Below are positions 1 to 64,000 of a stretch of DNA of 64,000 nucleotides, piece by piece (positions within the stretch are counted from its first letter, which is position 1; each line of letters begins with the position of its first letter). The notes beneath the pieces are model-generated. The model worked only from the letters and a program-made list of their open reading frames with translations. It had not been told where the DNA came from and searched no databases. The stretch covers positions 1 through 64,000 of the forward strand of contig JAUWPV010000003.1 in the NCBI GenBank assembly GCA_030611385.1. The letters are read 5' to 3'. This DNA is from Bacillota bacterium. GTDB lineage: Bacteria; Bacillota; Dethiobacteria; DTU022. The translations under genes were made by a program, and so were the position numbers.

Positions 1-776
1 TCTTCTGGGGAGATTTCGGCGATCAGGGTTGCTGTCGCCCCTCCAGCGATCAAATTAAGACTGCTCGGATCGATCGAGATCGTTTCCACTACAACCACCT
101 GCAGGCGGCCTTTAATCCAAACGGCGGTTAAAACAGTGCCATCTGTGGTAATCAATGTTCCTTCTCCGTGTTGTTTGTCTTCCGACCAGCCACCTTCATA
201 GATGGTTCCATCGAAAAAGATCATCGTGCCCTGCCCGTGTCGCATATCGTTTAACCACTGTCCGTAGTATTCGGATCCGTCGGGATAAATGGCGCTTCCC
301 TCGCCATGACGCCGGCCATCGTGCCAATCGCCCCGGTAGCTAAAGCCATCGGGATTTTCGAGAATACCAAATCCTTCGTGGCGGTCGAAGGCCCACCATC
401 CGGTGTAAGTTTGACCATCCGGCCACCGGTATATACCGGGACCGTGTTTTTTGCCTTCAAGCCAAAAACCGTCATAGCGGGCACCGCTCAGTAGAATCAA
501 GGTGCCACGACCGTGGTATTCACCTTTGCGCCACTCACCGGCATATTTGATACCTTCAGGATGGGTCCAGGTGCCCCGGCCGTGCCAGAGGCCTTCATAG
601 AAATCACCGGCATAATAGACGCCGCTGGAGTGCTTCCAGATCCCGAAACCGTGCGGCAGGCCGTCTTTGAGGGCGCCGTCGTATACTTCGGAAGCGCCCC
701 GATCATAGATCAGGGCAAAGGCGACCAGGATCAGGACCAAAACGGTAATTGCGATTATACGCAGGATCGGTTTCAA
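1..776 (-). CDS. Membrane-anchored MORN-repeat protein with start of a Big2-like domain (cut by window edge)
   Basis: The reading frame begins at a TTG at 776, with AAAGGAG about 7 bases upstream and an in-frame TAA just before it, and runs open to the window edge (at least 258 residues). An N-terminal hydrophobic stretch (about residues 5-23) looks like a signal anchor. Eight MORN repeats follow (about residues 30-220) of the form YxGxWxxGxxHGxGxx, for example YAGDFYEGLWHGRGTW and YEGGWSEDKQHGEGTL, plus a decayed ninth. The last visible residues (SIDPSSLNLIAGGATATL) resemble the first strand of a bacterial Ig-like Big2 domain. MORN repeats are structural and often bind lipid or protein; the role here is unknown. 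It is divergent from the sortase, which might act on the same surface, but no sorting signal is visible because the C-terminus is missing. Confidence 0.85.
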   Translation of the reverse strand, partial: MKPILRIIAITVLVLILVAFALIYDRGASEVYDGALKDGLPHGFGIWKHSSGVYYAGDFYEGLWHGRGTWTHPEGIKYAGEWRKGEYHGRGTLILLSGARYDGFWLEGKKHGPGIYRWPDGQTYTGWWAFDRHEGFGILENPDGFSYRGDWHDGRRHGEGSAIYPDGSEYYGQWLNDMRHGQGTMIFFDGTIYEGGWSEDKQHGEGTLITTDGTVLTAVWIKGRLQVVVVETISIDPSSLNLIAGGATATLIAEISPE

Positions 777-1063
777 AGAAGTTCTCCTTTATAGATTCCT
801 TATAGCGACTTTTCTCTAATAATCTAACAAGACTTCTACACGACAGGGTTAATTCCTACCGTGCAGGCATTAATTAATGCCATGTTCAGGCAGAATGCGA
901 TTATATTTGCAGCAGGGATTGCCATTTTATAGTATAATATCTATGTAAATTGTGTTTTTCGCGGCAGTAATGATAAAGGCAGATTAATGCGACCAGTTCA
1001 ATGCCGTCCGCTAGTGGAAGTTAAAGAGATAGATATATTTTGGACCGCAGGGAGGAAGAAAAA
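777..1063. other. Divergent intergenic region between the MORN and sortase genes
   Basis: About 287 bases without a gene. A TATAAT box at 933-938 on the plus strand could drive the sortase gene, but its best -35 (TTGCAG at 907-912) is 20 bases away, so the promoter is weakly supported. Nothing else recognised. Confidence 0.4.
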
Positions 1064-1738
1064 ATGAGTGTTTCGCGACGAGAAGCGCGGCGTAAACGGA
1101 AAGTGGCTGGAAGTACTAAAGTTTATCGGATTTTAGCGGCACTGCTGATTATTGCCGGGCTCAGTGTGTTGGGTTATGCCGGCTTTCAGCGATTGATGGT
1201 TGGCTACAATCAGGCAAAACTACGCGCTGCTTACGAAGTTACTGCCGGTTTCCGACATTTGGTAGAGGAACCCCCGGAAACGATTATTATATCCGAATGG
1301 CAGCCGATGAGACTGATCATTCCAGCCATTGAGGTCGACCTGGTAACTGTTGGTGGCGGCGATGTTTTTAATAAGGCGCTGCTTGACCAGGGGCCGACTC
1401 ATTTCCAGATGAGCGATCTGCCGAATACCGAAGGCGGCAATGTTGCTTTTGCCGGGCACCGCGCCGGGCGGTGGAATTTCTTCCTTAATCTCAACAAATT
1501 GGATGAGGGCGATGAAATTTATTTGGATGTGGGCGGATACCGCTTCATTTATCAGGTTGAATGGGTGCGTGTTTTTGATAAGTATGATTGGTCGCCCCTG
1601 GATACTACCGTATATCCGGCGATTACCCTGCAGACCTGTGAGCCTCCGCACGTTTCTAACCCTGACTGGCGCCTGATGGCCCGGGGAGCACTGAGCAAAG
1701 TGATTTTTGCACCGATAGAAGCACCAGAAGCTAACTGA
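1064..1738 (+). CDS. Sortase (class D/E-like transpeptidase)
   Basis: A 224-residue membrane-anchored cysteine transpeptidase. A basic N-terminus is followed by one membrane segment (about residues 20-41) and a sortase beta-barrel. The catalytic set is visible: His132 in AGHR, Cys192 in TCEP and Arg203 in DWRLMARG. The ATG at 1064 is chosen because GGAGG lies 8 bases upstream; an in-frame TTG at 1040 has no such site. Sortases join sorting-signal proteins to the cell wall or build pili. No LPXTG-type substrate or pilin is seen in this window, so the target is unknown. It is the first plus-strand gene of the polysaccharide locus, divergent from the MORN-repeat gene. Confidence 0.9.
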   Translation: MSVSRREARRKRKVAGSTKVYRILAALLIIAGLSVLGYAGFQRLMVGYNQAKLRAAYEVTAGFRHLVEEPPETIIISEWQPMRLIIPAIEVDLVTVGGGDVFNKALLDQGPTHFQMSDLPNTEGGNVAFAGHRAGRWNFFLNLNKLDEGDEIYLDVGGYRFIYQVEWVRVFDKYDWSPLDTTVYPAITLQTCEPPHVSNPDWRLMARGALSKVIFAPIEAPEAN

Positions 1739-1831
1739 AAAGCGACAACGGGTAACAAGTTGTCAAGTTATTGCAGTATCGGGATGCCGGGTAAGGTTAT
1801 ACAAAAAGGGGAAGCTGAGGGGACGGCAAAT

Positions 1832-3064
1832 ATGGGGGAGAGGCTGTGCCGTTTTTGTCAAACGCCGCTGAAAGATATATTTGTTGACCTGGGCGTTTCG
1901 CCTTTGGCCAACGCTTACCTGAAGGCTGCCGATCTGGCGAAAATGGAGCCATTTTACCCCCTGCAGGTTTATGTCTGTTCATCCTGTTTTCTGGTTCAGC
2001 TCGAAGAGCTGGGTAAACCAGGAGAAATCTTCAGCGATTACATGTATTTTTCATCGTTTTCGGACAGCTGGCTGGAACACGCGCGAAGTTTTGCCGGGAT
2101 GGCTGTAAAAAGGTTTAACCTGAAACAAGGCAGCAGGATCGTCGAGATTGGTAGTAACGACGGTTACCTGCTGCGTTATTTTAAGGAAATTGGTCTTGAG
2201 GTGCTCGGTATCGAGCCGGCTGAAAACGTGGCCCGGGTGGCTGAAGAAAAGGGCCTTGAAACAGTTGTCCGGTTTTTTAATAGTACCCTGGCCTCCGAGC
2301 TGGTGGCAAAAGATAAAAAGGCGGATCTGCTGGTCGGCAATAACGTCCTCGCTCATATACCGAATACCAACGACCTGATCAAAGGTTTAAAAAAATTGCT
2401 TAATCCCGCCGGGGTAATCAGCATGGAATTCCCTCATCTGCTCAGTTTAATCGAAGAGAACCAGTTTGATACGATCTACCACGAACATTATTCATATTAT
2501 TCACTGACCACCATTGAACGCATCTTCAAAACACATGGCCTGTGTATTTTTGATGTCGAACGCCTTACGACACACGGTGGCTCGCTGCGCATTTATGCCT
2601 GCCACACTGAAAACGAAGGCTACGCCGTGAGCGAACGAGTAGAGGATTTGTTGATCATTGAGGAGAAAAAAGGGTTAAAAGAGATCGCCACCTACGCGGC
2701 CTTCGGTGGACAAGTCAGGGCGGCCAAGCACGAGATTCTGAAATTTTTAATCACACTCAAAGAACAGGGCCAATCAATTGCCGGTTATGGAGCCCCGGCC
2801 AAAGGTAATACGCTCTTGAACTACTGCGCTATCGGTCCGGATTTCATTGAGTACACTGTTGATCGTAACCCGCATAAACAGAGGCTTTTCCTGCCCGGCA
2901 GCCGTATCCCGATCTGTGGACCGGAGAAAATATATGAGACTAAACCCGACTATCTGCTGATTCTGCCCTGGAATCTCAAGGAAGAGATCATGGATCAGAT
3001 GGCGGGTATCAGGCAGTGGGGCGGCCGCTTCCTGGTTTTAATCCCCAAGATAGCGGTATTTTAG
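1832..3064 (+). CDS. SAM-dependent sugar C-methyltransferase (TylCIII/NovU type)
   Basis: A 410-residue enzyme with the three-part layout of nucleotide-sugar C-methyltransferases: an N-terminal zinc-binding domain (Cys6, Cys9, Cys49, Cys52), a class I methyltransferase core with the SAM loop VEIGSNDGYLL at about residues 104-114, and a C-terminal domain with GYGAPAKG at about 318. The family methylates C-3 of 4-keto-6-deoxy nucleotide sugars to make branched sugars. The ATG at 1832 has an AGGGG-like site; the frame is open back to a TTG at 1760, so a slightly longer protein is possible. Its neighbours (3,5-epimerase, SDR, CDP-glucose enzymes) supply a plausible 4-keto substrate. Substrate identity is inferred. 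Confidence 0.85.
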   Translation: MGERLCRFCQTPLKDIFVDLGVSPLANAYLKAADLAKMEPFYPLQVYVCSSCFLVQLEELGKPGEIFSDYMYFSSFSDSWLEHARSFAGMAVKRFNLKQGSRIVEIGSNDGYLLRYFKEIGLEVLGIEPAENVARVAEEKGLETVVRFFNSTLASELVAKDKKADLLVGNNVLAHIPNTNDLIKGLKKLLNPAGVISMEFPHLLSLIEENQFDTIYHEHYSYYSLTTIERIFKTHGLCIFDVERLTTHGGSLRIYACHTENEGYAVSERVEDLLIIEEKKGLKEIATYAAFGGQVRAAKHEILKFLITLKEQGQSIAGYGAPAKGNTLLNYCAIGPDFIEYTVDRNPHKQRLFLPGSRIPICGPEKIYETKPDYLLILPWNLKEEIMDQMAGIRQWGGRFLVLIPKIAVF

Positions 3065-3077
3065 AAGAGGTGTTTCG

Positions 3078-3623
3078 ATGAAGAGATATTTAATGCTGGG
3101 TATAGTGATTCTGATCGCCGGCCTGCTTTGGACGGCCGGTTGTCAACCGGGGGAAAAAGAGTTTGACGAGGCGGCCTTTATTACTGTAAATGACTATGTT
3201 GAAGAGATGACCGTAGCGATGCTTGATCTGCTGCCCGACCTGCAGGGCTGGATCAGAGAGCCTTATTCTGACAACCTGCCGCTGCGCTATGGTCAGGAGA
3301 GACTGGAGTGGCTGCAGGATCACCGGGAAGATATCGATATGATCCGGCAGCGCTATTCAGGCATTGATTACCCCACCACCGAAGAGATCGCCTCCTGGCA
3401 GGTGGTAATGGTGCGTGGTGAGCAGGAATGGCTGCTCGAGGGCGCCGAACTTGCTGAAGTGTTAGGGAAGCTAGATGATCTTGGTGAGGGATTAAGCGGA
3501 GCTCTCGAAATGATTGAAGAGAGCGTCGGTGAGTTAGATGCAGGGCAGTCGAAACAGGTATTAACCCTGATTGATGAAATCGAGCCGGTGGTTGAAGCTG
3601 TACGATCGGTATTGTTCCGGTAA
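3078..3623 (+). CDS. Small putative lipoprotein of unknown function
   Basis: A 181-residue protein with a lipoprotein signal peptide: a short basic start, a hydrophobic core, and WTAGC with the likely lipidated Cys22. The mature part is acidic and probably helical, with many Leu and Glu, and matches no domain I recognise. It has an AGAGGTG ribosome site and lies 13 bases after the C-methyltransferase gene, so it is probably co-transcribed with the sugar genes. It would sit on the outer face of the membrane. Thr at the -3 position of the lipobox is less usual than Leu. The function is not known. Confidence 0.75.
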   Translation: MKRYLMLGIVILIAGLLWTAGCQPGEKEFDEAAFITVNDYVEEMTVAMLDLLPDLQGWIREPYSDNLPLRYGQERLEWLQDHREDIDMIRQRYSGIDYPTTEEIASWQVVMVRGEQEWLLEGAELAEVLGKLDDLGEGLSGALEMIEESVGELDAGQSKQVLTLIDEIEPVVEAVRSVLFR

Positions 3624-3651
3624 AGAGCATAAGCGAGGGGTCTGTTCAGCG

Positions 3652-4182
3652 ATGAAGTTTACAGAGACAATCCTGACCGGCGCCTATCTGGTAGAGCTGG
3701 AAGCGGCAGAAGACGAGCGTGGTTTCTTTGCCCGTACTTTCTGCCGGGAAGAGTATGCGGCACGCGGTTTAAATACGGAGATTGCCCAGTGCAGTATATC
3801 GTTTAACGCCAGGCGGGGCACGCTGCGGGGAATTCACTACCAGGCTGCACCGCATAGCGAGGCGAAACTGGTGCACTGTATGCAGGGGTCGCTCTATGAT
3901 GTGATTATCGATCTGCGCGCGGAATCGAAAACATACTGTCAGTGGATCGGGATAGATCTGAGCGCTGCTAACCGGAGACTGCTCTATGTGCCGGAGGGCT
4001 TTGCCCACGGCTTTCAGACCCTCGAAGATGAGACGGCTGTTTATTATCAGATTTCGACAGCTTATGTTCCGCAATATACCCGGGGAGTGAGGTGGAATGA
4101 TCCGGCATTTGCCATTAAGTGGCCGCTAGCCGATTCGATTATCTCGGAAAAGGATCGACTGCTGCCGGATTATCAGCGATGA
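3652..4182 (+). CDS. rfbC: dTDP-4-dehydrorhamnose 3,5-epimerase-like sugar epimerase
   Basis: A 176-residue cupin enzyme of the RmlC family, of usual length. The conserved RGIHYQ (catalytic His), the KLVHC strand and the PEGFAHGFQTL segment are present. RmlC enzymes epimerise C-3 and/or C-5 of 4-keto-6-deoxy nucleotide sugars. No rfbA or rfbB for a dTDP sugar is in the window, whereas CDP-glucose genes are, so the true substrate may be a CDP-4-keto-6-deoxyhexose; this is inferred. The ATG at 3652 was chosen because the N-terminus then matches the family; the longer frame from 3571 overlaps the lipoprotein gene. Its last bases overlap the next start (ATGA), implying coupled translation. Confidence 0.88.
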   Translation: MKFTETILTGAYLVELEAAEDERGFFARTFCREEYAARGLNTEIAQCSISFNARRGTLRGIHYQAAPHSEAKLVHCMQGSLYDVIIDLRAESKTYCQWIGIDLSAANRRLLYVPEGFAHGFQTLEDETAVYYQISTAYVPQYTRGVRWNDPAFAIKWPLADSIISEKDRLLPDYQR

Positions 4183-5093
4183 AAAAAGTGTTATTGACCG
4201 GTGCGAGAGGTTTTATCGGCACGCACAGCCTGGAAGCTCTCCTGGATCGGGGATTCGAGGTGCATGCGGTCAGCTCGAAAGGTCGCTTTAACAGCTACCC
4301 GGAACAGGTGGTGTGGCATCATGCCGACCTGCATAATGCCGAACATATATTACGTCTGATGGCCGGGGTGAAACCTGAATACCTGCTGCATCTGGCCTGG
4401 GATGTTACCCATGGCGAATACTGGCAGTCTCTGGAGAACTTGCGATGGGTCAAAACGAGTATCGGTTTACTGCAGGCCTTTATTGACGCTGGCGGGCGGC
4501 GGGTGGTAATGGCGGGCAGCTGCGCCGAATACGACTGGCATTACGGTTACTGCAGCGAAGGTCTGACCCCTTTGAAACCGGCTACCCTCTACGGAACCTG
4601 TAAAGATGCCCTACAGTCAGTTCTGGAAGCTACGGGACGAGTTACCGGTTTGAGCACAGCCTGGGGGAGGCTCTTTTTTTTATACGGCCCTGGTGAGCAT
4701 GTGGGCCGGTTGGTTCCCGTGGTAATCTCTGCCCTGTTAAACGGCGAAAATGCGCTTTGTACCCATGGTGAGCAGATTCGCGATTACATTTATATTAAAG
4801 ATGCCGCTGCCGCCATGGTCGACCTTCTCAACAGCGAAGTGAAGGGCCCGGTCAATATTGCCTCGGGGCGTGCAGTTGTCTTGAAAGATCTGATTTCAGC
4901 GGCGGCCGAAATTGTCGGCAGGCCGGATCTGGTCAAGCTGGGGGCACTGGAAGCAGCGGACGACGACCCGCCGCTCTTGCTGGCCAACACCCGCCGCCTG
5001 AACGAAGAGGTGGGCTGGCAGCCCCGCTACGACCTGCACCAGGGCCTGCAGGAAACGATAGATTGGTGGAAGAAACATAACACTGCGTACTAA
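4179..5093 (+). CDS. NAD(P)-dependent SDR sugar epimerase/reductase
   Basis: A 304-residue extended short-chain dehydrogenase/reductase. The Rossmann motif TGARGFIGTHSLE lies at the N-terminus and the catalytic YxxxK in LYGTCKDAL. It starts at the ATG overlapping the rfbC stop codon. In the company of the C-methyltransferase, the 3,5-epimerase and rfbFG it is a good candidate for the 4-ketoreductase that finishes a branched 6-deoxysugar, but SDR sequence alone does not separate epimerase from reductase. Its final codons and stop (…ACT GCG TAC TAA) lie inside a dispersed repeat (5080-5107), so the C-terminal residues may derive from that element. Confidence 0.82.
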   Translation: MKKVLLTGARGFIGTHSLEALLDRGFEVHAVSSKGRFNSYPEQVVWHHADLHNAEHILRLMAGVKPEYLLHLAWDVTHGEYWQSLENLRWVKTSIGLLQAFIDAGGRRVVMAGSCAEYDWHYGYCSEGLTPLKPATLYGTCKDALQSVLEATGRVTGLSTAWGRLFFLYGPGEHVGRLVPVVISALLNGENALCTHGEQIRDYIYIKDAAAAMVDLLNSEVKGPVNIASGRAVVLKDLISAAAEIVGRPDLVKLGALEAADDDPPLLLANTRRLNEEVGWQPRYDLHQGLQETIDWWKKHNTAY

Positions 5094-5107
5094 CTTATTA
5101 ACTTATT
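5080..5107 (-). repeat. Dispersed intergenic repeat, copy 1 (AATAAGTTA family)
   Basis: Read on the minus strand, this 28-base stretch is identical to plus-strand 33001-33028. It begins with AATAAGTTAATAAGTTAG, a tandem-like doubled 9-mer, and ends in GCAGTGT. It overlaps the last codons and stop of the SDR gene. Related copies lie at 6535-6571 and, as inverted arms, at 28411-28455. Confidence 0.7.
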
Positions 5108-5116
5108 GTAGTATGG

Positions 5117-6523
5117 GTGCCAATTTGGAAAGGTTGTGTTGAGCTGGTGAAAGCTGCTGAAAAGCTGAATATTGTTATAGTTGGTACCGGTTATGTCGGG
5201 TTGACCACCGGTCTGGCCCTGGGCTATCTCGGCCACCGGGTAACCTGTGTCGATAAAGCTAAAGAAATTATTGACAAGCTGGACCGGGGTATCTCAACTA
5301 TTTATGAACCGGGGCTGGAAGAACTGTTACGAGACAGCGGCAAGACTGTGACTTTTACCGAAAATATGATCGATTACCTGCCGGAAGCAGATTTAGTGAT
5401 TATCGCAGTTGGTACACCTTCTAAGAGTAACGGTGATACTGATTTAAGCTTTGTCGAGGCGGTAGCCCGGGAAATCGGCCAGGCTATGGATCCGGCATCT
5501 CCACCGTTAATTGTTAATAAATCAACGGTACCGATTGGCACCGCGCGTCGGGTTCAGAGTGTAATTAAAGAAGAACTGGAACACCGGGGCGCCTCCGGCA
5601 ATTTCTGCGTTGCCTCGAACCCGGAATTCTTAAGCGAAGGGGCCGCTCTTCACGACACTTTTTATCCCGACCGGATTGTAGTCGGCGCCGAAGATATTCA
5701 GGCCTTTAACCTGATTCGGCAGATGTACGCTCCAATTCTGGAACAAACTTTTACCCCACCCCAGGCGGTTCCACGACCGGAGGGATACAGTCTGCCGGCC
5801 CTGGTAACGACCAGTCCGACCAGCGCCGAGCTGATCAAGTATACGGCGAACGCCTTCCTGGCGACGAAAATATCTTTCATCAACGAGTTTGCGACGCTGG
5901 CCGAGAAAGTCGGGGCGGATATTGTTGAGGTAGCCAAGGGTATTGGGCTCGATAAACGGATCGGCCCCGGGTTTTTAAGCGCCGGTGTCGGCTGGGGTGG
6001 CAGCTGCTTTCCAAAAGATGTCCGTTCAATTCTTTTTACCGGCAGCCAGTACAACTGTGAGCTGCAGCTGGTGCAGACGGCCCTGGAGGTAAACCAGCGA
6101 CAGCATAAAAAGATCATTGAAAAGCTGCAGCAGACCTTAAAAGTGATCCGCGGCAGTACTGTCGGGGTTCTGGGGCTGGCTTTCAAACCGAATACGGATG
6201 ATATCAGGGAGTCACCGGCGATAAATGTGATCAGGGAACTGCTCGATATGGGCGCGCGAGTAAAGGCTTACGACCCAATTGCCCGGGAAAAGTATCGACA
6301 GGCTTATCCAGATCAGGATCTGGTCTACTGTGAATCGGCTATGGATTCAGCGCGAGAAAGCGATGCGCTGGTGATCCTGACAGACTGGGATGAGTTCCGG
6401 CACCTACCCTGGGCAGAGATCGGTGAAAGCATGAGCAGTAAAATTATTATCGACGGGCGTAATATGCTGAGCAGTGAAGATTTAATCCGCAGCGGCTTCA
6501 TTTACAGCGGCATTGGCAGATAA
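5117..6523 (+). CDS. ugd: UDP-glucose/nucleotide-sugar 6-dehydrogenase
   Basis: A UDP-glucose dehydrogenase family enzyme (about 458-468 residues) that oxidises UDP-glucose (or UDP-HexNAc) twice to the uronic acid with 2 NAD+. The N-terminal NAD motif VGTGYVGLTTGLALGYLG, the central NPEFLSEG, the catalytic Cys in GWGGSCFPKD and the C-terminal LAFKPNTDDIRESP are all present. The start is uncertain: GTG at 5117 or GTG at 5147, the latter giving a shorter leader closer to the family. It supplies UDP-glucuronate for the polysaccharide; the 4-epimerase-like gene at 23542 could convert this to UDP-galacturonate (inference). Confidence 0.93.
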   Translation: MPIWKGCVELVKAAEKLNIVIVGTGYVGLTTGLALGYLGHRVTCVDKAKEIIDKLDRGISTIYEPGLEELLRDSGKTVTFTENMIDYLPEADLVIIAVGTPSKSNGDTDLSFVEAVAREIGQAMDPASPPLIVNKSTVPIGTARRVQSVIKEELEHRGASGNFCVASNPEFLSEGAALHDTFYPDRIVVGAEDIQAFNLIRQMYAPILEQTFTPPQAVPRPEGYSLPALVTTSPTSAELIKYTANAFLATKISFINEFATLAEKVGADIVEVAKGIGLDKRIGPGFLSAGVGWGGSCFPKDVRSILFTGSQYNCELQLVQTALEVNQRQHKKIIEKLQQTLKVIRGSTVGVLGLAFKPNTDDIRESPAINVIRELLDMGARVKAYDPIAREKYRQAYPDQDLVYCESAMDSARESDALVILTDWDEFRHLPWAEIGESMSSKIIIDGRNMLSSEDLIRSGFIYSGIGR

Positions 6524-6534
6524 CACTGTGCAAT

Positions 6535-6571
6535 AAGTCAATAAGTTAATTAAGTTATACACTGTGTACTA
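6535..6571 (+). repeat. Dispersed intergenic repeat, diverged copy
   Basis: The stretch contains AATAAGTCAATAAGTTAATT followed by AAGTTATACACTGTGTACTA. It shares the doubled AATAAGTTA unit and the terminal GTGTACTA arm with 33001-33032, but has substitutions and about 9 extra bases. It lies between ugd and the next gene. Confidence 0.55.
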
Positions 6572-6599
6572 CTTTTTTTTGTAAGGAGGCAGTTTCTTC

Positions 6600-7709
6600 A
6601 TAAAGATTACCTTTATTATTACCAGGGCGAATGATCTGGGCGGTGCGCAGGTGCATGTGCGTGACCTATCGGGGGTTTTGACAGAACGAGGCGAAACGGT
6701 AAATGTGCTGGCTGGCGGAGACGGCATCTTGTTTGACCAGCTGACTGAACGGGGCGTGCTCTTCTGGAGACTGGAGCACCTGGTTCATCCGATCAAGCCC
6801 TTGCAAGACTGGACCGCCTACCGTGAGATTCGGGCTGTTTTGGCTGAACTTAAACCAGACCTGGTGACCACCCATTCAAACAAGGCCGGTTTGCTGGGTA
6901 GATTGGCTGCCCGATCGCTGCAAATACCGGTAATCCATACTTCGCATGGTTTTCTTTTCAGTGGGCGGCCCAAAAGTTTTATCGGCCGCTTTTATCGTCT
7001 GATGGAAAAAATTGCAGCCGGGTTGGGAAACAAAGTAATTGTCGTTTCACAAAGCGAATTTGAAGTGGCGCAGAGATTAAAGGTGATCCCGGCAGAGAAG
7101 ATGACTGTTGTTCATAACGGCCTGCCTGATCTAGAACCACTCAAATCGGCTGTACCAACTGCTGCTCCGCCTCGCCTGGTAATGGTAGCCCGCTTTGCTG
7201 AGCCGAAAGACCACTCAACACTAGTAAAAGCCCTGGGTAATTTAAAACAATGCTCCTGGACTCTACAGCTTATCGGCGATGGCGCCGGTCAGAAGAGGGT
7301 GGAAAGGTTAGCTGAAGATTTAGGTATCGCTGATCGGATCAGCTTTTTGGGAGTACGCGCAGATGTACCCGTTATTCTGGCTGGAAGCCAGATTTTTGTT
7401 TTGAGCTCGAAACGCGAAGGTTTTCCGCTGAGCATTCTCGAAGCAATGCGGGCCGGTTTGCCAGTGGCAGCATCTGCAGTTGGTGGGGTCGGCGAGGCGG
7501 TAGTCGACGGAACGACCGGTTTTCTTTTCCCCCCGGGTGATGTGGAAAAACTTCAGAAGAAGCTGAAAACGCTAATTACAGATCCCAATCTGCGGCAGAA
7601 AATGGGCCAAGCCGGCCGCGAGCGCTTTTTAGAGCATTTTAACCTGGAACAGATGATTGAAAAGACACTCGCGGTTTACCACGAAATAAACACGGCGCAA
7701 CATTCTTAA
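6600..7709 (+). CDS. GT4-family glycosyltransferase (probable ATA start)
   Basis: A GT-B fold glycosyltransferase of about 369 residues. The acceptor domain includes VTTHSNKAGLLGRLAAR and HTSHGF. The donor domain includes VMVARFAEPKDH and the GT4 nucleotide-sugar loop SKREGFPLSILEAMRAGLPV. The first standard start, GTG at 6651, would remove the first beta strand and the LGGAQ loop. The frame is open upstream and reads KITFIITRANDLGGAQVHV, a typical GT4 N-terminus, from an ATA at 6600 placed 10 bases after AGGAGG. ATA is a rare but permitted start. It probably adds a sugar to the lipid-linked repeat unit at the inner membrane face; donor unknown. Confidence 0.85.
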   Translation: MKITFIITRANDLGGAQVHVRDLSGVLTERGETVNVLAGGDGILFDQLTERGVLFWRLEHLVHPIKPLQDWTAYREIRAVLAELKPDLVTTHSNKAGLLGRLAARSLQIPVIHTSHGFLFSGRPKSFIGRFYRLMEKIAAGLGNKVIVVSQSEFEVAQRLKVIPAEKMTVVHNGLPDLEPLKSAVPTAAPPRLVMVARFAEPKDHSTLVKALGNLKQCSWTLQLIGDGAGQKRVERLAEDLGIADRISFLGVRADVPVILAGSQIFVLSSKREGFPLSILEAMRAGLPVAASAVGGVGEAVVDGTTGFLFPPGDVEKLQKKLKTLITDPNLRQKMGQAGRERFLEHFNLEQMIEKTLAVYHEINTAQHS

Positions 7710-7852
7710 CTCATGATTTTCTAATTTCTTATTGCCTGCCATCTGGTTTTCCTGCAGAGAATGAAGATTATTTTTACAGGAAATAAAAAAAAGAACTTGA
7801 ATATGTATAAAAGTAGTTTAACGTGGATTGCTTTATCGAAGGAGGCAGCGTA

Positions 7853-8620
7853 ATGAAAGTGGTTATCCTGGCCGGGGGAATGGGCACCAGGCTGGCTGAA
7901 GAAACAGCGATCCGTCCCAAACCGCTGGTTGAGATCGGCGGAAGGCCGATCATTTGGCATATTATGAAGCATTACGCCCACTACGGCTTTAAAGAATTTA
8001 CCGTGGCGCTCGGTTATAAGGGTGAGATGATCAAGCGCTATTTCTATGATTATTTCCCCTTAAACGGTAGTATGACCATCTCACTGGCCAACGGAGAACT
8101 GGAGGTACACGATGCCGTGAAGGAAGATTGGCTGGTACACCTGGTGGATACCGGTTTTCATACCAATACCGGCGGACGGATCAAGCAGCTGGAACCGTGG
8201 TTGGGCGACGAGACCTTTATGCTAACCTACGGCGACGGCGTTTGCAATGTCAATATCGAAAAACTGGTTGATTACCACCGCATTAACGGCAAACTGGTGA
8301 CGGTAACGGCAGTGCGCCCGCCGGCCCGGTTTGGCAGTCTCAACTTTACCGATGGAGACCTGATTACCGAGTTTGTGGAGAAACCGCTAAGCGGCGAAGG
8401 CTGGATCAACGGTGGTTTCTTCGTAATCGAGAGCGCGGCGCTGGGCTATATCCAGGGTGATGTTCCATGGGAGAGCGAACCGCTGCGCAGTATTGCGGCT
8501 GAAGGCCAACTGGTGGCTTACCGGCATGATGATTTCTGGCAGTGTATGGATACCTATCGTGAGTTAAAGATATTGGAGGATTACTGGAAGAGCGGAAAGG
8601 CGCCGTGGAAGATTTGGTAA
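7853..8620 (+). CDS. rfbF: Glucose-1-phosphate cytidylyltransferase
   Basis: A 255-residue nucleotidyltransferase making CDP-glucose from CTP and glucose 1-phosphate. The signature [20 protein letters not shown] is at residues 5-24, with [10 protein letters not shown] for metal and nucleotide binding and FVEKP downstream. The ATG at 7853 has GGAGG 7 bases upstream. It overlaps the next gene, a CDP-glucose 4,6-dehydratase, by 16 bases; this rfbF-rfbG pair is the usual entry to CDP-6-deoxysugars. No rfbH/ascC-type C-3 dehydrase is in the window, which argues against a 3,6-dideoxyhexose product. Confidence 0.93.
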
Positions 8621-9597
8621 ATACATTTTGGCTGGATCGGCCGGTGCTGGTCACCGGGGCGAGCGGTTTTCTCGGCGGCTGGTTGGTCAGGCGCCTGCTT
8701 GAGGCCGGGGCCGATCTGGTCTGTCCGGTCCGCGACTGGGTACCCGGTTCGCAGCTGATCAAATCAGGTCTGACCGAGCAGGTCAACCTGGTGCGCGGTG
8801 ATATCACCGATCAGGACTTCATGGAGCGGGTTTTCGGCGAATATGAGGTGAAGACAGTCTTTCACCTGGCGGCCCAGACTATTGTGACGATAGCCAACTG
8901 CAACCCGGTTTCCACCTTCGAGAGTAATATCAGGGGCACCTGGAGCCTGCTGGAGGCCTCCAGGCGCAGTCCGTGCGTCGAACAGATGATAGTGGCCTCT
9001 TCCGACAAGGCCTATGGTGAGCACGACGTACTGCCCTACGCTGAGGATTTACCCCTGCGGGGCATCTACCCTTACGATGTCAGTAAAGCCTGTTCCGATC
9101 TTTTGGCCCAAAGTTATTACGCTACGTACAGCCTCCCGGTGGTGATTACCCGCTGCGGTAATTTTTACGGCGGCGGTGATCTGAACTGGAATCGCATTGT
9201 TCCGGGGACAATCCGCGCGGTGCTGCGGGGAGAGAACCCGGTGATCCGCTCAGACGGCCAGTATATCCGCGATTATTTCTATATCGAGGATGGCGCGGCG
9301 GCGTATATGCTGCTGGCGGAGAAGCTCGCTGAAACGCCGGAGTTGGCCGGAGAGGCCTTCAATTTCTCCAATGAAATCCAGCTGACCGTGTTAGAATTGG
9401 TCGAAATGATTCTTAAGGTGATGGATTCGGATTTGCGACCGGTTGTGCTTGGGGAGGCAGCCCACGAGATCAGACACCAGTATCTCAGTGCGAAGAAGGC
9501 CTGCCACCTGCTCGGTTGGGCCCCGCTATTCAGCATCGAGGAAGCCCTGGCGCGGACCGTGGAATGGTACAGGGAGTTTTTAGCGGATGTTCGTTAA
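8605..9597 (+). CDS. rfbG: CDP-glucose 4,6-dehydratase
   Basis: A 330-residue extended SDR converting CDP-glucose to CDP-4-keto-6-deoxyglucose. The NAD motif [15 protein letters not shown] is at residues 17-31, AAQTIV follows beta-4, and the catalytic Tyr-Lys pair is in [11 protein letters not shown]. The GTG start at 8605 lies inside the end of rfbF, after GGAAAGG. Assignment rests on family resemblance plus the adjoining cytidylyltransferase. The 4-keto product is the natural substrate for the upstream C-methyltransferase, epimerase and reductase-type genes. Confidence 0.9.
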
Positions 9598-10396
9598 CAT
9601 TTTGGTCGCTACCATCGATGAGGGAATTGGGCGAGTCGAAAATATACTGCTTGATCCCCGCCCTGATCTTAAATATATCATTTCGCACCAGGTGACCGCT
9701 GAACGTTTTAGAGCCGTGCCCGGGGCGCTGCAGCGCAGCGACGTAGTGGTTAGCCAGATCGAGGGCCGCGGGCTTTGCCGCAATCGCAACAATGCCCTGG
9801 CCATGGCCAGTGGCGATATTGTGGTGTTAGCTGATGACGACGTTCGCTATTGTGTGGAAAATATTAAGACTGTATTGGATGCATTTGAGGCCGATCGGGA
9901 GATGGATGTAGCCTGCTTTAAAATTGCCACCCCCGCAGGGGAACCCGAATATAAAGAGTATACCGAATATCCATATTTATTAAATGATCAAAGCCATCAC
10001 TATATCTCATCGCTGGAAATAGTTTTTCGGCGCAAGGTAATAAAAGCCAAGGGCATCGCTTTTGATGAGCGTTTCGGATTAGGCAGTAAACTGGATAGTT
10101 TCGGCGAAGAGGCTGTCTTTATTCATGATTGCGTTCAGGCCGGTATTAAAGTGAAGTATATACCGGAATACTTGGTTGAGCATGCTGTACTAAGTTCGAT
10201 CAAGGCGATCGGCAGGTTTGCGACGTCAAACAATGTTTTCAAGGGAGCCTACGATGCCCGCCGCTACGGTTGGAAGGCTATACCAGCCGCTTTTTACGAC
10301 GCAGTGCGGCTGAGGCCTGAGCTGATCGCCCTGAAGAAAAACCCACTGGAATACCTGGGAGAACGCCTCCGGGGCGCTGCCTATATCTACAGGTAA
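9587..10396 (+). CDS. GT2-family glycosyltransferase
   Basis: A 269-residue protein with a GT-A fold: an ILVATIDEG start, [16 protein letters not shown] before the nucleotide-binding motif LADDDV (about residue 80), and FGEEAVF as the likely acceptor/catalytic acidic motif. No membrane segment is seen. The ATG at 9587 lies inside the last codons of rfbG, so translation is probably coupled. It likely transfers one sugar, perhaps the CDP-derived deoxysugar, to the growing repeat unit. Donor and acceptor cannot be read from sequence. Confidence 0.85.
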
Positions 10397-10408
10397 AATA
10401 GGGAAAGG

Positions 10409-11392
10409 ATGAGTGCTGTTTTGGGTTCTCTGGTCAGCGTGCTATTGCCGGTTTATAATGGGGAGGCTTTTGTGCGGGATGCTATTGAAAGTGTCCTGGA
10501 GCAGGACTACGACAACTTCGAATTCGTTATTGTCGATAACGCCTCAACTGACAAAACAGCTGCTATTATCGCTGACTACAGCGATGACGGGCGGATCAGG
10601 GTAATCCACAATAATAAAACACTGCCCCGGCTAGAAAATTTTGCTAAAGCTTTTGCCTCTGCATCCAGCATGAGCGCCTGGTTTAAGTTCATTGGTGATG
10701 ACGATCGCCTGCTTCCGGATTGCCTTGCCGAGATGGTCCGCGCGGGCGAGCAGCACGATAATGTCGGCCTGGTTTGCTCGTACTATTTTAATGGAGAGAG
10801 CCTGGTGACCGGGGTGCTGTCGGAAGATGATGAACTGATCTGCGGACCGTTTATTCTGCGCAAGATGCTGCTCGATCCGAAGGCTCGGTCAACAATATTT
10901 TCTCCGTCTGCGGTGATGATTTCTCCCCGGGCCTACCGGGAAATGGGCGGATTTCGCACCGATCTGCTTCATGCCGACGCCGAACTATTTTACCGTATCC
11001 TGAATCAATATAATTTAGCTTATGTCCATAAGCCGTTGACGTGTATCGGTTATCATAGCGGTTCGGGCCAGGCGGACAGCACTGCCCGCGGTTTTACTTT
11101 TGCCGAAGCCTACCTGATTCGCTACCGTAATTTAAAGTTGTATGATCAGGTAAAACTTAACTTGTTGGAAGTGGAAAAGGTTAAAAATAACCTGGCTAAT
11201 GATTCCGCCGGGTTTATGTTGGCGCGATTGGCTAAAGGTGACTTTAAGACTGCATTTGGTCACCTGCGCGCTATTCCGTTATCAGCTGTTTACCACCTGA
11301 CGCTTAGTTTTTGCTATTTCACTTTCCTGGCGATAAAGAAGCTTATTCGCCGCGAACCGATCCGCCTGCTAACCAGGGAGCGTCAGCCGTAG
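10409..11392 (+). CDS. GT2-family glycosyltransferase
   Basis: A 327-residue inverting GT-A transferase: VSVLLPVYNGEAFVRDAIES at the N-terminus, VIVDNASTDKT, IGDDDRLLPD as the DxD metal/nucleotide motif, and HADAELFYRI. The C-terminal 60 residues are amphipathic to hydrophobic (YHLTLSFCYFTFLAIKK) and probably sit on the membrane. It is 12 bases after the previous transferase gene, in the same run. It probably adds a sugar to the lipid-linked oligosaccharide; the specific sugar is unknown. Confidence 0.85.
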   Translation: MSAVLGSLVSVLLPVYNGEAFVRDAIESVLEQDYDNFEFVIVDNASTDKTAAIIADYSDDGRIRVIHNNKTLPRLENFAKAFASASSMSAWFKFIGDDDRLLPDCLAEMVRAGEQHDNVGLVCSYYFNGESLVTGVLSEDDELICGPFILRKMLLDPKARSTIFSPSAVMISPRAYREMGGFRTDLLHADAELFYRILNQYNLAYVHKPLTCIGYHSGSGQADSTARGFTFAEAYLIRYRNLKLYDQVKLNLLEVEKVKNNLANDSAGFMLARLAKGDFKTAFGHLRAIPLSAVYHLTLSFCYFTFLAIKKLIRREPIRLLTRERQP

Positions 11393-11425
11393 ATAGTATG
11401 CCTTTAAACAATGGAGGTTCAGATC

Positions 11426-12448
11426 ATGTTTAAGGATAAGACACTACTGATAACCGGTGGAACAGGTAGCTTTGGCAATGCTGTTCTGGATAGATTTATA
11501 AATTCTGATATTGGTGAGATCAGGATATTCTCAAGGGATGAGAAAAAGCAGGATACTATGCGCAAAAAATACAATAGCAATAAAGTTAGATTTTACCTGG
11601 GCACTGTCCGGGATCTGCAAAGTGTTAGAAACGTTATGCACGGGGTTGATTATATTTTTCATGCTGCTGCTTTAAAACAGGTGCCATCCTGTGAATTTTT
11701 CCCCATTGAAGCGGTTAATACTAATATATTGGGAACTGAAAATGTTTTAACAGCTGCCATCGAAGAGGGTGTTCGTAAAGTTGTATGCCTTTCAACAGAC
11801 AAGGCAGCTTACCCTGTAAATGCTATGGGTATATCAAAAGCGATGATGGAGAAAGTTTTCACTGCAAAGTCAAGAACTGTTTCATCGAGCAGAACCCTTA
11901 TTTGCGGAGTTCGTTATGGGAATGTAATCTGTTCCCGCGGCTCGGTAATTCCCTTGTTTATTGAACAAATAAAAAAAGGAGAGAACATAACTCTGACCGA
12001 TCCGAAGATGACTCGTTTTATGATGAGTCTTGATGAAGCGATCGATTTGATATTATATGCATTCCAGAATGCTGAAACTGGAGATTTGATGATTCAAAAA
12101 GCAAATTCCTGCTATATCGGAGATTTGGTCCAAGTGGTAAAAGAAATATTTAATGCAGACAATCAGATTGATATTATTGGAACCCGCCACGGAGAAAAAG
12201 TACACGAAGTGTTACTGACCAGGGAAGAATCCGCGAAAGCGATTGATCTGGGCAATTTCTATCGGGTACCTGCTGATAACCGGGATTTAAACTATGCAAT
12301 TTATTTTGAAGAAGGATCCGCTAAGTTTACCACAGCAGTTGAATACAATTCGAACAATACCAGGATTCTAACGGTTAATGAAATTAAAGAGAAATTGTTA
12401 AGCTTAAATGTGATTCAGGAAGAGTTGGCTAGCTGGAAGGGTCGGTAG
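11426..12448 (+). CDS. capE: UDP-N-acetylglucosamine 4,6-dehydratase/5-epimerase (CapE/FnlA type)
   Basis: A 340-residue enzyme starting the UDP-L-FucNAc route from UDP-GlcNAc. TGGTGSFGNAVLDRF is the NADP motif, and STDKAAYPVNAMGISKAMME carries the Met-x3-Lys that replaces the usual SDR Tyr-x3-Lys in inverting CapE/FlaA1-type dehydratases. The ATG at 11426 has GGAGG 8 bases upstream. The gene is visibly richer in A+T than its neighbours, suggesting transfer. The downstream partner capF is incomplete and capG (2-epimerase) is absent, so this gene may feed another pathway or be left over. Confidence 0.88.
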   Translation: MFKDKTLLITGGTGSFGNAVLDRFINSDIGEIRIFSRDEKKQDTMRKKYNSNKVRFYLGTVRDLQSVRNVMHGVDYIFHAAALKQVPSCEFFPIEAVNTNILGTENVLTAAIEEGVRKVVCLSTDKAAYPVNAMGISKAMMEKVFTAKSRTVSSSRTLICGVRYGNVICSRGSVIPLFIEQIKKGENITLTDPKMTRFMMSLDEAIDLILYAFQNAETGDLMIQKANSCYIGDLVQVVKEIFNADNQIDIIGTRHGEKVHEVLLTREESAKAIDLGNFYRVPADNRDLNYAIYFEEGSAKFTTAVEYNSNNTRILTVNEIKEKLLSLNVIQEELASWKGR

Positions 12449-12452
12449 AGTC

Positions 12453-13202
12453 ATGAAGATACTGGTAACCGGGGCAAATGGTTTTATTGGGAGAAACCTG
12501 ATTGAAGAGTTGGCGAAAAATGAAGAAGTAGAAATATTGCGGTATTATAAAGGTACCGATCGACAAATGCTTCAATATTTTACCAGAGTATGCGATTTTA
12601 TATTTCATTTGGCAGCTGTTCACCGGCCTAAAAATAAATCAGAGTTCGAGAAAGTAAATTACTATTTATTTGCTGATTTGCTGGCAATGTTGAGATCAAA
12701 CAATAACTCTTGTCCGGTTTTACTGGTTTCTTCTGTACTGACTAATCAGCACTCTGGCTATGGTGAAAGTAAGCTTGCCGCCGAGAAAGCACTAAGGGAA
12801 CATGCCGCACAGATAAATTCGAATGCAATAATTTATCGGCTGACAAATACCTTTGGCCGGTATGCAAAACCAAATAATCATTCTGTAGTGGCTACTTTTT
12901 GCTACAATATTGCTCATGGACTGCCAATCGTGATCAATGACCCAAAACATATTATGAGGTTATACTATATAAATGACGTAATCGTTTCATTCATTGCTCA
13001 TATTGATCATTATGTTGAACCTGATCCAGATGGTTTCTATCGGTTACCTAAAGAGTTGGAATATGAAATAACTTTGCAAGAGTTGGCCGATAAAATATAT
13101 TCAATTAAGGCTGGCGTTGATGAGGGTTTAGCTTCCGCAATTGCTGACGAATTGAGTAGGAAGTTGCATGATACTTACTTGAGTTATATTGCTTGTGGAT
13201 GA
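12453..13202 (+). CDS. capF: CapF/FnlB-like NAD-dependent reductase, SDR domain only (truncated)
   Basis: A 249-residue protein matching the SDR half of CapF/FnlB: TGANGFIGRNLIEEL, HLAAVHRPK, SSVLTNQHSGYGESKLAAE with Tyr-x3-Lys, and FGRYAKPNNHSVVATFCYNI. CapF is normally about 370 residues with a C-terminal cupin. Here the frame stops right after LHDTYLSYIACG, at the place (TYLSYLP in other CapF) where the cupin would begin. The upstream part is intact and in frame, so this looks like a 3' deletion or recombination junction near 13190. It shares the AT-rich composition of capE and begins 4 bases after it. Activity without the cupin is doubtful. Confidence 0.8.
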   Translation: MKILVTGANGFIGRNLIEELAKNEEVEILRYYKGTDRQMLQYFTRVCDFIFHLAAVHRPKNKSEFEKVNYYLFADLLAMLRSNNNSCPVLLVSSVLTNQHSGYGESKLAAEKALREHAAQINSNAIIYRLTNTFGRYAKPNNHSVVATFCYNIAHGLPIVINDPKHIMRLYYINDVIVSFIAHIDHYVEPDPDGFYRLPKELEYEITLQELADKIYSIKAGVDEGLASAIADELSRKLHDTYLSYIACG

Positions 13203-13230
13203 TTTTCAGTAACGACTGGAGGGAAAGGCG

Positions 13231-13791
13231 ATTATCGTCGAGCAAAAAATTCTTTATGTTAGCAACAAAGCATGGACTGATCCCAAAGAAGAGCACATCA
13301 TGATCGAACTGCTTTCCGGTTCAAACGATGTTATCTGGATCAACCCTTTTGGACCGATTAACGGTCCGATTCTACCGAATATCTATGAAGCAAAAGAGAG
13401 TCTGACTGTTTATCATCCGGGAATGAACTTTCTCGCCATGCCGTCACTGATGCTGCTGAATGAGAAGCGGCGCTTGCTGCAGGTGGTTATATACCTGATT
13501 GGCAGAGACTTTGAGCCCGACCTTGTTTTTATGGATGACCCGCTGGCCAGATGCTTCGCTGTTCATTACGGAAAGCGTGGGGCACTGACCCTTTATTATG
13601 CCGGCGAAACAGACAAAGAAGACTATCCCGGTGCAGAAAGAAACCAGCTGGCCGAAGCGGTCGACCTGGTTTACAAGCCGGGCAAGCTGCATGCTGAAAT
13701 AACAGAAGAAGATTTTATAGCTGCTTTATATAAACGTTTAGAAGAGATCAGCCGTTTAATTGACGCAAAAAAGGCTGAAGTTGTTGTTTGA
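13231..13791 (+). CDS. Half-size glycosyltransferase-like protein (probable ATT start)
   Basis: About 186 residues resembling the N-terminal acceptor domain of a GT-B glycosyltransferase: ILYVSNKAWTDPKEEHIM, NDVIWINPFGP, and LAEAVDLVYKPGKL at the end of the domain. No second Rossmann domain with a donor-binding loop follows. The first ATG (13300) would remove the first strand; the upstream frame is open and an ATT at 13231 lies 7 bases after GGAGGG. It may be a truncated remnant next to the truncated capF, or a stand-alone half that pairs with another protein. Confidence 0.6.
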   Translation: MIVEQKILYVSNKAWTDPKEEHIMIELLSGSNDVIWINPFGPINGPILPNIYEAKESLTVYHPGMNFLAMPSLMLLNEKRRLLQVVIYLIGRDFEPDLVFMDDPLARCFAVHYGKRGALTLYYAGETDKEDYPGAERNQLAEAVDLVYKPGKLHAEITEEDFIAALYKRLEEISRLIDAKKAEVVV

Positions 13792-13845
13792 TGAGATTAA
13801 CAGCTTTCTAAATTCGAAAATCTGCCAGTAGGAGCGCTGCCTTCT

Positions 13846-15366
13846 TTGCCTACGACCAGGGATAATTCCCCAATCACCCTTTCCGAAATAGAGGCCGGTT
13901 TCAGTTTTAAGAAACTATTTTCCGACGTTGCTGTTTACAGCTCGGGAAATCTGCTGATAAAAGGCCTGTCGCTTATCTCGGCCCCGATTTTTACGCGCAT
14001 TTTTGAGCCCGCCCAGTATGGCGCCTGGAGTTTTGTTAACATTATGGTCACCTTTATGACCGGCATTTTGCTGCTGGGCGGCGATAATGCCTACACCCGC
14101 TATTTTTTTCAGTGTAAAACTGAAGAGGAAAAACAGACTCTGACAGCGACCTGGTTCTCATTTTTAGCCTTCTGGAGCATTATTGTTATGCTGGCAGTTT
14201 TACCTTTCAGCAAAACACTCGCTTCCTGGATGCTCGGTAGCGATAATTATCTGGCGGCCTGGGTGATTGGACTCGCTTCCAGCCCGCTGGCGATGATGAA
14301 CCTGAGCATGTCACAGGCCCTGCGCAACCGTTTTCGTGCGAAAACATTCGCAGTGCTTAACATTCTCACAGCTGTTTTGACAATAGCTTTTTCGGTCACT
14401 TTTGTGCTTATTTTTAAATTTGGAGTGGCTGGGGCGCTACTCGGAGCGGCAGTCGCCTCACTGGTGATGATTCCGCTACGGTTCTGGACTATTCGGGATC
14501 TGCTCAGCCGACGGTTTTCACTGCAATTTCTAAAAAAACTGCTTATTTTCGGCCTGCCCCTGGTACCGATGAATATTGCTTTCTGGCTTTTCAGCAATGC
14601 CGACCGGTTGATGCTGGCCCGCTTGGCCTCTCTGGAAGAGGTTGGTCTCTACGCCATTGCCGCGGCAATGGCGGCAGTTCTGATGCTGTTGCAAAATGCG
14701 GTCGGTCAATCGTGGCTGCCGCACGCAATAAAAGTTTATGAAGAAAATTATGATTACGCGGCACGGGTTTTTAGCCGGACGATGGTCTTTCTGCTGGCCA
14801 CATCCGGCATGATTATAACCGCTTTTGTCGCCCTGTCCCAGGAAGTGCTCTTTATTTTAGTACCGCCGGCCTATTACGGTTCTTTCTGGGCCATTCCTTT
14901 GCTCGCGGTGGGTTTCTTATTTTTCACCAGTGCTCATGTTTCAGTTGTAGCGATCATGGTTAAAAATAAGACAATTTACATCATGTTTGCCTGCTGGTTG
15001 ATTGCCGCCGCCAATATTGGCTTAAATATGCTCTTGATTCCGCGTTTCGGCCTGGTGGGCGCCGGGGCGGCGACCGGTATTTCATATATCTTCTTTTCTT
15101 TGAGCTACGCCCTGATTTCGCGGAGGCTCTGGCCGGTAGCTTACCCGGGAAAAGTCATTACCGGATTACTGGTTGTTCCTTTAATAGCGATCGGCCTTGT
15201 AGTTTTGATTGCTTATGCCGGTCCGGATATTTGGATTAACTTTGCCTTAAAGTTGGTAGTGGTGGCACTTTGTGGGGGCGGATTGCTGCTGATCGTCGGC
15301 CGGGCTGAAGGGGTTAGCCCGGGTGATCTTGTGCGGATCGGAAAAGGTTTGATCAGGAGAAAATGA
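13846..15366 (+). CDS. Wzx-type polysaccharide flippase
   Basis: A 506-residue integral membrane protein of the MOP/polysaccharide-biosynthesis superfamily with about 12-14 hydrophobic segments. The N-terminus contains SGNLLIKGLSLISAPIFTRIFEPAQYG, typical of Wzx/RfbX transporters that flip undecaprenyl-diphosphate-linked repeat units outward. The TTG start at 13846 has AGGAG about 11 bases upstream. It fits a Wzx-dependent assembly route with the initiating transferase at 18599, but no Wzy polymerase is recognisable in the window. Confidence 0.9.
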   Translation: MPTTRDNSPITLSEIEAGFSFKKLFSDVAVYSSGNLLIKGLSLISAPIFTRIFEPAQYGAWSFVNIMVTFMTGILLLGGDNAYTRYFFQCKTEEEKQTLTATWFSFLAFWSIIVMLAVLPFSKTLASWMLGSDNYLAAWVIGLASSPLAMMNLSMSQALRNRFRAKTFAVLNILTAVLTIAFSVTFVLIFKFGVAGALLGAAVASLVMIPLRFWTIRDLLSRRFSLQFLKKLLIFGLPLVPMNIAFWLFSNADRLMLARLASLEEVGLYAIAAAMAAVLMLLQNAVGQSWLPHAIKVYEENYDYAARVFSRTMVFLLATSGMIITAFVALSQEVLFILVPPAYYGSFWAIPLLAVGFLFFTSAHVSVVAIMVKNKTIYIMFACWLIAAANIGLNMLLIPRFGLVGAGAATGISYIFFSLSYALISRRLWPVAYPGKVITGLLVVPLIAIGLVVLIAYAGPDIWINFALKLVVVALCGGGLLLIVGRAEGVSPGDLVRIGKGLIRRK

Positions 15367-15450
15367 TTGGTTGCCTTAATAAGCAGTGTAAACCGAAACA
15401 GACTACAAGAAATAGAGAAGTTAATAATAGTGTATAATAGTCGATAAGAG

Positions 15451-15479
15451 TTGACAATACTTTAAGGTCATGTTAAAAT
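15451..15479 (+). promoter_or_regulatory. Sigma-A promoter for the HTH-Uma2 gene
   Basis: TTGACA (15451-15456), a 17-base spacer, then TAAAAT (15474-15479) with an extended TG two bases before the -10. Transcription would begin near 15486, almost on the GGAGG at 15486-15490, giving a very short leader. This promoter would separate this gene from the upstream polysaccharide run. Confidence 0.7.
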
Positions 15480-15496
15480 CAGGCCGGAGGTGGGTT

Positions 15497-16252
15497 ATGA
15501 GCGGCGAAAAGAATTTGATTACCGCTCACGAGCTGGCCAGGGCACTTGATCTTTCGGTCGAAACTATTTGGCGCTATACCAGGGAGAAGAAAATACCTTT
15601 CGTAGAGCTGGATGGCAAGCAGTATCGCTATCGGATGAATGATGTACTCAAAGCTCTGACTGTCTCCAGAGTCGGAGAAAGCCTGGCTGCATATGGCCAG
15701 GATCCTGAAAAGAAAATGACCTATCGCGATTACTGTGCGCTGCCGGAAGAGCCGGGTTACCGCTATGAAGTATTAGATGGGATCCTGGTTAAAGATCCTT
15801 CCCCGAACGTTTCGCACCAACGTGTTATACCCAGGCTGTGGCAGATACTGGATGACTATTATCGATCAATTGATCAGGAAGGCGAGGTCTTTCTGTCGCC
15901 ACTGGATGTAACCCTTGGTGATTATACCGTGGTGCAGCCGGATCTGTTTTATGTTTCGAGGCAGCAAAAAGAAATTGTCAGGCTGGAACGGATTGATGGT
16001 GCGCCTACCCTGGCAGTGGAAGTAATATCTCCTTCCAGTGGGCGTAAGGATCGCATGAAGAAGATGCGTATTTACCAGGAAGCGGGGGTGAAACACTACT
16101 GGTTGGTTGATCCGGCAGAAAAAACCTTCGAGTGTTTTTCATTGCACGACGGCCTCTATGCCCGGATTGCCGGTGGTATGGAAGATGAAGTCGTCGAGCA
16201 CCCGGAACTGGAAGGGTTGAAGATCGAACTGGGCCGGTTGTGGAAAGTGTAG
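15497..16252 (+). CDS. Uma2-family (DUF820) nuclease-fold protein with N-terminal excisionase-type HTH
   Basis: A 251-residue two-domain protein. Residues about 1-60 form a MerR/excisionase-like helix-turn-helix (LITAHELARALDLSVETIWRYTREKKI). The rest is a Uma2/DUF820 PD-(D/E)XK-like fold with YEVLDGILV, VQPDLFYV, APTLAVEVISPSS and KKMRIYQEAGVKHYWLVDP, including the Asp, Glu-x-Ile core. The ATG at 15497 has GGAGG 6 bases upstream. Uma2 proteins are widespread and poorly understood. The HTH fusion hints at a DNA-binding role. It interrupts the polysaccharide genes and has its own promoter, so it may be an insertion or a local regulator. Confidence 0.82.
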   Translation: MSGEKNLITAHELARALDLSVETIWRYTREKKIPFVELDGKQYRYRMNDVLKALTVSRVGESLAAYGQDPEKKMTYRDYCALPEEPGYRYEVLDGILVKDPSPNVSHQRVIPRLWQILDDYYRSIDQEGEVFLSPLDVTLGDYTVVQPDLFYVSRQQKEIVRLERIDGAPTLAVEVISPSSGRKDRMKKMRIYQEAGVKHYWLVDPAEKTFECFSLHDGLYARIAGGMEDEVVEHPELEGLKIELGRLWKV

Positions 16253-16322
16253 GAACATTGGTGAGATCGAAGGATAGAAATTGGTTAGAATTTAGGATTA
16301 GTTGTAGAAGGAGCCCAGCGTC

Positions 16323-17510
16323 GTGAAAGTTCTCTTTGCGGAATCGCACAATTTAGACCGACCCGATCCCCTGGGGTCGCACCAGTATATCCGCCTTTTT
16401 TCACAGACTGGTCACGATTGTCTATGGCTTGGCCCGGCGGTCAGTCCGCTGCATATCTTTAAGCCCGATAATTTGAACCGGCATCGTTTCAGAGTCTGGC
16501 GTGAGGGAGTCAGCGAAGTGGACGGTATCAGCTGGCTGGTGCCGCTGACGCTGCTCTTCTACTACAATCTGCCCCTGCTGCGCAGCCTCTACGCCGGCCG
16601 CAATCAATACCGTTTCTGCCTGCCACCTTTGGCCGGGCAGTTAAAACGGGCAGGTTTTGATACGGTAGATCTGCTCTGGTGTGCTGGTCCGGTTGCTTTG
16701 AGCCTGCTCGAACTGGTGCCGTATCGCCTGAGCTGTTACCGCCTGGCCGATCGTTTGGACCAGTTCCGTTGGATTCCGCCGAATGTCAGTGAACTCCAGA
16801 AAGAGATGATCAAACGGGTCGATTTTGTATTGGCCACCTCGCAAGCACTGTGGGAATGGGCAAGGACGGTTAGAAAAGAAGATGTCTATTATCTGTCGAA
16901 TGGGGTCAGCGAAATTTTTTTTCATCAGAATATTGTTCGGCCGGATGATTTTCCAATTGACGGACGGCCGGTGGCAATATATGTCGGCACTCTGGACACC
17001 CGGTTTGACATGGAGACATTGGCTCATGCTGTGCGGACGATGCCGGAAATACATTTTTTGATGATCGGTCCGCTGACCTTTACAGAATTAGAATCAGGCT
17101 TACAGGCTTTGCAGGAAGAAGACAATTTTACCTGGTTGGGCGTAAAAGAATATACAGCGCTTCCCGCCTATTTGCAGCAAAGCGCAGTTGGCATAATCCC
17201 CTTTCACCTGAACGAACTGACTGAAGCAGTCAACCCGATCAAATATTACGAGTACCTGGCCAGCGGCCTGCCGGTGGTGGCTCCACCGATGCGTGAGCTG
17301 ATCGCTATGGCGGGGCCGCTGTCTAGTTATCGTGACCGCGATGGATTCTGTGCTGCTCTGAAAAAGGCCTTGGCAGGGCGGGACGAAGGACGAACCGGTT
17401 ATGTCGATTTCGCCAAAAAACATACCTGGAAGAGTCGTTTTGAAGAGATAATGAAGATTATGGAAGATAAACTTGTGGCCTCTGCCGACACCGGGGGTGG
17501 AGAAGAATAG
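16323..17510 (+). CDS. GT-B glycosyltransferase (GT4-like)
   Basis: A 395-residue protein, with a GTG start at 16323 after AAGGAG. The N-terminal domain contains the ESHNLDRPDPLGSHQY loop and DLLWCAGPVALSLLE. The C-terminal Rossmann domain has YVGTLDTRFDMETLAHAV, LGVKEYTALPAYLQQSAVGIIPF and NPIKYYEYLASGLPVVAPP, the last being the nucleotide-sugar-binding loop. It probably acts at the cytoplasmic membrane face in repeat-unit assembly. It abuts the next transferase gene directly. Sugar specificity unknown. Confidence 0.85.
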   Translation: MKVLFAESHNLDRPDPLGSHQYIRLFSQTGHDCLWLGPAVSPLHIFKPDNLNRHRFRVWREGVSEVDGISWLVPLTLLFYYNLPLLRSLYAGRNQYRFCLPPLAGQLKRAGFDTVDLLWCAGPVALSLLELVPYRLSCYRLADRLDQFRWIPPNVSELQKEMIKRVDFVLATSQALWEWARTVRKEDVYYLSNGVSEIFFHQNIVRPDDFPIDGRPVAIYVGTLDTRFDMETLAHAVRTMPEIHFLMIGPLTFTELESGLQALQEEDNFTWLGVKEYTALPAYLQQSAVGIIPFHLNELTEAVNPIKYYEYLASGLPVVAPPMRELIAMAGPLSSYRDRDGFCAALKKALAGRDEGRTGYVDFAKKHTWKSRFEEIMKIMEDKLVASADTGGGEE

Positions 17511-18521
17511 ATGATTATTGAAGCTGCCGGAACTAAGAGTGATCGATACTGGCTTTCGGTGATTGTGATCGGGCGCAATGTAGGACGGCATCTGGCCGCG
17601 CTGTTTGCTTCACTGCCTTCGGGGACCGATATCGAATGGCTCTATGTCGATTCACAATCAGAAGATGACAGTGTCTCGGTAGCATTAAAACAGGGCGCGA
17701 AAGTATTTTTAGTAGACAAAGACTCGGTTTATGCACCCGGAACAGGCCGCTGTATCGGTACGGCCGAGGCTGCCGGGCGTTGGATCTTGTATCTGGATGG
17801 TGATATGGTTTTACGGAAAGAGTTTATCCCCTTCTTAAATCGATTGAGAGATGAAAGCGCTTTGCCCCCGAAAACAGCCGGGTTTATCGGACGCACTCGC
17901 AACCGTTATCTGGATAACAGCCACTCGGTAATTGCGGAACGAGATTATATTGTTCTCGCTCAGAAGGAAATGGGACCAGCAGAGGCCTGGGGTCGCCCGG
18001 CATTATATCACGGCGGGGCAGTGCTTTACCGTAGAGAGGCGGTGCTCAGCGCCGGCAGCTGGAACCCGGCCGTTTGCCAGTTGGAAGAAATTGATCTTTA
18101 CAGCCGTATTCGTGCGCAAAGAGGTGTCCTGAGAGCAGTTGACCTACCCATGGCTGACCACTATACGCCACATCTAAGCAGTTGGGAACGGTTGAAGCTG
18201 AACTTTTTACCGCAGTGGCAGGGTAAAAGGCTTTACGGAGCCGGACAGGTCGTGACAGCCCGCTTTAAAGAAGGCGGATTGGCACAATTTATACGCATCT
18301 ATCCCTATCCATTTATAGTTTTCGCCGGTCTGATCACGGTGCCATTTCTCTATTATCTCTGGCCTCCTTTGCCACTGCTGGTTAACGGGGTAATTGTCCT
18401 ATGGTTGGGACTGACAAAAAAGTGGTATTTTTACCTGGTTTACCTGGGCAACCTGGGGCAGATTATGCGTGGCCTGGGCCGCTATAAACCCTTTGAACCG
18501 CAATACAAACGAGTTGAATAA
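17511..18521 (+). CDS. GT2-family glycosyltransferase with C-terminal membrane segments
   Basis: A 336-residue GT-A protein: LSVIVIGRNVGRHLAALFAS, YVDSQSEDDS, LYLDGDMVL as the DxD motif (about residue 95), and LEEIDLYSRI as the acidic acceptor-side motif. Two or three hydrophobic segments near residues 255-315 (IVFAGLITVPFLYYLW and following) suggest membrane anchoring, as in ExoA-like enzymes. Its ATG immediately follows the previous stop. It is expected to extend the lipid-linked glycan; donor and acceptor unknown. Confidence 0.85.
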   Translation: MIIEAAGTKSDRYWLSVIVIGRNVGRHLAALFASLPSGTDIEWLYVDSQSEDDSVSVALKQGAKVFLVDKDSVYAPGTGRCIGTAEAAGRWILYLDGDMVLRKEFIPFLNRLRDESALPPKTAGFIGRTRNRYLDNSHSVIAERDYIVLAQKEMGPAEAWGRPALYHGGAVLYRREAVLSAGSWNPAVCQLEEIDLYSRIRAQRGVLRAVDLPMADHYTPHLSSWERLKLNFLPQWQGKRLYGAGQVVTARFKEGGLAQFIRIYPYPFIVFAGLITVPFLYYLWPPLPLLVNGVIVLWLGLTKKWYFYLVYLGNLGQIMRGLGRYKPFEPQYKRVE

Positions 18522-18598
18522 GTGTATAATGAGGCAGGAAAAACGCTGATCGCTAAAGAAGTCTGAACATACTAATATTTGAACCAACAGAGAGGGTT

Positions 18599-19999
18599 AT
18601 GATGGTGGTTGAAAGAAATGGCGGAGGCGTAAAGCCAGCCGGTATTCCAAAGTGGTTGGTCGTTGCTGTGGATATATCCCTGGCCAACCTGGGGCTTTAC
18701 TGCGGTTTTATCCTGGTTGCGGGTGAACTGCAGGGCTTTCAGATCGGGCCGCTGTTTATTTTGCTTCCATCGATGGCACTGGTAACAGTGCTGCTTTTCA
18801 ATAGCCTCGGATTGTACTCCCGTCAGCGCAGCGGGTTTATGCCGATTGTGCGTTCAATGATCACCGGCGTGATTGGACTTACCCTGTTCAGTATTCTTTT
18901 TGCCTTCTGGACCAGGGCTTTTATGCTTCAGCGTGGTATCTTTCTGGCAGCACCACTGTTTCAACTGTTGTTGCTGCTCGGCTGGCGTATGCTTTACTGG
19001 CGCCTGGAGCTGTGGATTCACGGCCAAAAAAAACTGTTGGTGATCGGCAACCGCTATGAAACAGAGCAAACTCTGGAAAAGATTATGCACCTGCCGCAGG
19101 GCTTATTTGAAGTAATCCATGTTTTAGCACCGGAGAAGTTTGATCAGCTCACAGATTGGTTGCCACAGGCTGACACCGTAATGATTACCGGTTCACTCGA
19201 TCTGGAACGAAAAAACCGAGTGATCAGGGACAGCTTCGACCGGAATATTGAAGTCTTTATTATTCCAGATCTCTATGAAATTATCCTGACCAGGGCGGCA
19301 ATGACCCAGATTCTCGATACGCCGGTGATCGAATGTCACGATGTGCAGTTAACTTTTCTGCAGTTATTTACAAAAAGAATATTTGACCTTACCTTTGTCT
19401 TGATTATGGCTTTGCCGGCCCTGCCGCTTTTCTTGCTGGCCGGTCTGGCGATTCGTTTTTCTTCACCCGGTCCGATTGTTTACGCCCAGGAAAGGGTTGG
19501 ACTGCGCGGCCGTATATTTACCCTCTATAAATTACGGACGATGATTGTTGAAGCTGAAGAAGAAAGCGGTCCGGTATTTTCAACCGAAGAAGATGACCGG
19601 GTTACTCCGGTGGGGCGTTTCCTGCGTGCTGCCAGGCTTGACGAACTGCCACAGCTCTACAATGTGCTGCGCGGAGATTTGAGCATTGTCGGTCCGCGCC
19701 CGGAAAGGCCCTATTTTGTCGAGATATTTCAGCAGGCGATGCCTGAATACAAACTGCGGCACCTGGTTAAACCGGGTATTACTGGCATGGCCCAGGTAGC
19801 TGGCCACTACTCTACCAATACACATGACAAACTGCGTTACGACCTCTATTACCTTTCTGACTATTCGTTTTTTATGGATTTGAAGGTTTTACTGCTGACG
19901 ATTCCGGCCCTGTTTAATAGTGAGGCGGCAAGAGGCGTGAAGAAAGAGCTGGTTGAGGGAGATGACCCATCAATCCGGCCAGGAGGTTGTAATGGCTGA
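18599..19999 (+). CDS. Undecaprenyl-phosphate sugar-phosphate transferase (polyprenyl glycosylphosphotransferase)
   Basis: A 466-residue initiating transferase of the WbaP/EpsE class. Four N-terminal membrane segments lie within about residues 20-140, then a Rossmann-like middle domain. The catalytic C-terminal bacterial sugar-transferase domain (about 255-455) begins with KRIFDLTFVLIMALP and carries YAQERVGLRGRIFTLYKLRTM, RLDELPQLYNVLRGDLSIVGP and KPGITGMAQVAG. It moves a sugar 1-phosphate from a UDP-sugar to undecaprenyl phosphate, the first committed step of the repeat unit. The first ATG (18599) is used; 18602 is equally possible. Confidence 0.93.
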   Translation: MMVVERNGGGVKPAGIPKWLVVAVDISLANLGLYCGFILVAGELQGFQIGPLFILLPSMALVTVLLFNSLGLYSRQRSGFMPIVRSMITGVIGLTLFSILFAFWTRAFMLQRGIFLAAPLFQLLLLLGWRMLYWRLELWIHGQKKLLVIGNRYETEQTLEKIMHLPQGLFEVIHVLAPEKFDQLTDWLPQADTVMITGSLDLERKNRVIRDSFDRNIEVFIIPDLYEIILTRAAMTQILDTPVIECHDVQLTFLQLFTKRIFDLTFVLIMALPALPLFLLAGLAIRFSSPGPIVYAQERVGLRGRIFTLYKLRTMIVEAEEESGPVFSTEEDDRVTPVGRFLRAARLDELPQLYNVLRGDLSIVGPRPERPYFVEIFQQAMPEYKLRHLVKPGITGMAQVAGHYSTNTHDKLRYDLYYLSDYSFFMDLKVLLLTIPALFNSEAARGVKKELVEGDDPSIRPGGCNG

Positions 20000-21269
20000 A
20001 ATTCTGATTTTAGGTGGTGGAATAGCCGGTATATCGGCTGCCTGGCATGCCCGCAGAGCGGGGCGGGAAGCGGTTATATTTGAGGCGAAAGAGCGCTGGG
20101 GCGGTTTGCTCGATCACTTTGAGCTTGGCGGTTTCCGCTTTGATAAGGCAGTTCACTTGGCCTTCGGCAGTAACGAAGAATATCGTAAAGTGCTGGAGAT
20201 GACCGAATATATTACTCACCGGTCTGAACCATATAACTACGAGCAGGGCTGTTGGCTGAAACATCCGGTGCAGAACAATCTTTACCCACTACCGGCGCAG
20301 GAAAAAGTTGAAGCAATTAAAAGCTTTATCGGGCGCCCTGATCAGAAGGCAGACGTCGATTACCGGCAGTGGCTGATTCACCAATTCGGCGAAGTGATTG
20401 CCGGCCGTTTTCCGGCCCGTTATACAGAAAAATATTGGACTGTTCCGGCTGAAAATCTGAGCACAGAGTGGATTGGCAACCGTCTTTACAGGCCAACTCT
20501 TGATGAGGTGCTTTTGGGTGCGATGACCGACCAGACGCCTTTAACCTACTACCTGCCGGAGATGTTTTATCCCCGGCAGGGCGGGTTCCGTACTTTTCTT
20601 GAACCGCTTGTTGAAGGGCTTGATCTGCGTACCGGCAAAGAGGCCGTCTGGATTGATCCGCATAAAAAATATGTTGAATGCAGTGACGGTTCAAGAGAGT
20701 ATTATCAGCACCTGGTCAGCAGTGTGCCCTTGCCTGAATTGATTGGCATGCTCGAAAGAACGCCGCCAGTGGTAAAAGAGACTGCCGCCACCCTATGGGC
20801 TACATCTATTGCCCTGGTTTCACTTGGTTTTAAGACCCCCCAGGCGGGAAAACATCTCTGGTTTTATATCTATGACCGCGATATTCTACCGTCACGGGTT
20901 CATGCGCCCTATCTGAAATCACCGGACAATGTTCCGCCCGGTTTTAGCTCGCTGCAATTTGAGATTTATTATTCGCGGAATAAACCACTCAACCTTACAC
21001 CGGAAGAACTGGTAGAGCATGTGATCACGGCGGCCGAAAAAATGAAGCTGGTTTTACGCAGCGATATTGTTGTTACCGACTACCGCACCCTGCCTTACGG
21101 CAATGTTGTTTTTGATCAGGGGATGGTAAAAAGACGCGAATTTGTCCTTGATCACGTCAGGCAGTGTGGTCTTATACCGGTGGGTCGGTTTGGGGAGTGG
21201 GATTACCATTGGGCAGAACAGAGTTTTCTTAGCGGGGGGAAAATCGAGACTTTACCCGGCATGGTATAA
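19992..21269 (+). CDS. FAD-dependent oxidoreductase, UDP-galactopyranose-mutase/protoporphyrinogen-oxidase-like
   Basis: A 425-residue flavoprotein with an N-terminal FAD motif (ILGGGIAGISAAWHARRAG), then FEAKERWGGLLDHFELGGFRFD. The layout is shared by UDP-galactopyranose mutase-like and amine-oxidase-like enzymes often found in glycan clusters. The ATG at 19992 follows AGGAGG and overlaps the previous stop by 8 bases, so it is translationally coupled to the initiating transferase. A role in sugar ring contraction or oxidation is plausible, but I cannot confirm mutase residues. Confidence 0.75.
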   Translation: MAEILILGGGIAGISAAWHARRAGREAVIFEAKERWGGLLDHFELGGFRFDKAVHLAFGSNEEYRKVLEMTEYITHRSEPYNYEQGCWLKHPVQNNLYPLPAQEKVEAIKSFIGRPDQKADVDYRQWLIHQFGEVIAGRFPARYTEKYWTVPAENLSTEWIGNRLYRPTLDEVLLGAMTDQTPLTYYLPEMFYPRQGGFRTFLEPLVEGLDLRTGKEAVWIDPHKKYVECSDGSREYYQHLVSSVPLPELIGMLERTPPVVKETAATLWATSIALVSLGFKTPQAGKHLWFYIYDRDILPSRVHAPYLKSPDNVPPGFSSLQFEIYYSRNKPLNLTPEELVEHVITAAEKMKLVLRSDIVVTDYRTLPYGNVVFDQGMVKRREFVLDHVRQCGLIPVGRFGEWDYHWAEQSFLSGGKIETLPGMV

Positions 21270-21311
21270 TCTGGTTAGACGTCCGTTAGTTTTGTAAGGA
21301 GGCTTATAAAG

Positions 21312-22532
21312 GTGGACAAAGACCAGAATAAAGTTACCGCTACAAACAAATCAGGTCTGACACCGGAAGATCACCTGACGGAAGATCAGGTTAGATCCGG
21401 CAGTTCAAAAAAAGTTATACTGATCGCTGCCGGGGTGTTGGTTTTACTGCTTTTAGCAGCCGGTACTTATGTCCTGGCCTTCTACAATCAGATCCAGGAA
21501 CCACAGCGCATGCTGCTTGAAGAGGTTATATTTGAAGAAGAATATGCGATCAGTGAAGTTTTCCCCGGCCATATAGTCAATATTGGGTTGATGGGTTTCG
21601 ACCGCGGTTGGAATCGTGAAAATATGGGAGAAGATCTGTTCCGCCCGGATATGCTGGCGGTATTATCGACAAATTTTGATACAAATCAGATCTCGGTGGT
21701 GCGCATACCGCGTGATTCATACGTGCCAATTCATGGTATGGGTGGGATACATGATAAGATCAACCACTCTTTCTATTACGGCTACCAATTTGGTAAAGGC
21801 GAAGACAGCGATGCCGACGGCATCCGTTATACCCTGCAGACCGTCAGCAACGCCTTGGGCGGTATCCCACTGCATTATTATATTTCGGTCGACATGTATT
21901 CGATTATTGAGCTGGTTGATGCCCTGGGCGGAGTTTATTACGAGGTAGAGGAAACAATTTATGATGAGTACTGGAACGTCGGTGCGGTGCTGGTGCCGGA
22001 AGGGCCCCAGGTAATGGACGGGAAAACCTTTTTACGGTATCTGCAGTACCGCGAAGATAAGACAAACCAGGATATTGGTCGTATCGACCGGCAGATGAAT
22101 TTGCTTAAGGAAACCTTTTACTATTTAAGGGAACAGGGCCGGATAACCGATATACCGGCCACTTACCGGATTTATAAAGATTATGTCGAAACCGACCTTT
22201 CCTACAAGCAGATTGCTGCGCTGGCCTATTACGCGCGTGATCTCAATGTTTCTGATAGCAACCTGCACTTTTACACTGTACCTGGTGGAGGCCAGATGAA
22301 AGATGGCATCTGGTACCAGGTTATTAACGAGAACGAGCGGGTCCGTATAATTAAAGAGGTCTTTGGGATCGATGCCGAGCCCTGGCCGTCGCTAGTGCTC
22401 GAGGATAGCCCTGAGTATCTGGAAGAGCAGGAAAGACTGAGGCTCGAGGAAGAACTCGCAGAGAGCGAGCAACCGGAAGAACTTCTGGAAACAGACGAGC
22501 AGCACGATGAAGAGAATCCGGAAGAGGAATAA
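21312..22532 (+). CDS. LytR-CpsA-Psr (LCP) family glycopolymer ligase, copy 1
   Basis: A 406-residue type II membrane protein: a cytoplasmic N-terminus, one membrane segment (about residues 36-57), then an extracellular LCP domain. LCP motifs are visible: RPDMLAVLS with the Asp, RIPRDSYVPI with the conserved Arg-Asp, and KINHSFYYG. A very acidic tail (about the last 35 residues, many Glu) is unusual. LCP proteins transfer undecaprenyl-linked polymers to peptidoglycan, so the polysaccharide of this locus is probably wall-bound. The GTG start at 21312 follows AAGGAGG. A second LCP gene comes 38 bases later. Confidence 0.9.
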   Translation: MDKDQNKVTATNKSGLTPEDHLTEDQVRSGSSKKVILIAAGVLVLLLLAAGTYVLAFYNQIQEPQRMLLEEVIFEEEYAISEVFPGHIVNIGLMGFDRGWNRENMGEDLFRPDMLAVLSTNFDTNQISVVRIPRDSYVPIHGMGGIHDKINHSFYYGYQFGKGEDSDADGIRYTLQTVSNALGGIPLHYYISVDMYSIIELVDALGGVYYEVEETIYDEYWNVGAVLVPEGPQVMDGKTFLRYLQYREDKTNQDIGRIDRQMNLLKETFYYLREQGRITDIPATYRIYKDYVETDLSYKQIAALAYYARDLNVSDSNLHFYTVPGGGQMKDGIWYQVINENERVRIIKEVFGIDAEPWPSLVLEDSPEYLEEQERLRLEEELAESEQPEELLETDEQHDEENPEEE

Positions 22533-22570
22533 GATCCGGAAACTTACGTGGAAAGCGGGTAAATAAAGGG

Positions 22571-23545
22571 ATGAAGAATTTGCCTCAGAAGGCCAGGTTG
22601 TATGTTTCACTGGGGGTCATCTACTCGATTATCCTGGTCTCTTTGTCAATTATATTTTACGGGGTTTATCAGGTTTATTACGCCCCGGCATCCCTCTTCA
22701 GGCAGGATTTCAGCGGACCTGATGGGGTAGAAGAGTATTTTGAAGAAAAAGTGGTCAATGTGGTCGTGCTCGGCCTGCATAACCGCAATGAAGACAATAC
22801 TTTTGGAGAGATCTACTATGTCGATACGATTCTGGTTGTATCGATTAATTTCGACCAAAATTCCCTGGCACTTTTAGCGATACCGCGTGATTCATATGTC
22901 CCGATCGCTCACAGCGAGGAAAATGACCGGATCCGCCAGTCTTACAGTTACGGTTATGCACAGAGCAGCGCTGATCGGCATGACGACGGCCTGCGTTTTG
23001 CCATCGATACGGTCAGCCTGCTGCTGGACGGAGTCGATCTGCACCACTATATTGCCATGGATATTCAGGGACTGAAGCAGCTGATCGATTCGCTTGGAGG
23101 AGTCTACTACACGGTGGAAAAACCGATGATCGGTTACACGGCGCAGGAATCGCTGGAAGCCGGCCCCCAGCTACTCGACGGCCAGGGTTATCTGAATTAT
23201 TTAACCTATCGCGAGCCCGACGCCCGGGATGACCTGAACCGGATGAAGCGCCAGAAAGCGCTGCTGCTGGCCACATTCGACTACTATCAGAAGATGGGCT
23301 TATTTAACTATATTATTCCCACCTATACCGCTTACCGCGAGCATGTTCATACCGATCTCAACTTTAACCAGGTTGCCGCACTGGCTCTTTTTGCCTCAGA
23401 ACGGCTGGAAGCAGATGCCATTTTCGATTATTCCCTGCAGGGCGAATACTTCACTACCGATGGTGGAAAAAGTTATCTTCTCAAAATTGACGAAAAAATC
23501 AAGAACGAACTCCTTAATATGTTGACAGGGGGACGGGGTACTTGA
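22571..23545 (+). CDS. LytR-CpsA-Psr (LCP) family glycopolymer ligase, copy 2
   Basis: A 324-residue LCP protein with an N-terminal membrane segment (about residues 12-35) and an extracellular domain containing VDTILVVSINFD, AIPRDSYVPI and DRIRQSYSYG. The usual KIN motif of copy 1 is RIR here, so lipid-phosphate contacts may differ. It resembles copy 1 across the whole catalytic domain, implying local duplication and divergence, but lacks the long acidic tail. Its stop overlaps the TTG start of the epimerase that follows. Confidence 0.88.
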   Translation: MKNLPQKARLYVSLGVIYSIILVSLSIIFYGVYQVYYAPASLFRQDFSGPDGVEEYFEEKVVNVVVLGLHNRNEDNTFGEIYYVDTILVVSINFDQNSLALLAIPRDSYVPIAHSEENDRIRQSYSYGYAQSSADRHDDGLRFAIDTVSLLLDGVDLHHYIAMDIQGLKQLIDSLGGVYYTVEKPMIGYTAQESLEAGPQLLDGQGYLNYLTYREPDARDDLNRMKRQKALLLATFDYYQKMGLFNYIIPTYTAYREHVHTDLNFNQVAALALFASERLEADAIFDYSLQGEYFTTDGGKSYLLKIDEKIKNELLNMLTGGRGT

Positions 23546-24510
23546 CACAAAATCAAGCTCTTAATGAAAAGAAAACCTGTCTGATTACCGGGGTTGCCGG
23601 TTTTATCGGTTCGCATTTGGCGCGCCGGCTACTGGCTGAAGGCTGCCAGGTTATCGGTATCGACTGCTTCACCGATTACTACGACGGGTGTATTAAGGAG
23701 AAAAATATCAATGATCTGTTAGAACAAGCTAGATTTACCCTGATCCGGCGCGATATTGTTGATCTTGAAGACAGTTGGTTTGAAGGGGTTCAGTGGGTTT
23801 TTCACCAGGCGGCTCAGGCCGGTGTACGGGCGAGTTGGGGCGATCAATTTGCCCACTACACTCACCATAATGTCTTAGGCACACAGCGCTTACTGGAATG
23901 GGCTCGTCACAGCGGAATAGAGCGATTTATTTATGCTTCTTCATCTTCTGTCTACGGTGCCAGCGGAAAACTGCCGATGCATGAAGATGACCTGCCGCGT
24001 CCGCTGTCACCATACGGCGTTACTAAGCTGGCTGCTGAACATCTCTGCAACCTTTATCATCAGAATTTTGCTCTGCCGGCAACAAGTTTACGTTATTTTA
24101 CCGTTTATGGCCCGGGTCAACGACCCGATATGGCCTTTCATCGTTTTATCCGCGCTATTCTTAGAGATGAAGAACTGGTTATATACGGCAGCGGTGAACA
24201 GACCCGTGACTTTACATATATTGATGATATTGTCGAAGCAAATCTGTCTGCGGCAAGTGCACAGAATGCCCTGGGACGGGTCTATAATATCGGTGGGGGC
24301 AGCCGGATTTCGGTGAACGGTGTGCTGGAAATTCTCAGCCGGCTGGCCGAAAAAGCGATTGCGGTCAGGCACGAACCGGTGCAGGCCGGTGATCCGCCAC
24401 ATACCTATGCTGACACGACGAGGGCTGAAAACGAACTTAACTATCAACCACGAACCACACTCGAAAAAGGCCTAGAAATCATGTTCAACAATTTTCTAGA
24501 AATCCGGTAA
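23542..24510 (+). CDS. NAD-dependent UDP-sugar 4-epimerase (GalE/UDP-glucuronate epimerase-like)
   Basis: A 322-residue extended SDR: TGVAGFIGSHLARRLL, DCFTDYYD after beta-2, HQAAQAGVRASWG, SSSSVYG and the catalytic YGVTKLAAEHLC. The AGVRxSW segment is typical of the UDP-glucuronate 4-epimerase and related group, which fits a UDP-glucuronate supply from ugd. The TTG start at 23542 overlaps the LCP stop codon by 4 bases. It is the last plus-strand gene of the polysaccharide locus. Exact substrate is inferred only. Confidence 0.85.
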   Translation: MTQNQALNEKKTCLITGVAGFIGSHLARRLLAEGCQVIGIDCFTDYYDGCIKEKNINDLLEQARFTLIRRDIVDLEDSWFEGVQWVFHQAAQAGVRASWGDQFAHYTHHNVLGTQRLLEWARHSGIERFIYASSSSVYGASGKLPMHEDDLPRPLSPYGVTKLAAEHLCNLYHQNFALPATSLRYFTVYGPGQRPDMAFHRFIRAILRDEELVIYGSGEQTRDFTYIDDIVEANLSAASAQNALGRVYNIGGGSRISVNGVLEILSRLAEKAIAVRHEPVQAGDPPHTYADTTRAENELNYQPRTTLEKGLEIMFNNFLEIR

Positions 24511-24543
24511 TGTTAAGCTGGGTAACTGCAGCTTGGCAGTCGG

Positions 24544-25320
24544 TTAGCCAGCGCCAAGATATCGGTGTTTGCGGGTGATATAGAGGACCAGAATAGCGCC
24601 GCATAAAGCAGTCAGCACTATAATAAGGTTGAATTGGATGGGCAGGATCGCCCGGGTGGAGCCCAGAATCAGGCCGGCCAGAAGGAAAGATATTGCCGTC
24701 TGATAACGGCGGTAGAGGGCGGAAAGAAGCCGGGCCAGGCCAAAAAGGCCGACGATGAATCCGGCAGAGAGAAAAGCGAGCTTGATCCACTGCCAGTGAC
24801 TGATGGCATAGATAGCATCATCATAGAGATTCATAATAATCAGCACGGAACCGCCGGAAACACCCGGTAAGAGCATGGCGGCGCTGGCCAGAGTACCCCC
24901 GAGGAAGAAGTGAAATGGTCCACCGGGAGGCAGGACCGTGAAAGTGTAGGTCGGTTCACAGATAATAAACCAGGTAACCATGAAACCGGTGGCACCGAGA
25001 GCCAGCGGCCCGGGTTGAATCAACTGGCGTCCGCGTCGGTAGTTGATAACCATTGGAACGGAGGCCAGGAGCATACCCAGTAAAAAGGCCATGACCAACG
25101 TGTTGTAGCGTTCCAACAGGTAGCTGATGGCATATACGCCGGTGAGAGCTCCGGCTGCCGCACCGGCCAGCATTGGCAGGTACGGTTTAAGGCGCAGGCT
25201 GGCCAGATCATCGAGAAATTTGCGATAAAAGCCGAGAATTAAAATAACTGTCCCAGCGCTCAAACCGGGCAGAATTACGGCAAATCCGATAAATACTCCC
25301 TGCAGAATTTTTAGAAACAC
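24544..25320 (-). CDS. DUF368 membrane protein (PopT-type polyprenyl-phosphate transporter)
   Basis: A 258-residue hydrophobic protein with about eight membrane segments. DUF368 hallmarks are GFAVILPGLSAGTVILILGFY near the N-terminus and the second inverted-repeat copy MLLPGVSGGSVLIIMNLYD. The GTG start at 25320 follows AAGGAG on the minus strand. DUF368 proteins are reported to return undecaprenyl phosphate to the inner leaflet. Placement directly after a polysaccharide locus that spends this lipid fits that role, though it is convergent with the locus rather than part of its operon. Confidence 0.88.
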   Translation of the reverse strand: MFLKILQGVFIGFAVILPGLSAGTVILILGFYRKFLDDLASLRLKPYLPMLAGAAAGALTGVYAISYLLERYNTLVMAFLLGMLLASVPMVINYRRGRQLIQPGPLALGATGFMVTWFIICEPTYTFTVLPPGGPFHFFLGGTLASAAMLLPGVSGGSVLIIMNLYDDAIYAISHWQWIKLAFLSAGFIVGLFGLARLLSALYRRYQTAISFLLAGLILGSTRAILPIQFNLIIVLTALCGAILVLYITRKHRYLGAG

Positions 25321-25452
25321 AGCGGCTCCTTTTTAATCGTGACTGCTTTATTTTCGACATGCCGAGGTGGACTTCCTTTATCACAGTAATATTTTTTATA
25401 GGCGAGGCGTATTTATGATTTAGAAAGTGATATCATATAAAGGGTAGGTGAA

Positions 25453-25992
25453 TTGACAATAACAATTGCACTGAAAACAGTGGTGTGCGACAGTGAGATA
25501 AAAGAAATTGGTGTGATTGCCGATACTCATATTCCAACCAGGGCTCTCCATATGCCTCGGCGTCTTATCGAACTTCTAGCCGGAGTACAGCTGATACTCC
25601 ATGCCGGAGATCTGGTTGATGAAAAGGTTCTTGAAGAACTGCAGGCAATCGCTCCGGTGGAAGCCGTGGCTGGTAATATGGATCCCATGAATCTGAAAAA
25701 AAGCCTGGGGAGAATGAAGCTGATTAAGTTAGGCCCGGTAGCCATCGGCTTGCTACACGGGGATAGTAGTGGTCACAATATCAGTTTTGACAGAATCAGC
25801 GAGCTTTTTTATCCTGCACAGCTCCAGGCAGTTGTTTTCGGTCACCTGCACGAACCGATGGTTAAAGTAAACGCTGGAATTCTATATTTTAACCCGGGGT
25901 CAGCTACGGACCCCCGGAGAGCGTCGAAACCGTCATGCGGCCGTCTGCTGATCAGCGGTTCTCAGATCAGCGGCGAAATACTATACCTTTAA
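25453..25992 (+). CDS. YfcE/MJ0936-type metallophosphodiesterase
   Basis: A 179-residue calcineurin-like phosphoesterase. Metal-binding motifs are IADTHIP (Asp-x-His), HAGDLVD, AVAGNMD, LLHGDSSG and FGHLHEP, in the right order. The substrate in the family is uncertain; phosphodiester model compounds are cleaved. The TTG start at 25453 follows GGGTAGGTG; an ATG within 50 residues would cut off the first motif. It is followed 19 bases later by the small CQLGCF gene, probably in one transcript. Confidence 0.87.
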   Translation: MTITIALKTVVCDSEIKEIGVIADTHIPTRALHMPRRLIELLAGVQLILHAGDLVDEKVLEELQAIAPVEAVAGNMDPMNLKKSLGRMKLIKLGPVAIGLLHGDSSGHNISFDRISELFYPAQLQAVVFGHLHEPMVKVNAGILYFNPGSATDPRRASKPSCGRLLISGSQISGEILYL

Positions 25993-26011
25993 AGGGTGAG
26001 GAGATTTAAAC

Positions 26012-26194
26012 ATGGATCGGGAAAAACAGAAAGAACTTAAAGAACGCATATTATTCGAGGCTGAAAATCTTAAGTTGCCCTGTCATAAAGCATTTGACAT
26101 CGCTTCAGAGGTCGATTGTCCGTTAACTGAGGTCGGTAAAAGCTGTAATGAAGCAGGGATAAAGGTAGTCGGCTGCCAGTTGGGTTGTTTTTAA
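26012..26194 (+). CDS. Small conserved-looking protein with CQLGCF C-terminus
   Basis: A 60-residue protein, with an ATG after GAGGAG. It is charged and helical at the N-terminus, with a short helix-turn-helix-like stretch (CHKAFDIASEVDCPLTEVGKSCNEAGIKV) and ends in VVGCQLGCF. Four of its five cysteines could form a metal or redox site. The strong start and tidy C-terminal Cys motif suggest a real gene. I recall similar CQLGCF-ending small proteins in anaerobes but know no function. It sits between the phosphodiesterase gene and groESL. Confidence 0.75.
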   Translation: MDREKQKELKERILFEAENLKLPCHKAFDIASEVDCPLTEVGKSCNEAGIKVVGCQLGCF

Positions 26195-26262
26195 AAAGCA
26201 ATAGCTAGATAATCTGAGATAATTAAAGAATAAGTAAGAAACAGCAAGATAATTGGCTATAT

Positions 26263-26298
26263 ACACGATGGCAGGCTGTAAACGGTCTGCCATCGTGT
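26263..26298 (+). terminator. Hairpin, probable terminator before groESL
   Basis: A 12-base perfect stem, ACACGATGGCAG pairing with CTGCCATCGTGT, closes a loop of about 12 bases. Only a short T-run follows, so termination may be partial. It separates the CQLGCF gene from the groESL promoter. Confidence 0.6.
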
Positions 26299-26315
26299 TT
26301 GCCCGGCTAACTACT

Positions 26316-26344
26316 TTGCAGTATCATGATAAAGACGTTATTAG
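26316..26344 (+). promoter_or_regulatory. Candidate sigma-A promoter for groESL
   Basis: TTGCAG (26316-26321), a 17-base spacer, and TATTAG (26339-26344), the -10 touching the left arm of the CIRCE element. Repressor bound at CIRCE would cover this promoter. Confidence 0.5.
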
Positions 26345-26367
26345 CACTCACTGAACGAGAGTGCTGC
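26341..26367 (+). promoter_or_regulatory. CIRCE operator (HrcA site) upstream of groESL
   Basis: The left arm TTAGCACTC is perfect, the spacer is the standard 9 bases, and the right arm GAGTGCTGC matches 7 of 9 consensus bases (GAGTGCTAA). It lies about 35 bases before groES. HrcA binding here would repress groESL until heat or protein stress. Confidence 0.85.
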
Positions 26368-26402
26368 TAATAAAAGAATAAATCTATAAGGAGGCAGGTC
26401 GT

Positions 26403-26690
26403 ATGAACCTCAAGCCGTTAGCAGACAGAGTCGTGATCAAGGTTTTGGAGGCAGAAGATAAAACAGCAAGTGGTATTGTTTTACCGGATAAAGCCAAGGA
26501 AAAACCCCAAGAGGGTAAAATAATGGCGGTAGGTACTGGAAAAGTCCTTGATAATGGGACAAGAGTCGAAATGGAAGTCAAAGTGGGGGATAAGGTTATC
26601 TTTTCCCGCTATGCTGGGACCGAAATTAAGATTAAAGGTGAAGAATACCTGATTTTGCGCCAGGACGATATTTTAGCCCTCGCTAATTAA
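26403..26690 (+). CDS. groES: Co-chaperonin GroES
   Basis: A 95-residue co-chaperonin of standard length. It starts [20 protein letters not shown], has the mobile loop (about residues 16-33: [19 protein letters not shown]), GKIMAVGTG, and [15 protein letters not shown]. It caps GroEL in cytosolic protein folding. The ATG at 26403 follows AAGGAGG. It is 30 bases before groEL and under the CIRCE element. Confidence 0.98.
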
Positions 26691-28337
<1,647 letters not shown>

Positions 28338-28344
28338 GTTTAGC

Positions 28345-28409
28345 TTATAACCGGCTCACAGCCGGTTATAATAGCGAAGCCCCCTGTCAATAGCGGCAGG
28401 GGGCTTTTT
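28345..28409 (+). terminator. Double hairpin terminator after groEL
   Basis: A first perfect 12-base stem (TTATAACCGGCT, loop CAC, AGCCGGTTATAA) lies at 28345-28371. A second stem, AAGCCCCCTG pairing with CAGGGGGCTT at 28377-28406, runs into TTTTT. The second has the classic intrinsic-terminator form; the first may reinforce it. Confidence 0.88.
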
Positions 28410-28410
28410 C

Positions 28411-28455
28411 AATAAGTTAAAAAAATGGTGTCAGACACCGATTTGTTAACTTATT
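28411..28455. repeat. Inverted repeat with AATAAGTTAA arms (dispersed-repeat family)
   Basis: AATAAGTTAA (28411-28420) and TTAACTTATT (28446-28455) are perfect inverted arms. Between them is an inner palindrome GGTGTCAGACACC (about 28427-28439). The right arm covers the last codons and stop of trpB2. The arm sequence is the same 9-mer found at 5080-5107 and 33001-33028. This may also work as a terminator for trpB2. Confidence 0.65.
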
Positions 28456-29804
28456 TTCTCCAGTGAGGCAATTGATTCGTCGATTAACTCTTGCGGGTAT
28501 TCGACATCTTTGATCTTGCCGGCCAGATAATCATCATAGGCGGTAAGGTCAAAGTGTCCGTGACCGCTGAAATTAAAGAGAATTGTTTTCTCTGCGCCTG
28601 CTTCTTTACATTCGAGAGCAACGTCGATAGCGGCTTTGATAGCATGCGCTGTCTCCGGCGCGGGCAAAATGCCCTCGGTGCGGGCAAAGGTTATGGCTGC
28701 TTCGAAAACACCTTCCTGTCCGTAAGCGCGAGCTTCGATAAAACCGTCTTTGCAAAGCTGACTGACCAGCGGAGAGGCACCGTGGTAGCGCAGTCCACCG
28801 GCATGGATTCCCGGAGGTATAAAGTCGTGTCCAAGAGTGTACATCATCAACAGAGGGGTATGTTTAGCCACATCCCCGTAATCGTAAGTAAAAGTACCTT
28901 TTGTCAGGGTCGGACAGGCTTTTGGTTCAACGGCGATGACCCGGAGCGATTTATCGTCGTTGAATTTGTCGTGCAAGAAGGGAAAACTGATTCCGGCAAG
29001 GTTGCTGCCACCACCGCAACAAGCGATCACGAAATCAGGATAGTCGTTTACCAATTTTAACTGCTCTTTGCATTCCAGGCCGATAATTGTCTGGTGAAGC
29101 AAGACATGATTAAGCACACTCCCGAGGGCGTAATTAGTATCAGGCCGACCGGCGGCATCTTCAACCGCTTCACTGATGGCCAGGCCGAGACTGCCTATGG
29201 AATCAGGGTCCCGTGCCAGCATAGCGCGCCCTGATTCGGTCAGGTCAGTGGGGCTGGCAAAAACATTGGCTCCCCAGGTTTCCATCAAAGAGCGGCGGTA
29301 GGGTTTCTGCTGGTAACTTACTTTGACCATGTAGACAGTGCATTCCAGGCCAAAGTAGTTGCAGGCCAGGGCGAGAGCACTGCCCCACTGCCCGGCCCCG
29401 GTTTCGGTAGAAAGCCGTTTAATTCCGGCCTTTTTATTGTAGTAGGCCTGGGCGACAGCGGTATTGGGTTTATGGCTGCCGGGCGGACTAACCCCTTCAT
29501 GCTTGTAGTAAATATGGGCAGGAGTGCCGAGTGCTTTTTCGAGGCTGTAGGCCCGGTAGAGCGGACTCGGCCTCCAGAGGCTGTAGATATCGAGAACTTC
29601 TTCGGGAATATCGATCCAGCGTTCCGATGATACCTCCTGTTCAATCAGGGCCATGGGGAAAATAGCACTTAAATCGTCCGGGCCGGCCGGTTGCCTGGTG
29701 ACCGGATTCAGGGGAGGCTGAATCGGGTAGGGCAGATCAGCCTGAATGTTGTACCATTGCTTGGGCATTTCCTTCTCCGCTAAAATAATCTTGCGTTCTT
29801 TCAT
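28446..29804 (-). CDS. trpB: TrpB2-type tryptophan synthase beta-like PLP enzyme
   Basis: A 452-residue enzyme, longer than ordinary TrpB (about 400), as in the TrpB2 group. [33 protein letters not shown] with the PLP Lys, [12 protein letters not shown], the phosphate-binding CGGGSNLAG, and [13 protein letters not shown] are visible. TrpB2 makes tryptophan from indole (or indole-3-glycerol phosphate products) and serine, often without TrpA; no trpA is here. The ATG at 29804 has AGGAGG about 8 bases upstream. A T-box leader with a UGG specifier precedes it, so it should be induced by uncharged tRNA-Trp. Its stop codon lies in an inverted repeat. Confidence 0.93.
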
Positions 29805-29829
29805 TGACAAAACCTCCTATTTCTTTTTT

Positions 29830-30150
29830 TTTTAAAAAAAATAACTTCCGTCCGGGGACGGGAGTTATTCGCGGTACCACCCTGGTTACCTGTAAAAACA
29901 GGTCGCTTATATCAGATGCGGAAAACTTGTCTTGCCGCTTTCCAGACCTGCTTTCTTTTAACGGTGAAAGTTCCGACCGGGTCTACTCACGTACTTACGC
30001 TTTCAGCCGGTACCTCCAGGAGCCATTCACCAAGTTCATCAACACCGGAATCTCAGCTTCGGAAGTTTATTGCTTCCTCGATCCGGTTCTCTTAGTTGAC
30101 CTGTTCCAGGCTACTAGTTCCTGTCATTGGTTAGTATTCACAATCTTTGA
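29830..30150 (-). promoter_or_regulatory. T-box riboswitch (tRNA-Trp type) upstream of trpB2
   Basis: On the minus strand the conserved T-box core AGGGTGGTACCGCG spans 29883-29870. It is followed by a terminator hairpin, about AATAACTCCCGTCC pairing with GGACGGAAGTTATT (29869-29840), then a T-run. Upstream, stem I features are visible (ACTAGTAG, AAGAGAACCGG). The most likely specifier is TGG (Trp) at 30025-30023 within GTGAATGGCTCC. Uncharged tRNA would pair with UGG and, through its NCCA end, with UGGU in the core, to block termination. The codon assignment is by position and context. Confidence 0.9.
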
Positions 30151-30156
30151 TTATGG

Positions 30157-30185
30157 ATAATAGCATAATGCTGTTATCCTGTCAA
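30157..30185 (-). promoter_or_regulatory. Sigma-A promoter for the T-box/trpB2 transcript
   Basis: On the minus strand, TTGACA (30185-30180), a 17-base spacer, and TATTAT (30162-30157) preceded by TGC, an extended -10. The start would fall near 30150, just before the T-box stem I. Confidence 0.75.
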
Positions 30186-30224
30186 ATAAAATTTTGCATT
30201 TTGTATTAAAACTTCATATTCTTT

Positions 30225-30746
30225 TCAGCGATCAAAATAAATACTTTTACCAGTGGCCGAAATAGGCACGCCGATTGCCATTTCGCCTTCGATCATATTT
30301 ATGCGCCGGGCGACGCTACCGATGCGGTACATAATGCGGTTATCAGCATTGAAAAGGGAGGCTGTTTTAACAGCTGAACCGAGAGCAATGCCAAAATCAA
30401 TCAGGCGCCAGGCACAGAGGGGGCCGCTGAATTCGGGGCCTTCTTTAAGAGTACCTTCTAATTCTACGCAGGTATCGAAACCACAGGCGCCGCAGTTCAG
30501 CCCGAGACAACGTGACTCCTTCAGGGAAAGGAGCAGTACAGCAGCGGAAGCGCGCACATTTTCGCTGTCACGGTCGAAGTTTGGCTTACCGGATTCTTTG
30601 CCGAATTTTAACATTTCATCAGCAAGTTTACTCAGGTCGTTCCCGCTTAAAATTTTAATTTCAATAAAATCATTTCCGCTGGCTTTTGGTGCAGTTCTCG
30701 CGGCAATGGCCATCATACCGGCAACAGTTTTCAGATATTCATCCAT
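30225..30746 (-). CDS. DUF2148 ferredoxin-domain iron-sulfur protein
   Basis: A 173-residue protein with the cysteine cluster CLGLNCGACGFDTC in its middle (about residues 80-93) and another Cys in GPLCAWR, typical of DUF2148 proteins thought to bind a 4Fe-4S cluster. The N-terminus (TVAGMMAIAARTAPKASG) and the DFGIALGSAVKTA segment also match the family. The ATG at 30746 follows GGAGG. The role is unknown; the family is common in anaerobes. It stands between the T-box locus and the purine operon and is transcribed away from the latter. Confidence 0.85.
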   Translation of the reverse strand: MDEYLKTVAGMMAIAARTAPKASGNDFIEIKILSGNDLSKLADEMLKFGKESGKPNFDRDSENVRASAAVLLLSLKESRCLGLNCGACGFDTCVELEGTLKEGPEFSGPLCAWRLIDFGIALGSAVKTASLFNADNRIMYRIGSVARRINMIEGEMAIGVPISATGKSIYFDR

Positions 30747-30878
30747 ACAGAAACACCTCCAAGAAACGCATTTATTATTTATTCTTCTGATATGGTATCA
30801 TAGGCAGACTGACGAAACAAGTTTCGAATGAGATATTTGCTGTTTAGATTATTTTATTTAAGATGAAGGATTATTTTC

Positions 30879-30907
30879 TAGACACGGCGAAATAATAGAC
30901 ATATAAT
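30879..30907 (+). promoter_or_regulatory. Sigma-A promoter of the purine operon
   Basis: TAGACA (30879-30884), a 17-base spacer, and a perfect TATAAT (30902-30907). It lies about 22 bases before the start of the riboswitch aptamer. Confidence 0.75.
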
Positions 30908-30928
30908 CGTTAAAAGCATATTTTAACG

Positions 30929-31120
30929 AGGGAAAGTGTGCCTAGGGTTCCGACGGATTAAAGACAAAGTGCCGGGATGGTCTTCCGCAATTCTGTCGTC
31001 CGGGCTGGTCCGAGTGGCACAGACATCCAGGGTTGATAAAATAATTTTTTGGATGTCACACCGGAGGGATAAAAGCCCAGGCGGGTAGGTTTCACTCGAC
31101 ACCTATCTGTTCGGGTTTTT
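30929..31120 (+). promoter_or_regulatory. ykkC-class riboswitch with terminator, probably PRPP-sensing
   Basis: The conserved ykkC blocks appear in order: CTAGGGTTCCG (30942-30952), GGTCCGAG (31007-31014) and GGAGGGATAAAAGCCC (31063-31078). An accessory stem GACATCCA/TGGATGTC (31022-31057) lies between. The last aptamer bases overlap a terminator: CCC at 31076 onward pairs with ACCTATCTGTTCGGG (31101-31115), with wobbles, then TTTTT. Ligand binding should therefore prevent termination (ON switch). Subclass 2b (PRPP) is chosen because purE and the whole purine operon follow; guanidine and ppGpp subclasses are nearly identical in sequence. No tandem guanine aptamer was seen. Confidence 0.8.
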
Positions 31121-31174
31121 GATTTTAAGGTAGAGTTATAAAGAAGAAATATTGTTGCCGGGGAGGCGATTGCT

Positions 31175-31705
31175 ATGTCGGAAATTCAGGTTGGCATTGT
31201 AATGGGCAGTAATTCTGATTTGCCGGTAATGCGCAAATGCGCTGAAGCGCTTGATCTCTTTGGCATCGGTTATGAGATGGTTATTTCCAGTGCTCATCGC
31301 CATCCCGAGAAGACGGCCCACTATGCTCGCGGAGCGGTTGATGCCGGTCTGCAGGTAATCATTGCCGGAGCCGGCGGAGCGGCGCACCTGCCCGGTGTGA
31401 TCGCCTCGATGACTTTACTGCCGGTGATCGGTATTCCAATCGCCATTGAACCTTTGCACGGTGTGGACTCACTTTACTCGATTGTACAGATGCCACAGGG
31501 CATACCGGTAGCGACAGTTTCGGTAAACGGAGCCTATAATGCCGGTTTACTGGCAGTGCAGATCCTCGCAGTGCATGATCAAAAACTACTTCATCGCTTG
31601 AACATTTACCGCCAATCACTGGCGGCAAATGTTGAGAAAAACGATAGTCTTCTGCGTGAACAGGAAATAGAGCGTAAACGACCTGAAAAGGGTGAAGAGA
31701 AATGA
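31175..31705 (+). CDS. purE: N5-carboxyaminoimidazole ribonucleotide mutase PurE
   Basis: A 176-residue PurE, with class I residues MGSNSDLPVM, SAHRHPEKT and AGAGGAAHLPGVIAS. It moves the carboxyl group to make CAIR in IMP synthesis. The C-terminal 25 residues are highly charged and extra. The ATG at 31175 follows GGGGAGG. It is the first gene after the riboswitch and overlaps purB by 4 bases. No purK is seen in the window, so N5-CAIR supply must come from elsewhere or CO2 be used directly. Confidence 0.96.
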   Translation: MSEIQVGIVMGSNSDLPVMRKCAEALDLFGIGYEMVISSAHRHPEKTAHYARGAVDAGLQVIIAGAGGAAHLPGVIASMTLLPVIGIPIAIEPLHGVDSLYSIVQMPQGIPVATVSVNGAYNAGLLAVQILAVHDQKLLHRLNIYRQSLAANVEKNDSLLREQEIERKRPEKGEEK

Positions 31706-32994
31706 TTGAGCGCTATACCCGACCGATAATTGGCAAGATTTGGAGCCTGGAAAATCGCTATAAGAAATTTTTGGAGGTTGAAATCCTGGCCAGCGAAGCA
31801 TGGGCTGAAATGGGGATTATTCCACGTGAAGCAGCAGTGTTGATTGCCGCCAACGCTTCCTTTGATGTTAAGAGAATCGAGGAACTGGAGAAAGAAACCA
31901 GGCACGATCTAGTTGCTTTTACCCGTTGCGTTGCCGAATCGCTCGGTGAGGAGAGCCGCTACTTTCACTACGGTCTGACTTCATACGATATTGTTGATAC
32001 GGCGCTTTCCGTCATGCTCGGGGAAGCGGCAAGTCTGATTAAAGATGGTCTGCTGGAGCTGGAAGAGGTCTTAAGGGAACAGGCTCTGTGCCACAAAGAG
32101 ACTGCTGCGGTAGGGCGAACCCATGGAGTGCATGCCGAACCGACCAGCCTGGGCTTGAAATTTGCGCTATGGCTGGGCGAAGTACGCCGTGATCGCGAAC
32201 GTTTGGAAAGAGCATCCGAAACAGTCCGGGTCGGTAAACTCTCCGGCGCTGTCGGCAACTTTGCTCACAGCGATCCATTTATCGAAGAGTATGTATGCCG
32301 GAAGTTGGGCCTGGAACCGGCGCCAGTGTCGACCCAGGTATTACAACGGGACCGCCATGCCGAATTTGTTGGGGTGCTTGCTTTAATCGGCGCCACCCTG
32401 GAAAAGATCGCTCTGGAAGTCCGCAATCTACAGCGTACAGAAACAAGAGAGTTGGAAGAGCCTTTTTACAGCGGTCAGAAAGGTTCTTCAGCGATGCCGC
32501 ATAAACGCAATCCGATTACCTGCGAGCAGGTCTGCGGTTTGGCCCGCCTGTTGCGCGGTTATGCCGGAACTGCCCTGGAAAACGTGGCCCTCTGGCATGA
32601 ACGCGATATATCGCATTCATCGGTAGAACGGGTGATCCTTCCGGATAGTACGATTATTACTGACCATATCCTCCAGCAGATGATCAGAGTGATCAGGGAT
32701 CTGAAAATCTATCCCCGAAACCTTCTGCGTAATCTTGAACTGACCGGTGGATTGATCTATTCTCAGCGGGTACTTCTGGAACTGGTCGAAAGCGGTTTTT
32801 CACGGGAAAAGGCCTACGACCTGGTTCAACGCTGTGCCATGGAGACCTGGGAAAGCGGTCGGCTTTTTAAAGAGGTCCTGGCGTCTGAAACTGAAATTAT
32901 AGAACGGCTGGGCATAGAAAAACTGGATAACTGTTTTGACCCGGCCTACTACATGAAGCATGTAGATTATATCTATCGCCGGTTAGGCCTGTAG
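31702..32994 (+). CDS. purB: Adenylosuccinate lyase
   Basis: A 430-residue member of the fumarase/aspartase superfamily. The signature GSSAMPHKRNPI (catalytic Ser loop) is near residue 262; TSYDIVDTALSVML and GRTHGVHAEPTSLG (catalytic His) come before it. It splits SAICAR and adenylosuccinate, releasing fumarate. It overlaps purE by 4 bases. Standard length. Confidence 0.97.
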   Translation: MIERYTRPIIGKIWSLENRYKKFLEVEILASEAWAEMGIIPREAAVLIAANASFDVKRIEELEKETRHDLVAFTRCVAESLGEESRYFHYGLTSYDIVDTALSVMLGEAASLIKDGLLELEEVLREQALCHKETAAVGRTHGVHAEPTSLGLKFALWLGEVRRDRERLERASETVRVGKLSGAVGNFAHSDPFIEEYVCRKLGLEPAPVSTQVLQRDRHAEFVGVLALIGATLEKIALEVRNLQRTETRELEEPFYSGQKGSSAMPHKRNPITCEQVCGLARLLRGYAGTALENVALWHERDISHSSVERVILPDSTIITDHILQQMIRVIRDLKIYPRNLLRNLELTGGLIYSQRVLLELVESGFSREKAYDLVQRCAMETWESGRLFKEVLASETEIIERLGIEKLDNCFDPAYYMKHVDYIYRRLGL

Positions 32995-33000
32995 TAATTG

Positions 33001-33028
33001 AATAAGTTAATAAGTTAGTACGCAGTGT
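33001..33028 (+). repeat. Dispersed intergenic repeat, copy 2 (AATAAGTTA family)
   Basis: Exact 28-base match, in opposite orientation, to 5080-5107. It begins AATAAGTTAATAAGTTAG; the sequence TAGTACGCAGTGTACTA (33016-33032) is itself a small inverted repeat. It lies between purB and purC, just before the purC ribosome site. Confidence 0.7.
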
Positions 33029-33047
33029 ACTAAAGGGAGGTTTGCGG

Positions 33048-33782
33048 ATGGTAAAGGGAGAGTTTCTGTACGAAGGCAAGGCAAAAAAAGTATTTCGAAC
33101 CGATGATCCAGATCTGTTACTGATCGAATTTAAGGATGATGCCACCGCTTTAGACGGAGTTAAAAAGGACCGTCTGCCGGACAAAGGAATATTGAACAAC
33201 CATCTTTCAGCCATATTTTTTGAAATGCTCGAGAAGAACGGCATTGAAACCCATTTTGAAAAAACGATCAGCGAACGTGGAATGCTTGTTAATGCGCTTG
33301 AGATAATCCCGGTCGAGGTAATCGTGCGCAATATTGCCGCCGGCAGCATTTCCAAGCGCCTTGCTATTCCTGAAGGAACGACGTTAAAAAAGACGGTGCT
33401 TGAGTTTTCACTGAAAAACGACGAACTGCACGACCCAATGATTAACCATTACCACATTTATGCCCTGGATTTGGCCTCAGCCGAAGAGATGGCTGAAATT
33501 GAAAAAGTAGCTCTAAAAGTGAACGATATCATGATTCCCTACCTGAAAGATAAGGGTATTACCCTGGTTGATTTTAAATTGGAGTTCGGGCGGCATAAGG
33601 GAAAAATTCTGCTCGGTGACGAGATCTCACCCGATACCTGCCGTTTCTGGGACAGCAACAGTGGAGAAAAACTTGATAAAGATCGTTTCCGCCGCGATTT
33701 GGGTGGTGTTGTCGAAGCATACCGCGAGGTGTTGAGACGTTTGGAGGGAGGCGAAGGCCCTGCAGTGGAAGGCAAAAGTTGA
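33048..33782 (+). CDS. purC: SAICAR synthetase
   Basis: A 244-residue enzyme that joins CAIR and aspartate with [39 protein letters not shown] and LVDFKLEFG with [13 protein letters not shown] are present. The ATG at 33048 has GGAGG 7 bases upstream; the in-frame TTG at 33042 would be too close. The 3' end contains the ribosome site and probable CTG start of purS. Confidence 0.97.
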
Positions 33783-34017
33783 GGTTGTCCTGAAAAAAGT
33801 GGTTCTCGATCCACAGGGAGTGGCCGTAGAAAACTCTCTGATAGCACTCGGCTATAAAAATGTCCACAAGGTGCGAGTTGGAAAGTATATTGAGCTGATC
33901 TTGACGGCAGAAAACCGGGAAGATGCTGCCATCCAGGTTGAGGAAATGGCCCGCCGTCTGCTGAGCAATCCCGTTATCGAAGATTTCAGCTGCACTTTGC
34001 AGGAGGCCGGGGTATGA
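33760..34017 (+). CDS. purS: FGAM synthase subunit PurS (probable CTG start)
   Basis: An 85-residue small subunit of the PurSQL FGAR amidotransferase. With standard starts only, the protein would begin at GTG 33799 (72 residues) and lose its first beta strand ([10 protein letters not shown]). The frame is open upstream to a CTG at 33760 placed 8 bases after GGGAGG (33746-33752 region), giving [13 protein letters not shown], which matches PurS N-termini and normal length. The gene overlaps the end of purC and the start of purQ. PurS holds PurL and PurQ together. Confidence 0.88.
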
Positions 34018-34718
34018 AATTTGGAGTTATTGTTTTTCCCGGATCGAACTGTGATCTCGATGTTTACTACCTGGTGCGGGATATCCTAAAAAAAGAAGTT
34101 GAATATATTCGCCATGACGCTAAAACTATCGGGCACAGCGACCTGATTATCCTTCCCGGTGGTTTTTCTTATGGTGATTATTTACGTTCGGGCGCGATTG
34201 CCCGTTTCAGCCCGATTATGGCCGCGGTAGCTGATTTTGCGGCACACGGCGGTTTGGTGTTGGGTATCTGCAACGGTTTTCAGGTGCTAACTGAAGCAGG
34301 GATGTTGCCCGGGGCCCTTTACCGCAACAACCACCGTCAGTTTCGCTGCGAACAGGTTTACATCCGCGTGGAGAACGCCAAACTGCCTTTTACCGGTGCG
34401 GCCAAACGCGGTGATCTGCTTAAATTGCCGATAGCCCATGGCGACGGCAATTACTATGTTCCTCCGGATCAGCTGACCGAGCTAGAAACAAACGGACAGA
34501 TTATTTTCCGCTACACCGACCAGAACGGTGCTGTTAAGGCCGAAGCGAACCCAAATGGGTCCCTGGGCAATATCGCCGGAGCTTGTAACCGGGCCGGTAA
34601 CGTGGCCGGTTTGATGCCGCACCCGGAAAGAGCCGGTACGAATGCGCTCGGTTCGGAAGACGGTTTGGTAATTTTTAATTCGATAATCAGCTACCTCCAA
34701 AGCCGGGAGGTGGCTTAA
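34014..34718 (+). CDS. purQ: FGAM synthase glutaminase subunit PurQ
   Basis: A 234-residue class I glutamine amidotransferase. [12 protein letters not shown] at the N-terminus, the nucleophile in [10 protein letters not shown], and the His-Glu of MPHPERA are visible. It hydrolyses glutamine and passes ammonia to PurL. The ATG overlaps the purS stop by 4 bases. Confidence 0.97.
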
Positions 34719-36917
34719 GTGATCGAGCAACCATGGCGGCAGCTGGGGCTGACCGACCAGGAATATGCGATGATCGTCGATCAGATCGGCCGGGAACCGA
34801 ACCTGGTTGAGTTAAATATGTATAGCGTGATGTGGTCGGAACACTGTAGCTACAAGCATTCACGTTCGTCTCTCAGGCTTTTTCCGACCAGCAGCCCGCG
34901 TGTCGTTCAGGGGCCGGGTGAAAATGCCGGAGTAGTCGATATCGGTGACGGCTGGGCGGCGGTTTTTAAAATTGAAAGTCACAACCATCCCTCAGCTGTC
35001 GAACCCTATCAGGGCGCGGCAACCGGTGTAGGCGGTATATTAAGAGATATATTCACCATGGGCGCGCAGCCGATTGCATTTTTAAACTCTCTGCGCTTTG
35101 GCAATCTGGAAGATGCCCGCGTTCGCTACCTGTTTGACGGAGTGGTTGCCGGTATCGGCGGGTATGGCAATTGCGTCGGTATTCCTACCGTGGCCGGGGA
35201 GATATATTTTGAACCGTGTTACCAGGGTAATCCCCTGGTTAACGCCATGTGTGTTGGGGTTATGCCTCTGACCAGGTTGGTGCTCGGTAAAGCCTGTGGC
35301 GAAGGGAACCTGGTGGTGCTGGTCGGTGCGCGTACCGGGCGGGATGGTATTCACGGAGTTACCTTTGCTTCGGAAGAGCTCTCGAAAAAGTCTGAAGAGA
35401 AGCGGCCGGCCGTGCAGGTCGGCGATCCGTTTCTCGGCAAACTGCTTATGGAAGCGACACTGGAAGCGGTACAGGAGAATTTGCTTGCCGGTGTCCAGGA
35501 TTTCGGTGGGGCCGGATTGACCTGCGCGCTGACCGAGACCGCTTCCCGCGCCGGAACGGGAATTGAAATTGAACTTGAACGGGTACCGCTCAGGGAAGCG
35601 GACATGCTCCCTTTTGAAATACTTACCTCCGAGTCACAGGAAAGAATGCTGCTGATCATCGAACCGGATAAACTGTCGGCAGTAGAAACTATTTACCGGC
35701 GATGGGAATTAGCGCTGGCTGTGCTTGGCCGGGTCACTGATAATGGGATGGTCGTGATCTGCCACCAGAGTGAAGAAATTGTCCGGGTGCCGGCAGACAG
35801 TGTGGCTGGGGGAGCGCCAGCTTACGAACCGGAAAGTAAGGAGCCGGATTATATCAAAGAATTGGCAAGATTTGATCCATGCTCGCTTCCACCAATTATT
35901 GATTACAACGGGACTCTCCTGAAGCTGCTCGCCTCCGCAGATCTTGCTTCGAAAGAGTGGGTCTGGCGCCGCTACGATTATATGGTGCGCACCTCTACTA
36001 TCCAGGGTCCCGGTGGGGATGCGGCTGTGATCAGGCTGCGTGAAACGGATAAAGCTCTGGCGATGACAGTTGACGGTAACGGCCGTCATACTTACCTTGA
36101 CCCCTATAAAGGGGGAATGCTGGCGGTTGCAGAGGCAACACGTAACCTGAGCTGCAGTGGTGCGGAACCGATTGGTATAACCGACTGTCTGAACTTCGGA
36201 AATCCTGAGAAACCGGAGATCTTCTGGCAATTCAGACAGGCTGTGGAAGGGATCGCTGAAGCCTGCCGTATTTTAGAGGTGCCTGTAGTCGGCGGTAATG
36301 TCAGTTTTTACAATGAGGTGGAGGGTACGGCGATCTATCCTACACCGGTAATTGGAGCCGTCGGTCTCCTGGAAAAAGGGGAACAACAGTGCACTAGTGC
36401 ATTCCGTAAAGAAGGTGATTTAGTCTGCCTGCTCGGTCCACAGCGAGTTGCTCTTGGCGGCAGTCAATTGTTAAAGAGTTGCTACAATAAAGTTGCCGGC
36501 AGTCTGGCCGAGATCGATTTAGAGATGGAAAAAAGGATGCAGGCGCTGCTGCGCCAGCTGATCCGGAAAGGGTTGATCTCCTCAGCCCATGATCTTTCCG
36601 ACGGCGGCCTGGCTATTGCCCTGGCTGAAAGCTGTATCAGCGGCGGGCTGGGCGCTAAGCTGGAACTGGCGGTTTCTTCCTGTCCGGCCCGGGAACTTTT
36701 CGGCGAGGGTCCTTCAAGAGTACTGTTATCTCTTAATAAAAATAATATCGGCCAAGCCTTAAAAATGGCCGCTCAATCAGCAGTACCCCTGATTGAGCTG
36801 GGCATGGTTTCAGGCGATGTTCTGAAGATCTGCTCAGGCGGTGATCTGATCATTAATCTGGATATGCCGATAATGAAAGATGCTTTCGAGGAGGTATTCA
36901 CATGGATCATGCAGTAG
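34719..36917 (+). CDS. purL: FGAM synthase PurL (small type)
   Basis: A 732-residue small-type PurL, the synthetase subunit that works with PurS and Pur[13 protein letters not shown], the ATP-binding [21 protein letters not shown], and a second half with [15 protein letters not shown] and [13 protein letters not shown] are seen. The GTG start follows GGGAGG and directly abuts the purQ stop. The 3' end overlaps purF by 16 bases. Confidence 0.97.
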
Positions 36918-38302
36918 CGCTGCCCGGGAAGTTGCGCGAAGCCTGTGGCATCTGCGGTGGTTTTGCTAAAGATCAGCCGCTTGCTTATCTGACCTGTTTT
37001 GCCCTTTACGCCCTGCAGCACCGCGGCCAGGAAAGCGCCGGGATTGCCGCCGGACCCGGCGAAGGCCGGAAAATCTGGCTGAAAAGAGGTATGGGTCTTG
37101 TTTCCGAGGTCTTTCCAGATAGCGCTGACTTAAAAGGAATCGTCTGCAGGCTGGCTATTGGCCATGTCCGCTATTCATATGGCCAGGAAGGCCAAAATCC
37201 GGAAAATATCCAACCGCTCAAGCTACGCTACCGTCACGGAGAACTGGCCATTGTTCATAATGGCCACCTGGTTAACGCCCGGGAACTGCGCAAGGAACTC
37301 GAGGACCAGGGAGCGATCTTTCAAACCGATACCGACAGTGAATTGCTGGCTCATATGATTGCCCGGCAGGGCAGCAGCTGTCTTGAAGAGGCCCTTCTGG
37401 AGGTAGTGCCCCGCCTGAAGGGCGCCTTTGCTTTTATAATTACAGATGGCATTAAGGTTATTGGCCTGCGTGACGGTTATGGCTTCAGACCACTTTCGCT
37501 CGGCTCAATTGATGGCGGAGGTTATTATCTGGCTTCCGAAACCTGTGCTTTCGATACAATCAGAGCAGTATTTATCCGTGATCTTGAACCGGGTGAGATG
37601 GTTATTCTGGACGAAAACGGCGTGCGTACCCGCCAGGTAATCGAGAGCAGCTGCTCTAACCTGTGCATTTTTGAATATATCTATTTTGCCCGCCCGGACA
37701 GTAATTTGCAGGGAATGAACGTTCATTTAGTCAGGCGGGAGCTGGGGCGCCGGTTAGCCCGCGAGCACCCGGTTAATGCCGATATTGTTTCCGGGGTACC
37801 CGATTCGAGCATCGCTGCTGCTTCGGGATTTGCAGAGCAGGCCGGATTACCCTACGAGATGGCCCTGGTCAAAAACCGCTATATCGGACGAACCTTTATC
37901 AAGCCCACCCAAAAAATGCGGGAGGAAGGCGTCGATTTAAAGCTGAACGTAGTGCGGAAGATCGTTGAGGATAAAAGGGTGGTCCTGGTTGATGACTCGA
38001 TCGTACGCGGCACCACCAGCCTGAAACTGATTCAGATCATGCGCCGGGCCGGAGCGAGAGAAGTGCACTTGAGAATCAGTTCACCGCCGGTAATCGGTTC
38101 ATGTTATTATGGTATCGATATTCCTGATCCACACGACTTAATTGCGCATGGACATTCGGCAACCGAAATACCGGGAATGATCGGCGCGGATTCAGTTGGT
38201 TATTTAAGCATGGCTGAAGTAGTAGAAGCGGTCGGTTTACCTGCCGAAAAGCTCTGCTGTGGATGCTTTAACGGTTATTACCCGGTTTTACCAGAGAAGT
38301 GA
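36902..38302 (+). CDS. purF: Amidophosphoribosyltransferase PurF
   Basis: A 466-residue enzyme for the first committed step, PRPP plus glutamine to phosphoribosylamine. A short propeptide precedes Cys15 (EACGICGG), the likely N-terminal nucleophile after cleavage. The PRPP loop [14 protein letters not shown] and cysteines [15 protein letters not shown] and CCGCFNG point to the Bacillus-type 4Fe-4S enzyme. The ATG at 36902 overlaps purL. If the upstream riboswitch senses PRPP, it senses this enzyme's substrate. Confidence 0.97.
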
Positions 38303-38392
38303 GCTGTGAGCATATCTATAGTCAGGAATCGCAAAGCAGGAATTTTGGAGTGGGAAGAAAAATATATGAAATGATCAGTAGGAGGAATTGAC

Positions 38393-40585
38393 ATGCCTGT
38401 AGTTTTTATTTTGGTTCCGATAAGTTCTCTGATAGCCCTAGGCTTTGCTTATTATTTCTTTAAGCAGATGATGGGTCATGATGAGGGAACGGATACGATG
38501 AAAAAAATTGCTTCTCACGTTCGCAAAGGGGCGGCAGCCTACCTTCGCCAGCAGTATAAAGTTGTCATAATTGTTTTCGCAGTGATTACGGTAATTTTCG
38601 TCATACTGGCTTATGGACTGGAGGTTCAGAATAAGTGGGTGCCCTTTGCCTTCTTAACGGGAGGCGCGTTTTCAGGACTTGCCGGTTTTTTTGGAATGAA
38701 GGCCGCAACCTTCGCTTCTGCCAGGGTGACAAATGCCTGTCGTACTTCGCTTAATGCTGGACTAAAGCTGGCTTTTCGTTCCGGTGCAGTGATGGGCCTG
38801 GTTGTTGTGGGACTGGTTTTGCTTGATATTTCGGCATGGTTTACTGTACTTAACATATTTATTCCTGCTGCCGAAGAAGGTCTCAAGTTGCTTACGATTA
38901 CTGCAACGATGCTTACATTTGGTATGGGCGCATCAACCCAGGCACTTTTTGCCCGTGTTGGCGGTGGAATTTATACCAAGGCTGCCGATGTTGGTGCTGA
39001 CCTGGTCGGAAAAATAGAGGCTGGAATACCTGAGGATGATCCACGAAATCCTGCTACCATTGCCGATAACGTTGGCGATAACGTAGGCGATGTCGCCGGT
39101 ATGGGTGCCGACCTGTTTGAATCCTACGCCGGATCAATACTGGCTACCGCTCTTCTTGGTGCTGCTGCATTTTCGGGAGCCGGTTTGGTTACGCAGTATA
39201 GTGCTGTATTAGCGCCTATGCTGATAGCTGCAGTAGGTACCTTGCTATCAATTGTAGGAATATTCATGGTTCGGGCCAAGGAAGGAGCAAGCCAGAAGGA
39301 ACTGCTCAAGTCAATGGGTTTGGGAGTCAACACGAGTGCTGCTTTGATTCTGGTATTATCCTGGGTGGTCCTATATATGCTTCAATTGCCCAATTATTGG
39401 GGAATATGGGGCTCAATTGTGGTAGGATTGTTGGCAGGTATTATTATTGGTCAATCAACTGAATACTATACTGCTTCAGCGTACAGTCCAACCCGAATGA
39501 TCGCTGCTTCTTCCAGTACTGGTCCGGCTACTGTTATAATTAGCGGTATCGGAATCGGACTCATTTCTACCGCGATCCCTCTTGGAATAATTGCTCTTGC
39601 CATAGCTTTGGCATACGCATTCTCTTCGGGTTTTAGTTTTGATGTGACCAGTCTGAATATGGGGCTTTATGGTATCGGTATTGCGTCCGTCGGTATGCTT
39701 TCAACACTGGGCATTACACTGGCTACAGATGCCTATGGGCCGATTGCCGATAACGCTGGCGGTAACGCCGAGATGAGTCATCTTGGCGAAGAGGTGCGTA
39801 AGCGGACTGATGCACTTGACACTCTCGGAAATACAACTGCTGCTACCGGAAAGGGTTTTGCCATCGGCAGTGCAGCTCTTACCGCGCTTGCTTTGCTTGC
39901 TGCATACATTGAAGAAGTGAAGATCATGTTTGTCCAGTTTCTTGACAGACCCAATGAACTTATCAATGGTGTACCTGCTTATCAGGCCGAGTTCATTGAC
40001 TTCATACATCATTATGATATACATCTGATGAATCCTCTGGTTATCGTGGGAGTATTCGTTGGAGTATTGTCGGTATTTCTCTTTAGCGGGTTGACCATGA
40101 ATGCCGTCGGACGGGCAGCTCAACAAATGGTTGCTGAGGTTCGCCGCCAGTTTAAAGAAATGCCCGGTATAATGGAAGGCACGACTGAACCTGATTATGC
40201 GCGTTGCGTAGAGATTTCCACCAGGGGCGCTCAGAAAGAGATGATGTTGCCTTCTTTTATTGCCCTTCTTATACCGGTTATTATCGGTCTTATATTTGGT
40301 GTGGCCGGAGTTACCGGCCTGCTGGTTGGAACTATTTCAAGTGGTTTTGCCATGGCAATATTCATGGCCAATGCCGGTGGTGCTTGGGATAACGCCAAGA
40401 AATATATAGAAGAAGGTCATCATGGAGGAAAGGGTTCGGATAACCATAAGGCCGCCATAGTTGGTGACACAGTGGGAGATCCGTTCAAGGACACTTCCGG
40501 TCCGAGCCTCAATATACTTATAAAACTGATGGTTATGGCCTCTGTTGTTACCGTAGGTGTAGCAGTAAGCTACAGCTTATTCTAG
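38393..40585 (+). CDS. hppA: Membrane-bound ion-pumping pyrophosphatase, K+-dependent type
   Basis: A 730-residue integral membrane protein with about 16 membrane segments. The catalytic signature [38 protein letters not shown] is split across its usual position (about residues 200-240). [18 protein letters not shown] carries Ala where K+-independent enzymes have Lys, indicating the K+-dependent group, which includes Na+ and H+ pumps. It converts PPi energy into an ion gradient, useful since purine and polymer synthesis release PPi. The ATG at 38393 follows AGGAGG. It lies between purF and purM. Confidence 0.95.
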
Positions 40586-40611
40586 ATTTAAAAATGTTAC
40601 CCAAACCCCTG

Positions 40612-40644
40612 TACGGCCTGCCGGTGATAATCCGGCAGGCCGTT
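40612..40644 (+). terminator. Strong hairpin between hppA and purM
   Basis: A perfect 12-base stem, ACGGCCTGCCGG and CCGGCAGGCCGT, with loop TGATAAT, followed only by TAAATAG. Lacking a T-run, it may be an attenuator or an mRNA-stability stem rather than a full terminator. Confidence 0.6.
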
Positions 40645-40671
40645 AAATAGTGATCGGGAGCAGGTTTGTTA

Positions 40672-41709
40672 ATGAGTGATCTGATGGATTACCGCAAAGC
40701 CGGGGTGGATATTGAAGCCGGTGAAGCGGCGGTAGAACGGATTAAGGGAGCAGCCCGCTCAACCTTTCGGCCGGAAGTGCTGCAGGGGCTGGGCGGTTTC
40801 GGCGGATTATTTGCGCCCCTCTTGAAGGGTCTGCATGAGCCGGTGTTGGTGGCCGGCTGTGACGGGGTCGGCACAAAATTGAAGCTGGCCTTTGCTGCCT
40901 GCAGGCACAAAACCATTGGTATCGACTGCGTGGCGATGTGTGTTAACGATATTCTGGTCCAGGGGGCGGAACCCCTGTTTTTTCTTGACTACCTGGCGGT
41001 AGGAAAACTCAATCCAGATCAGGTTGAGGAAATCATCACCGGTGTGGCCGAAGGCTGTCGCCAGGCCGGCTGCGCCCTGCTTGGTGGAGAGACTGCAGAA
41101 ATGCCGGGCTTTTACCCACCCGGAGAATATGACCTGGCCGGTTTTGCAGTTGGTCTGGTTGATCGTTCCACCATTGTCGACGGCTCCGCAATTTCTTCAG
41201 GCGATGTGATCATCGGATTGGCTTCAACCGGTCTGCACAGCAACGGTTATTCCCTGGCCCGGAAGGTTTTATTGGAAGAAGAAGGTCTTCTGCTCGCCGA
41301 TCTGCAGCCAGAACTCGGGGTAACCCTGGCTGAAGAGATGCTCAAGCCGACCCGGATCTATGTTAAACCGGTTTTAGAAGCAATCAAGAAATTTCCGGTT
41401 AGCGGGATGGCCCATATCACCGGCGGCGGGCTGCCCGGTAATTTGCCGCGTATTCTGCCTAAAGGGTTGCAGGTTGAGATCGAATCAGAATCCTGGCCGG
41501 TAGCGTCAATATTTAAAATGATCAGCAACCTGGGTCCGGTAAGTCAGGTGGAGATGTTCCGGGCATTTAACATGGGCATCGGTTTCTGCCTGTTTGTCCC
41601 TGCAAAAGAGGTCACCCGGCTGATTGCCCATTTTGTCGATCACAACATTCCTGCTTACAAGATCGGCCAGGTCACCACCGGTCCGGGACAGGTTATTATA
41701 CTAACCTAG
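40672..41709 (+). CDS. purM: AIR synthetase (phosphoribosylformylglycinamidine cyclo-ligase)
   Basis: A 345-residue enzyme closing the imidazole ring with ATP. VAGCDGVGTKLKLA, CVNDILVQGAEPLFFLDYLA, GGETAEMPGFYPPGEYDLAGFAVG and HITGGGLPGNLPRILP are all present. The ATG at 40672 is taken; a TTG two codons earlier is in frame. It resumes the purine operon after hppA. Confidence 0.96.
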   Translation: MSDLMDYRKAGVDIEAGEAAVERIKGAARSTFRPEVLQGLGGFGGLFAPLLKGLHEPVLVAGCDGVGTKLKLAFAACRHKTIGIDCVAMCVNDILVQGAEPLFFLDYLAVGKLNPDQVEEIITGVAEGCRQAGCALLGGETAEMPGFYPPGEYDLAGFAVGLVDRSTIVDGSAISSGDVIIGLASTGLHSNGYSLARKVLLEEEGLLLADLQPELGVTLAEEMLKPTRIYVKPVLEAIKKFPVSGMAHITGGGLPGNLPRILPKGLQVEIESESWPVASIFKMISNLGPVSQVEMFRAFNMGIGFCLFVPAKEVTRLIAHFVDHNIPAYKIGQVTTGPGQVIILT

Positions 41710-41810
41710 CTGCAGTCAATAATGAATTACCGGGTTACTGCTTAAAGGAAGATAGCTAGTTAGGGAGAATTGATTTAAGGGTTGATGATCAGACCGGGAG
41801 GAACTTATCG

Positions 41811-42416
41811 ATGAAAAATATTGCTGTGCTCGCTTCCGGGGTTGGCAGCAATCTGGAAGCAATCCTCGAAGCTGTCGAAAGAGGCGAAGTTGCCGGGCGG
41901 GTTGTTTTGGCGATCAGTGATCAGGTGGAAGCTGCGGCCCTGGAAAAGGCCAGAGGGCACCGGATCAAAGCCCTTTTCCTGAGCCCAAAAAACTATAATA
42001 GCCGTGAAGAATATGATCAAGCCCTGTTTGATCAGTTGAAAAAGACCCAAGTTGATCTGGTTGTCCTGGCCGGTTTTATGCGCCTCTTATCGACTTACTT
42101 TATCCGTTCTTTTCCACTGCAAATCATGAATATTCATCCTTCATTATTACCTGCCTTCCCCGGTCTTGATGGGGTGGAGCAGGCTTTAAATTATGGAGTT
42201 AAAGTAACCGGCTGCACGGTGCATTTTGTTGATGAAGGTCTTGACAGCGGCCCAATTATCCTACAGGAAGCTGTACCGGTGATCCAGAATGAGACGATCA
42301 TGACCCTCCAGCAGAGAATCCATGCTGCTGAACACCGCCTTTATCCAATAGCGATCGATCTTTTCTGTCGCGGCAAGCTGCAGGTGGAAGGAAGGCGGTG
42401 CTTTATCTTTGACTAG
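41811..42416 (+). CDS. purN: Phosphoribosylglycinamide formyltransferase
   Basis: A 201-residue folate-dependent GAR formyltransferase. LASGVGSNLEAILEA at the N-terminus, LAGFMRLLSTYFI, the catalytic Asn-His-Asp region MNIHPSLLPAFPG and the HFVDEGLDSGPIILQ signature are present. The ATG at 41811 follows GGGAGG. It overlaps purH by 8 bases. Confidence 0.96.
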   Translation: MKNIAVLASGVGSNLEAILEAVERGEVAGRVVLAISDQVEAAALEKARGHRIKALFLSPKNYNSREEYDQALFDQLKKTQVDLVVLAGFMRLLSTYFIRSFPLQIMNIHPSLLPAFPGLDGVEQALNYGVKVTGCTVHFVDEGLDSGPIILQEAVPVIQNETIMTLQQRIHAAEHRLYPIAIDLFCRGKLQVEGRRCFIFD

Positions 42417-43956
42417 ACAGCGGAGAGCATTGATCAGCGTTTCCGATAAGACCGGTATTGTCGAACTGGCTCGCGAACTGATCAGTCTTGGTTTCGAGAT
42501 TGTTTCGACCGGCGGTACGGCGCAGAGTTTACATCAGGCCGGACTGGCAGTGACCGAAGTAGCTGAAGTAACCGACTTTCCGGAAATTCTCGGCGGCCGG
42601 GTTAAGACGTTGCACCCGCTGATCCATGCCGCCATCCTGGCTCGCCTGGATCGGGAAGACCAGAGGCAGGAACTTGAAGCATACGGAATCACCCCAATCG
42701 AGCTGGTGATCGTAAATCTTTATCCCTTTGAACAGACCATTGCCCGTGAAGAAACCGGGCATGAAGAAGCAGTGGAGAAAATAGATATCGGTGGACCGGC
42801 TATGCTGCGGGCAGCGGCCAAAAATCACGCTCATGTAACTGTTCTGGTCAACCCGGATCGTTACAGCGAAGTGCTCGGAGAACTTAAGCAAAGCGGTTCA
42901 GTTAGCAGTGCGACCCGCATTCGCCTGGCGGCGGAAGTATTTAGTTATACTGCCGGTTACGATGCGGTGATAGCCGCTTATTTCAATGCCCGGCCAGATG
43001 CCGGAATGGAACTTTATCCCGACCGGTTGAGCCTCTCGTTCAAGAAGATGCAAAACCTGCGTTACGGTGAAAACCCCCAACAGGAAGCGGCATTTTATGC
43101 TTCGTCCGGTACAGCGACGGGCCTGGCGGCAGCGCGACAGATTCAGGGCAAAGAGATGTCATTTAACAACTTAAACGATCTGAATGCAGCCTGGGAACTG
43201 GTCCTTGAATTCGAGCAGCCGACTGCGGTGGCGGTCAAACATGCCAACCCTTGCGGGGTCGGTTCTGCCGCAACTCCAGAGGAGGCCTACCGGCTTGCTT
43301 TTGAAGCCGACCCGGTATCGATATTTGGTGGAATACTGGCTTTGAACCGGCTGGTTGAGGCGGCAGCTGCTTTGGAGATGCGTAAAGTGTTTTTAGAAGT
43401 GATCGCCGCTCCGAATTTTAGCAAAGAGGCCCGGTCGATTTTACGGGATAAAAAGGATCTACGTTTACTGCAGATGGAGACTGCAGCAAACAAAATCGAT
43501 TGTTTTGATATAAAAAAAATTACTGGTGGTATGCTGATCCAAACTAACGATCGTGAACCGATTGATCTGAAAGAAGGCCGGATCGTGACGGAAAGAAAGC
43601 CTTCTGCAGAGGAATGGGCCAGACTCGTCTTTACACAAACGGTTGTTAAGCATGTTCGCTCCAACGCTATTGTGATTGCCGGCAGTGGACAAACCTTTGG
43701 AATTGGCGCCGGCCAGATGAGTCGTATCGGTGCAGCCCGCATTGCTCTCAATCAGGCCGGAACAAAGGCCAGGGGCGCTGTTCTCGGTTCCGACGCTTTC
43801 TTCCCATTCAACGATACTGTTGAAGAGGCGGCCAAAGCCGGGATTACGGCAATCGTGCAACCCGGTGGTTCGCTGAAAGATCAGGATTCGATCGATCTGT
43901 GTAACCAGCACGGTTTGACCATGATTTTTACCGCTCGCCGCTATTTTAAACATTAA
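42409..43956 (+). CDS. purH: Bifunctional AICAR transformylase/IMP cyclohydrolase
   Basis: A 515-residue enzyme for the last two steps to IMP. The N-terminal MGS-like cyclohydrolase domain (about 1-195) has ALISVSDKTGIVELA and GGRVKTLHPLIHAAILA. The C-terminal transformylase domain has LRYGENPQQEAAFY, AVKHANPCGVGSA and SDAFFPFNDTVEEAAKAG. The TTG start at 42409 lies inside purN. Confidence 0.96.
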   Translation: MTRQRRALISVSDKTGIVELARELISLGFEIVSTGGTAQSLHQAGLAVTEVAEVTDFPEILGGRVKTLHPLIHAAILARLDREDQRQELEAYGITPIELVIVNLYPFEQTIAREETGHEEAVEKIDIGGPAMLRAAAKNHAHVTVLVNPDRYSEVLGELKQSGSVSSATRIRLAAEVFSYTAGYDAVIAAYFNARPDAGMELYPDRLSLSFKKMQNLRYGENPQQEAAFYASSGTATGLAAARQIQGKEMSFNNLNDLNAAWELVLEFEQPTAVAVKHANPCGVGSAATPEEAYRLAFEADPVSIFGGILALNRLVEAAAALEMRKVFLEVIAAPNFSKEARSILRDKKDLRLLQMETAANKIDCFDIKKITGGMLIQTNDREPIDLKEGRIVTERKPSAEEWARLVFTQTVVKHVRSNAIVIAGSGQTFGIGAGQMSRIGAARIALNQAGTKARGAVLGSDAFFPFNDTVEEAAKAGITAIVQPGGSLKDQDSIDLCNQHGLTMIFTARRYFKH

Positions 43957-44045
43957 TTATTAGTAGTCCACCTTAAGAATAAGATGAGCCCGGGGCTCAA
44001 TATAAATATATGGTGATTATGCCGCTTGCAGAGGAGGCAGGTTTA

Positions 44046-45329
44046 ATGCGGGTTCTAATTGTTGGCGGGGGCGGTCGCGAGCATGTCCTGGCCTGGAAGT
44101 TAGCGCAGAGCCCTTTATTAGATAAGTTATATTGCGCGCCGGGCAACGCCGGTATTTCAGCGGTCGCCGAGTGCATCGATATTGCTGCGGATAACATTGA
44201 AGTCCTTAATAAATGGGCTGTGGAGAGTCAAATTGATCTGACTGTCGTCGGTCCCGAAGGACCGCTTGTCGGTGGTATTGCCGATAGTTTTCGCCGATCC
44301 GGATTAAAGGTGTTCGGGCCTGACCGTAAAGGGGCGTTACTTGAAGGCAGCAAGGTCTGGTCGAAACGTAAAATGAGACAGTGGGGTATTCCAACGGGCG
44401 AATTTACAGTTTTTGACGATTTTGACGATGCCCGCCGTCATTTGGCCCGATTTTATGGTGAACCGGTGGTAATTAAGGCAGATGGCCTGGCGGCCGGCAA
44501 AGGGGTTACTGTAGCTTCAGGCCCCGCCGAAGCGGAGCAAGCCCTATACGACATTATGATTGAACGGGTTTTTGGTGATGCCGGCAAAAGGGTGATCATC
44601 GAGAATTGTCTGCGCGGTGAAGAGGTTTCGGTTCTGGCGATAACGGACGGCAGAAACTTCGTGACGTTGCCCGCTGCTCAGGACCATAAGGTAATTGGTG
44701 ATGGTGACAAAGGACCGAACACCGGTGGGATGGGCGCTTATTCGCCGGCGCCAATCTATACAGCCGAACTGGCTCGTCGTACTGGCGAACTGGTTTTTCA
44801 ACCGCTGCTTAAAGGTTTTAACGATAGCGGTATCGATTTTCGCGGAGTTATCTACGCCGGCCTGATGGTTTCGAAAAACCAGTTTAACGTACTCGAGTTT
44901 AATGTGCGTTTTGGCGACCCCGAAACACAGGCGATCATTCCCCGAATGCAATCCGACCTGCTGCCCCTGCTGTTGGCTGCGGCGGAGGGAGATCTTAAAG
45001 ATATCCGGCTGGAGTGGAGCGATCATTCTGCCGTATGCGTGGTGTTCTCATCGGGTGGTTATCCCGGCAGATATACAACTGGCCATGTCATTGATGGACT
45101 TGATGCGCTGGCAGAGGTAAAAGACGATCATGTAGCCGTTTTCCATGCCGGTACGGCCATTAAAGATGGACGGATAGTTACCGCCGGCGGTCGCGTGTTG
45201 GGAGTAACGGCCTGGGACAGCGACCTGCGAAAAGCCCTGCAAAGGGTCTACAGGGCTGCTGAACAGATCAAATTTGAAGGTATGTACTACCGCCATGACA
45301 TTGCCCGCAGAGCCCTCACAAAGCCGTGA
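44046..45329 (+). CDS. purD: GAR synthetase (phosphoribosylamine-glycine ligase)
   Basis: A 427-residue ATP-grasp enzyme. VLIVGGGGREHVLAWKL at the start, VVIKADGLAAGKGVTVA (ATP-grasp), LPAAQDHKVIGDGDKGPNTGGMGAYSP and FNVRFGDPETQAI are seen. The ATG at 44046 follows GGAGG; the frame is open to an earlier ATG at 44010. It is the last purine gene before the fatty-acid-type genes. Confidence 0.96.
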   Translation: MRVLIVGGGGREHVLAWKLAQSPLLDKLYCAPGNAGISAVAECIDIAADNIEVLNKWAVESQIDLTVVGPEGPLVGGIADSFRRSGLKVFGPDRKGALLEGSKVWSKRKMRQWGIPTGEFTVFDDFDDARRHLARFYGEPVVIKADGLAAGKGVTVASGPAEAEQALYDIMIERVFGDAGKRVIIENCLRGEEVSVLAITDGRNFVTLPAAQDHKVIGDGDKGPNTGGMGAYSPAPIYTAELARRTGELVFQPLLKGFNDSGIDFRGVIYAGLMVSKNQFNVLEFNVRFGDPETQAIIPRMQSDLLPLLLAAAEGDLKDIRLEWSDHSAVCVVFSSGGYPGRYTTGHVIDGLDALAEVKDDHVAVFHAGTAIKDGRIVTAGGRVLGVTAWDSDLRKALQRVYRAAEQIKFEGMYYRHDIARRALTKP

Positions 45330-45363
45330 AAAAGCATCAGCGGGCAGTCAGAAGAGGTGAACA

Positions 45364-46545
45364 ATGAAATCGACTGTTATTGTCGGTTATGCACGCACTC
45401 CGTTTGGTAAATATTTAGGAGCTCTGCAGGATGTTCCGGCGGTGGAACTGGGTGCTGTTGCCATTAAAGAGGCGCTTCTTCGTTCCGGGGTCTCTGCAGA
45501 CTGCGTCGATAATGTATTTATGGGTATGGTCGTTTCGGCCGGAGTCGGTCAGATTCCCTCCCGGCAGGCCACAATTAAAGCCGGCCTGCCCTATACAGTT
45601 CCATCAGAAACAATTAATAAGGTTTGCGCTTCCGGCCTGCGTTCAGTTAACCTGGGTGATACCCTGATCAGAGCCGGCGAGGCATCTATAATAGTCGCCG
45701 GCGGTATGGAAAACATGAGTGCAGTGCCCTACTATTTAACGAAGGCACGAAATGGCTACAGAATGGGAAACGCACCAATTATTGACGGCCTGGTGCACGA
45801 TGGATTATGGTGTCCGTTTCACAACGTACACATGGGAGTGCACGGCAGTGCGGTGCCGGCCGAACACGGAATAACCCGTGACGCCATGGACCGGTGGGCT
45901 CTGCGCAGCCATCAGTTGGCAGCCGAAGCAACAGAGAACGGCCGTTTAAGCGAGGAAATAATACCGATTACAGTATCCCAGCGAAAGGGAGATCCACAGG
46001 TTGTTGTTTGCGACGAACTTCCGCGGCGGGATACAACCCTGGAGAAACTGGCTCAACTTCCACCGGCTTTTGAACCAGAGGGATTGATTACGGCTGGAAA
46101 TGCCCCGGCGATCAGTGACGGAGCGGCAGCTCTGGTGCTGGTTTCCAGGACTCGCGCCCGCGAACTTGGTTTGGAACCGCTGGCGGAGATTATAGCTCAG
46201 GGAACAGCTTCATTGGAGCCGCGCTACATTGCCACGGTACCCTTTGAGGCAGCTCAAAAAGCTTTAAATAAAGCCGGCCTTTCGATCAGCCAGATGAAGC
46301 TGATCGAAGTAAACGAGGCTTTTGCGGCAGTCGCTCTTACCAGCATCAAACTTGGCAGTTGGAATGAAAACCTGGTAAATGTCAATGGCGGGGCGGTTGC
46401 CCTGGGGCACCCGATCGGAGCCAGTGGAGCAAGAATATTATTAACATTGATTGTTGAACTGCACCGACGCGGTGGTGGTTACGGATTGGCTACAATCTGC
46501 AGTGGAGCTGCTCAGGGAGAGGCAACGATTGTTAAAGTTGAGTAG
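45364..46545 (+). CDS. Acetyl-CoA C-acetyltransferase (thiolase)
   Basis: A 393-residue thiolase. The acyl-binding Cys is in NKVCASGLRSVNLGD (about residue 88), the His in NGGAVALGHPIGASGARI, and the second Cys in ATICSGAAQGEA. It condenses two acetyl-CoA or, in the degradative direction, splits acetoacetyl-CoA. The ATG at 45364 follows AGAGGTG. It leads a run with two acyl-CoA dehydrogenases and a B12 mutase, which favours a degradative role ending butyryl-CoA oxidation (inference). No crotonase, hydroxyacyl-CoA dehydrogenase or ETF gene is in the window. Confidence 0.93.
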   Translation: MKSTVIVGYARTPFGKYLGALQDVPAVELGAVAIKEALLRSGVSADCVDNVFMGMVVSAGVGQIPSRQATIKAGLPYTVPSETINKVCASGLRSVNLGDTLIRAGEASIIVAGGMENMSAVPYYLTKARNGYRMGNAPIIDGLVHDGLWCPFHNVHMGVHGSAVPAEHGITRDAMDRWALRSHQLAAEATENGRLSEEIIPITVSQRKGDPQVVVCDELPRRDTTLEKLAQLPPAFEPEGLITAGNAPAISDGAAALVLVSRTRARELGLEPLAEIIAQGTASLEPRYIATVPFEAAQKALNKAGLSISQMKLIEVNEAFAAVALTSIKLGSWNENLVNVNGGAVALGHPIGASGARILLTLIVELHRRGGGYGLATICSGAAQGEATIVKVE

Positions 46546-46609
46546 CGGTGAATTTGCGGGCACTCGTTGAAAATTATGCTCGTGATCACTTTTCATAGGG
46601 GAGTGCTGA

Positions 46610-47728
46610 ATGATCATGTTTACCCTATCTGAGTACCATCTTAATAAAAAAGAAGAGTTTCGGGAGTTTGCCGGGAAAGAGCTCGATCTCGGTGATCACT
46701 TTCCGCGCGAAAATCTGCAAAAAGCCGCACAGAAGGGGTATTTAGGGCTGCCGATCCCCAAAGAATGGGGCGGTCAGGGTGAAGATTTTTTGACTTATAT
46801 TTTGTTTATTGAAGAAATATCCCGGGTCTGTTCTTCTACCGGAGTGATCATAGCCGTACATACCTCTGTAGGAACTTTCCCAATGCTCTATTACGGAACC
46901 GATCAACAAAAATCTCGTTACCTGCCCGGCCTGGCCGGAGGTGAACTACTCGGTGCTTTTGCTCTGACTGAAGCCGGAGCCGGTTCCGATGCCGCTGCCC
47001 TGTCAACTACCGCGACCACAGTTGACGGCGGCTATTGTTTAAATGGTTGTAAGCTCTTTATTACTAGCGGTGGCGAAGCCGATATCTTTACAGTATTTGC
47101 TACGGTCGATCGCTCCAGGGGCGTGAAGGGCATCACCGCTTTTCTGCTGGAGAAAGGCATGCCGGGCCTGACCTCTGGCCATCCGGAAAAAAAGATGGGT
47201 TTGAACCGGTCTAAGACGACAGAGTTGCGAATGGAGGATCTTTTTGTTCCGGCAGCGAACAGACTTGGTAAAGAAGGTGACGGTTTTCAGATTGCCATGT
47301 CGCTGCTGGACGGAGGAAGAATTGGCATTGCCGCACAGGGTTTGGGATTGGCCCAGGCCGGTCTTGATTTCAGCACTGCTTATCTGAAGGAAGGCGAGGT
47401 TTCCGGCAGGAAAACGGAACAGTCGGTCAGTTTTGCCCTGGCTGATGTGGCCACCGGCCTGGAAGCGGCTCGTTTATTGGTCTACCGGGCGGCTGCAGTG
47501 AAAGATTCCGGGATGCGCTGCTCGAAAGAAGCCTCAATGGCCAAGCTGTTTGCTACCGATACCGCGATGGCGACAGCAACGCGCTGTATGGACTTGTGTG
47601 GACTTTCGACCGCGCTAATTGATCACCCATTGAATCGTTTTTTTTGTGATGCAAAAGCAACCCAAATCTATGAAGGATCCAATCAAATTCAGCGTATTGT
47701 GATCGCCCGGGAGCTTTTAAGGTCCTGA
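46610..47728 (+). CDS. Acyl-CoA dehydrogenase, Glu-in-IYEG type
   Basis: A 372-residue flavoprotein of the acyl-CoA dehydrogenase family. ALTEAGAGSDAAALSTTA (FAD/substrate loop), LFITSGGEADIFTVFA and the C-terminal QIYEGSNQIQRIVIARELL with the catalytic Glu at the butyryl/medium-chain position are present. The usual RxxFGxPIxxFQ segment, which helps bind FAD at the dimer interface, reads KEGEVSGRKTEQSV here, so this enzyme is divergent. The ATG at 46610 follows GGGGAG. It would oxidise a short-chain acyl-CoA, passing electrons to ETF encoded elsewhere. Confidence 0.9.
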   Translation: MIMFTLSEYHLNKKEEFREFAGKELDLGDHFPRENLQKAAQKGYLGLPIPKEWGGQGEDFLTYILFIEEISRVCSSTGVIIAVHTSVGTFPMLYYGTDQQKSRYLPGLAGGELLGAFALTEAGAGSDAAALSTTATTVDGGYCLNGCKLFITSGGEADIFTVFATVDRSRGVKGITAFLLEKGMPGLTSGHPEKKMGLNRSKTTELRMEDLFVPAANRLGKEGDGFQIAMSLLDGGRIGIAAQGLGLAQAGLDFSTAYLKEGEVSGRKTEQSVSFALADVATGLEAARLLVYRAAAVKDSGMRCSKEASMAKLFATDTAMATATRCMDLCGLSTALIDHPLNRFFCDAKATQIYEGSNQIQRIVIARELLRS

Positions 47729-47774
47729 ACAGAGGTTTTTGGGTGAGTGACCATTTAAACTGGAGGATAGCGCT

Positions 47775-48920
47775 ATGGATTTTATGCTGACTGAAGAACA
47801 GGAAATGACCAGGGAAATGGTCCACAATTTTGCTGAAAAAGAACTTAAGCCGGGAGTAGAAGAACGCGACGAACGCGAAGAATTTTCGCGAAAGTTATTC
47901 GACAATATGGGTCGACTTGGGTTGACTGGAATCCCGTGGCCTGAAGAATACGGGGGAGGCGGTTGCCATAATATTAATTATGTGATTGCCGTGGAAGAAC
48001 TATCGCGGGTTGATGCGTCGGCCGGTGCCCTCCTTTCAACGCATATATCGCTGGCCGGATGGCCTCTCTTTAAATACGGCAGTGTTGAGCAGAAGAAGAA
48101 ATACCTGCAGCCGATGGCCCTGGGCGAGAAGTTGGGGGCTTTTGCTTTAACAGAAGCCACTGCCGGCAGCGCTGCCGACTTACTGCAGACAACCGCAGTT
48201 CTTGACGGCGACAACTATCTGCTTAATGGGAATAAGATCTTTGTCAACAACGGTGGCGAAGCTGAGATCACTATAGTTATTGCCGTTACAGATCCAGAGA
48301 AAAAGGAAAAAGGAATCAGCGCTTTTATCGTTGAAAGAGACACTCCCGGTTATTATAACGGCAAAAAAGAGCATAAGCTGGGCCTGCGATCTTTACCGAC
48401 ATCTGAACTTATTTTTGTCAATACACGGGTGCCTAAAGATAATTTACTGGGCAGCGCAGGCGAAGGGCATAAAATTGCTATAAATACGCTCGAAAACGGT
48501 TCTAACGGCACTGCCGCCCAGGCGGTGGGAATTGCCCAGGGCGCCATGGAGGAAGCTGCGAAATATGCTATAAGCAGGGAGCAATTCGGTCAACCGATCG
48601 CCAACTTCCAGGCAATTTCTGATATGCTGGCTGACATGAGCACAAAAATTGCAGCATCACGCCTGCTGACTTACCAGGCCGCCTATTTGGAAAGTGCCGG
48701 GCTGCCTTATGGCGAGGCTTCGGCAATGGCCAGGGTTTTTTCTTCGGAAACAGCCATGGAAGTTACAACTAATGCAGTACAGATATTCGGTGGTTACGGT
48801 TTTACACGTGATTATCCGGTAGAACGTTTTATGCGCGATGCCAAGGTTACCCAGATTTACGGAGGAACCATTGAAAGGCAGCGTTGTATTATAGCGCGTT
48901 ATCTGTTAAACCAGGCTTAA
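47775..48920 (+). CDS. Acyl-CoA dehydrogenase, isovaleryl-CoA dehydrogenase-like catalytic layout
   Basis: A 381-residue acyl-CoA dehydrogenase. [30 protein letters not shown] and the FAD motif [12 protein letters not shown] are standard. The C-terminal motif reads [19 protein letters not shown]: Gly replaces the catalytic Glu of IYEGT enzymes. A Glu is found instead in REQFG, matching the catalytic Glu of isovaleryl-CoA dehydrogenase (REAFG). A branched-chain substrate such as isovaleryl- or isobutyryl-type CoA is therefore likely (inference). The ATG at 47775 follows GGAGG, 46 bases after the first dehydrogenase. Confidence 0.92.
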
Positions 48921-48937
48921 GAAAGGAGCGCTAACAA

Positions 48938-49465
48938 ATGAATAAAAATAAGCCGGGTCTGATCATGGTTTTTACCGGTGACGGTAAAGGCAAAACTACG
49001 GCCGCTGTCGGTCAGGCTGTACGGGCTCTGGGGCACGGTTTCCGTGTTTATATGATTCACTTCATGAAGGGACGTGATTACGGAGAATTTCTGGCCACTG
49101 CACAGATGCCAAACTTGACCGTGGTCCGGGCCGGACGTGATTGCTTTGTAAATCGCGAACACCCGGATCCAATTGATATCGAATTGGCCAGAGATGGCTT
49201 CAGTAAAGCCGCAAAAACGGTTCTCAGTGGCGAATATGATCTGGTAGTCCTGGACGAAATCAATGTGGCCGTTGATTACGGTTTAATTGCGGAAAAAGAT
49301 TTATTTAAGTTGTTGAAGAAAAAACCGGCCGGTGTGACGGTTATTTTAACCGGCCGGAACGCGTCTGCGGAATTGATTAAAATTGCCGATACAGTTAGCG
49401 AAATCCTGGCGATTAAACATCATTACGAACAGGGAGTAAAAAGCTGTCGGGGAATCGAGTATTAG
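48938..49465 (+). CDS. cobO: Cob(I)alamin/cobyrinate adenosyltransferase (CobO/BtuR type)
   Basis: A 175-residue P-loop adenosyltransferase: MVFTGDGKGKTTAAVGQAVRALGHG at the N-terminus, HFMKGRDYGE, YDLVVLDEINVAVDYG (Walker B-like) and VILTGRNAS. It makes adenosylcobalamin from reduced cobalamin and ATP. Placed between acyl-CoA dehydrogenases and the mutase, it most likely supplies and repairs the mutase cofactor. The ATG follows GAAAGGAG. Confidence 0.94.
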   Translation: MNKNKPGLIMVFTGDGKGKTTAAVGQAVRALGHGFRVYMIHFMKGRDYGEFLATAQMPNLTVVRAGRDCFVNREHPDPIDIELARDGFSKAAKTVLSGEYDLVVLDEINVAVDYGLIAEKDLFKLLKKKPAGVTVILTGRNASAELIKIADTVSEILAIKHHYEQGVKSCRGIEY

Positions 49466-49482
49466 AAGCGAGAGGTGTTTAA

Positions 49483-50448
49483 ATGCAGCAACTGGTCACA
49501 GAATTGTTACAGGGTAACCGGCGTGCAGCAGCACGTCTCATTTCTCAGATTGAAAATGACGATCCGCAGAAGACGGATCTGCTGAAAGAAATATATCCAC
49601 ATACCGGCAGGGCTTATGTTATCGGTATAACCGGAGCGCCAGGCTCGGGGAAAAGTTCTCTGGTAGATTGCCTGCTGCAGCAGATGCGCAGCGACGGCCT
49701 GACGGTAGGAGTGATTGCCGTTGACCCGACCAGCCCCTTCAGCGGCGGGGCCATACTGGGTGATCGCATTCGCATGCAGGATCATGCTCTTGATCCGGGC
49801 GTTTTTATCCGCAGTATGGGCACCAGGGGTAGCCTGGGCGGATTATCCCGGGCGACCGGGGAAACAATCCAGGTTCTCGACGCCTATGGAAAGAATCTGG
49901 TTCTTGTTGAAACGGTTGGGGTTGGCCAGTCGGAAATTGATATCGTTAAAGCTGCCGATACCACTCTTGTAGTGCTCACTCCGGCCGGCGGTGACAGCGT
50001 ACAGACGATCAAGGCCGGGATCATGGAGATAGCGGATATTTTTGTAATCAACAAGTGCGATCTGCCCGGATCGGACCGGACAGCTGCCGAAGTAAATATG
50101 ATGATTGATATGAAAAACGGTGAATCGTGGCGGCCACCGGTGATATCCACAAACGCGGTCAGCAATATTGGCATAGATCAGCTATGGGCTGCACTGCTCG
50201 AACACCGCGGTTACATGGAGAAAAGCGGTCGACTTTTGGAAACGCGCCGCCAGCGGGTCAGACGAGAATTGACCGAACAGGTTGAATACCTGGTTAAAAA
50301 ACGAATCTGGGACCGGGTTAAAGAAAAGATAGAGTTCAACGACATGGTTGAAAAAATAGTTCAGCATCAGCAAGATCCTTACAGCACAGCACACGAACTT
50401 CTGGAAAAGATAAAATTTTATAATGGAATAGTCGGAGAGGATGGTTAA
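49483..50448 (+). CDS. meaB: MeaB/ArgK-type G-protein chaperone of the B12 mutase
   Basis: A 321-residue GTPase of the MeaB family. The P-loop GAPGSGKSSLVDCLLQQ, VIAVDPTSPFSGGAILGDRIRMQ, ETVGVGQSEIDIVKAADTT and the NKCD base-specificity motif are present. It loads and protects adenosylcobalamin-dependent mutases. In IcmF enzymes this domain is fused to the mutase; here it is a separate gene directly before the large subunit, one base apart. The ATG follows AGAGGTG. Confidence 0.95.
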   Translation: MQQLVTELLQGNRRAAARLISQIENDDPQKTDLLKEIYPHTGRAYVIGITGAPGSGKSSLVDCLLQQMRSDGLTVGVIAVDPTSPFSGGAILGDRIRMQDHALDPGVFIRSMGTRGSLGGLSRATGETIQVLDAYGKNLVLVETVGVGQSEIDIVKAADTTLVVLTPAGGDSVQTIKAGIMEIADIFVINKCDLPGSDRTAAEVNMMIDMKNGESWRPPVISTNAVSNIGIDQLWAALLEHRGYMEKSGRLLETRRQRVRRELTEQVEYLVKKRIWDRVKEKIEFNDMVEKIVQHQQDPYSTAHELLEKIKFYNGIVGEDG

Positions 50449-52113
50449 GTGATGGAAAGGGAAAAATCCGACAGAATCAGGAGAGAAAAAACCGTATGGC
50501 AGGAAGAAGTTAGTCAGATGAAGCAACGCAATGAACCTTTTAGCACTGTTTCAGGCCAGCCGATCGAAGCTCTCTACACACCGCTGGATCTCGGCGATTT
50601 CGATTGCGAAAAAGACCTCGGATTTCCGGGCAGTTATCCTTACACCAGGGGCGTTCAGGCGAATATGTACCGGGGTCGTCTCTGGACGATGCGCCAATTT
50701 TCAGGTTTCGGTGATGCCTTTGATTCGAATCGCCGTTATCGGTACCTGCTGGAACAAGGGCAGACCGGTTTGAGTGTTGCCTTCGATATGCCGACGATCA
50801 TGGGCTATGACTCTGATCATGAACGTTCACTCGGCGAAGTAGGCCGCTGCGGGGTGGCGATTGACTCTTTAGAAGATATGGAAGTGCTTTTTGATCAAAT
50901 TTCGGTTGACAAAGTAACTACTTCGATGACGATCAACGGGCCAGCGGCGATCCTCTGGTGCATGTATCTGGCCAATGCCGAAAAACAGGGTATCAGCCTG
51001 AGCCGGGTCGGCGGTACGATTCAAAATGATATTCTGAAAGAATATATCGCCCAGAAATCTTGGATTTTTCCGCCTGAACCTTCAATGCGCCTGATTACTG
51101 ATATTTTTGCCTTTGCAGCAGATCATGTACCGCAGTGGAATACGATCAGCATCAGCGGCTATCATATTCGTGAAGCCGGTTCAACAGCAGTACAAGAGCT
51201 GGCTTTCACGCTTGCAGATGGGTTTGCCTATATCGAAGCGGGGATAAAGGCCGGTCTTGATGTTGATCGTTTTGCCCCGCGTTTATCGTTCTTTTTTAAT
51301 GCCCATATCGATTTTTTCGAGGAGATCTGTAAGTACCGTGCAGCCAGGCGGATCTGGGCACGCCGTATGAAAGAGCGCTATGGTGCCAAAGATCCCCGCT
51401 CTCTGAAGCTGCGCTTCCATACTCAGACAGCCGGCTGCAGCCTGGCGGCGCGGGAACCGGAAAATAATATTGTTCGCACTACCCTGGAAGCTCTTTCCGC
51501 CGTCATGGGCGGCACCCAGTCATTGCACACCAACTCAATGGATGAAGTGATGGCCCTGCCGACCGAAAAGGCGGTTAAAATAGCGCTGCGCACACAGCAG
51601 GTTATTGCTTATGAAAGCGGGGTGGCCAACACGATTGATCCCCTGGCCGGATCATACTTTATCGAAGCTTTAACCGATCAAATGGAAGCAGAAGCGGAAG
51701 CGTATTTTAATAAGATCGATAATCTCGGTGGAGTGCTGAATGCAATAGACTGTGGTTTCTTCCAACAGGAGATCGCCGATGCTGCCTACACCTACCAGCG
51801 GGCAGTGGACAATTGTGAGAGAATTGTTGTGGGGGTAAACTGTTACAACAACGGGGAACCGCAACAAATTGAACTGCTCAAAATTGATCCGTCAGTCGAA
51901 GAAAAGCAGGTCGGGCGACTGCGCAGGCTACGCGAGAAACGCGAAAACGATACAATAAACCGCTGCCTGGAAAACCTGAAAAAGTGTGCTGCCGGCAGTG
52001 ACAACCTGATTCCGAAAATTTTAGAGGCTGTGAAAGTTTACGCCACTGAAGGCGAGATAGTGGCTGCTTTAAAAGAAGTATTTGGCGAATATAAAGAAAA
52101 ACCGATATTTTAA
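50449..52113 (+). CDS. icmA: Isobutyryl-CoA mutase large subunit (methylmalonyl-CoA mutase family)
   Basis: A 554-residue TIM-barrel catalytic subunit of a B12-dependent acyl-CoA mutase. The two substrate-deciding positions read Phe in TMRQFSGF and Gln in KEYIAQKSW, 118 residues apart. Methylmalonyl-CoA mutase has Tyr and Arg there, isobutyryl-CoA mutase Phe and Gln. The [27 protein letters not shown] and [11 protein letters not shown] segments also resemble IcmA. It should interconvert isobutyryl- and n-butyryl-CoA. Only the N-terminal barrel is encoded; the B12 domain is the next gene. The GTG at 50449 or ATG at 50452 can start it. Confidence 0.88.
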
Positions 52114-52124
52114 GGAGGGTCAGG

Positions 52125-52529
52125 ATGAACAGTAGAAAAATCAGAGTGCTGGTGGCGAAACCGGGGCTTGATGGCCACGATCGCGGAGCAAAGGTGGTTG
52201 CCCGGGGCCTGCGTGATGCCGGAATGGAAGTTATTTATACGGGATTGCATCAGACACCGGAGCAGGTAGCCGAAACAGCCCTGCAAGAAGATGTTGACGT
52301 AGTCGGTTTAAGCATTCTTTCCGGGGCACACATGACCCTGACTCCAAGGATTAAAAAGCTTCTGCAGAAAAATGGAATGAACGATGTGCTGTTGCTTGTT
52401 GGCGGTATTGTTTCAGAGGAGGATGCCGCCGAACTGTTGAAAAGTGGCTGTGCAGATCAGGTATTTACACCCGGCGAGCCTCTTGATAAAATTACCGGAT
52501 ATATCAGGGAGGCAATCAACGGACGCTAG
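52125..52529 (+). CDS. icmB: B12-binding small subunit of the acyl-CoA mutase
   Basis: A 134-residue cobalamin-binding domain. The base-off/His-on motif [16 protein letters not shown] (Asp-x-His-x2-Gly), [16 protein letters not shown] and [15 protein letters not shown] are present. It pairs with the barrel subunit 11 bases upstream, as IcmB does with IcmA. The ATG follows AAGGAGG. Its stop overlaps the end of the convergent SDR gene by 14 bases. Confidence 0.92.
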
Positions 52530-53568
52530 AATTACCAGCAGCTTTAACCGGTCGGGCATTTACCGCTTTCCGGGTTGCTTTATGCTGAGAGCTAATATTA
52601 TGCATTCTATGCCAGGCCAAAAAGTCAGTGACCGCTTCACTTAACGGACGTGGTTTATAGCCAAGTTCCCGCCATGCTTTCTGATAACTGAACAGAGAAT
52701 TATCGAGCAGTGTTTGCAATGAATAAACCGTATAGCTTGATTTTATTTTTAGCCACTGGAAGAACCGCTGTATAAAATAGATAGCAAACATGGCCAGCTT
52801 GATCGGTATTTTTAGTTTCACGGCACGGGTCCCGGTTGCATTATGAGTCATCTCCAGCAGGTTTTCAACGGTTACCTGAGTGCCGGATAATATGTAAATT
52901 TCACCGCTGATGCCCTTATCCCGAGCCAGGATTAAGCCCTGCGCCACATCGCGCACATCAACAAAATCATAAGCCCCGTCGATCAGAATGTTTATTTTTC
53001 GATCTGAAAAAGAAAGCAGAGTTCTACCCATGTCAGAATCGAAATAGTCGTGAGAGCCGATGATTCCACTGGGGCAGACAATGACTGCATCGAGCCCCTT
53101 GTTGACAATATCCAGAACTGCCAGAGTTCCTTCAGCTTTGGAGCGATCGTAAGATCCGAACGGGCTGTCCAGAGCCAGCGGTGTGTTTTCATCGATGGTT
53201 ACACCGTGTGGTTCACGGCGAAAAGCATGAACCGAGCTGACATGAACCAAACGTTTGACTCCGCTAGCCAGGGCGGTTTCAGCAACATTGCGCGCCCCTT
53301 CAACGTTTACACGATGCATGATCTCCTCCATTCCCGGCCTGATTGAGATCACTCCGGCCAGATGGAAGACCGTATTAACTCCAGCCATCGCTATTTTGAG
53401 GGCTTCACGGTCGAGGATATCACCGACAACTACTTCGATCAGCATACCCTCTAAAGATTGAAGAGCTTCACCAGGTCGAACCAAAGCCCTCACTTTTTCT
53501 CCGGTGTCGATCAGTTCACGCACGAGCACATTGCCTAAATGTCCGGTTGCTCCGGTTACAAGAATCAT
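52516..53568 (-). CDS. NAD(P)-dependent SDR (dihydroflavonol reductase/HpnA-like)
   Basis: A 350-residue atypical extended [19 protein letters not shown] is the Rossmann motif, FHLAGVISI follows, and the active-site pair is in [10 protein letters not shown]. The C-terminal third contains a hydrophobic stretch ([20 protein letters not shown]) and a basic tail. Relatives include dihydroflavonol-4-reductase-like and hopanoid-associated epimerases, but the substrate is unknown. Its start overlaps the TetR gene stop by 4 bases on the minus strand, so it is probably the TetR-controlled target. Confidence 0.82.
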
Positions 53569-54170
53569 TTTTCATCTTTCCTTTCAATACCTTTTAGGAT
53601 CAAATCGATACTGTTATGCAATACTTTACCCCAGTCCGCGCCGGTTGGATCCATAGAGGCCTGTAAAAACAAACCGCTCGAAAGCGATAACAACAGTTGG
53701 CCTGTTATGATCGGATCAACTTCTCCAAGCGTACCCTCGGCGATGCCGCGACGAACCAGTCCGGCAAAGATTTCCTGGTAACGGCGGTAGGGGGCAATAG
53801 TGGCTGAACGAACTTTTTCGTTGCGGCTGGCGTGAGACCACAATTCTAGGAATAAGCCCAAAATCTCTTGATTATGTTCGATTACCGGTTGAAGCCTACC
53901 GGCCATGTCGAGCAGACCGGTGGGCACTGTTTCAGACTGGGAAACTACGCTCTGCAGAGTAACTTCCAGGTTCTTCAGCCAGGAATCGATTAATTCAAGG
54001 AAAACAGTTTCCTTACTGTCGAAATGGTAATAGAATGCTCCCTTGCTGACCCCCGCTTTTTCGCAGATTTCAGCCACACCGGTGGCATCATAGCCCTCGG
54101 AGGCGAAGCAGCGTGTCGCTTCATCCAGAATTGCCGTTCGAGTTTGCGTGCTGCGTTGAGTGTTATTCAT
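53565..54170 (-). CDS. TetR/AcrR-family transcriptional repressor
   Basis: A 201-residue regulator. The N-terminal helix-turn-helix (about residues 12-58) reads ILDEATRCFASEGYDATGV, AEICEKAGVSKGAFYYHFDSK; the remaining helices form the ligand domain. The ATG at 54170 has AGGAG 5 bases upstream. A palindrome CGACCGGTCG lies in its leader, consistent with self-repression. It is the first gene of a two-gene minus-strand operon with the SDR. The inducer is unknown; an acyl-CoA or hydrophobic ligand is common in the family. Confidence 0.92.
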   Translation of the reverse strand: MNNTQRSTQTRTAILDEATRCFASEGYDATGVAEICEKAGVSKGAFYYHFDSKETVFLELIDSWLKNLEVTLQSVVSQSETVPTGLLDMAGRLQPVIEHNQEILGLFLELWSHASRNEKVRSATIAPYRRYQEIFAGLVRRGIAEGTLGEVDPIITGQLLLSLSSGLFLQASMDPTGADWGKVLHNSIDLILKGIERKDEK

Positions 54171-54189
54171 GGAAACTCCTATATAATAC

Positions 54190-54245
54190 CGACCGGTCGT
54201 TATGTTATAATAAATTTAGTATACTACCCGGGTCAGGAATGTCAA
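54190..54245 (-). promoter_or_regulatory. Promoter and TetR-type operator
   Basis: On the minus strand, TTGACA (54245-54240), a 16-base spacer and TATACT (54223-54218). Downstream, CGACCGGTCG (54199-54190) is a perfect 10-base palindrome between the expected start site and the ribosome site. Binding there would block the TetR-SDR transcript. Confidence 0.65.
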
Positions 54246-54400
54246 GGTTTCTGGAATTACATTTTTCAAAAAGGTTGATTTATACAGTTGGGAAAACTAG
54301 CGAGACAGAATCGCAGCTGGCATGGAATTTTAACGAATGACAAAGGTAAAAGCCGTATTATCAAGAATTATTAATTGTAAATGTAAAGATCCATAATTAA

Positions 54401-56434
<2,034 letters not shown>

Positions 56435-56454
56435 CCGGCGGAGGCGATCCGGAA

Positions 56455-57843
56455 ATGACTGAGGGAAAAATATCTTCCCTGACGGCGAACAGGGACAGCA
56501 AACTATTACTGCAGACGATTATAGATTCCCTGTCAGATGCAGTTTCGGTAGTTGATGAGAAGGGGATCGGCATTATGATCAACCGTGCCTATACCCGAAT
56601 TACCGGAATGTCGGAAGAACAGGTTTTAAAAAAGCCTGCTACCGTAGATATCGCTGAAGGTGAAAGCGTTCACTTAAGAGTATTACAGACCGGTAAGCCG
56701 ATCAAGGGCGTACGCATGAAGGTCGGCCCATTCAGACGGGAGGTAATTGTCAGCTGTGCGCCGTTGATTATTAACGGAGAACTTAAAGGCAGTGTGGGTG
56801 TAATACACGACATATCTGAATTACGCCGGGTGATGGAAGAACTTGAACGGACCCGCCGTTTGATCAGAAAGCTTGAAACGCGCTATACGTTTGATGATAT
56901 TATCGGCAGCAGTGATCAGATTCGGGATACAATTGAGAGAGCTGTGCAGGCCGCTGCCACTCCGGTTTGCGTCCTGCTGCGTGGAGAATGCGGCACGGGA
57001 AAGGAACTGTTTGCGCATGCCATTCATCATGTCAGTGAAAGGGCGGAAAAGCCGTTGATCAGAGTTAACTGCGCCTCACTGACCGATACCCTTTTAGAAA
57101 GCGAGCTGTTCGGATATTCTGACGGCGCTTTTACCGGTGCGAAAAAGGGCGGACGTAAAGGATATTTCGAAGAGGCTTCCGGCGGGACACTTTTTCTTGA
57201 CGAAATTGGAGCGATGAGCCTTGAAGCTCAGTCCCGGCTGCTACGGGCAATCCAGGAAGGTGAAATAATCAGGGTTGGTGAATCGCGCACCCGCAGGATT
57301 GACGTCAGGGTTATCGCCGCAACCAATGCTGATCTGGAGAAAATGGTCGAAAAAGAACTGTTCCGCAAAGATCTCTATTATCGCCTTAACGTTTTTCCGA
57401 TTGAGATGCCCCCGCTGCGAGAGATTAAAAGTGATATTCCTCTGCTGGTTAATCACTGCCTCTCCCGTTATGCCCAGGAATTTGGTCGTACTGTCATTGA
57501 AACCACTCCGGCAGTCTACCGCCGCCTGAAAGAATACGATTGGCCCGGCAATGTTCGCGAATTACAGAATATAATTGCCCGGGCTTTGATTAATCTGAAC
57601 CGTGAAGAGAACATTATCGACGAGAAACATCTGACGATGCCCTTTATTAATGATCCGGAACCCTGTAAGAACGACTCAGCGCCGTTTGAAGGTACGTTAA
57701 AAGATATGCGCCACACCTGGGAAAAAGCAATTATCCGCAAAGCGATGCGGGAAAGCGAAGATAACAAGGCTGAAGCGGCCCGCCGCCTCGATATATCGAT
57801 CCGTAACCTCTACAATAAACTTCACCGATATAAACTTCTCTAA
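56455..57843 (+). CDS. PAS-domain sigma-54 activator (BkdR-like by context)
   Basis: A 462-residue enhancer-binding protein. A PAS domain (about residues 18-125) is followed by an AAA+ domain with Walker A GECGTGKELFA, the sigma-54 contact loop DGAFTGAKKGG, Walker B GGTLFLDEIGAM and the arginine-finger region RLNVFPIEMPPLR. A Fis-type helix-turn-helix ends it (NKAEAARRLDISIRNLYNKLHRY). It lies directly upstream of a sigma-54 promoter and a branched-chain amino-acid operon, the arrangement known for BkdR in Bacillus. The PAS ligand is unknown. The ATG follows GGCGGAGG. Confidence 0.93.
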   Translation: MTEGKISSLTANRDSKLLLQTIIDSLSDAVSVVDEKGIGIMINRAYTRITGMSEEQVLKKPATVDIAEGESVHLRVLQTGKPIKGVRMKVGPFRREVIVSCAPLIINGELKGSVGVIHDISELRRVMEELERTRRLIRKLETRYTFDDIIGSSDQIRDTIERAVQAAATPVCVLLRGECGTGKELFAHAIHHVSERAEKPLIRVNCASLTDTLLESELFGYSDGAFTGAKKGGRKGYFEEASGGTLFLDEIGAMSLEAQSRLLRAIQEGEIIRVGESRTRRIDVRVIAATNADLEKMVEKELFRKDLYYRLNVFPIEMPPLREIKSDIPLLVNHCLSRYAQEFGRTVIETTPAVYRRLKEYDWPGNVRELQNIIARALINLNREENIIDEKHLTMPFINDPEPCKNDSAPFEGTLKDMRHTWEKAIIRKAMRESEDNKAEAARRLDISIRNLYNKLHRYKLL

Positions 57844-57909
57844 AATGGTCCCCCGATTTTCCGATCCTGAATGAGCACCCCTGAATTATGGTTCCTCCGG
57901 TTTAAGTAT

Positions 57910-57926
57910 TTGGTATGTAAATTGCT
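57910..57926 (+). promoter_or_regulatory. Sigma-54 promoter before the bcd-oxidoreductase operon
   Basis: TTGGTATGTAAATTGCT fits the consensus TTGGYRYRN4TTGCW at every fixed position, with the GG and GC dinucleotides 12 bases apart. It is 47 bases before the next start codon and right after the sigma-54 activator gene. A direct repeat CCTGAAT (57866-57872 and 57880-57886) upstream is a weak candidate activator site. Confidence 0.85.
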
Positions 57927-57972
57927 TTATTATTTCGTGGAAAGTAATATTTAACTGCAGGGAGGAATAATT

Positions 57973-59010
57973 ATGTCTGGTTGCCTGGCCAGGATGGCCG
58001 AGCAGGGGTTTGAAGAGTTGGTACTATTTCATGATGCCGGAACAGGATTAAAAACAGCGATTGCCATTCACAGCACTGCGCGAGGCCCGGCACTCGGCGG
58101 GACACGGATGTGGGTTTATCCGAACGAAGAAGCTGCCATTGAAGATGTAATGTGCCTGGCTCGCGGGATGAGTTACAAGTCGGCTGCAGCCGAACTGCCG
58201 ATCGGTGGAGGCAAGGGAGTGATTATCGGTGATCCCGGCCGCGATAAGAGTGAAGCATTATTCAGGGCCTATGGCCGTTTCGTTGAAAAATTAAACGGGC
58301 GTTTTATTACGGCAGCTGACATGGGTATAGAGGAACATGATCTTGATTGTATACGCCTGGAAACAAGACATGTTATCGGCGGGTCGGCTCTCGGCAGCCC
58401 TTCCCCGCTTACGGCTTACGGAACCTTGAAAGGAATAAAGGCCTGCACTGAAGAGGTTTTTGGATCGCCGAATCTGGAAGGCCTGATTGTGACTGTTCAG
58501 GGTGTTGGCAGTGTCGGCATGGCCCTCTGTAAAAACCTGGCGGAAGAAGGGGCGCTTCTGATCGTAACAGATTTCGATCAAAAAAAAGTAAGAGAAGCAG
58601 TGGAGTGCTGGAATGCGAAAGCTGTTGCACCGGATGAAATATATGCGCAAAAATGTGACATATTTGCTCCCTGTGGGGGAGGTGGTGCGGTTAACCTGGA
58701 AAGCCTGCCGCAATTGCAGTGCCGTATTGTTGCCGGTGCCGCTAATAATGTTTTAAAAGAAAAAGAACTCGGGGCCGCATTAAAAGAACGGGGTATTCTC
58801 TATGCGCCTGATTACATCATCAATGCAGGCGGAATAATCTTTGTCGAGTTCAGCCGCCAGGGAGAAAAGAACCTTGAAAAAATAAAGGCAGTAATCGACC
58901 GCATCGAGGGTCGCATGAAAGAAATATTCCGCCGTTCCCGCGAACAGAATCTGCTGCCCGAAGAGGTAGCCGATCTGATTGCCGAAGAGAAACTGAGGGA
59001 GAAAATTTGA
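57973..59010 (+). CDS. bcd: Leucine/valine (branched-chain amino acid) dehydrogenase
   Basis: A 345-residue member of the Glu/Leu/Phe/Val dehydrogenase family. ARGPALGGTRMWVY, the catalytic Lys in LPIGGGKGVIIGDP, TAADMGIEEHDLD and the NAD motif VQGVGSVGMALC are present. It deaminates branched-chain amino acids to 2-oxoacids with NAD+. The ATG follows GGGAGG. It is the first gene of the sigma-54-controlled unit and hands its 2-oxoacid to the ferredoxin oxidoreductase encoded next. Confidence 0.93.
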   Translation: MSGCLARMAEQGFEELVLFHDAGTGLKTAIAIHSTARGPALGGTRMWVYPNEEAAIEDVMCLARGMSYKSAAAELPIGGGKGVIIGDPGRDKSEALFRAYGRFVEKLNGRFITAADMGIEEHDLDCIRLETRHVIGGSALGSPSPLTAYGTLKGIKACTEEVFGSPNLEGLIVTVQGVGSVGMALCKNLAEEGALLIVTDFDQKKVREAVECWNAKAVAPDEIYAQKCDIFAPCGGGGAVNLESLPQLQCRIVAGAANNVLKEKELGAALKERGILYAPDYIINAGGIIFVEFSRQGEKNLEKIKAVIDRIEGRMKEIFRRSREQNLLPEEVADLIAEEKLREKI

Positions 59011-59036
59011 TTATATTTAAGATGAGCATCGGTGAC

Positions 59037-59085
59037 CATGCAAATTTTTGCATGCAAACAATTGCAAATTGCAATAATTTGCAAG
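59037..59085 (+). repeat. Cluster of TGCAA/TTGCA repeats in the leader of the oxidoreductase genes
   Basis: CATGCAAA and TTTGCATG (59037-59054) form an inverted repeat; TTTGCATGCAAA (59047-59058) is a perfect 12-base palindrome; TTGCAA-type units recur at about 59062, 59069 and 59079, next to the ribosome site. It may be an mRNA stem or a protein site; no known motif recognised. Confidence 0.5.
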
Positions 59086-59097
59086 GAGGGATTAATA

Positions 59098-59688
59098 ATG
59101 ACAAATGAAATGCTTGAGTTCCGACTGCATGGGCGGGGCGGTCAGGGTATTGTGGTGGCGGCAGTTATCTTTGCCGAAGCGATGTTCCTGGAAGGTTATT
59201 ACGCCAGGGCATTTTCACTGTATGGCGCTGAGCGACGCGGTGCGCCGGTAACTGCATTTATTCGGGCCAGTAAAGAACGCCTGATGCCGCGAAGTCGTAT
59301 TTACCAGCCGGATTACGTGGTTGTTTTCGATTCGACACTTTCCGGTAGCACCCTGATTGCCGGTTTGAAAGAAGAAGGGACACTATTAATTAATTCCGGG
59401 GAAAACTGGAATAAAAATCTTCCCAGAGAAATATTACCGGAAAAACTCTTTAAAATAAATACTATTGACGCCCTAGAAATAGCCTGGAAACATAAACTGA
59501 CTATCGGTAGTTTCCCAATGGTTAATACGGTAATGCTCGGTGCTCTGGCCAGAATCAGTGGTCTGGCTTCCCTTGAAAACCTGATTACTTCAATCAAAAA
59601 AAAGGTTACGGTCAGAATTGATGCCAACATCAGCGCTGCTACCGAAGGTTATGAAAGCGTAAAGGAGGTGGGACAGCTTGCCACCTGA
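59098..59688 (+). CDS. 2-oxoacid:ferredoxin oxidoreductase, gamma subunit
   Basis: A 196-residue gamma subunit of the POR/VOR/KOR family: FRLHGRGGQGIVVAAVIFAEA at the N-terminus and YGAERRGAPVTAFIR. The ATG at 59098 follows AGGAGG; the frame continues upstream through the TGCAA repeats to an ATG at 59038, but the family begins at 59098. Part of a gamma, GltD-delta, alpha, beta gene set. Following a branched-chain amino-acid dehydrogenase, the complex most likely oxidises 2-oxoisovalerate-type acids to acyl-CoA (VOR). Confidence 0.92.
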   Translation: MTNEMLEFRLHGRGGQGIVVAAVIFAEAMFLEGYYARAFSLYGAERRGAPVTAFIRASKERLMPRSRIYQPDYVVVFDSTLSGSTLIAGLKEEGTLLINSGENWNKNLPREILPEKLFKINTIDALEIAWKHKLTIGSFPMVNTVMLGALARISGLASLENLITSIKKKVTVRIDANISAATEGYESVKEVGQLAT

Positions 59689-61222
59689 GCTGACTAAAGA
59701 AACCGAATATTACCAATGTGGGACTGAACCCAGCACCGCCAATAAGACCGGTGAATGGCGCTTTCTGACCCCGGAAAAAGGCAGAAAACTCTCTCCGTGT
59801 CGTCAAAGTTGTCTACTGGAGGGAGAAATTCCACTCTGGTTGGAAGCTGTCAAGAAGGATAAGTGGAAGGAAGCCTGGCAGATTATGAGCCTCTATAATC
59901 CTTTTCCGGCCCTGACCGGGCATGTCTGTTTTCATCCCTGCATTGAAAACTGCAACCGGGGTCAACTGGACCAGGAAATAGATATCCAGGCGATTGAAAG
60001 AGCTATCGGGGAATGGCGCCTGGCCAACTATGAACGATTGGTGAAACTGAAAGAGGCAAAAGGACGGATTGCCATAGTCGGCTCGGGTCCAGCGGGTCTC
60101 AGCTGCGCCTATTATCTTAATGAAGCCGGGTACGCAGTTACTGTTTATGAACGCTCTAAACTGATTGGGGGCATGCTTGCCCTGGGTATTCCCGATTATC
60201 GCCTGCCGCGGAAAGTTTTACAAAAAGAATTGGCTCTGCTGCAGGAGGAAGGTATAAAATTTGTGGCTGGCTGCACCATTGGTAAGGATTTGAAACTAAC
60301 CGAGTTATATGATCAATATTTACAGGTTTTTGTAGCCACGGGCGCGTGGTTTTCCCGTAAATCGGCAATTCCCGGAGAGGAAAGCAGAGGGGTCTGGAAC
60401 GCTCTTGACTTTTTAAGCATGATTAACAGCGGGCAGGTACCCGCAGCCACGGATCCGGTTGTTGTGATCGGAGGAGGAAATGCTGCCGTAGACAGTGCCC
60501 GCAGTGCGCTCCGGATGAATGGAGTTAACAATGTTACGCTGATCTATCGCCGCAGCAAGGTGGAAATGCCGGCAGATCCGCAAGAGGTTGAGGCAGCGGA
60601 ACGTGAAGGAGTAGAGCTTATCTTTAATGCTCTGCCGCGGAAAATTGAAAAAAAAGGTGAAGTTATCAGGGCCGTACTGCTTGACCACTGTAAAACAAGC
60701 CTGGAAGGGTTGACCGTCGATTGCAGCCGAGCCTTCCGGAAGAACTGTGGAACGGTAATTATGGCCATCGGACAGGAAGCCGATCTGTCCGTATTCGGGA
60801 ACATGGAGAAACCGACTACGCTTTTTGCCGGAGGTGATCTGATCAGTGGTCCGGCAACAGTTCCCGAGGCAATCAGATCGGGACGACTGGCTGCCGCGGG
60901 TATCCGGGCTAAAATTGAAGGGTTGCCTGAAACTGAACCAGTCAGTGCAGAAGAGAACCCTGTGCTTTTCAGTGAATTGAACCTTAAATCGAAGATAAAT
61001 TTAGAACTGCAGCAAAGACAGGCTGATCCGTCAGCTGAAGCCGGCCGGTGTTTAGGGTGTGGATCCTGTACTTCATGTGGAATCTGCTACATATTTTGTC
61101 CTGACCTGGCGGTTGATCAGATCGATGGCCGCTATCAACTCAACCCGGACTACTGCAAAGGGTGCGGCATTTGCGTAAAAGAATGCCCATCCCAAGCGTT
61201 GATCATGAAAGGAGGCAGGTAA
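59678..61222 (+). CDS. GltD-like FAD/NAD(P) oxidoreductase fused to a 2x[4Fe-4S] ferredoxin (delta subunit)
   Basis: A 514-residue fusion. Residues about 30-125 form the cysteine-rich GltD N-domain (CRQSCLLEGEIP, GHVCFHPCIENCNRG). Next come an FAD domain (IAIVGSGPAGLSCAYYLNEAG) and an NAD(P) domain (VVVIGGGNAAVDSARSALR). The C-terminal about 65 residues carry two clusters: CLGCGSCTSCGICYIFCP and CKGCGICVKECP, matching the delta subunit of 2-oxoacid oxidoreductases. It probably links the complex's ferredoxin to NAD(P)H. The TTG start at 59678 overlaps the gamma gene, after AAGGAGG. Confidence 0.9.
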   Translation: MPPELTKETEYYQCGTEPSTANKTGEWRFLTPEKGRKLSPCRQSCLLEGEIPLWLEAVKKDKWKEAWQIMSLYNPFPALTGHVCFHPCIENCNRGQLDQEIDIQAIERAIGEWRLANYERLVKLKEAKGRIAIVGSGPAGLSCAYYLNEAGYAVTVYERSKLIGGMLALGIPDYRLPRKVLQKELALLQEEGIKFVAGCTIGKDLKLTELYDQYLQVFVATGAWFSRKSAIPGEESRGVWNALDFLSMINSGQVPAATDPVVVIGGGNAAVDSARSALRMNGVNNVTLIYRRSKVEMPADPQEVEAAEREGVELIFNALPRKIEKKGEVIRAVLLDHCKTSLEGLTVDCSRAFRKNCGTVIMAIGQEADLSVFGNMEKPTTLFAGGDLISGPATVPEAIRSGRLAAAGIRAKIEGLPETEPVSAEENPVLFSELNLKSKINLELQQRQADPSAEAGRCLGCGSCTSCGICYIFCPDLAVDQIDGRYQLNPDYCKGCGICVKECPSQALIMKGGR

Positions 61223-61224
61223 TT

Positions 61225-62367
61225 ATGCCATTTGAATTAATCAGCGGCAGCCAGGCTGTAGCAATCGCTGTTCAGCGTGTCGGAGTTGATTTGGTGGCAG
61301 CGTATCCGATTACCCCGCAAACAGCAATTGTTGAAACCTTAGCCAGTATTGATGCAAAAGGAGAACTCGGTGGTGAGTTTGTCAGCGTGGAATCTGAATA
61401 TGCAGCACTGGCTTTCTGTAAGGGAGCGGCAGCAGCCGGCGCCAGGGTTTTTACGGCAACCTCTTCACACGGCCTGGCCTATATGCATGAAATGATCCAC
61501 TGGTGCAGTGGGGCCCGTTTGCCAATTGTAATGGTCAATGTGAATCGTGCAATCGGTGCACCGTGGTGTCTTGATCCGGATCAGGGCGACAGTCTGAGCC
61601 AGCGTGATACCGGCTGGCTGCAGATCTATTGTTCAAGCGCCCAGGAAGTATTTGACACGGTTCTGCAGGCCTTTGCCCTCAGTGAGGAACTGCTTTTACC
61701 CAGCATGGTCATCTATGATGGATTTTATATATCGCACACCTATGAAGCGGTAGATGTACCGGAAAAGCAGATAGTCAGACGCTTTATCGGACCGCCTGTC
61801 TTTCCGGCCCAGGTTAAACCAGGTTCATTGGGAAACCTGCACGGCCTCACAACCAGCGAAACACAATTGGGTTTGATCAGAAGACGGCATGAGGATATGC
61901 TGAGAGCGCCGGCACTATTTGATCAAATCAATGACCGTTTTGCACAAATATTCGGACGAAGATATAAGGTGATCGATTCGGTCATCCCACCGGGTTCCAA
62001 AACGGTGATTTTAACTGTGGGCGCTACCGCCGAAACGGTCCGGTGGTGTTTGCCGAAACTAAAAGATATCGGATTGATTCAGCTGCGGATGTTCCGTCCT
62101 TTCCCGGCCGAACGACTAGGCAGTTTACTGAAGGCTCATGAAGTGGAAAGAGTTGTAGTAATTGATCGCAACTGCTCTGTGGGCATGGGTGGGATTTTTG
62201 CCCAGGAACTGAGAGCGGCAATTTACGGAATGACCAATCCTCCGGCAGTGGACGACTTGATTTTGGCTGGTGGTGTCGATTTGACGGTAAAAATGTTAGA
62301 AAATATGCTCGACTCAAGATCAGCGGAAAGCCGGGTTGGGCAAAAGTGGGGGACTGATTTACAGTGA
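61225..62367 (+). CDS. 2-oxoacid:ferredoxin oxidoreductase, alpha subunit
   Basis: A 380-residue alpha subunit with SGSQAVAIAVQRVGVDLVAAYPITPQT at the N-terminus, ESEYAALAFCKGAAAAGARVFTATSSHGL, and the C-terminal transketolase-like domain (VILTVGATAETV, MFRPFPAERL). It contributes the pyrimidine-binding half of the TPP site. The ATG at 61225 follows GGAGG; the frame is open further upstream inside the delta gene. It overlaps the beta gene by 4 bases. Confidence 0.93.
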   Translation: MPFELISGSQAVAIAVQRVGVDLVAAYPITPQTAIVETLASIDAKGELGGEFVSVESEYAALAFCKGAAAAGARVFTATSSHGLAYMHEMIHWCSGARLPIVMVNVNRAIGAPWCLDPDQGDSLSQRDTGWLQIYCSSAQEVFDTVLQAFALSEELLLPSMVIYDGFYISHTYEAVDVPEKQIVRRFIGPPVFPAQVKPGSLGNLHGLTTSETQLGLIRRRHEDMLRAPALFDQINDRFAQIFGRRYKVIDSVIPPGSKTVILTVGATAETVRWCLPKLKDIGLIQLRMFRPFPAERLGSLLKAHEVERVVVIDRNCSVGMGGIFAQELRAAIYGMTNPPAVDDLILAGGVDLTVKMLENMLDSRSAESRVGQKWGTDLQ

Positions 62368-63257
62368 AAATTGATGAACTGAACCGCGAATCGGAGATGA
62401 TTTATTCGGGACACAATGCCTGTCCCGGCTGCGGCGCGGCCCTGGCAGTCCGTTACCTTACCAGGGCTCTCGGAACTAACCTGGCCGTGGTTTTAACGGC
62501 ATCCTGCTGGAGTATTATCGCCGGGATGCCCCCGTTTACAGCGTTAAAATGCCCTGTATTGCACTGTCCATTTCCCAGTGCCGGTTCGGTAGGCAGCGGG
62601 CTGAAAAGGGGCCTTAACGCTAAAGGTTTGCAAGATACGACAGTGATTGTCCTGGCCGGGGATGGCGGTACCTTTGATATTGGTTTGCAGTCATTGTCCG
62701 GTGCGGCTCAGCGCAATGAAGACTATATTTTTGTCTGCTATGACAATGAAGCTTATATGAATACAGGGATGCAGTCCAGTTCGGCCACACCATATGGAGC
62801 TCTGACCAATACTGCCCCTTATCCGCTCTTCAAAGAGGGGCAGAAGAAAGATATTATGCAAATTATGGCAGCGCATGGTATCCCTTATGCCGCTACGGCA
62901 ACAGTTGCTTTTCCGGAAGATATGGAGGAGAAACTAAAAAAAGCCAAAGAAATCAGCGGATTTCGGTTTATCCATATTCTTTCGCCCTGTCCTCCTGGTT
63001 GGGGAACAGAGTCTTCCGACACCATTCACCTGTCAAGACTGGCTGTTGCAACGGGATTTTTCCCTCTTTATGAAGTCAGAAACGGCGTCAACTGGAAAAT
63101 GACCGTTCCAACCGACGAGAAAAGGATTCCCTTGAACGATTACCTCAGTGGGCAGCGCCGCTTTAAAAAAATGGATGAACCCCGCAGGCAGATTTTGCAG
63201 AAAGAAATTGATCGAGACTGGGAAAGTTTAATGAAAAGGGTAAACAATAGTAAGTAA
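62364..63257 (+). CDS. 2-oxoacid:ferredoxin oxidoreductase, beta subunit
   Basis: A 297-residue beta subunit that binds TPP diphosphate and an Fe-S cluster. CPGCGAALAVRYL holds the first cysteines, VLAGDGGTFDIGLQSLSGAAQRNEDY with NEAYMNTGMQSSS is the TPP/Mg motif, and HILSPCPPGWG gives a further Cys. GTG start at 62364. It completes the complex that decarboxylates branched-chain 2-oxoacids with CoA and reduces ferredoxin; the exact substrate is inferred from bcd next to it. Confidence 0.93.
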   Translation: MKIDELNRESEMIYSGHNACPGCGAALAVRYLTRALGTNLAVVLTASCWSIIAGMPPFTALKCPVLHCPFPSAGSVGSGLKRGLNAKGLQDTTVIVLAGDGGTFDIGLQSLSGAAQRNEDYIFVCYDNEAYMNTGMQSSSATPYGALTNTAPYPLFKEGQKKDIMQIMAAHGIPYAATATVAFPEDMEEKLKKAKEISGFRFIHILSPCPPGWGTESSDTIHLSRLAVATGFFPLYEVRNGVNWKMTVPTDEKRIPLNDYLSGQRRFKKMDEPRRQILQKEIDRDWESLMKRVNNSK

Positions 63258-63381
63258 GGAAAAATAAAATTTAGAATTATAATAAATCTTATAAACGGCA
63301 GCAGGAATTTACCGCAACGAGCAGAAAATTTTAAGTAGTGTTAATGAATGCTATTTAAGATTATCAGGGAGGTGTCGTGTT

Positions 63382-64000
63382 TTGCGGGAGCTTGCAGCGT
63401 CAGTTATTTCTGACCATGTGGCCGAGATGTGCCAGAGAGCAAACATTTATCTCGGGGAAGATGTTTTTAAAGCATTGAAAGATTCCCTGGAGAGTGAAGA
63501 ATCACCAACTGGCAAAGAGGTGTTGAAACAGTTAATTGAAAATGTTGAAATTGCCCGGAATGAGCAAATCCCCATCTGTCAGGATACGGGATTTGCTGTT
63601 TTTTTTGTAGAATGGGGTCAGGAGGTCCATCTAAACGACGGTACTCTGGAAGAAGCAATCAATGCCGGAGTGCGCCGGGGCTATGAAGAGGGCTACCTGC
63701 GTAAATCAATTGTTGATGATCCTCTGTATAAGCGCAAAAACACCGGTGACAATACCCCGGCGGTCATCTATACCGATATTGTACCCGGTGATAAAGTGAA
63801 GATCTCTTTTGCCCCCAAGGGCGGAGGGAGCGAAAACATGAGTGCCGTGAAGATGTTAAAGCCTTCTGACGGCGAAGCAGGGGTAATCGATTTTGTGGTA
63901 AACCATGTTAAAGCAGCCGGACCGAACCCCTGCCCTCCGATTGTGGTCGGAATCGGCATCGGGGGAACTTTTGACAAGGTAGCAGTTCTGGCAAAGAAAG
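63382..64000 (+). CDS. Class I fumarate hydratase, alpha/N-terminal part (cut by window edge)
   Basis: An open frame of at least 206 residues from a TTG at 63382, 9 bases after GGGAGG, to the window edge. CQDTGFAVFFVEWG carries the first cluster Cys; GDNTPAVIYTDIVPGD, PKGGGSENMSAVKML and PNPCPPIVVGIGIGGTFDKVA (second Cys) are typical of the [4Fe-4S] fumarase/L-tartrate dehydratase alpha subunit. It interconverts fumarate and malate. The rest of the gene, and whether the beta part is fused or separate, lies outside the window. Confidence 0.93.
   Translation, partial: MRELAASVISDHVAEMCQRANIYLGEDVFKALKDSLESEESPTGKEVLKQLIENVEIARNEQIPICQDTGFAVFFVEWGQEVHLNDGTLEEAINAGVRRGYEEGYLRKSIVDDPLYKRKNTGDNTPAVIYTDIVPGDKVKISFAPKGGGSENMSAVKMLKPSDGEAGVIDFVVNHVKAAGPNPCPPIVVGIGIGGTFDKVAVLAKK

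Follow-up and report, generated by a model that had tools for sequence, protein, structure and literature searches.

In the T-box mechanism, as set out in the part of a review available to us, uncharged tRNA docks on the leader by its anticodon and its 3' end and holds the antiterminator, and in known structures of the family a conserved purine follows the specifier. In the accessible sections of the TBDB paper (PMC7778990), U stands against G in 46% of Trp T-boxes, a wobble that had been noted earlier still. In Dehalococcoides, a T-box precedes a 'trpB-like' gene, and the available text (Wels et al., 2008; PMC2494555) places another before trpE. For Geobacter, the portion of the genome paper at hand calls TrpB2/TIGR01415 an indole-scavenging beta2 protein, and names a T-box before leuA only (PMC2700814).

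The locus described here lies within a window of 64,000 nt, the whole stretch of DNA analyzed, from a bacterium of the Dethiobacteria (contig JAUWPV010000003.1, assembly GCA_030611385.1). Its leader resembles the Trp T-boxes of TBDB in its UGG specifier and in the bulge U that faces G73, and we found no structural difference from them within the accessible description; the host and the gene constitute a new instance. As in Dehalococcoides, a T-box stands before a trpB-like gene, whereas here the genome is without trpA or indole-3-glycerol phosphate synthase (IGPS); and as in Geobacter, an indole-type beta2 protein is encoded apart from trpA, whereas here trpB2 is under its own T-box. The trpB2 leader is a well-made and ordinary T-box, and the original prediction of it was real and correctly read: the promoter, stem I elements, UGG codon, core and terminator claimed ahead of trpB2 are all present on the minus strand (Table 1). 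Stem III, the UGGU bulge within an antiterminator-capable core, and the overlap between core and terminator are likewise evident from the sequence.

Table 1. Predicted features of the trpB2 locus; positions are those of the window.
Feature	Positions	Strand	Basis
Sigma-70-type promoter, TTGACA-17-TATTAT, TG before second hexamer	30157-30185	minus	11 of 12 consensus bases
T-box leader RNA	29851-30136	minus	permissive Rfam scan, RF00230, 92.6 bits, E 1.3e-20
Stem I with specifier loop, AGAGA, distal loop	30013-30130	minus	Rfam alignment, covarying pairs, 22 leaders
Specifier codon UGG	30023-30025	minus	directly after GAA (30026-30028), one base (C30022) before helix UCCUG/CAGGA
Stem II (ACCGG/CCGGU)	29976-30011	minus	Rfam alignment
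Stem III (ACCUGU/ACAGGU)	29888-29903	minus	Rfam alignment and covariation
T-box core AGGGTGGTACCGCG / AGGGUGGUACCGCG	29870-29883	minus	Rfam alignment and sequence
UGGN bulge, N = U29876	29876-29879	minus	Rfam alignment and sequence
Intrinsic terminator hairpin, then U tract, competing with antiterminator	29839-29870	minus	folding and terminator search
Ribosome-binding site AGGAGG, 8 nt before ATG	29813-29818	minus	sequence
trpB2, TrpB-like PLP enzyme, 452 aa	29804 (ATG) to 28446	minus	open reading frame and profile matches
Terminator-like hairpin between convergent trpB2 and groEL	28426-28440	both	terminator search
groEL, convergent with trpB2	26721-28337	plus	named by eye

The leader matches the RF00230 covariance model end to end (model positions 1-219), at a score only 0.4 bits below the Rfam gathering score of 93 bits, which is a curators' bookkeeping limit and no biological feature; a default Rfam scan of the window is empty for this reason. 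It is one of nine T-boxes that the Rfam scan finds in the genome. Promoter-like sites between 28300 and 30400 number six, against 2.0 expected in shuffles. Folding of 29838-29880 returns the terminator (-15.9 kcal/mol, z -3.0), and the terminator search reports this hairpin with a shorter stem. The CGUCCC strand is common to this terminator, as given by single-sequence folding and the terminator search, and to the antiterminator, as given by the Rfam alignment and the consensus fold. In short pieces folded around the core, the terminator was seen and the antiterminator was not, which is expected of folding with no tRNA present and lends the antiterminator no support; the minimum-free-energy fold of the whole leader (z -2.9) likewise contained the terminator hairpin, but not the complete stem I of the model. 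As folding misses both stem I and the antiterminator, we relied on the covariance model and on comparison. Two-sided changes were found in 10 of 20 predicted pairs of stem I, in an alignment of 22 leaders from which six of 28 were omitted by choice, mostly because their 5' end had been set too far upstream. Compensatory changes affect five of the six pairs of stem III across all 28 leaders, in which stem III and the antiterminator together covary in 7 of 13 pairs.

The 3' strand of the specifier loop (5' ACUAGUA / 3' GAAUGGC, closed below by CAGGA/UCCUG) comprises seven letters here, versus the eight usual in Rfam (GAA-N-codon-A), and UGG and GGC are therefore both conceivable as the codon. 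Two other seven-nucleotide specifier loops in the genome, those of leuS and a leuA-like gene, have CUC straight after GAA and concur with UGG, and the six eight-letter loops also yield codons that fit their genes. With genes named by eye, the other eight T-boxes comprise CUC (leuA-like), UAC (DAHP synthase), AUC (ilvE), CUC (leuS), CGC (argG), AUC (ileS), UUC (pheS) and GGC (glyQ). GAA-UGG (GAATGG in DNA) stands upstream of the core in all 38 trpB2 T-boxes compared, this one and 37 relatives, although in one of them (G014) its distance to the core, 332 nt, is roughly double the typical one. Applying the TBDB '+0' frame, defined in the accessible text as positions 2-4 from the end of the specifier bulge (PMC7778990), also gives UGG. 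Among 22 leaders the base after UGG is G in 10, C in eight, A in three and U in one, and a covarying helix (alignment columns 120-123) begins right after this base. This base is C in the trpB2 leader and a pyrimidine in nine of the 22, which is the sole departure from the reviewed T-box mechanism. In the RNAalifold consensus, two bases of the specifier (columns 116 and 117) pair with the AGUA strand, which, strictly read, amounts to a partly closed specifier. The UGG claimed at the specifier position thus stood up to the check, no other codon having been found in the modeled specifier loop. We regard the UGG frame as firm; together with its constancy in 38 leaders, the identity of the downstream gene and the A that a GGC frame would need in the bulge to face U73 of tRNA-Gly, it supports a Trp-specific leader.

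The 3' end of the genome's tRNA-Trp reads CUCCCCU-G-CCA, such that its discriminator is G73 and bulge U29876 can pair with it only as a G-U wobble; the UGGU bulge can then join the tRNA 3' GCCA by this wobble and three Watson-Crick pairs. The original prediction had allowed the bulge U to pair with A or to wobble with G, pending a comparison with the genome's tRNA-Trp; now that G73 has been read, the wobble holds and the U-A pair does not apply to this tRNA. Such a wobble is usual among Trp T-boxes, and the point was both right and already known. The 38 trpB2 T-boxes divide evenly by bulge base, 19 with U and 19 with C, and the complete tRNA-Trp genes read for 28 of these (14 with U, 14 with C) all carry G73. 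More widely, our survey of 60 genomes, this one included, returned 46 complete tRNA-Trp genes, all with G73, two further partial pieces, and none in the remainder. A tree of 30 TrpB2 proteins, of which 13 have U, 15 have C and two are without a T-box, requires seven changes of the U label and eight of the C label, with at least six forced by well-supported branches. As the label changes repeatedly while G73 is unchanged wherever read, U and C are exchangeable over evolution against a fixed discriminator. The bulge base shows no association with the presence of trpA (9/19 U versus 8/19 C; Fisher p = 1.0). Alternation of U and C against a constant G73 provides a ready test set for the weight of the fourth bulge pair.

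The TrpB2 protein matches NF009057 at 748.8 bits (cut-off 366) and TIGR01415 at 660 bits (cut-off 518.85), and its closest solved chain is 6hul_B (446 bits), labeled tryptophan synthase beta chain. A 13-residue motif and GGGSN line up with that chain, and presumably represent the PLP lysine, the catalytic glutamate and the phosphate loop. As originally described, trpB2 is alone: it faces a convergent groEL, with terminator-like sites on both strands, and neither trpA nor IGPS was matched at E values up to 0.001 in this 99.4%-complete genome, in searches that were positive in all 14 control genomes. The usual route from chorismate to tryptophan is therefore closed, and indole has to come from outside the pathway; TrpB2 likely serves the salvage of imported indole. 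The proposal that tRNA-Trp charging controls indole salvage gains support from these absences by inference, and for this genome rather than in general, as trpA is present in 17 of the 38 genomes with the T-box/trpB2 unit and absent from 21, some of which are incomplete and their absences uncertain; occurring with and without trpA, the unit is not tied to pathway loss. Under a separate Tyr (UAC) T-box (G000:C24:34438-34711), a DAHP synthase gene stands with tyrA/aroA/aroC-like genes, as named by eye, which would place the common aromatic pathway under tRNA-Tyr control in a genome that has neither trpA nor IGPS.

The trpB2 survey comprised 44 loci in 43 genomes, this one included, 38 of them with a T-box core; matches lacking a 5' end (G037, G003 and a second piece in G041), weaker TrpB1-like matches and those to other PLP enzymes were left out. 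No core was found at the other six (L055, L076, L131, L132, L135 and L141), which include one of the two trpB2 copies of genome G016. Six loci from genomes of the source family agree base for base with named records over a test stretch of 500 bases, in six pairs compared; three of those records are labeled Syntrophomonadaceae bacterium CSSed... (Bacillota, Clostridia). Before some T-box-less trpB2 genes we observed, by eye, short GC-rich hairpin-like stretches, possibly another form of control. A gene for a DUF2148 ferredoxin-like protein (30225-30746) precedes the T-box, likewise on the minus strand; it was rejected as a fixed partner of trpB2, as just seven of 30 loci, counting the present one, have it upstream. 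Further upstream, at 30931-31085 on the plus strand and just before purE (31175), is an RNA of the Guanidine-I (ykkC) family (61.5 bits, gathering score 63), which, judging from its neighbor gene, may be the PRPP-sensing ykkC variant.

Taken together, the leader is very probably a T-box riboswitch of the transcription-attenuating type, through which the charging of tRNA-Trp(CCA) governs trpB2 as a unit of one gene, a proposal in which the switching itself is argued by analogy with the established mechanism of the family. When tryptophan is short, the anticodon CCA of uncharged tRNA-Trp would pair with UGG, and its 3' end GCCA with the UGGU bulge; the bound tRNA would hold the antiterminator, and transcription would run into trpB2. 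Charged tRNA-Trp would be unable to hold the antiterminator, and the terminator would form. As the genome is without trpA and IGPS, TrpB2 would most likely join external indole and serine to form tryptophan. The leader would thereby tie likely indole salvage to tRNA charging in an organism that lacks both genes.

Two readings of the leader itself would depart from this proposal. Were the specifier read one base later, as GGC, the leader would answer to tRNA-Gly. That codon is present at 30022-30024, the homologues read GGN there with the base after UGG free among 22 leaders, and in the accessible TBDB text some 60% of T-box specifiers end in C (PMC7778990). Against this, the three tRNA-Gly genes read from the genome carry U73, which cannot pair with the bulge U, and the genome's own Gly box, before glyQ, has A in the bulge and an eight-nucleotide loop. 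Further, the U before GG, for which a glycine reading has no need, is kept in all 38 trpB2 T-boxes, and the downstream gene makes tryptophan; we regard the glycine reading as extremely improbable. Only slightly more credible is a decayed T-box, in which U29876, facing G73, would be a mismatch and charging would no longer be sensed. U at this position in half of the 38 leaders, at least six label changes on the tree while G73 stayed constant, and the 46% of Trp T-boxes with U against G in the available TBDB data (PMC7778990) all speak against decay, as does the remainder of the leader, which is intact and covarying.

The Trp-specific T-box could also be as described while TrpB2 uses another donor or performs a different PLP reaction; phosphoserine is the donor for an archaeal TrpB2. 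NCBI models name the NF009057/TIGR01415 family merely 'TrpB-like', and the 17 of 38 genomes that have trpA as well as the unit show that the unit is not tied to the missing pathway. Trp-specific control nonetheless argues for tryptophan synthesis, as do the aligned motifs of the tryptophan synthase beta chain 6hul_B and the necessity, without trpA or IGPS, of indole from outside the pathway. We therefore hold a different reaction to be unlikely, albeit a more serious contender than either alternative reading of the leader, and favor synthesis of tryptophan from indole and serine.

Outside the window, the T-box before leuS in this genome (G000:C3:10442-10735, 109.6 bits) holds a tRNA-Ala(GGC) gene at the tip of its stem III, on the same strand (T-box at 1501-1794 and tRNA at 1671-1745 of locus L004). 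The assembly's 42 tRNA matches include no other Ala gene with anticodon GGC, and none at all for Ala-UGC or Ile-GAU, so that some tRNA loci may be missing from the assembly. An Rfam T-box match wraps the tRNA in all eight named loci tried, from five phyla, five of them above the gathering score. The best helix between the flanks of the tRNA averages 5.49 Watson-Crick pairs, and exchanging flanks among loci lowers this mean to 4.49, with 4.82 as the highest value in 200 exchanges. The method was crude, did not always pick the same helix, and was applied to 96 loci in which some records occur in duplicate; this comparison indicates that stem III is kept as a helix around the tRNA. On balance, we favor the view that the leuS T-box doubles as a tRNA-Ala(GGC) gene, with every round of transcription, terminated or not, yielding a tRNA-Ala precursor. 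The terminated leader would then be a tRNA transcript rather than waste, and leucine starvation would decide only the addition of leuS mRNA; we infer both expression as tRNA and retained switching. If so, RNAs regarded as ligand and sensor would be united in one transcript, which prompts the question of how a single leader accommodates both RNase P cutting and T-box switching. No description of a tRNA gene inside a T-box was found in the literature searched, a partial search that does not establish absence from print; the arrangement appears to lack an earlier description, and to be more surprising than the trpB2 leader.

A DNA search for the leuS element across 60 genomes gave 30 loci, that of the present genome among them, with matches well beyond the tRNA part; 28 lie in the source family (36 family genomes searched). 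In 29 of the 30 a T-box core comes after tRNA-Ala(GGC), and the remaining locus is cut off by a contig end behind the tRNA. Most other genomes searched gave shorter pieces only, chiefly the tRNA part, and the arrangement is therefore not universal. A pattern scan over 84,980 species genomes yielded at least 118 stretches (L175-L292), and at least 67 of the 118 listed contain tRNA-Ala(GGC) and a core with its pairing strand. Among the matches listed, a LeuRS match lies within 3.5 kb downstream in 64 of these 67, sometimes 1-2 kb away. By phylum, the 67 listed loci include at least 40 from Bacillota, 13 from Chloroflexota and three from Thermomicrobiota, at least two each from Coprothermobacterota, Armatimonadota and Atribacterota, at least one each from Caldisericota, Actinomycetota and Pseudomonadota, and at least two unplaced, with the proviso that labels of metagenome bins can be wrong. 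Another tRNA occurs in at least nine of the other 51 listed stretches, eight of which fail the pairing-strand test, while in the ninth (L285) the core departs from the T-box consensus; also among the matches listed, a Thermosyntropha lipolytica stretch (L201) has the core and LeuRS with no ARAGORN call. The arrangement thus recurs in Bacillota, in Chloroflexota and in several further phyla. Among 398 genomes sampled evenly across the phylum, the pattern was found in 80, versus two for the reversed pattern; in four of the 80 the matching sequence is without the tRNA end, and 76 remain. All but one of 19 sample matches retrieved are tRNA-Ala(GGC), the exception, which comes from those four genomes, being no tRNA; LeuRS falls within the short stretch retrieved for 15 of the 18.
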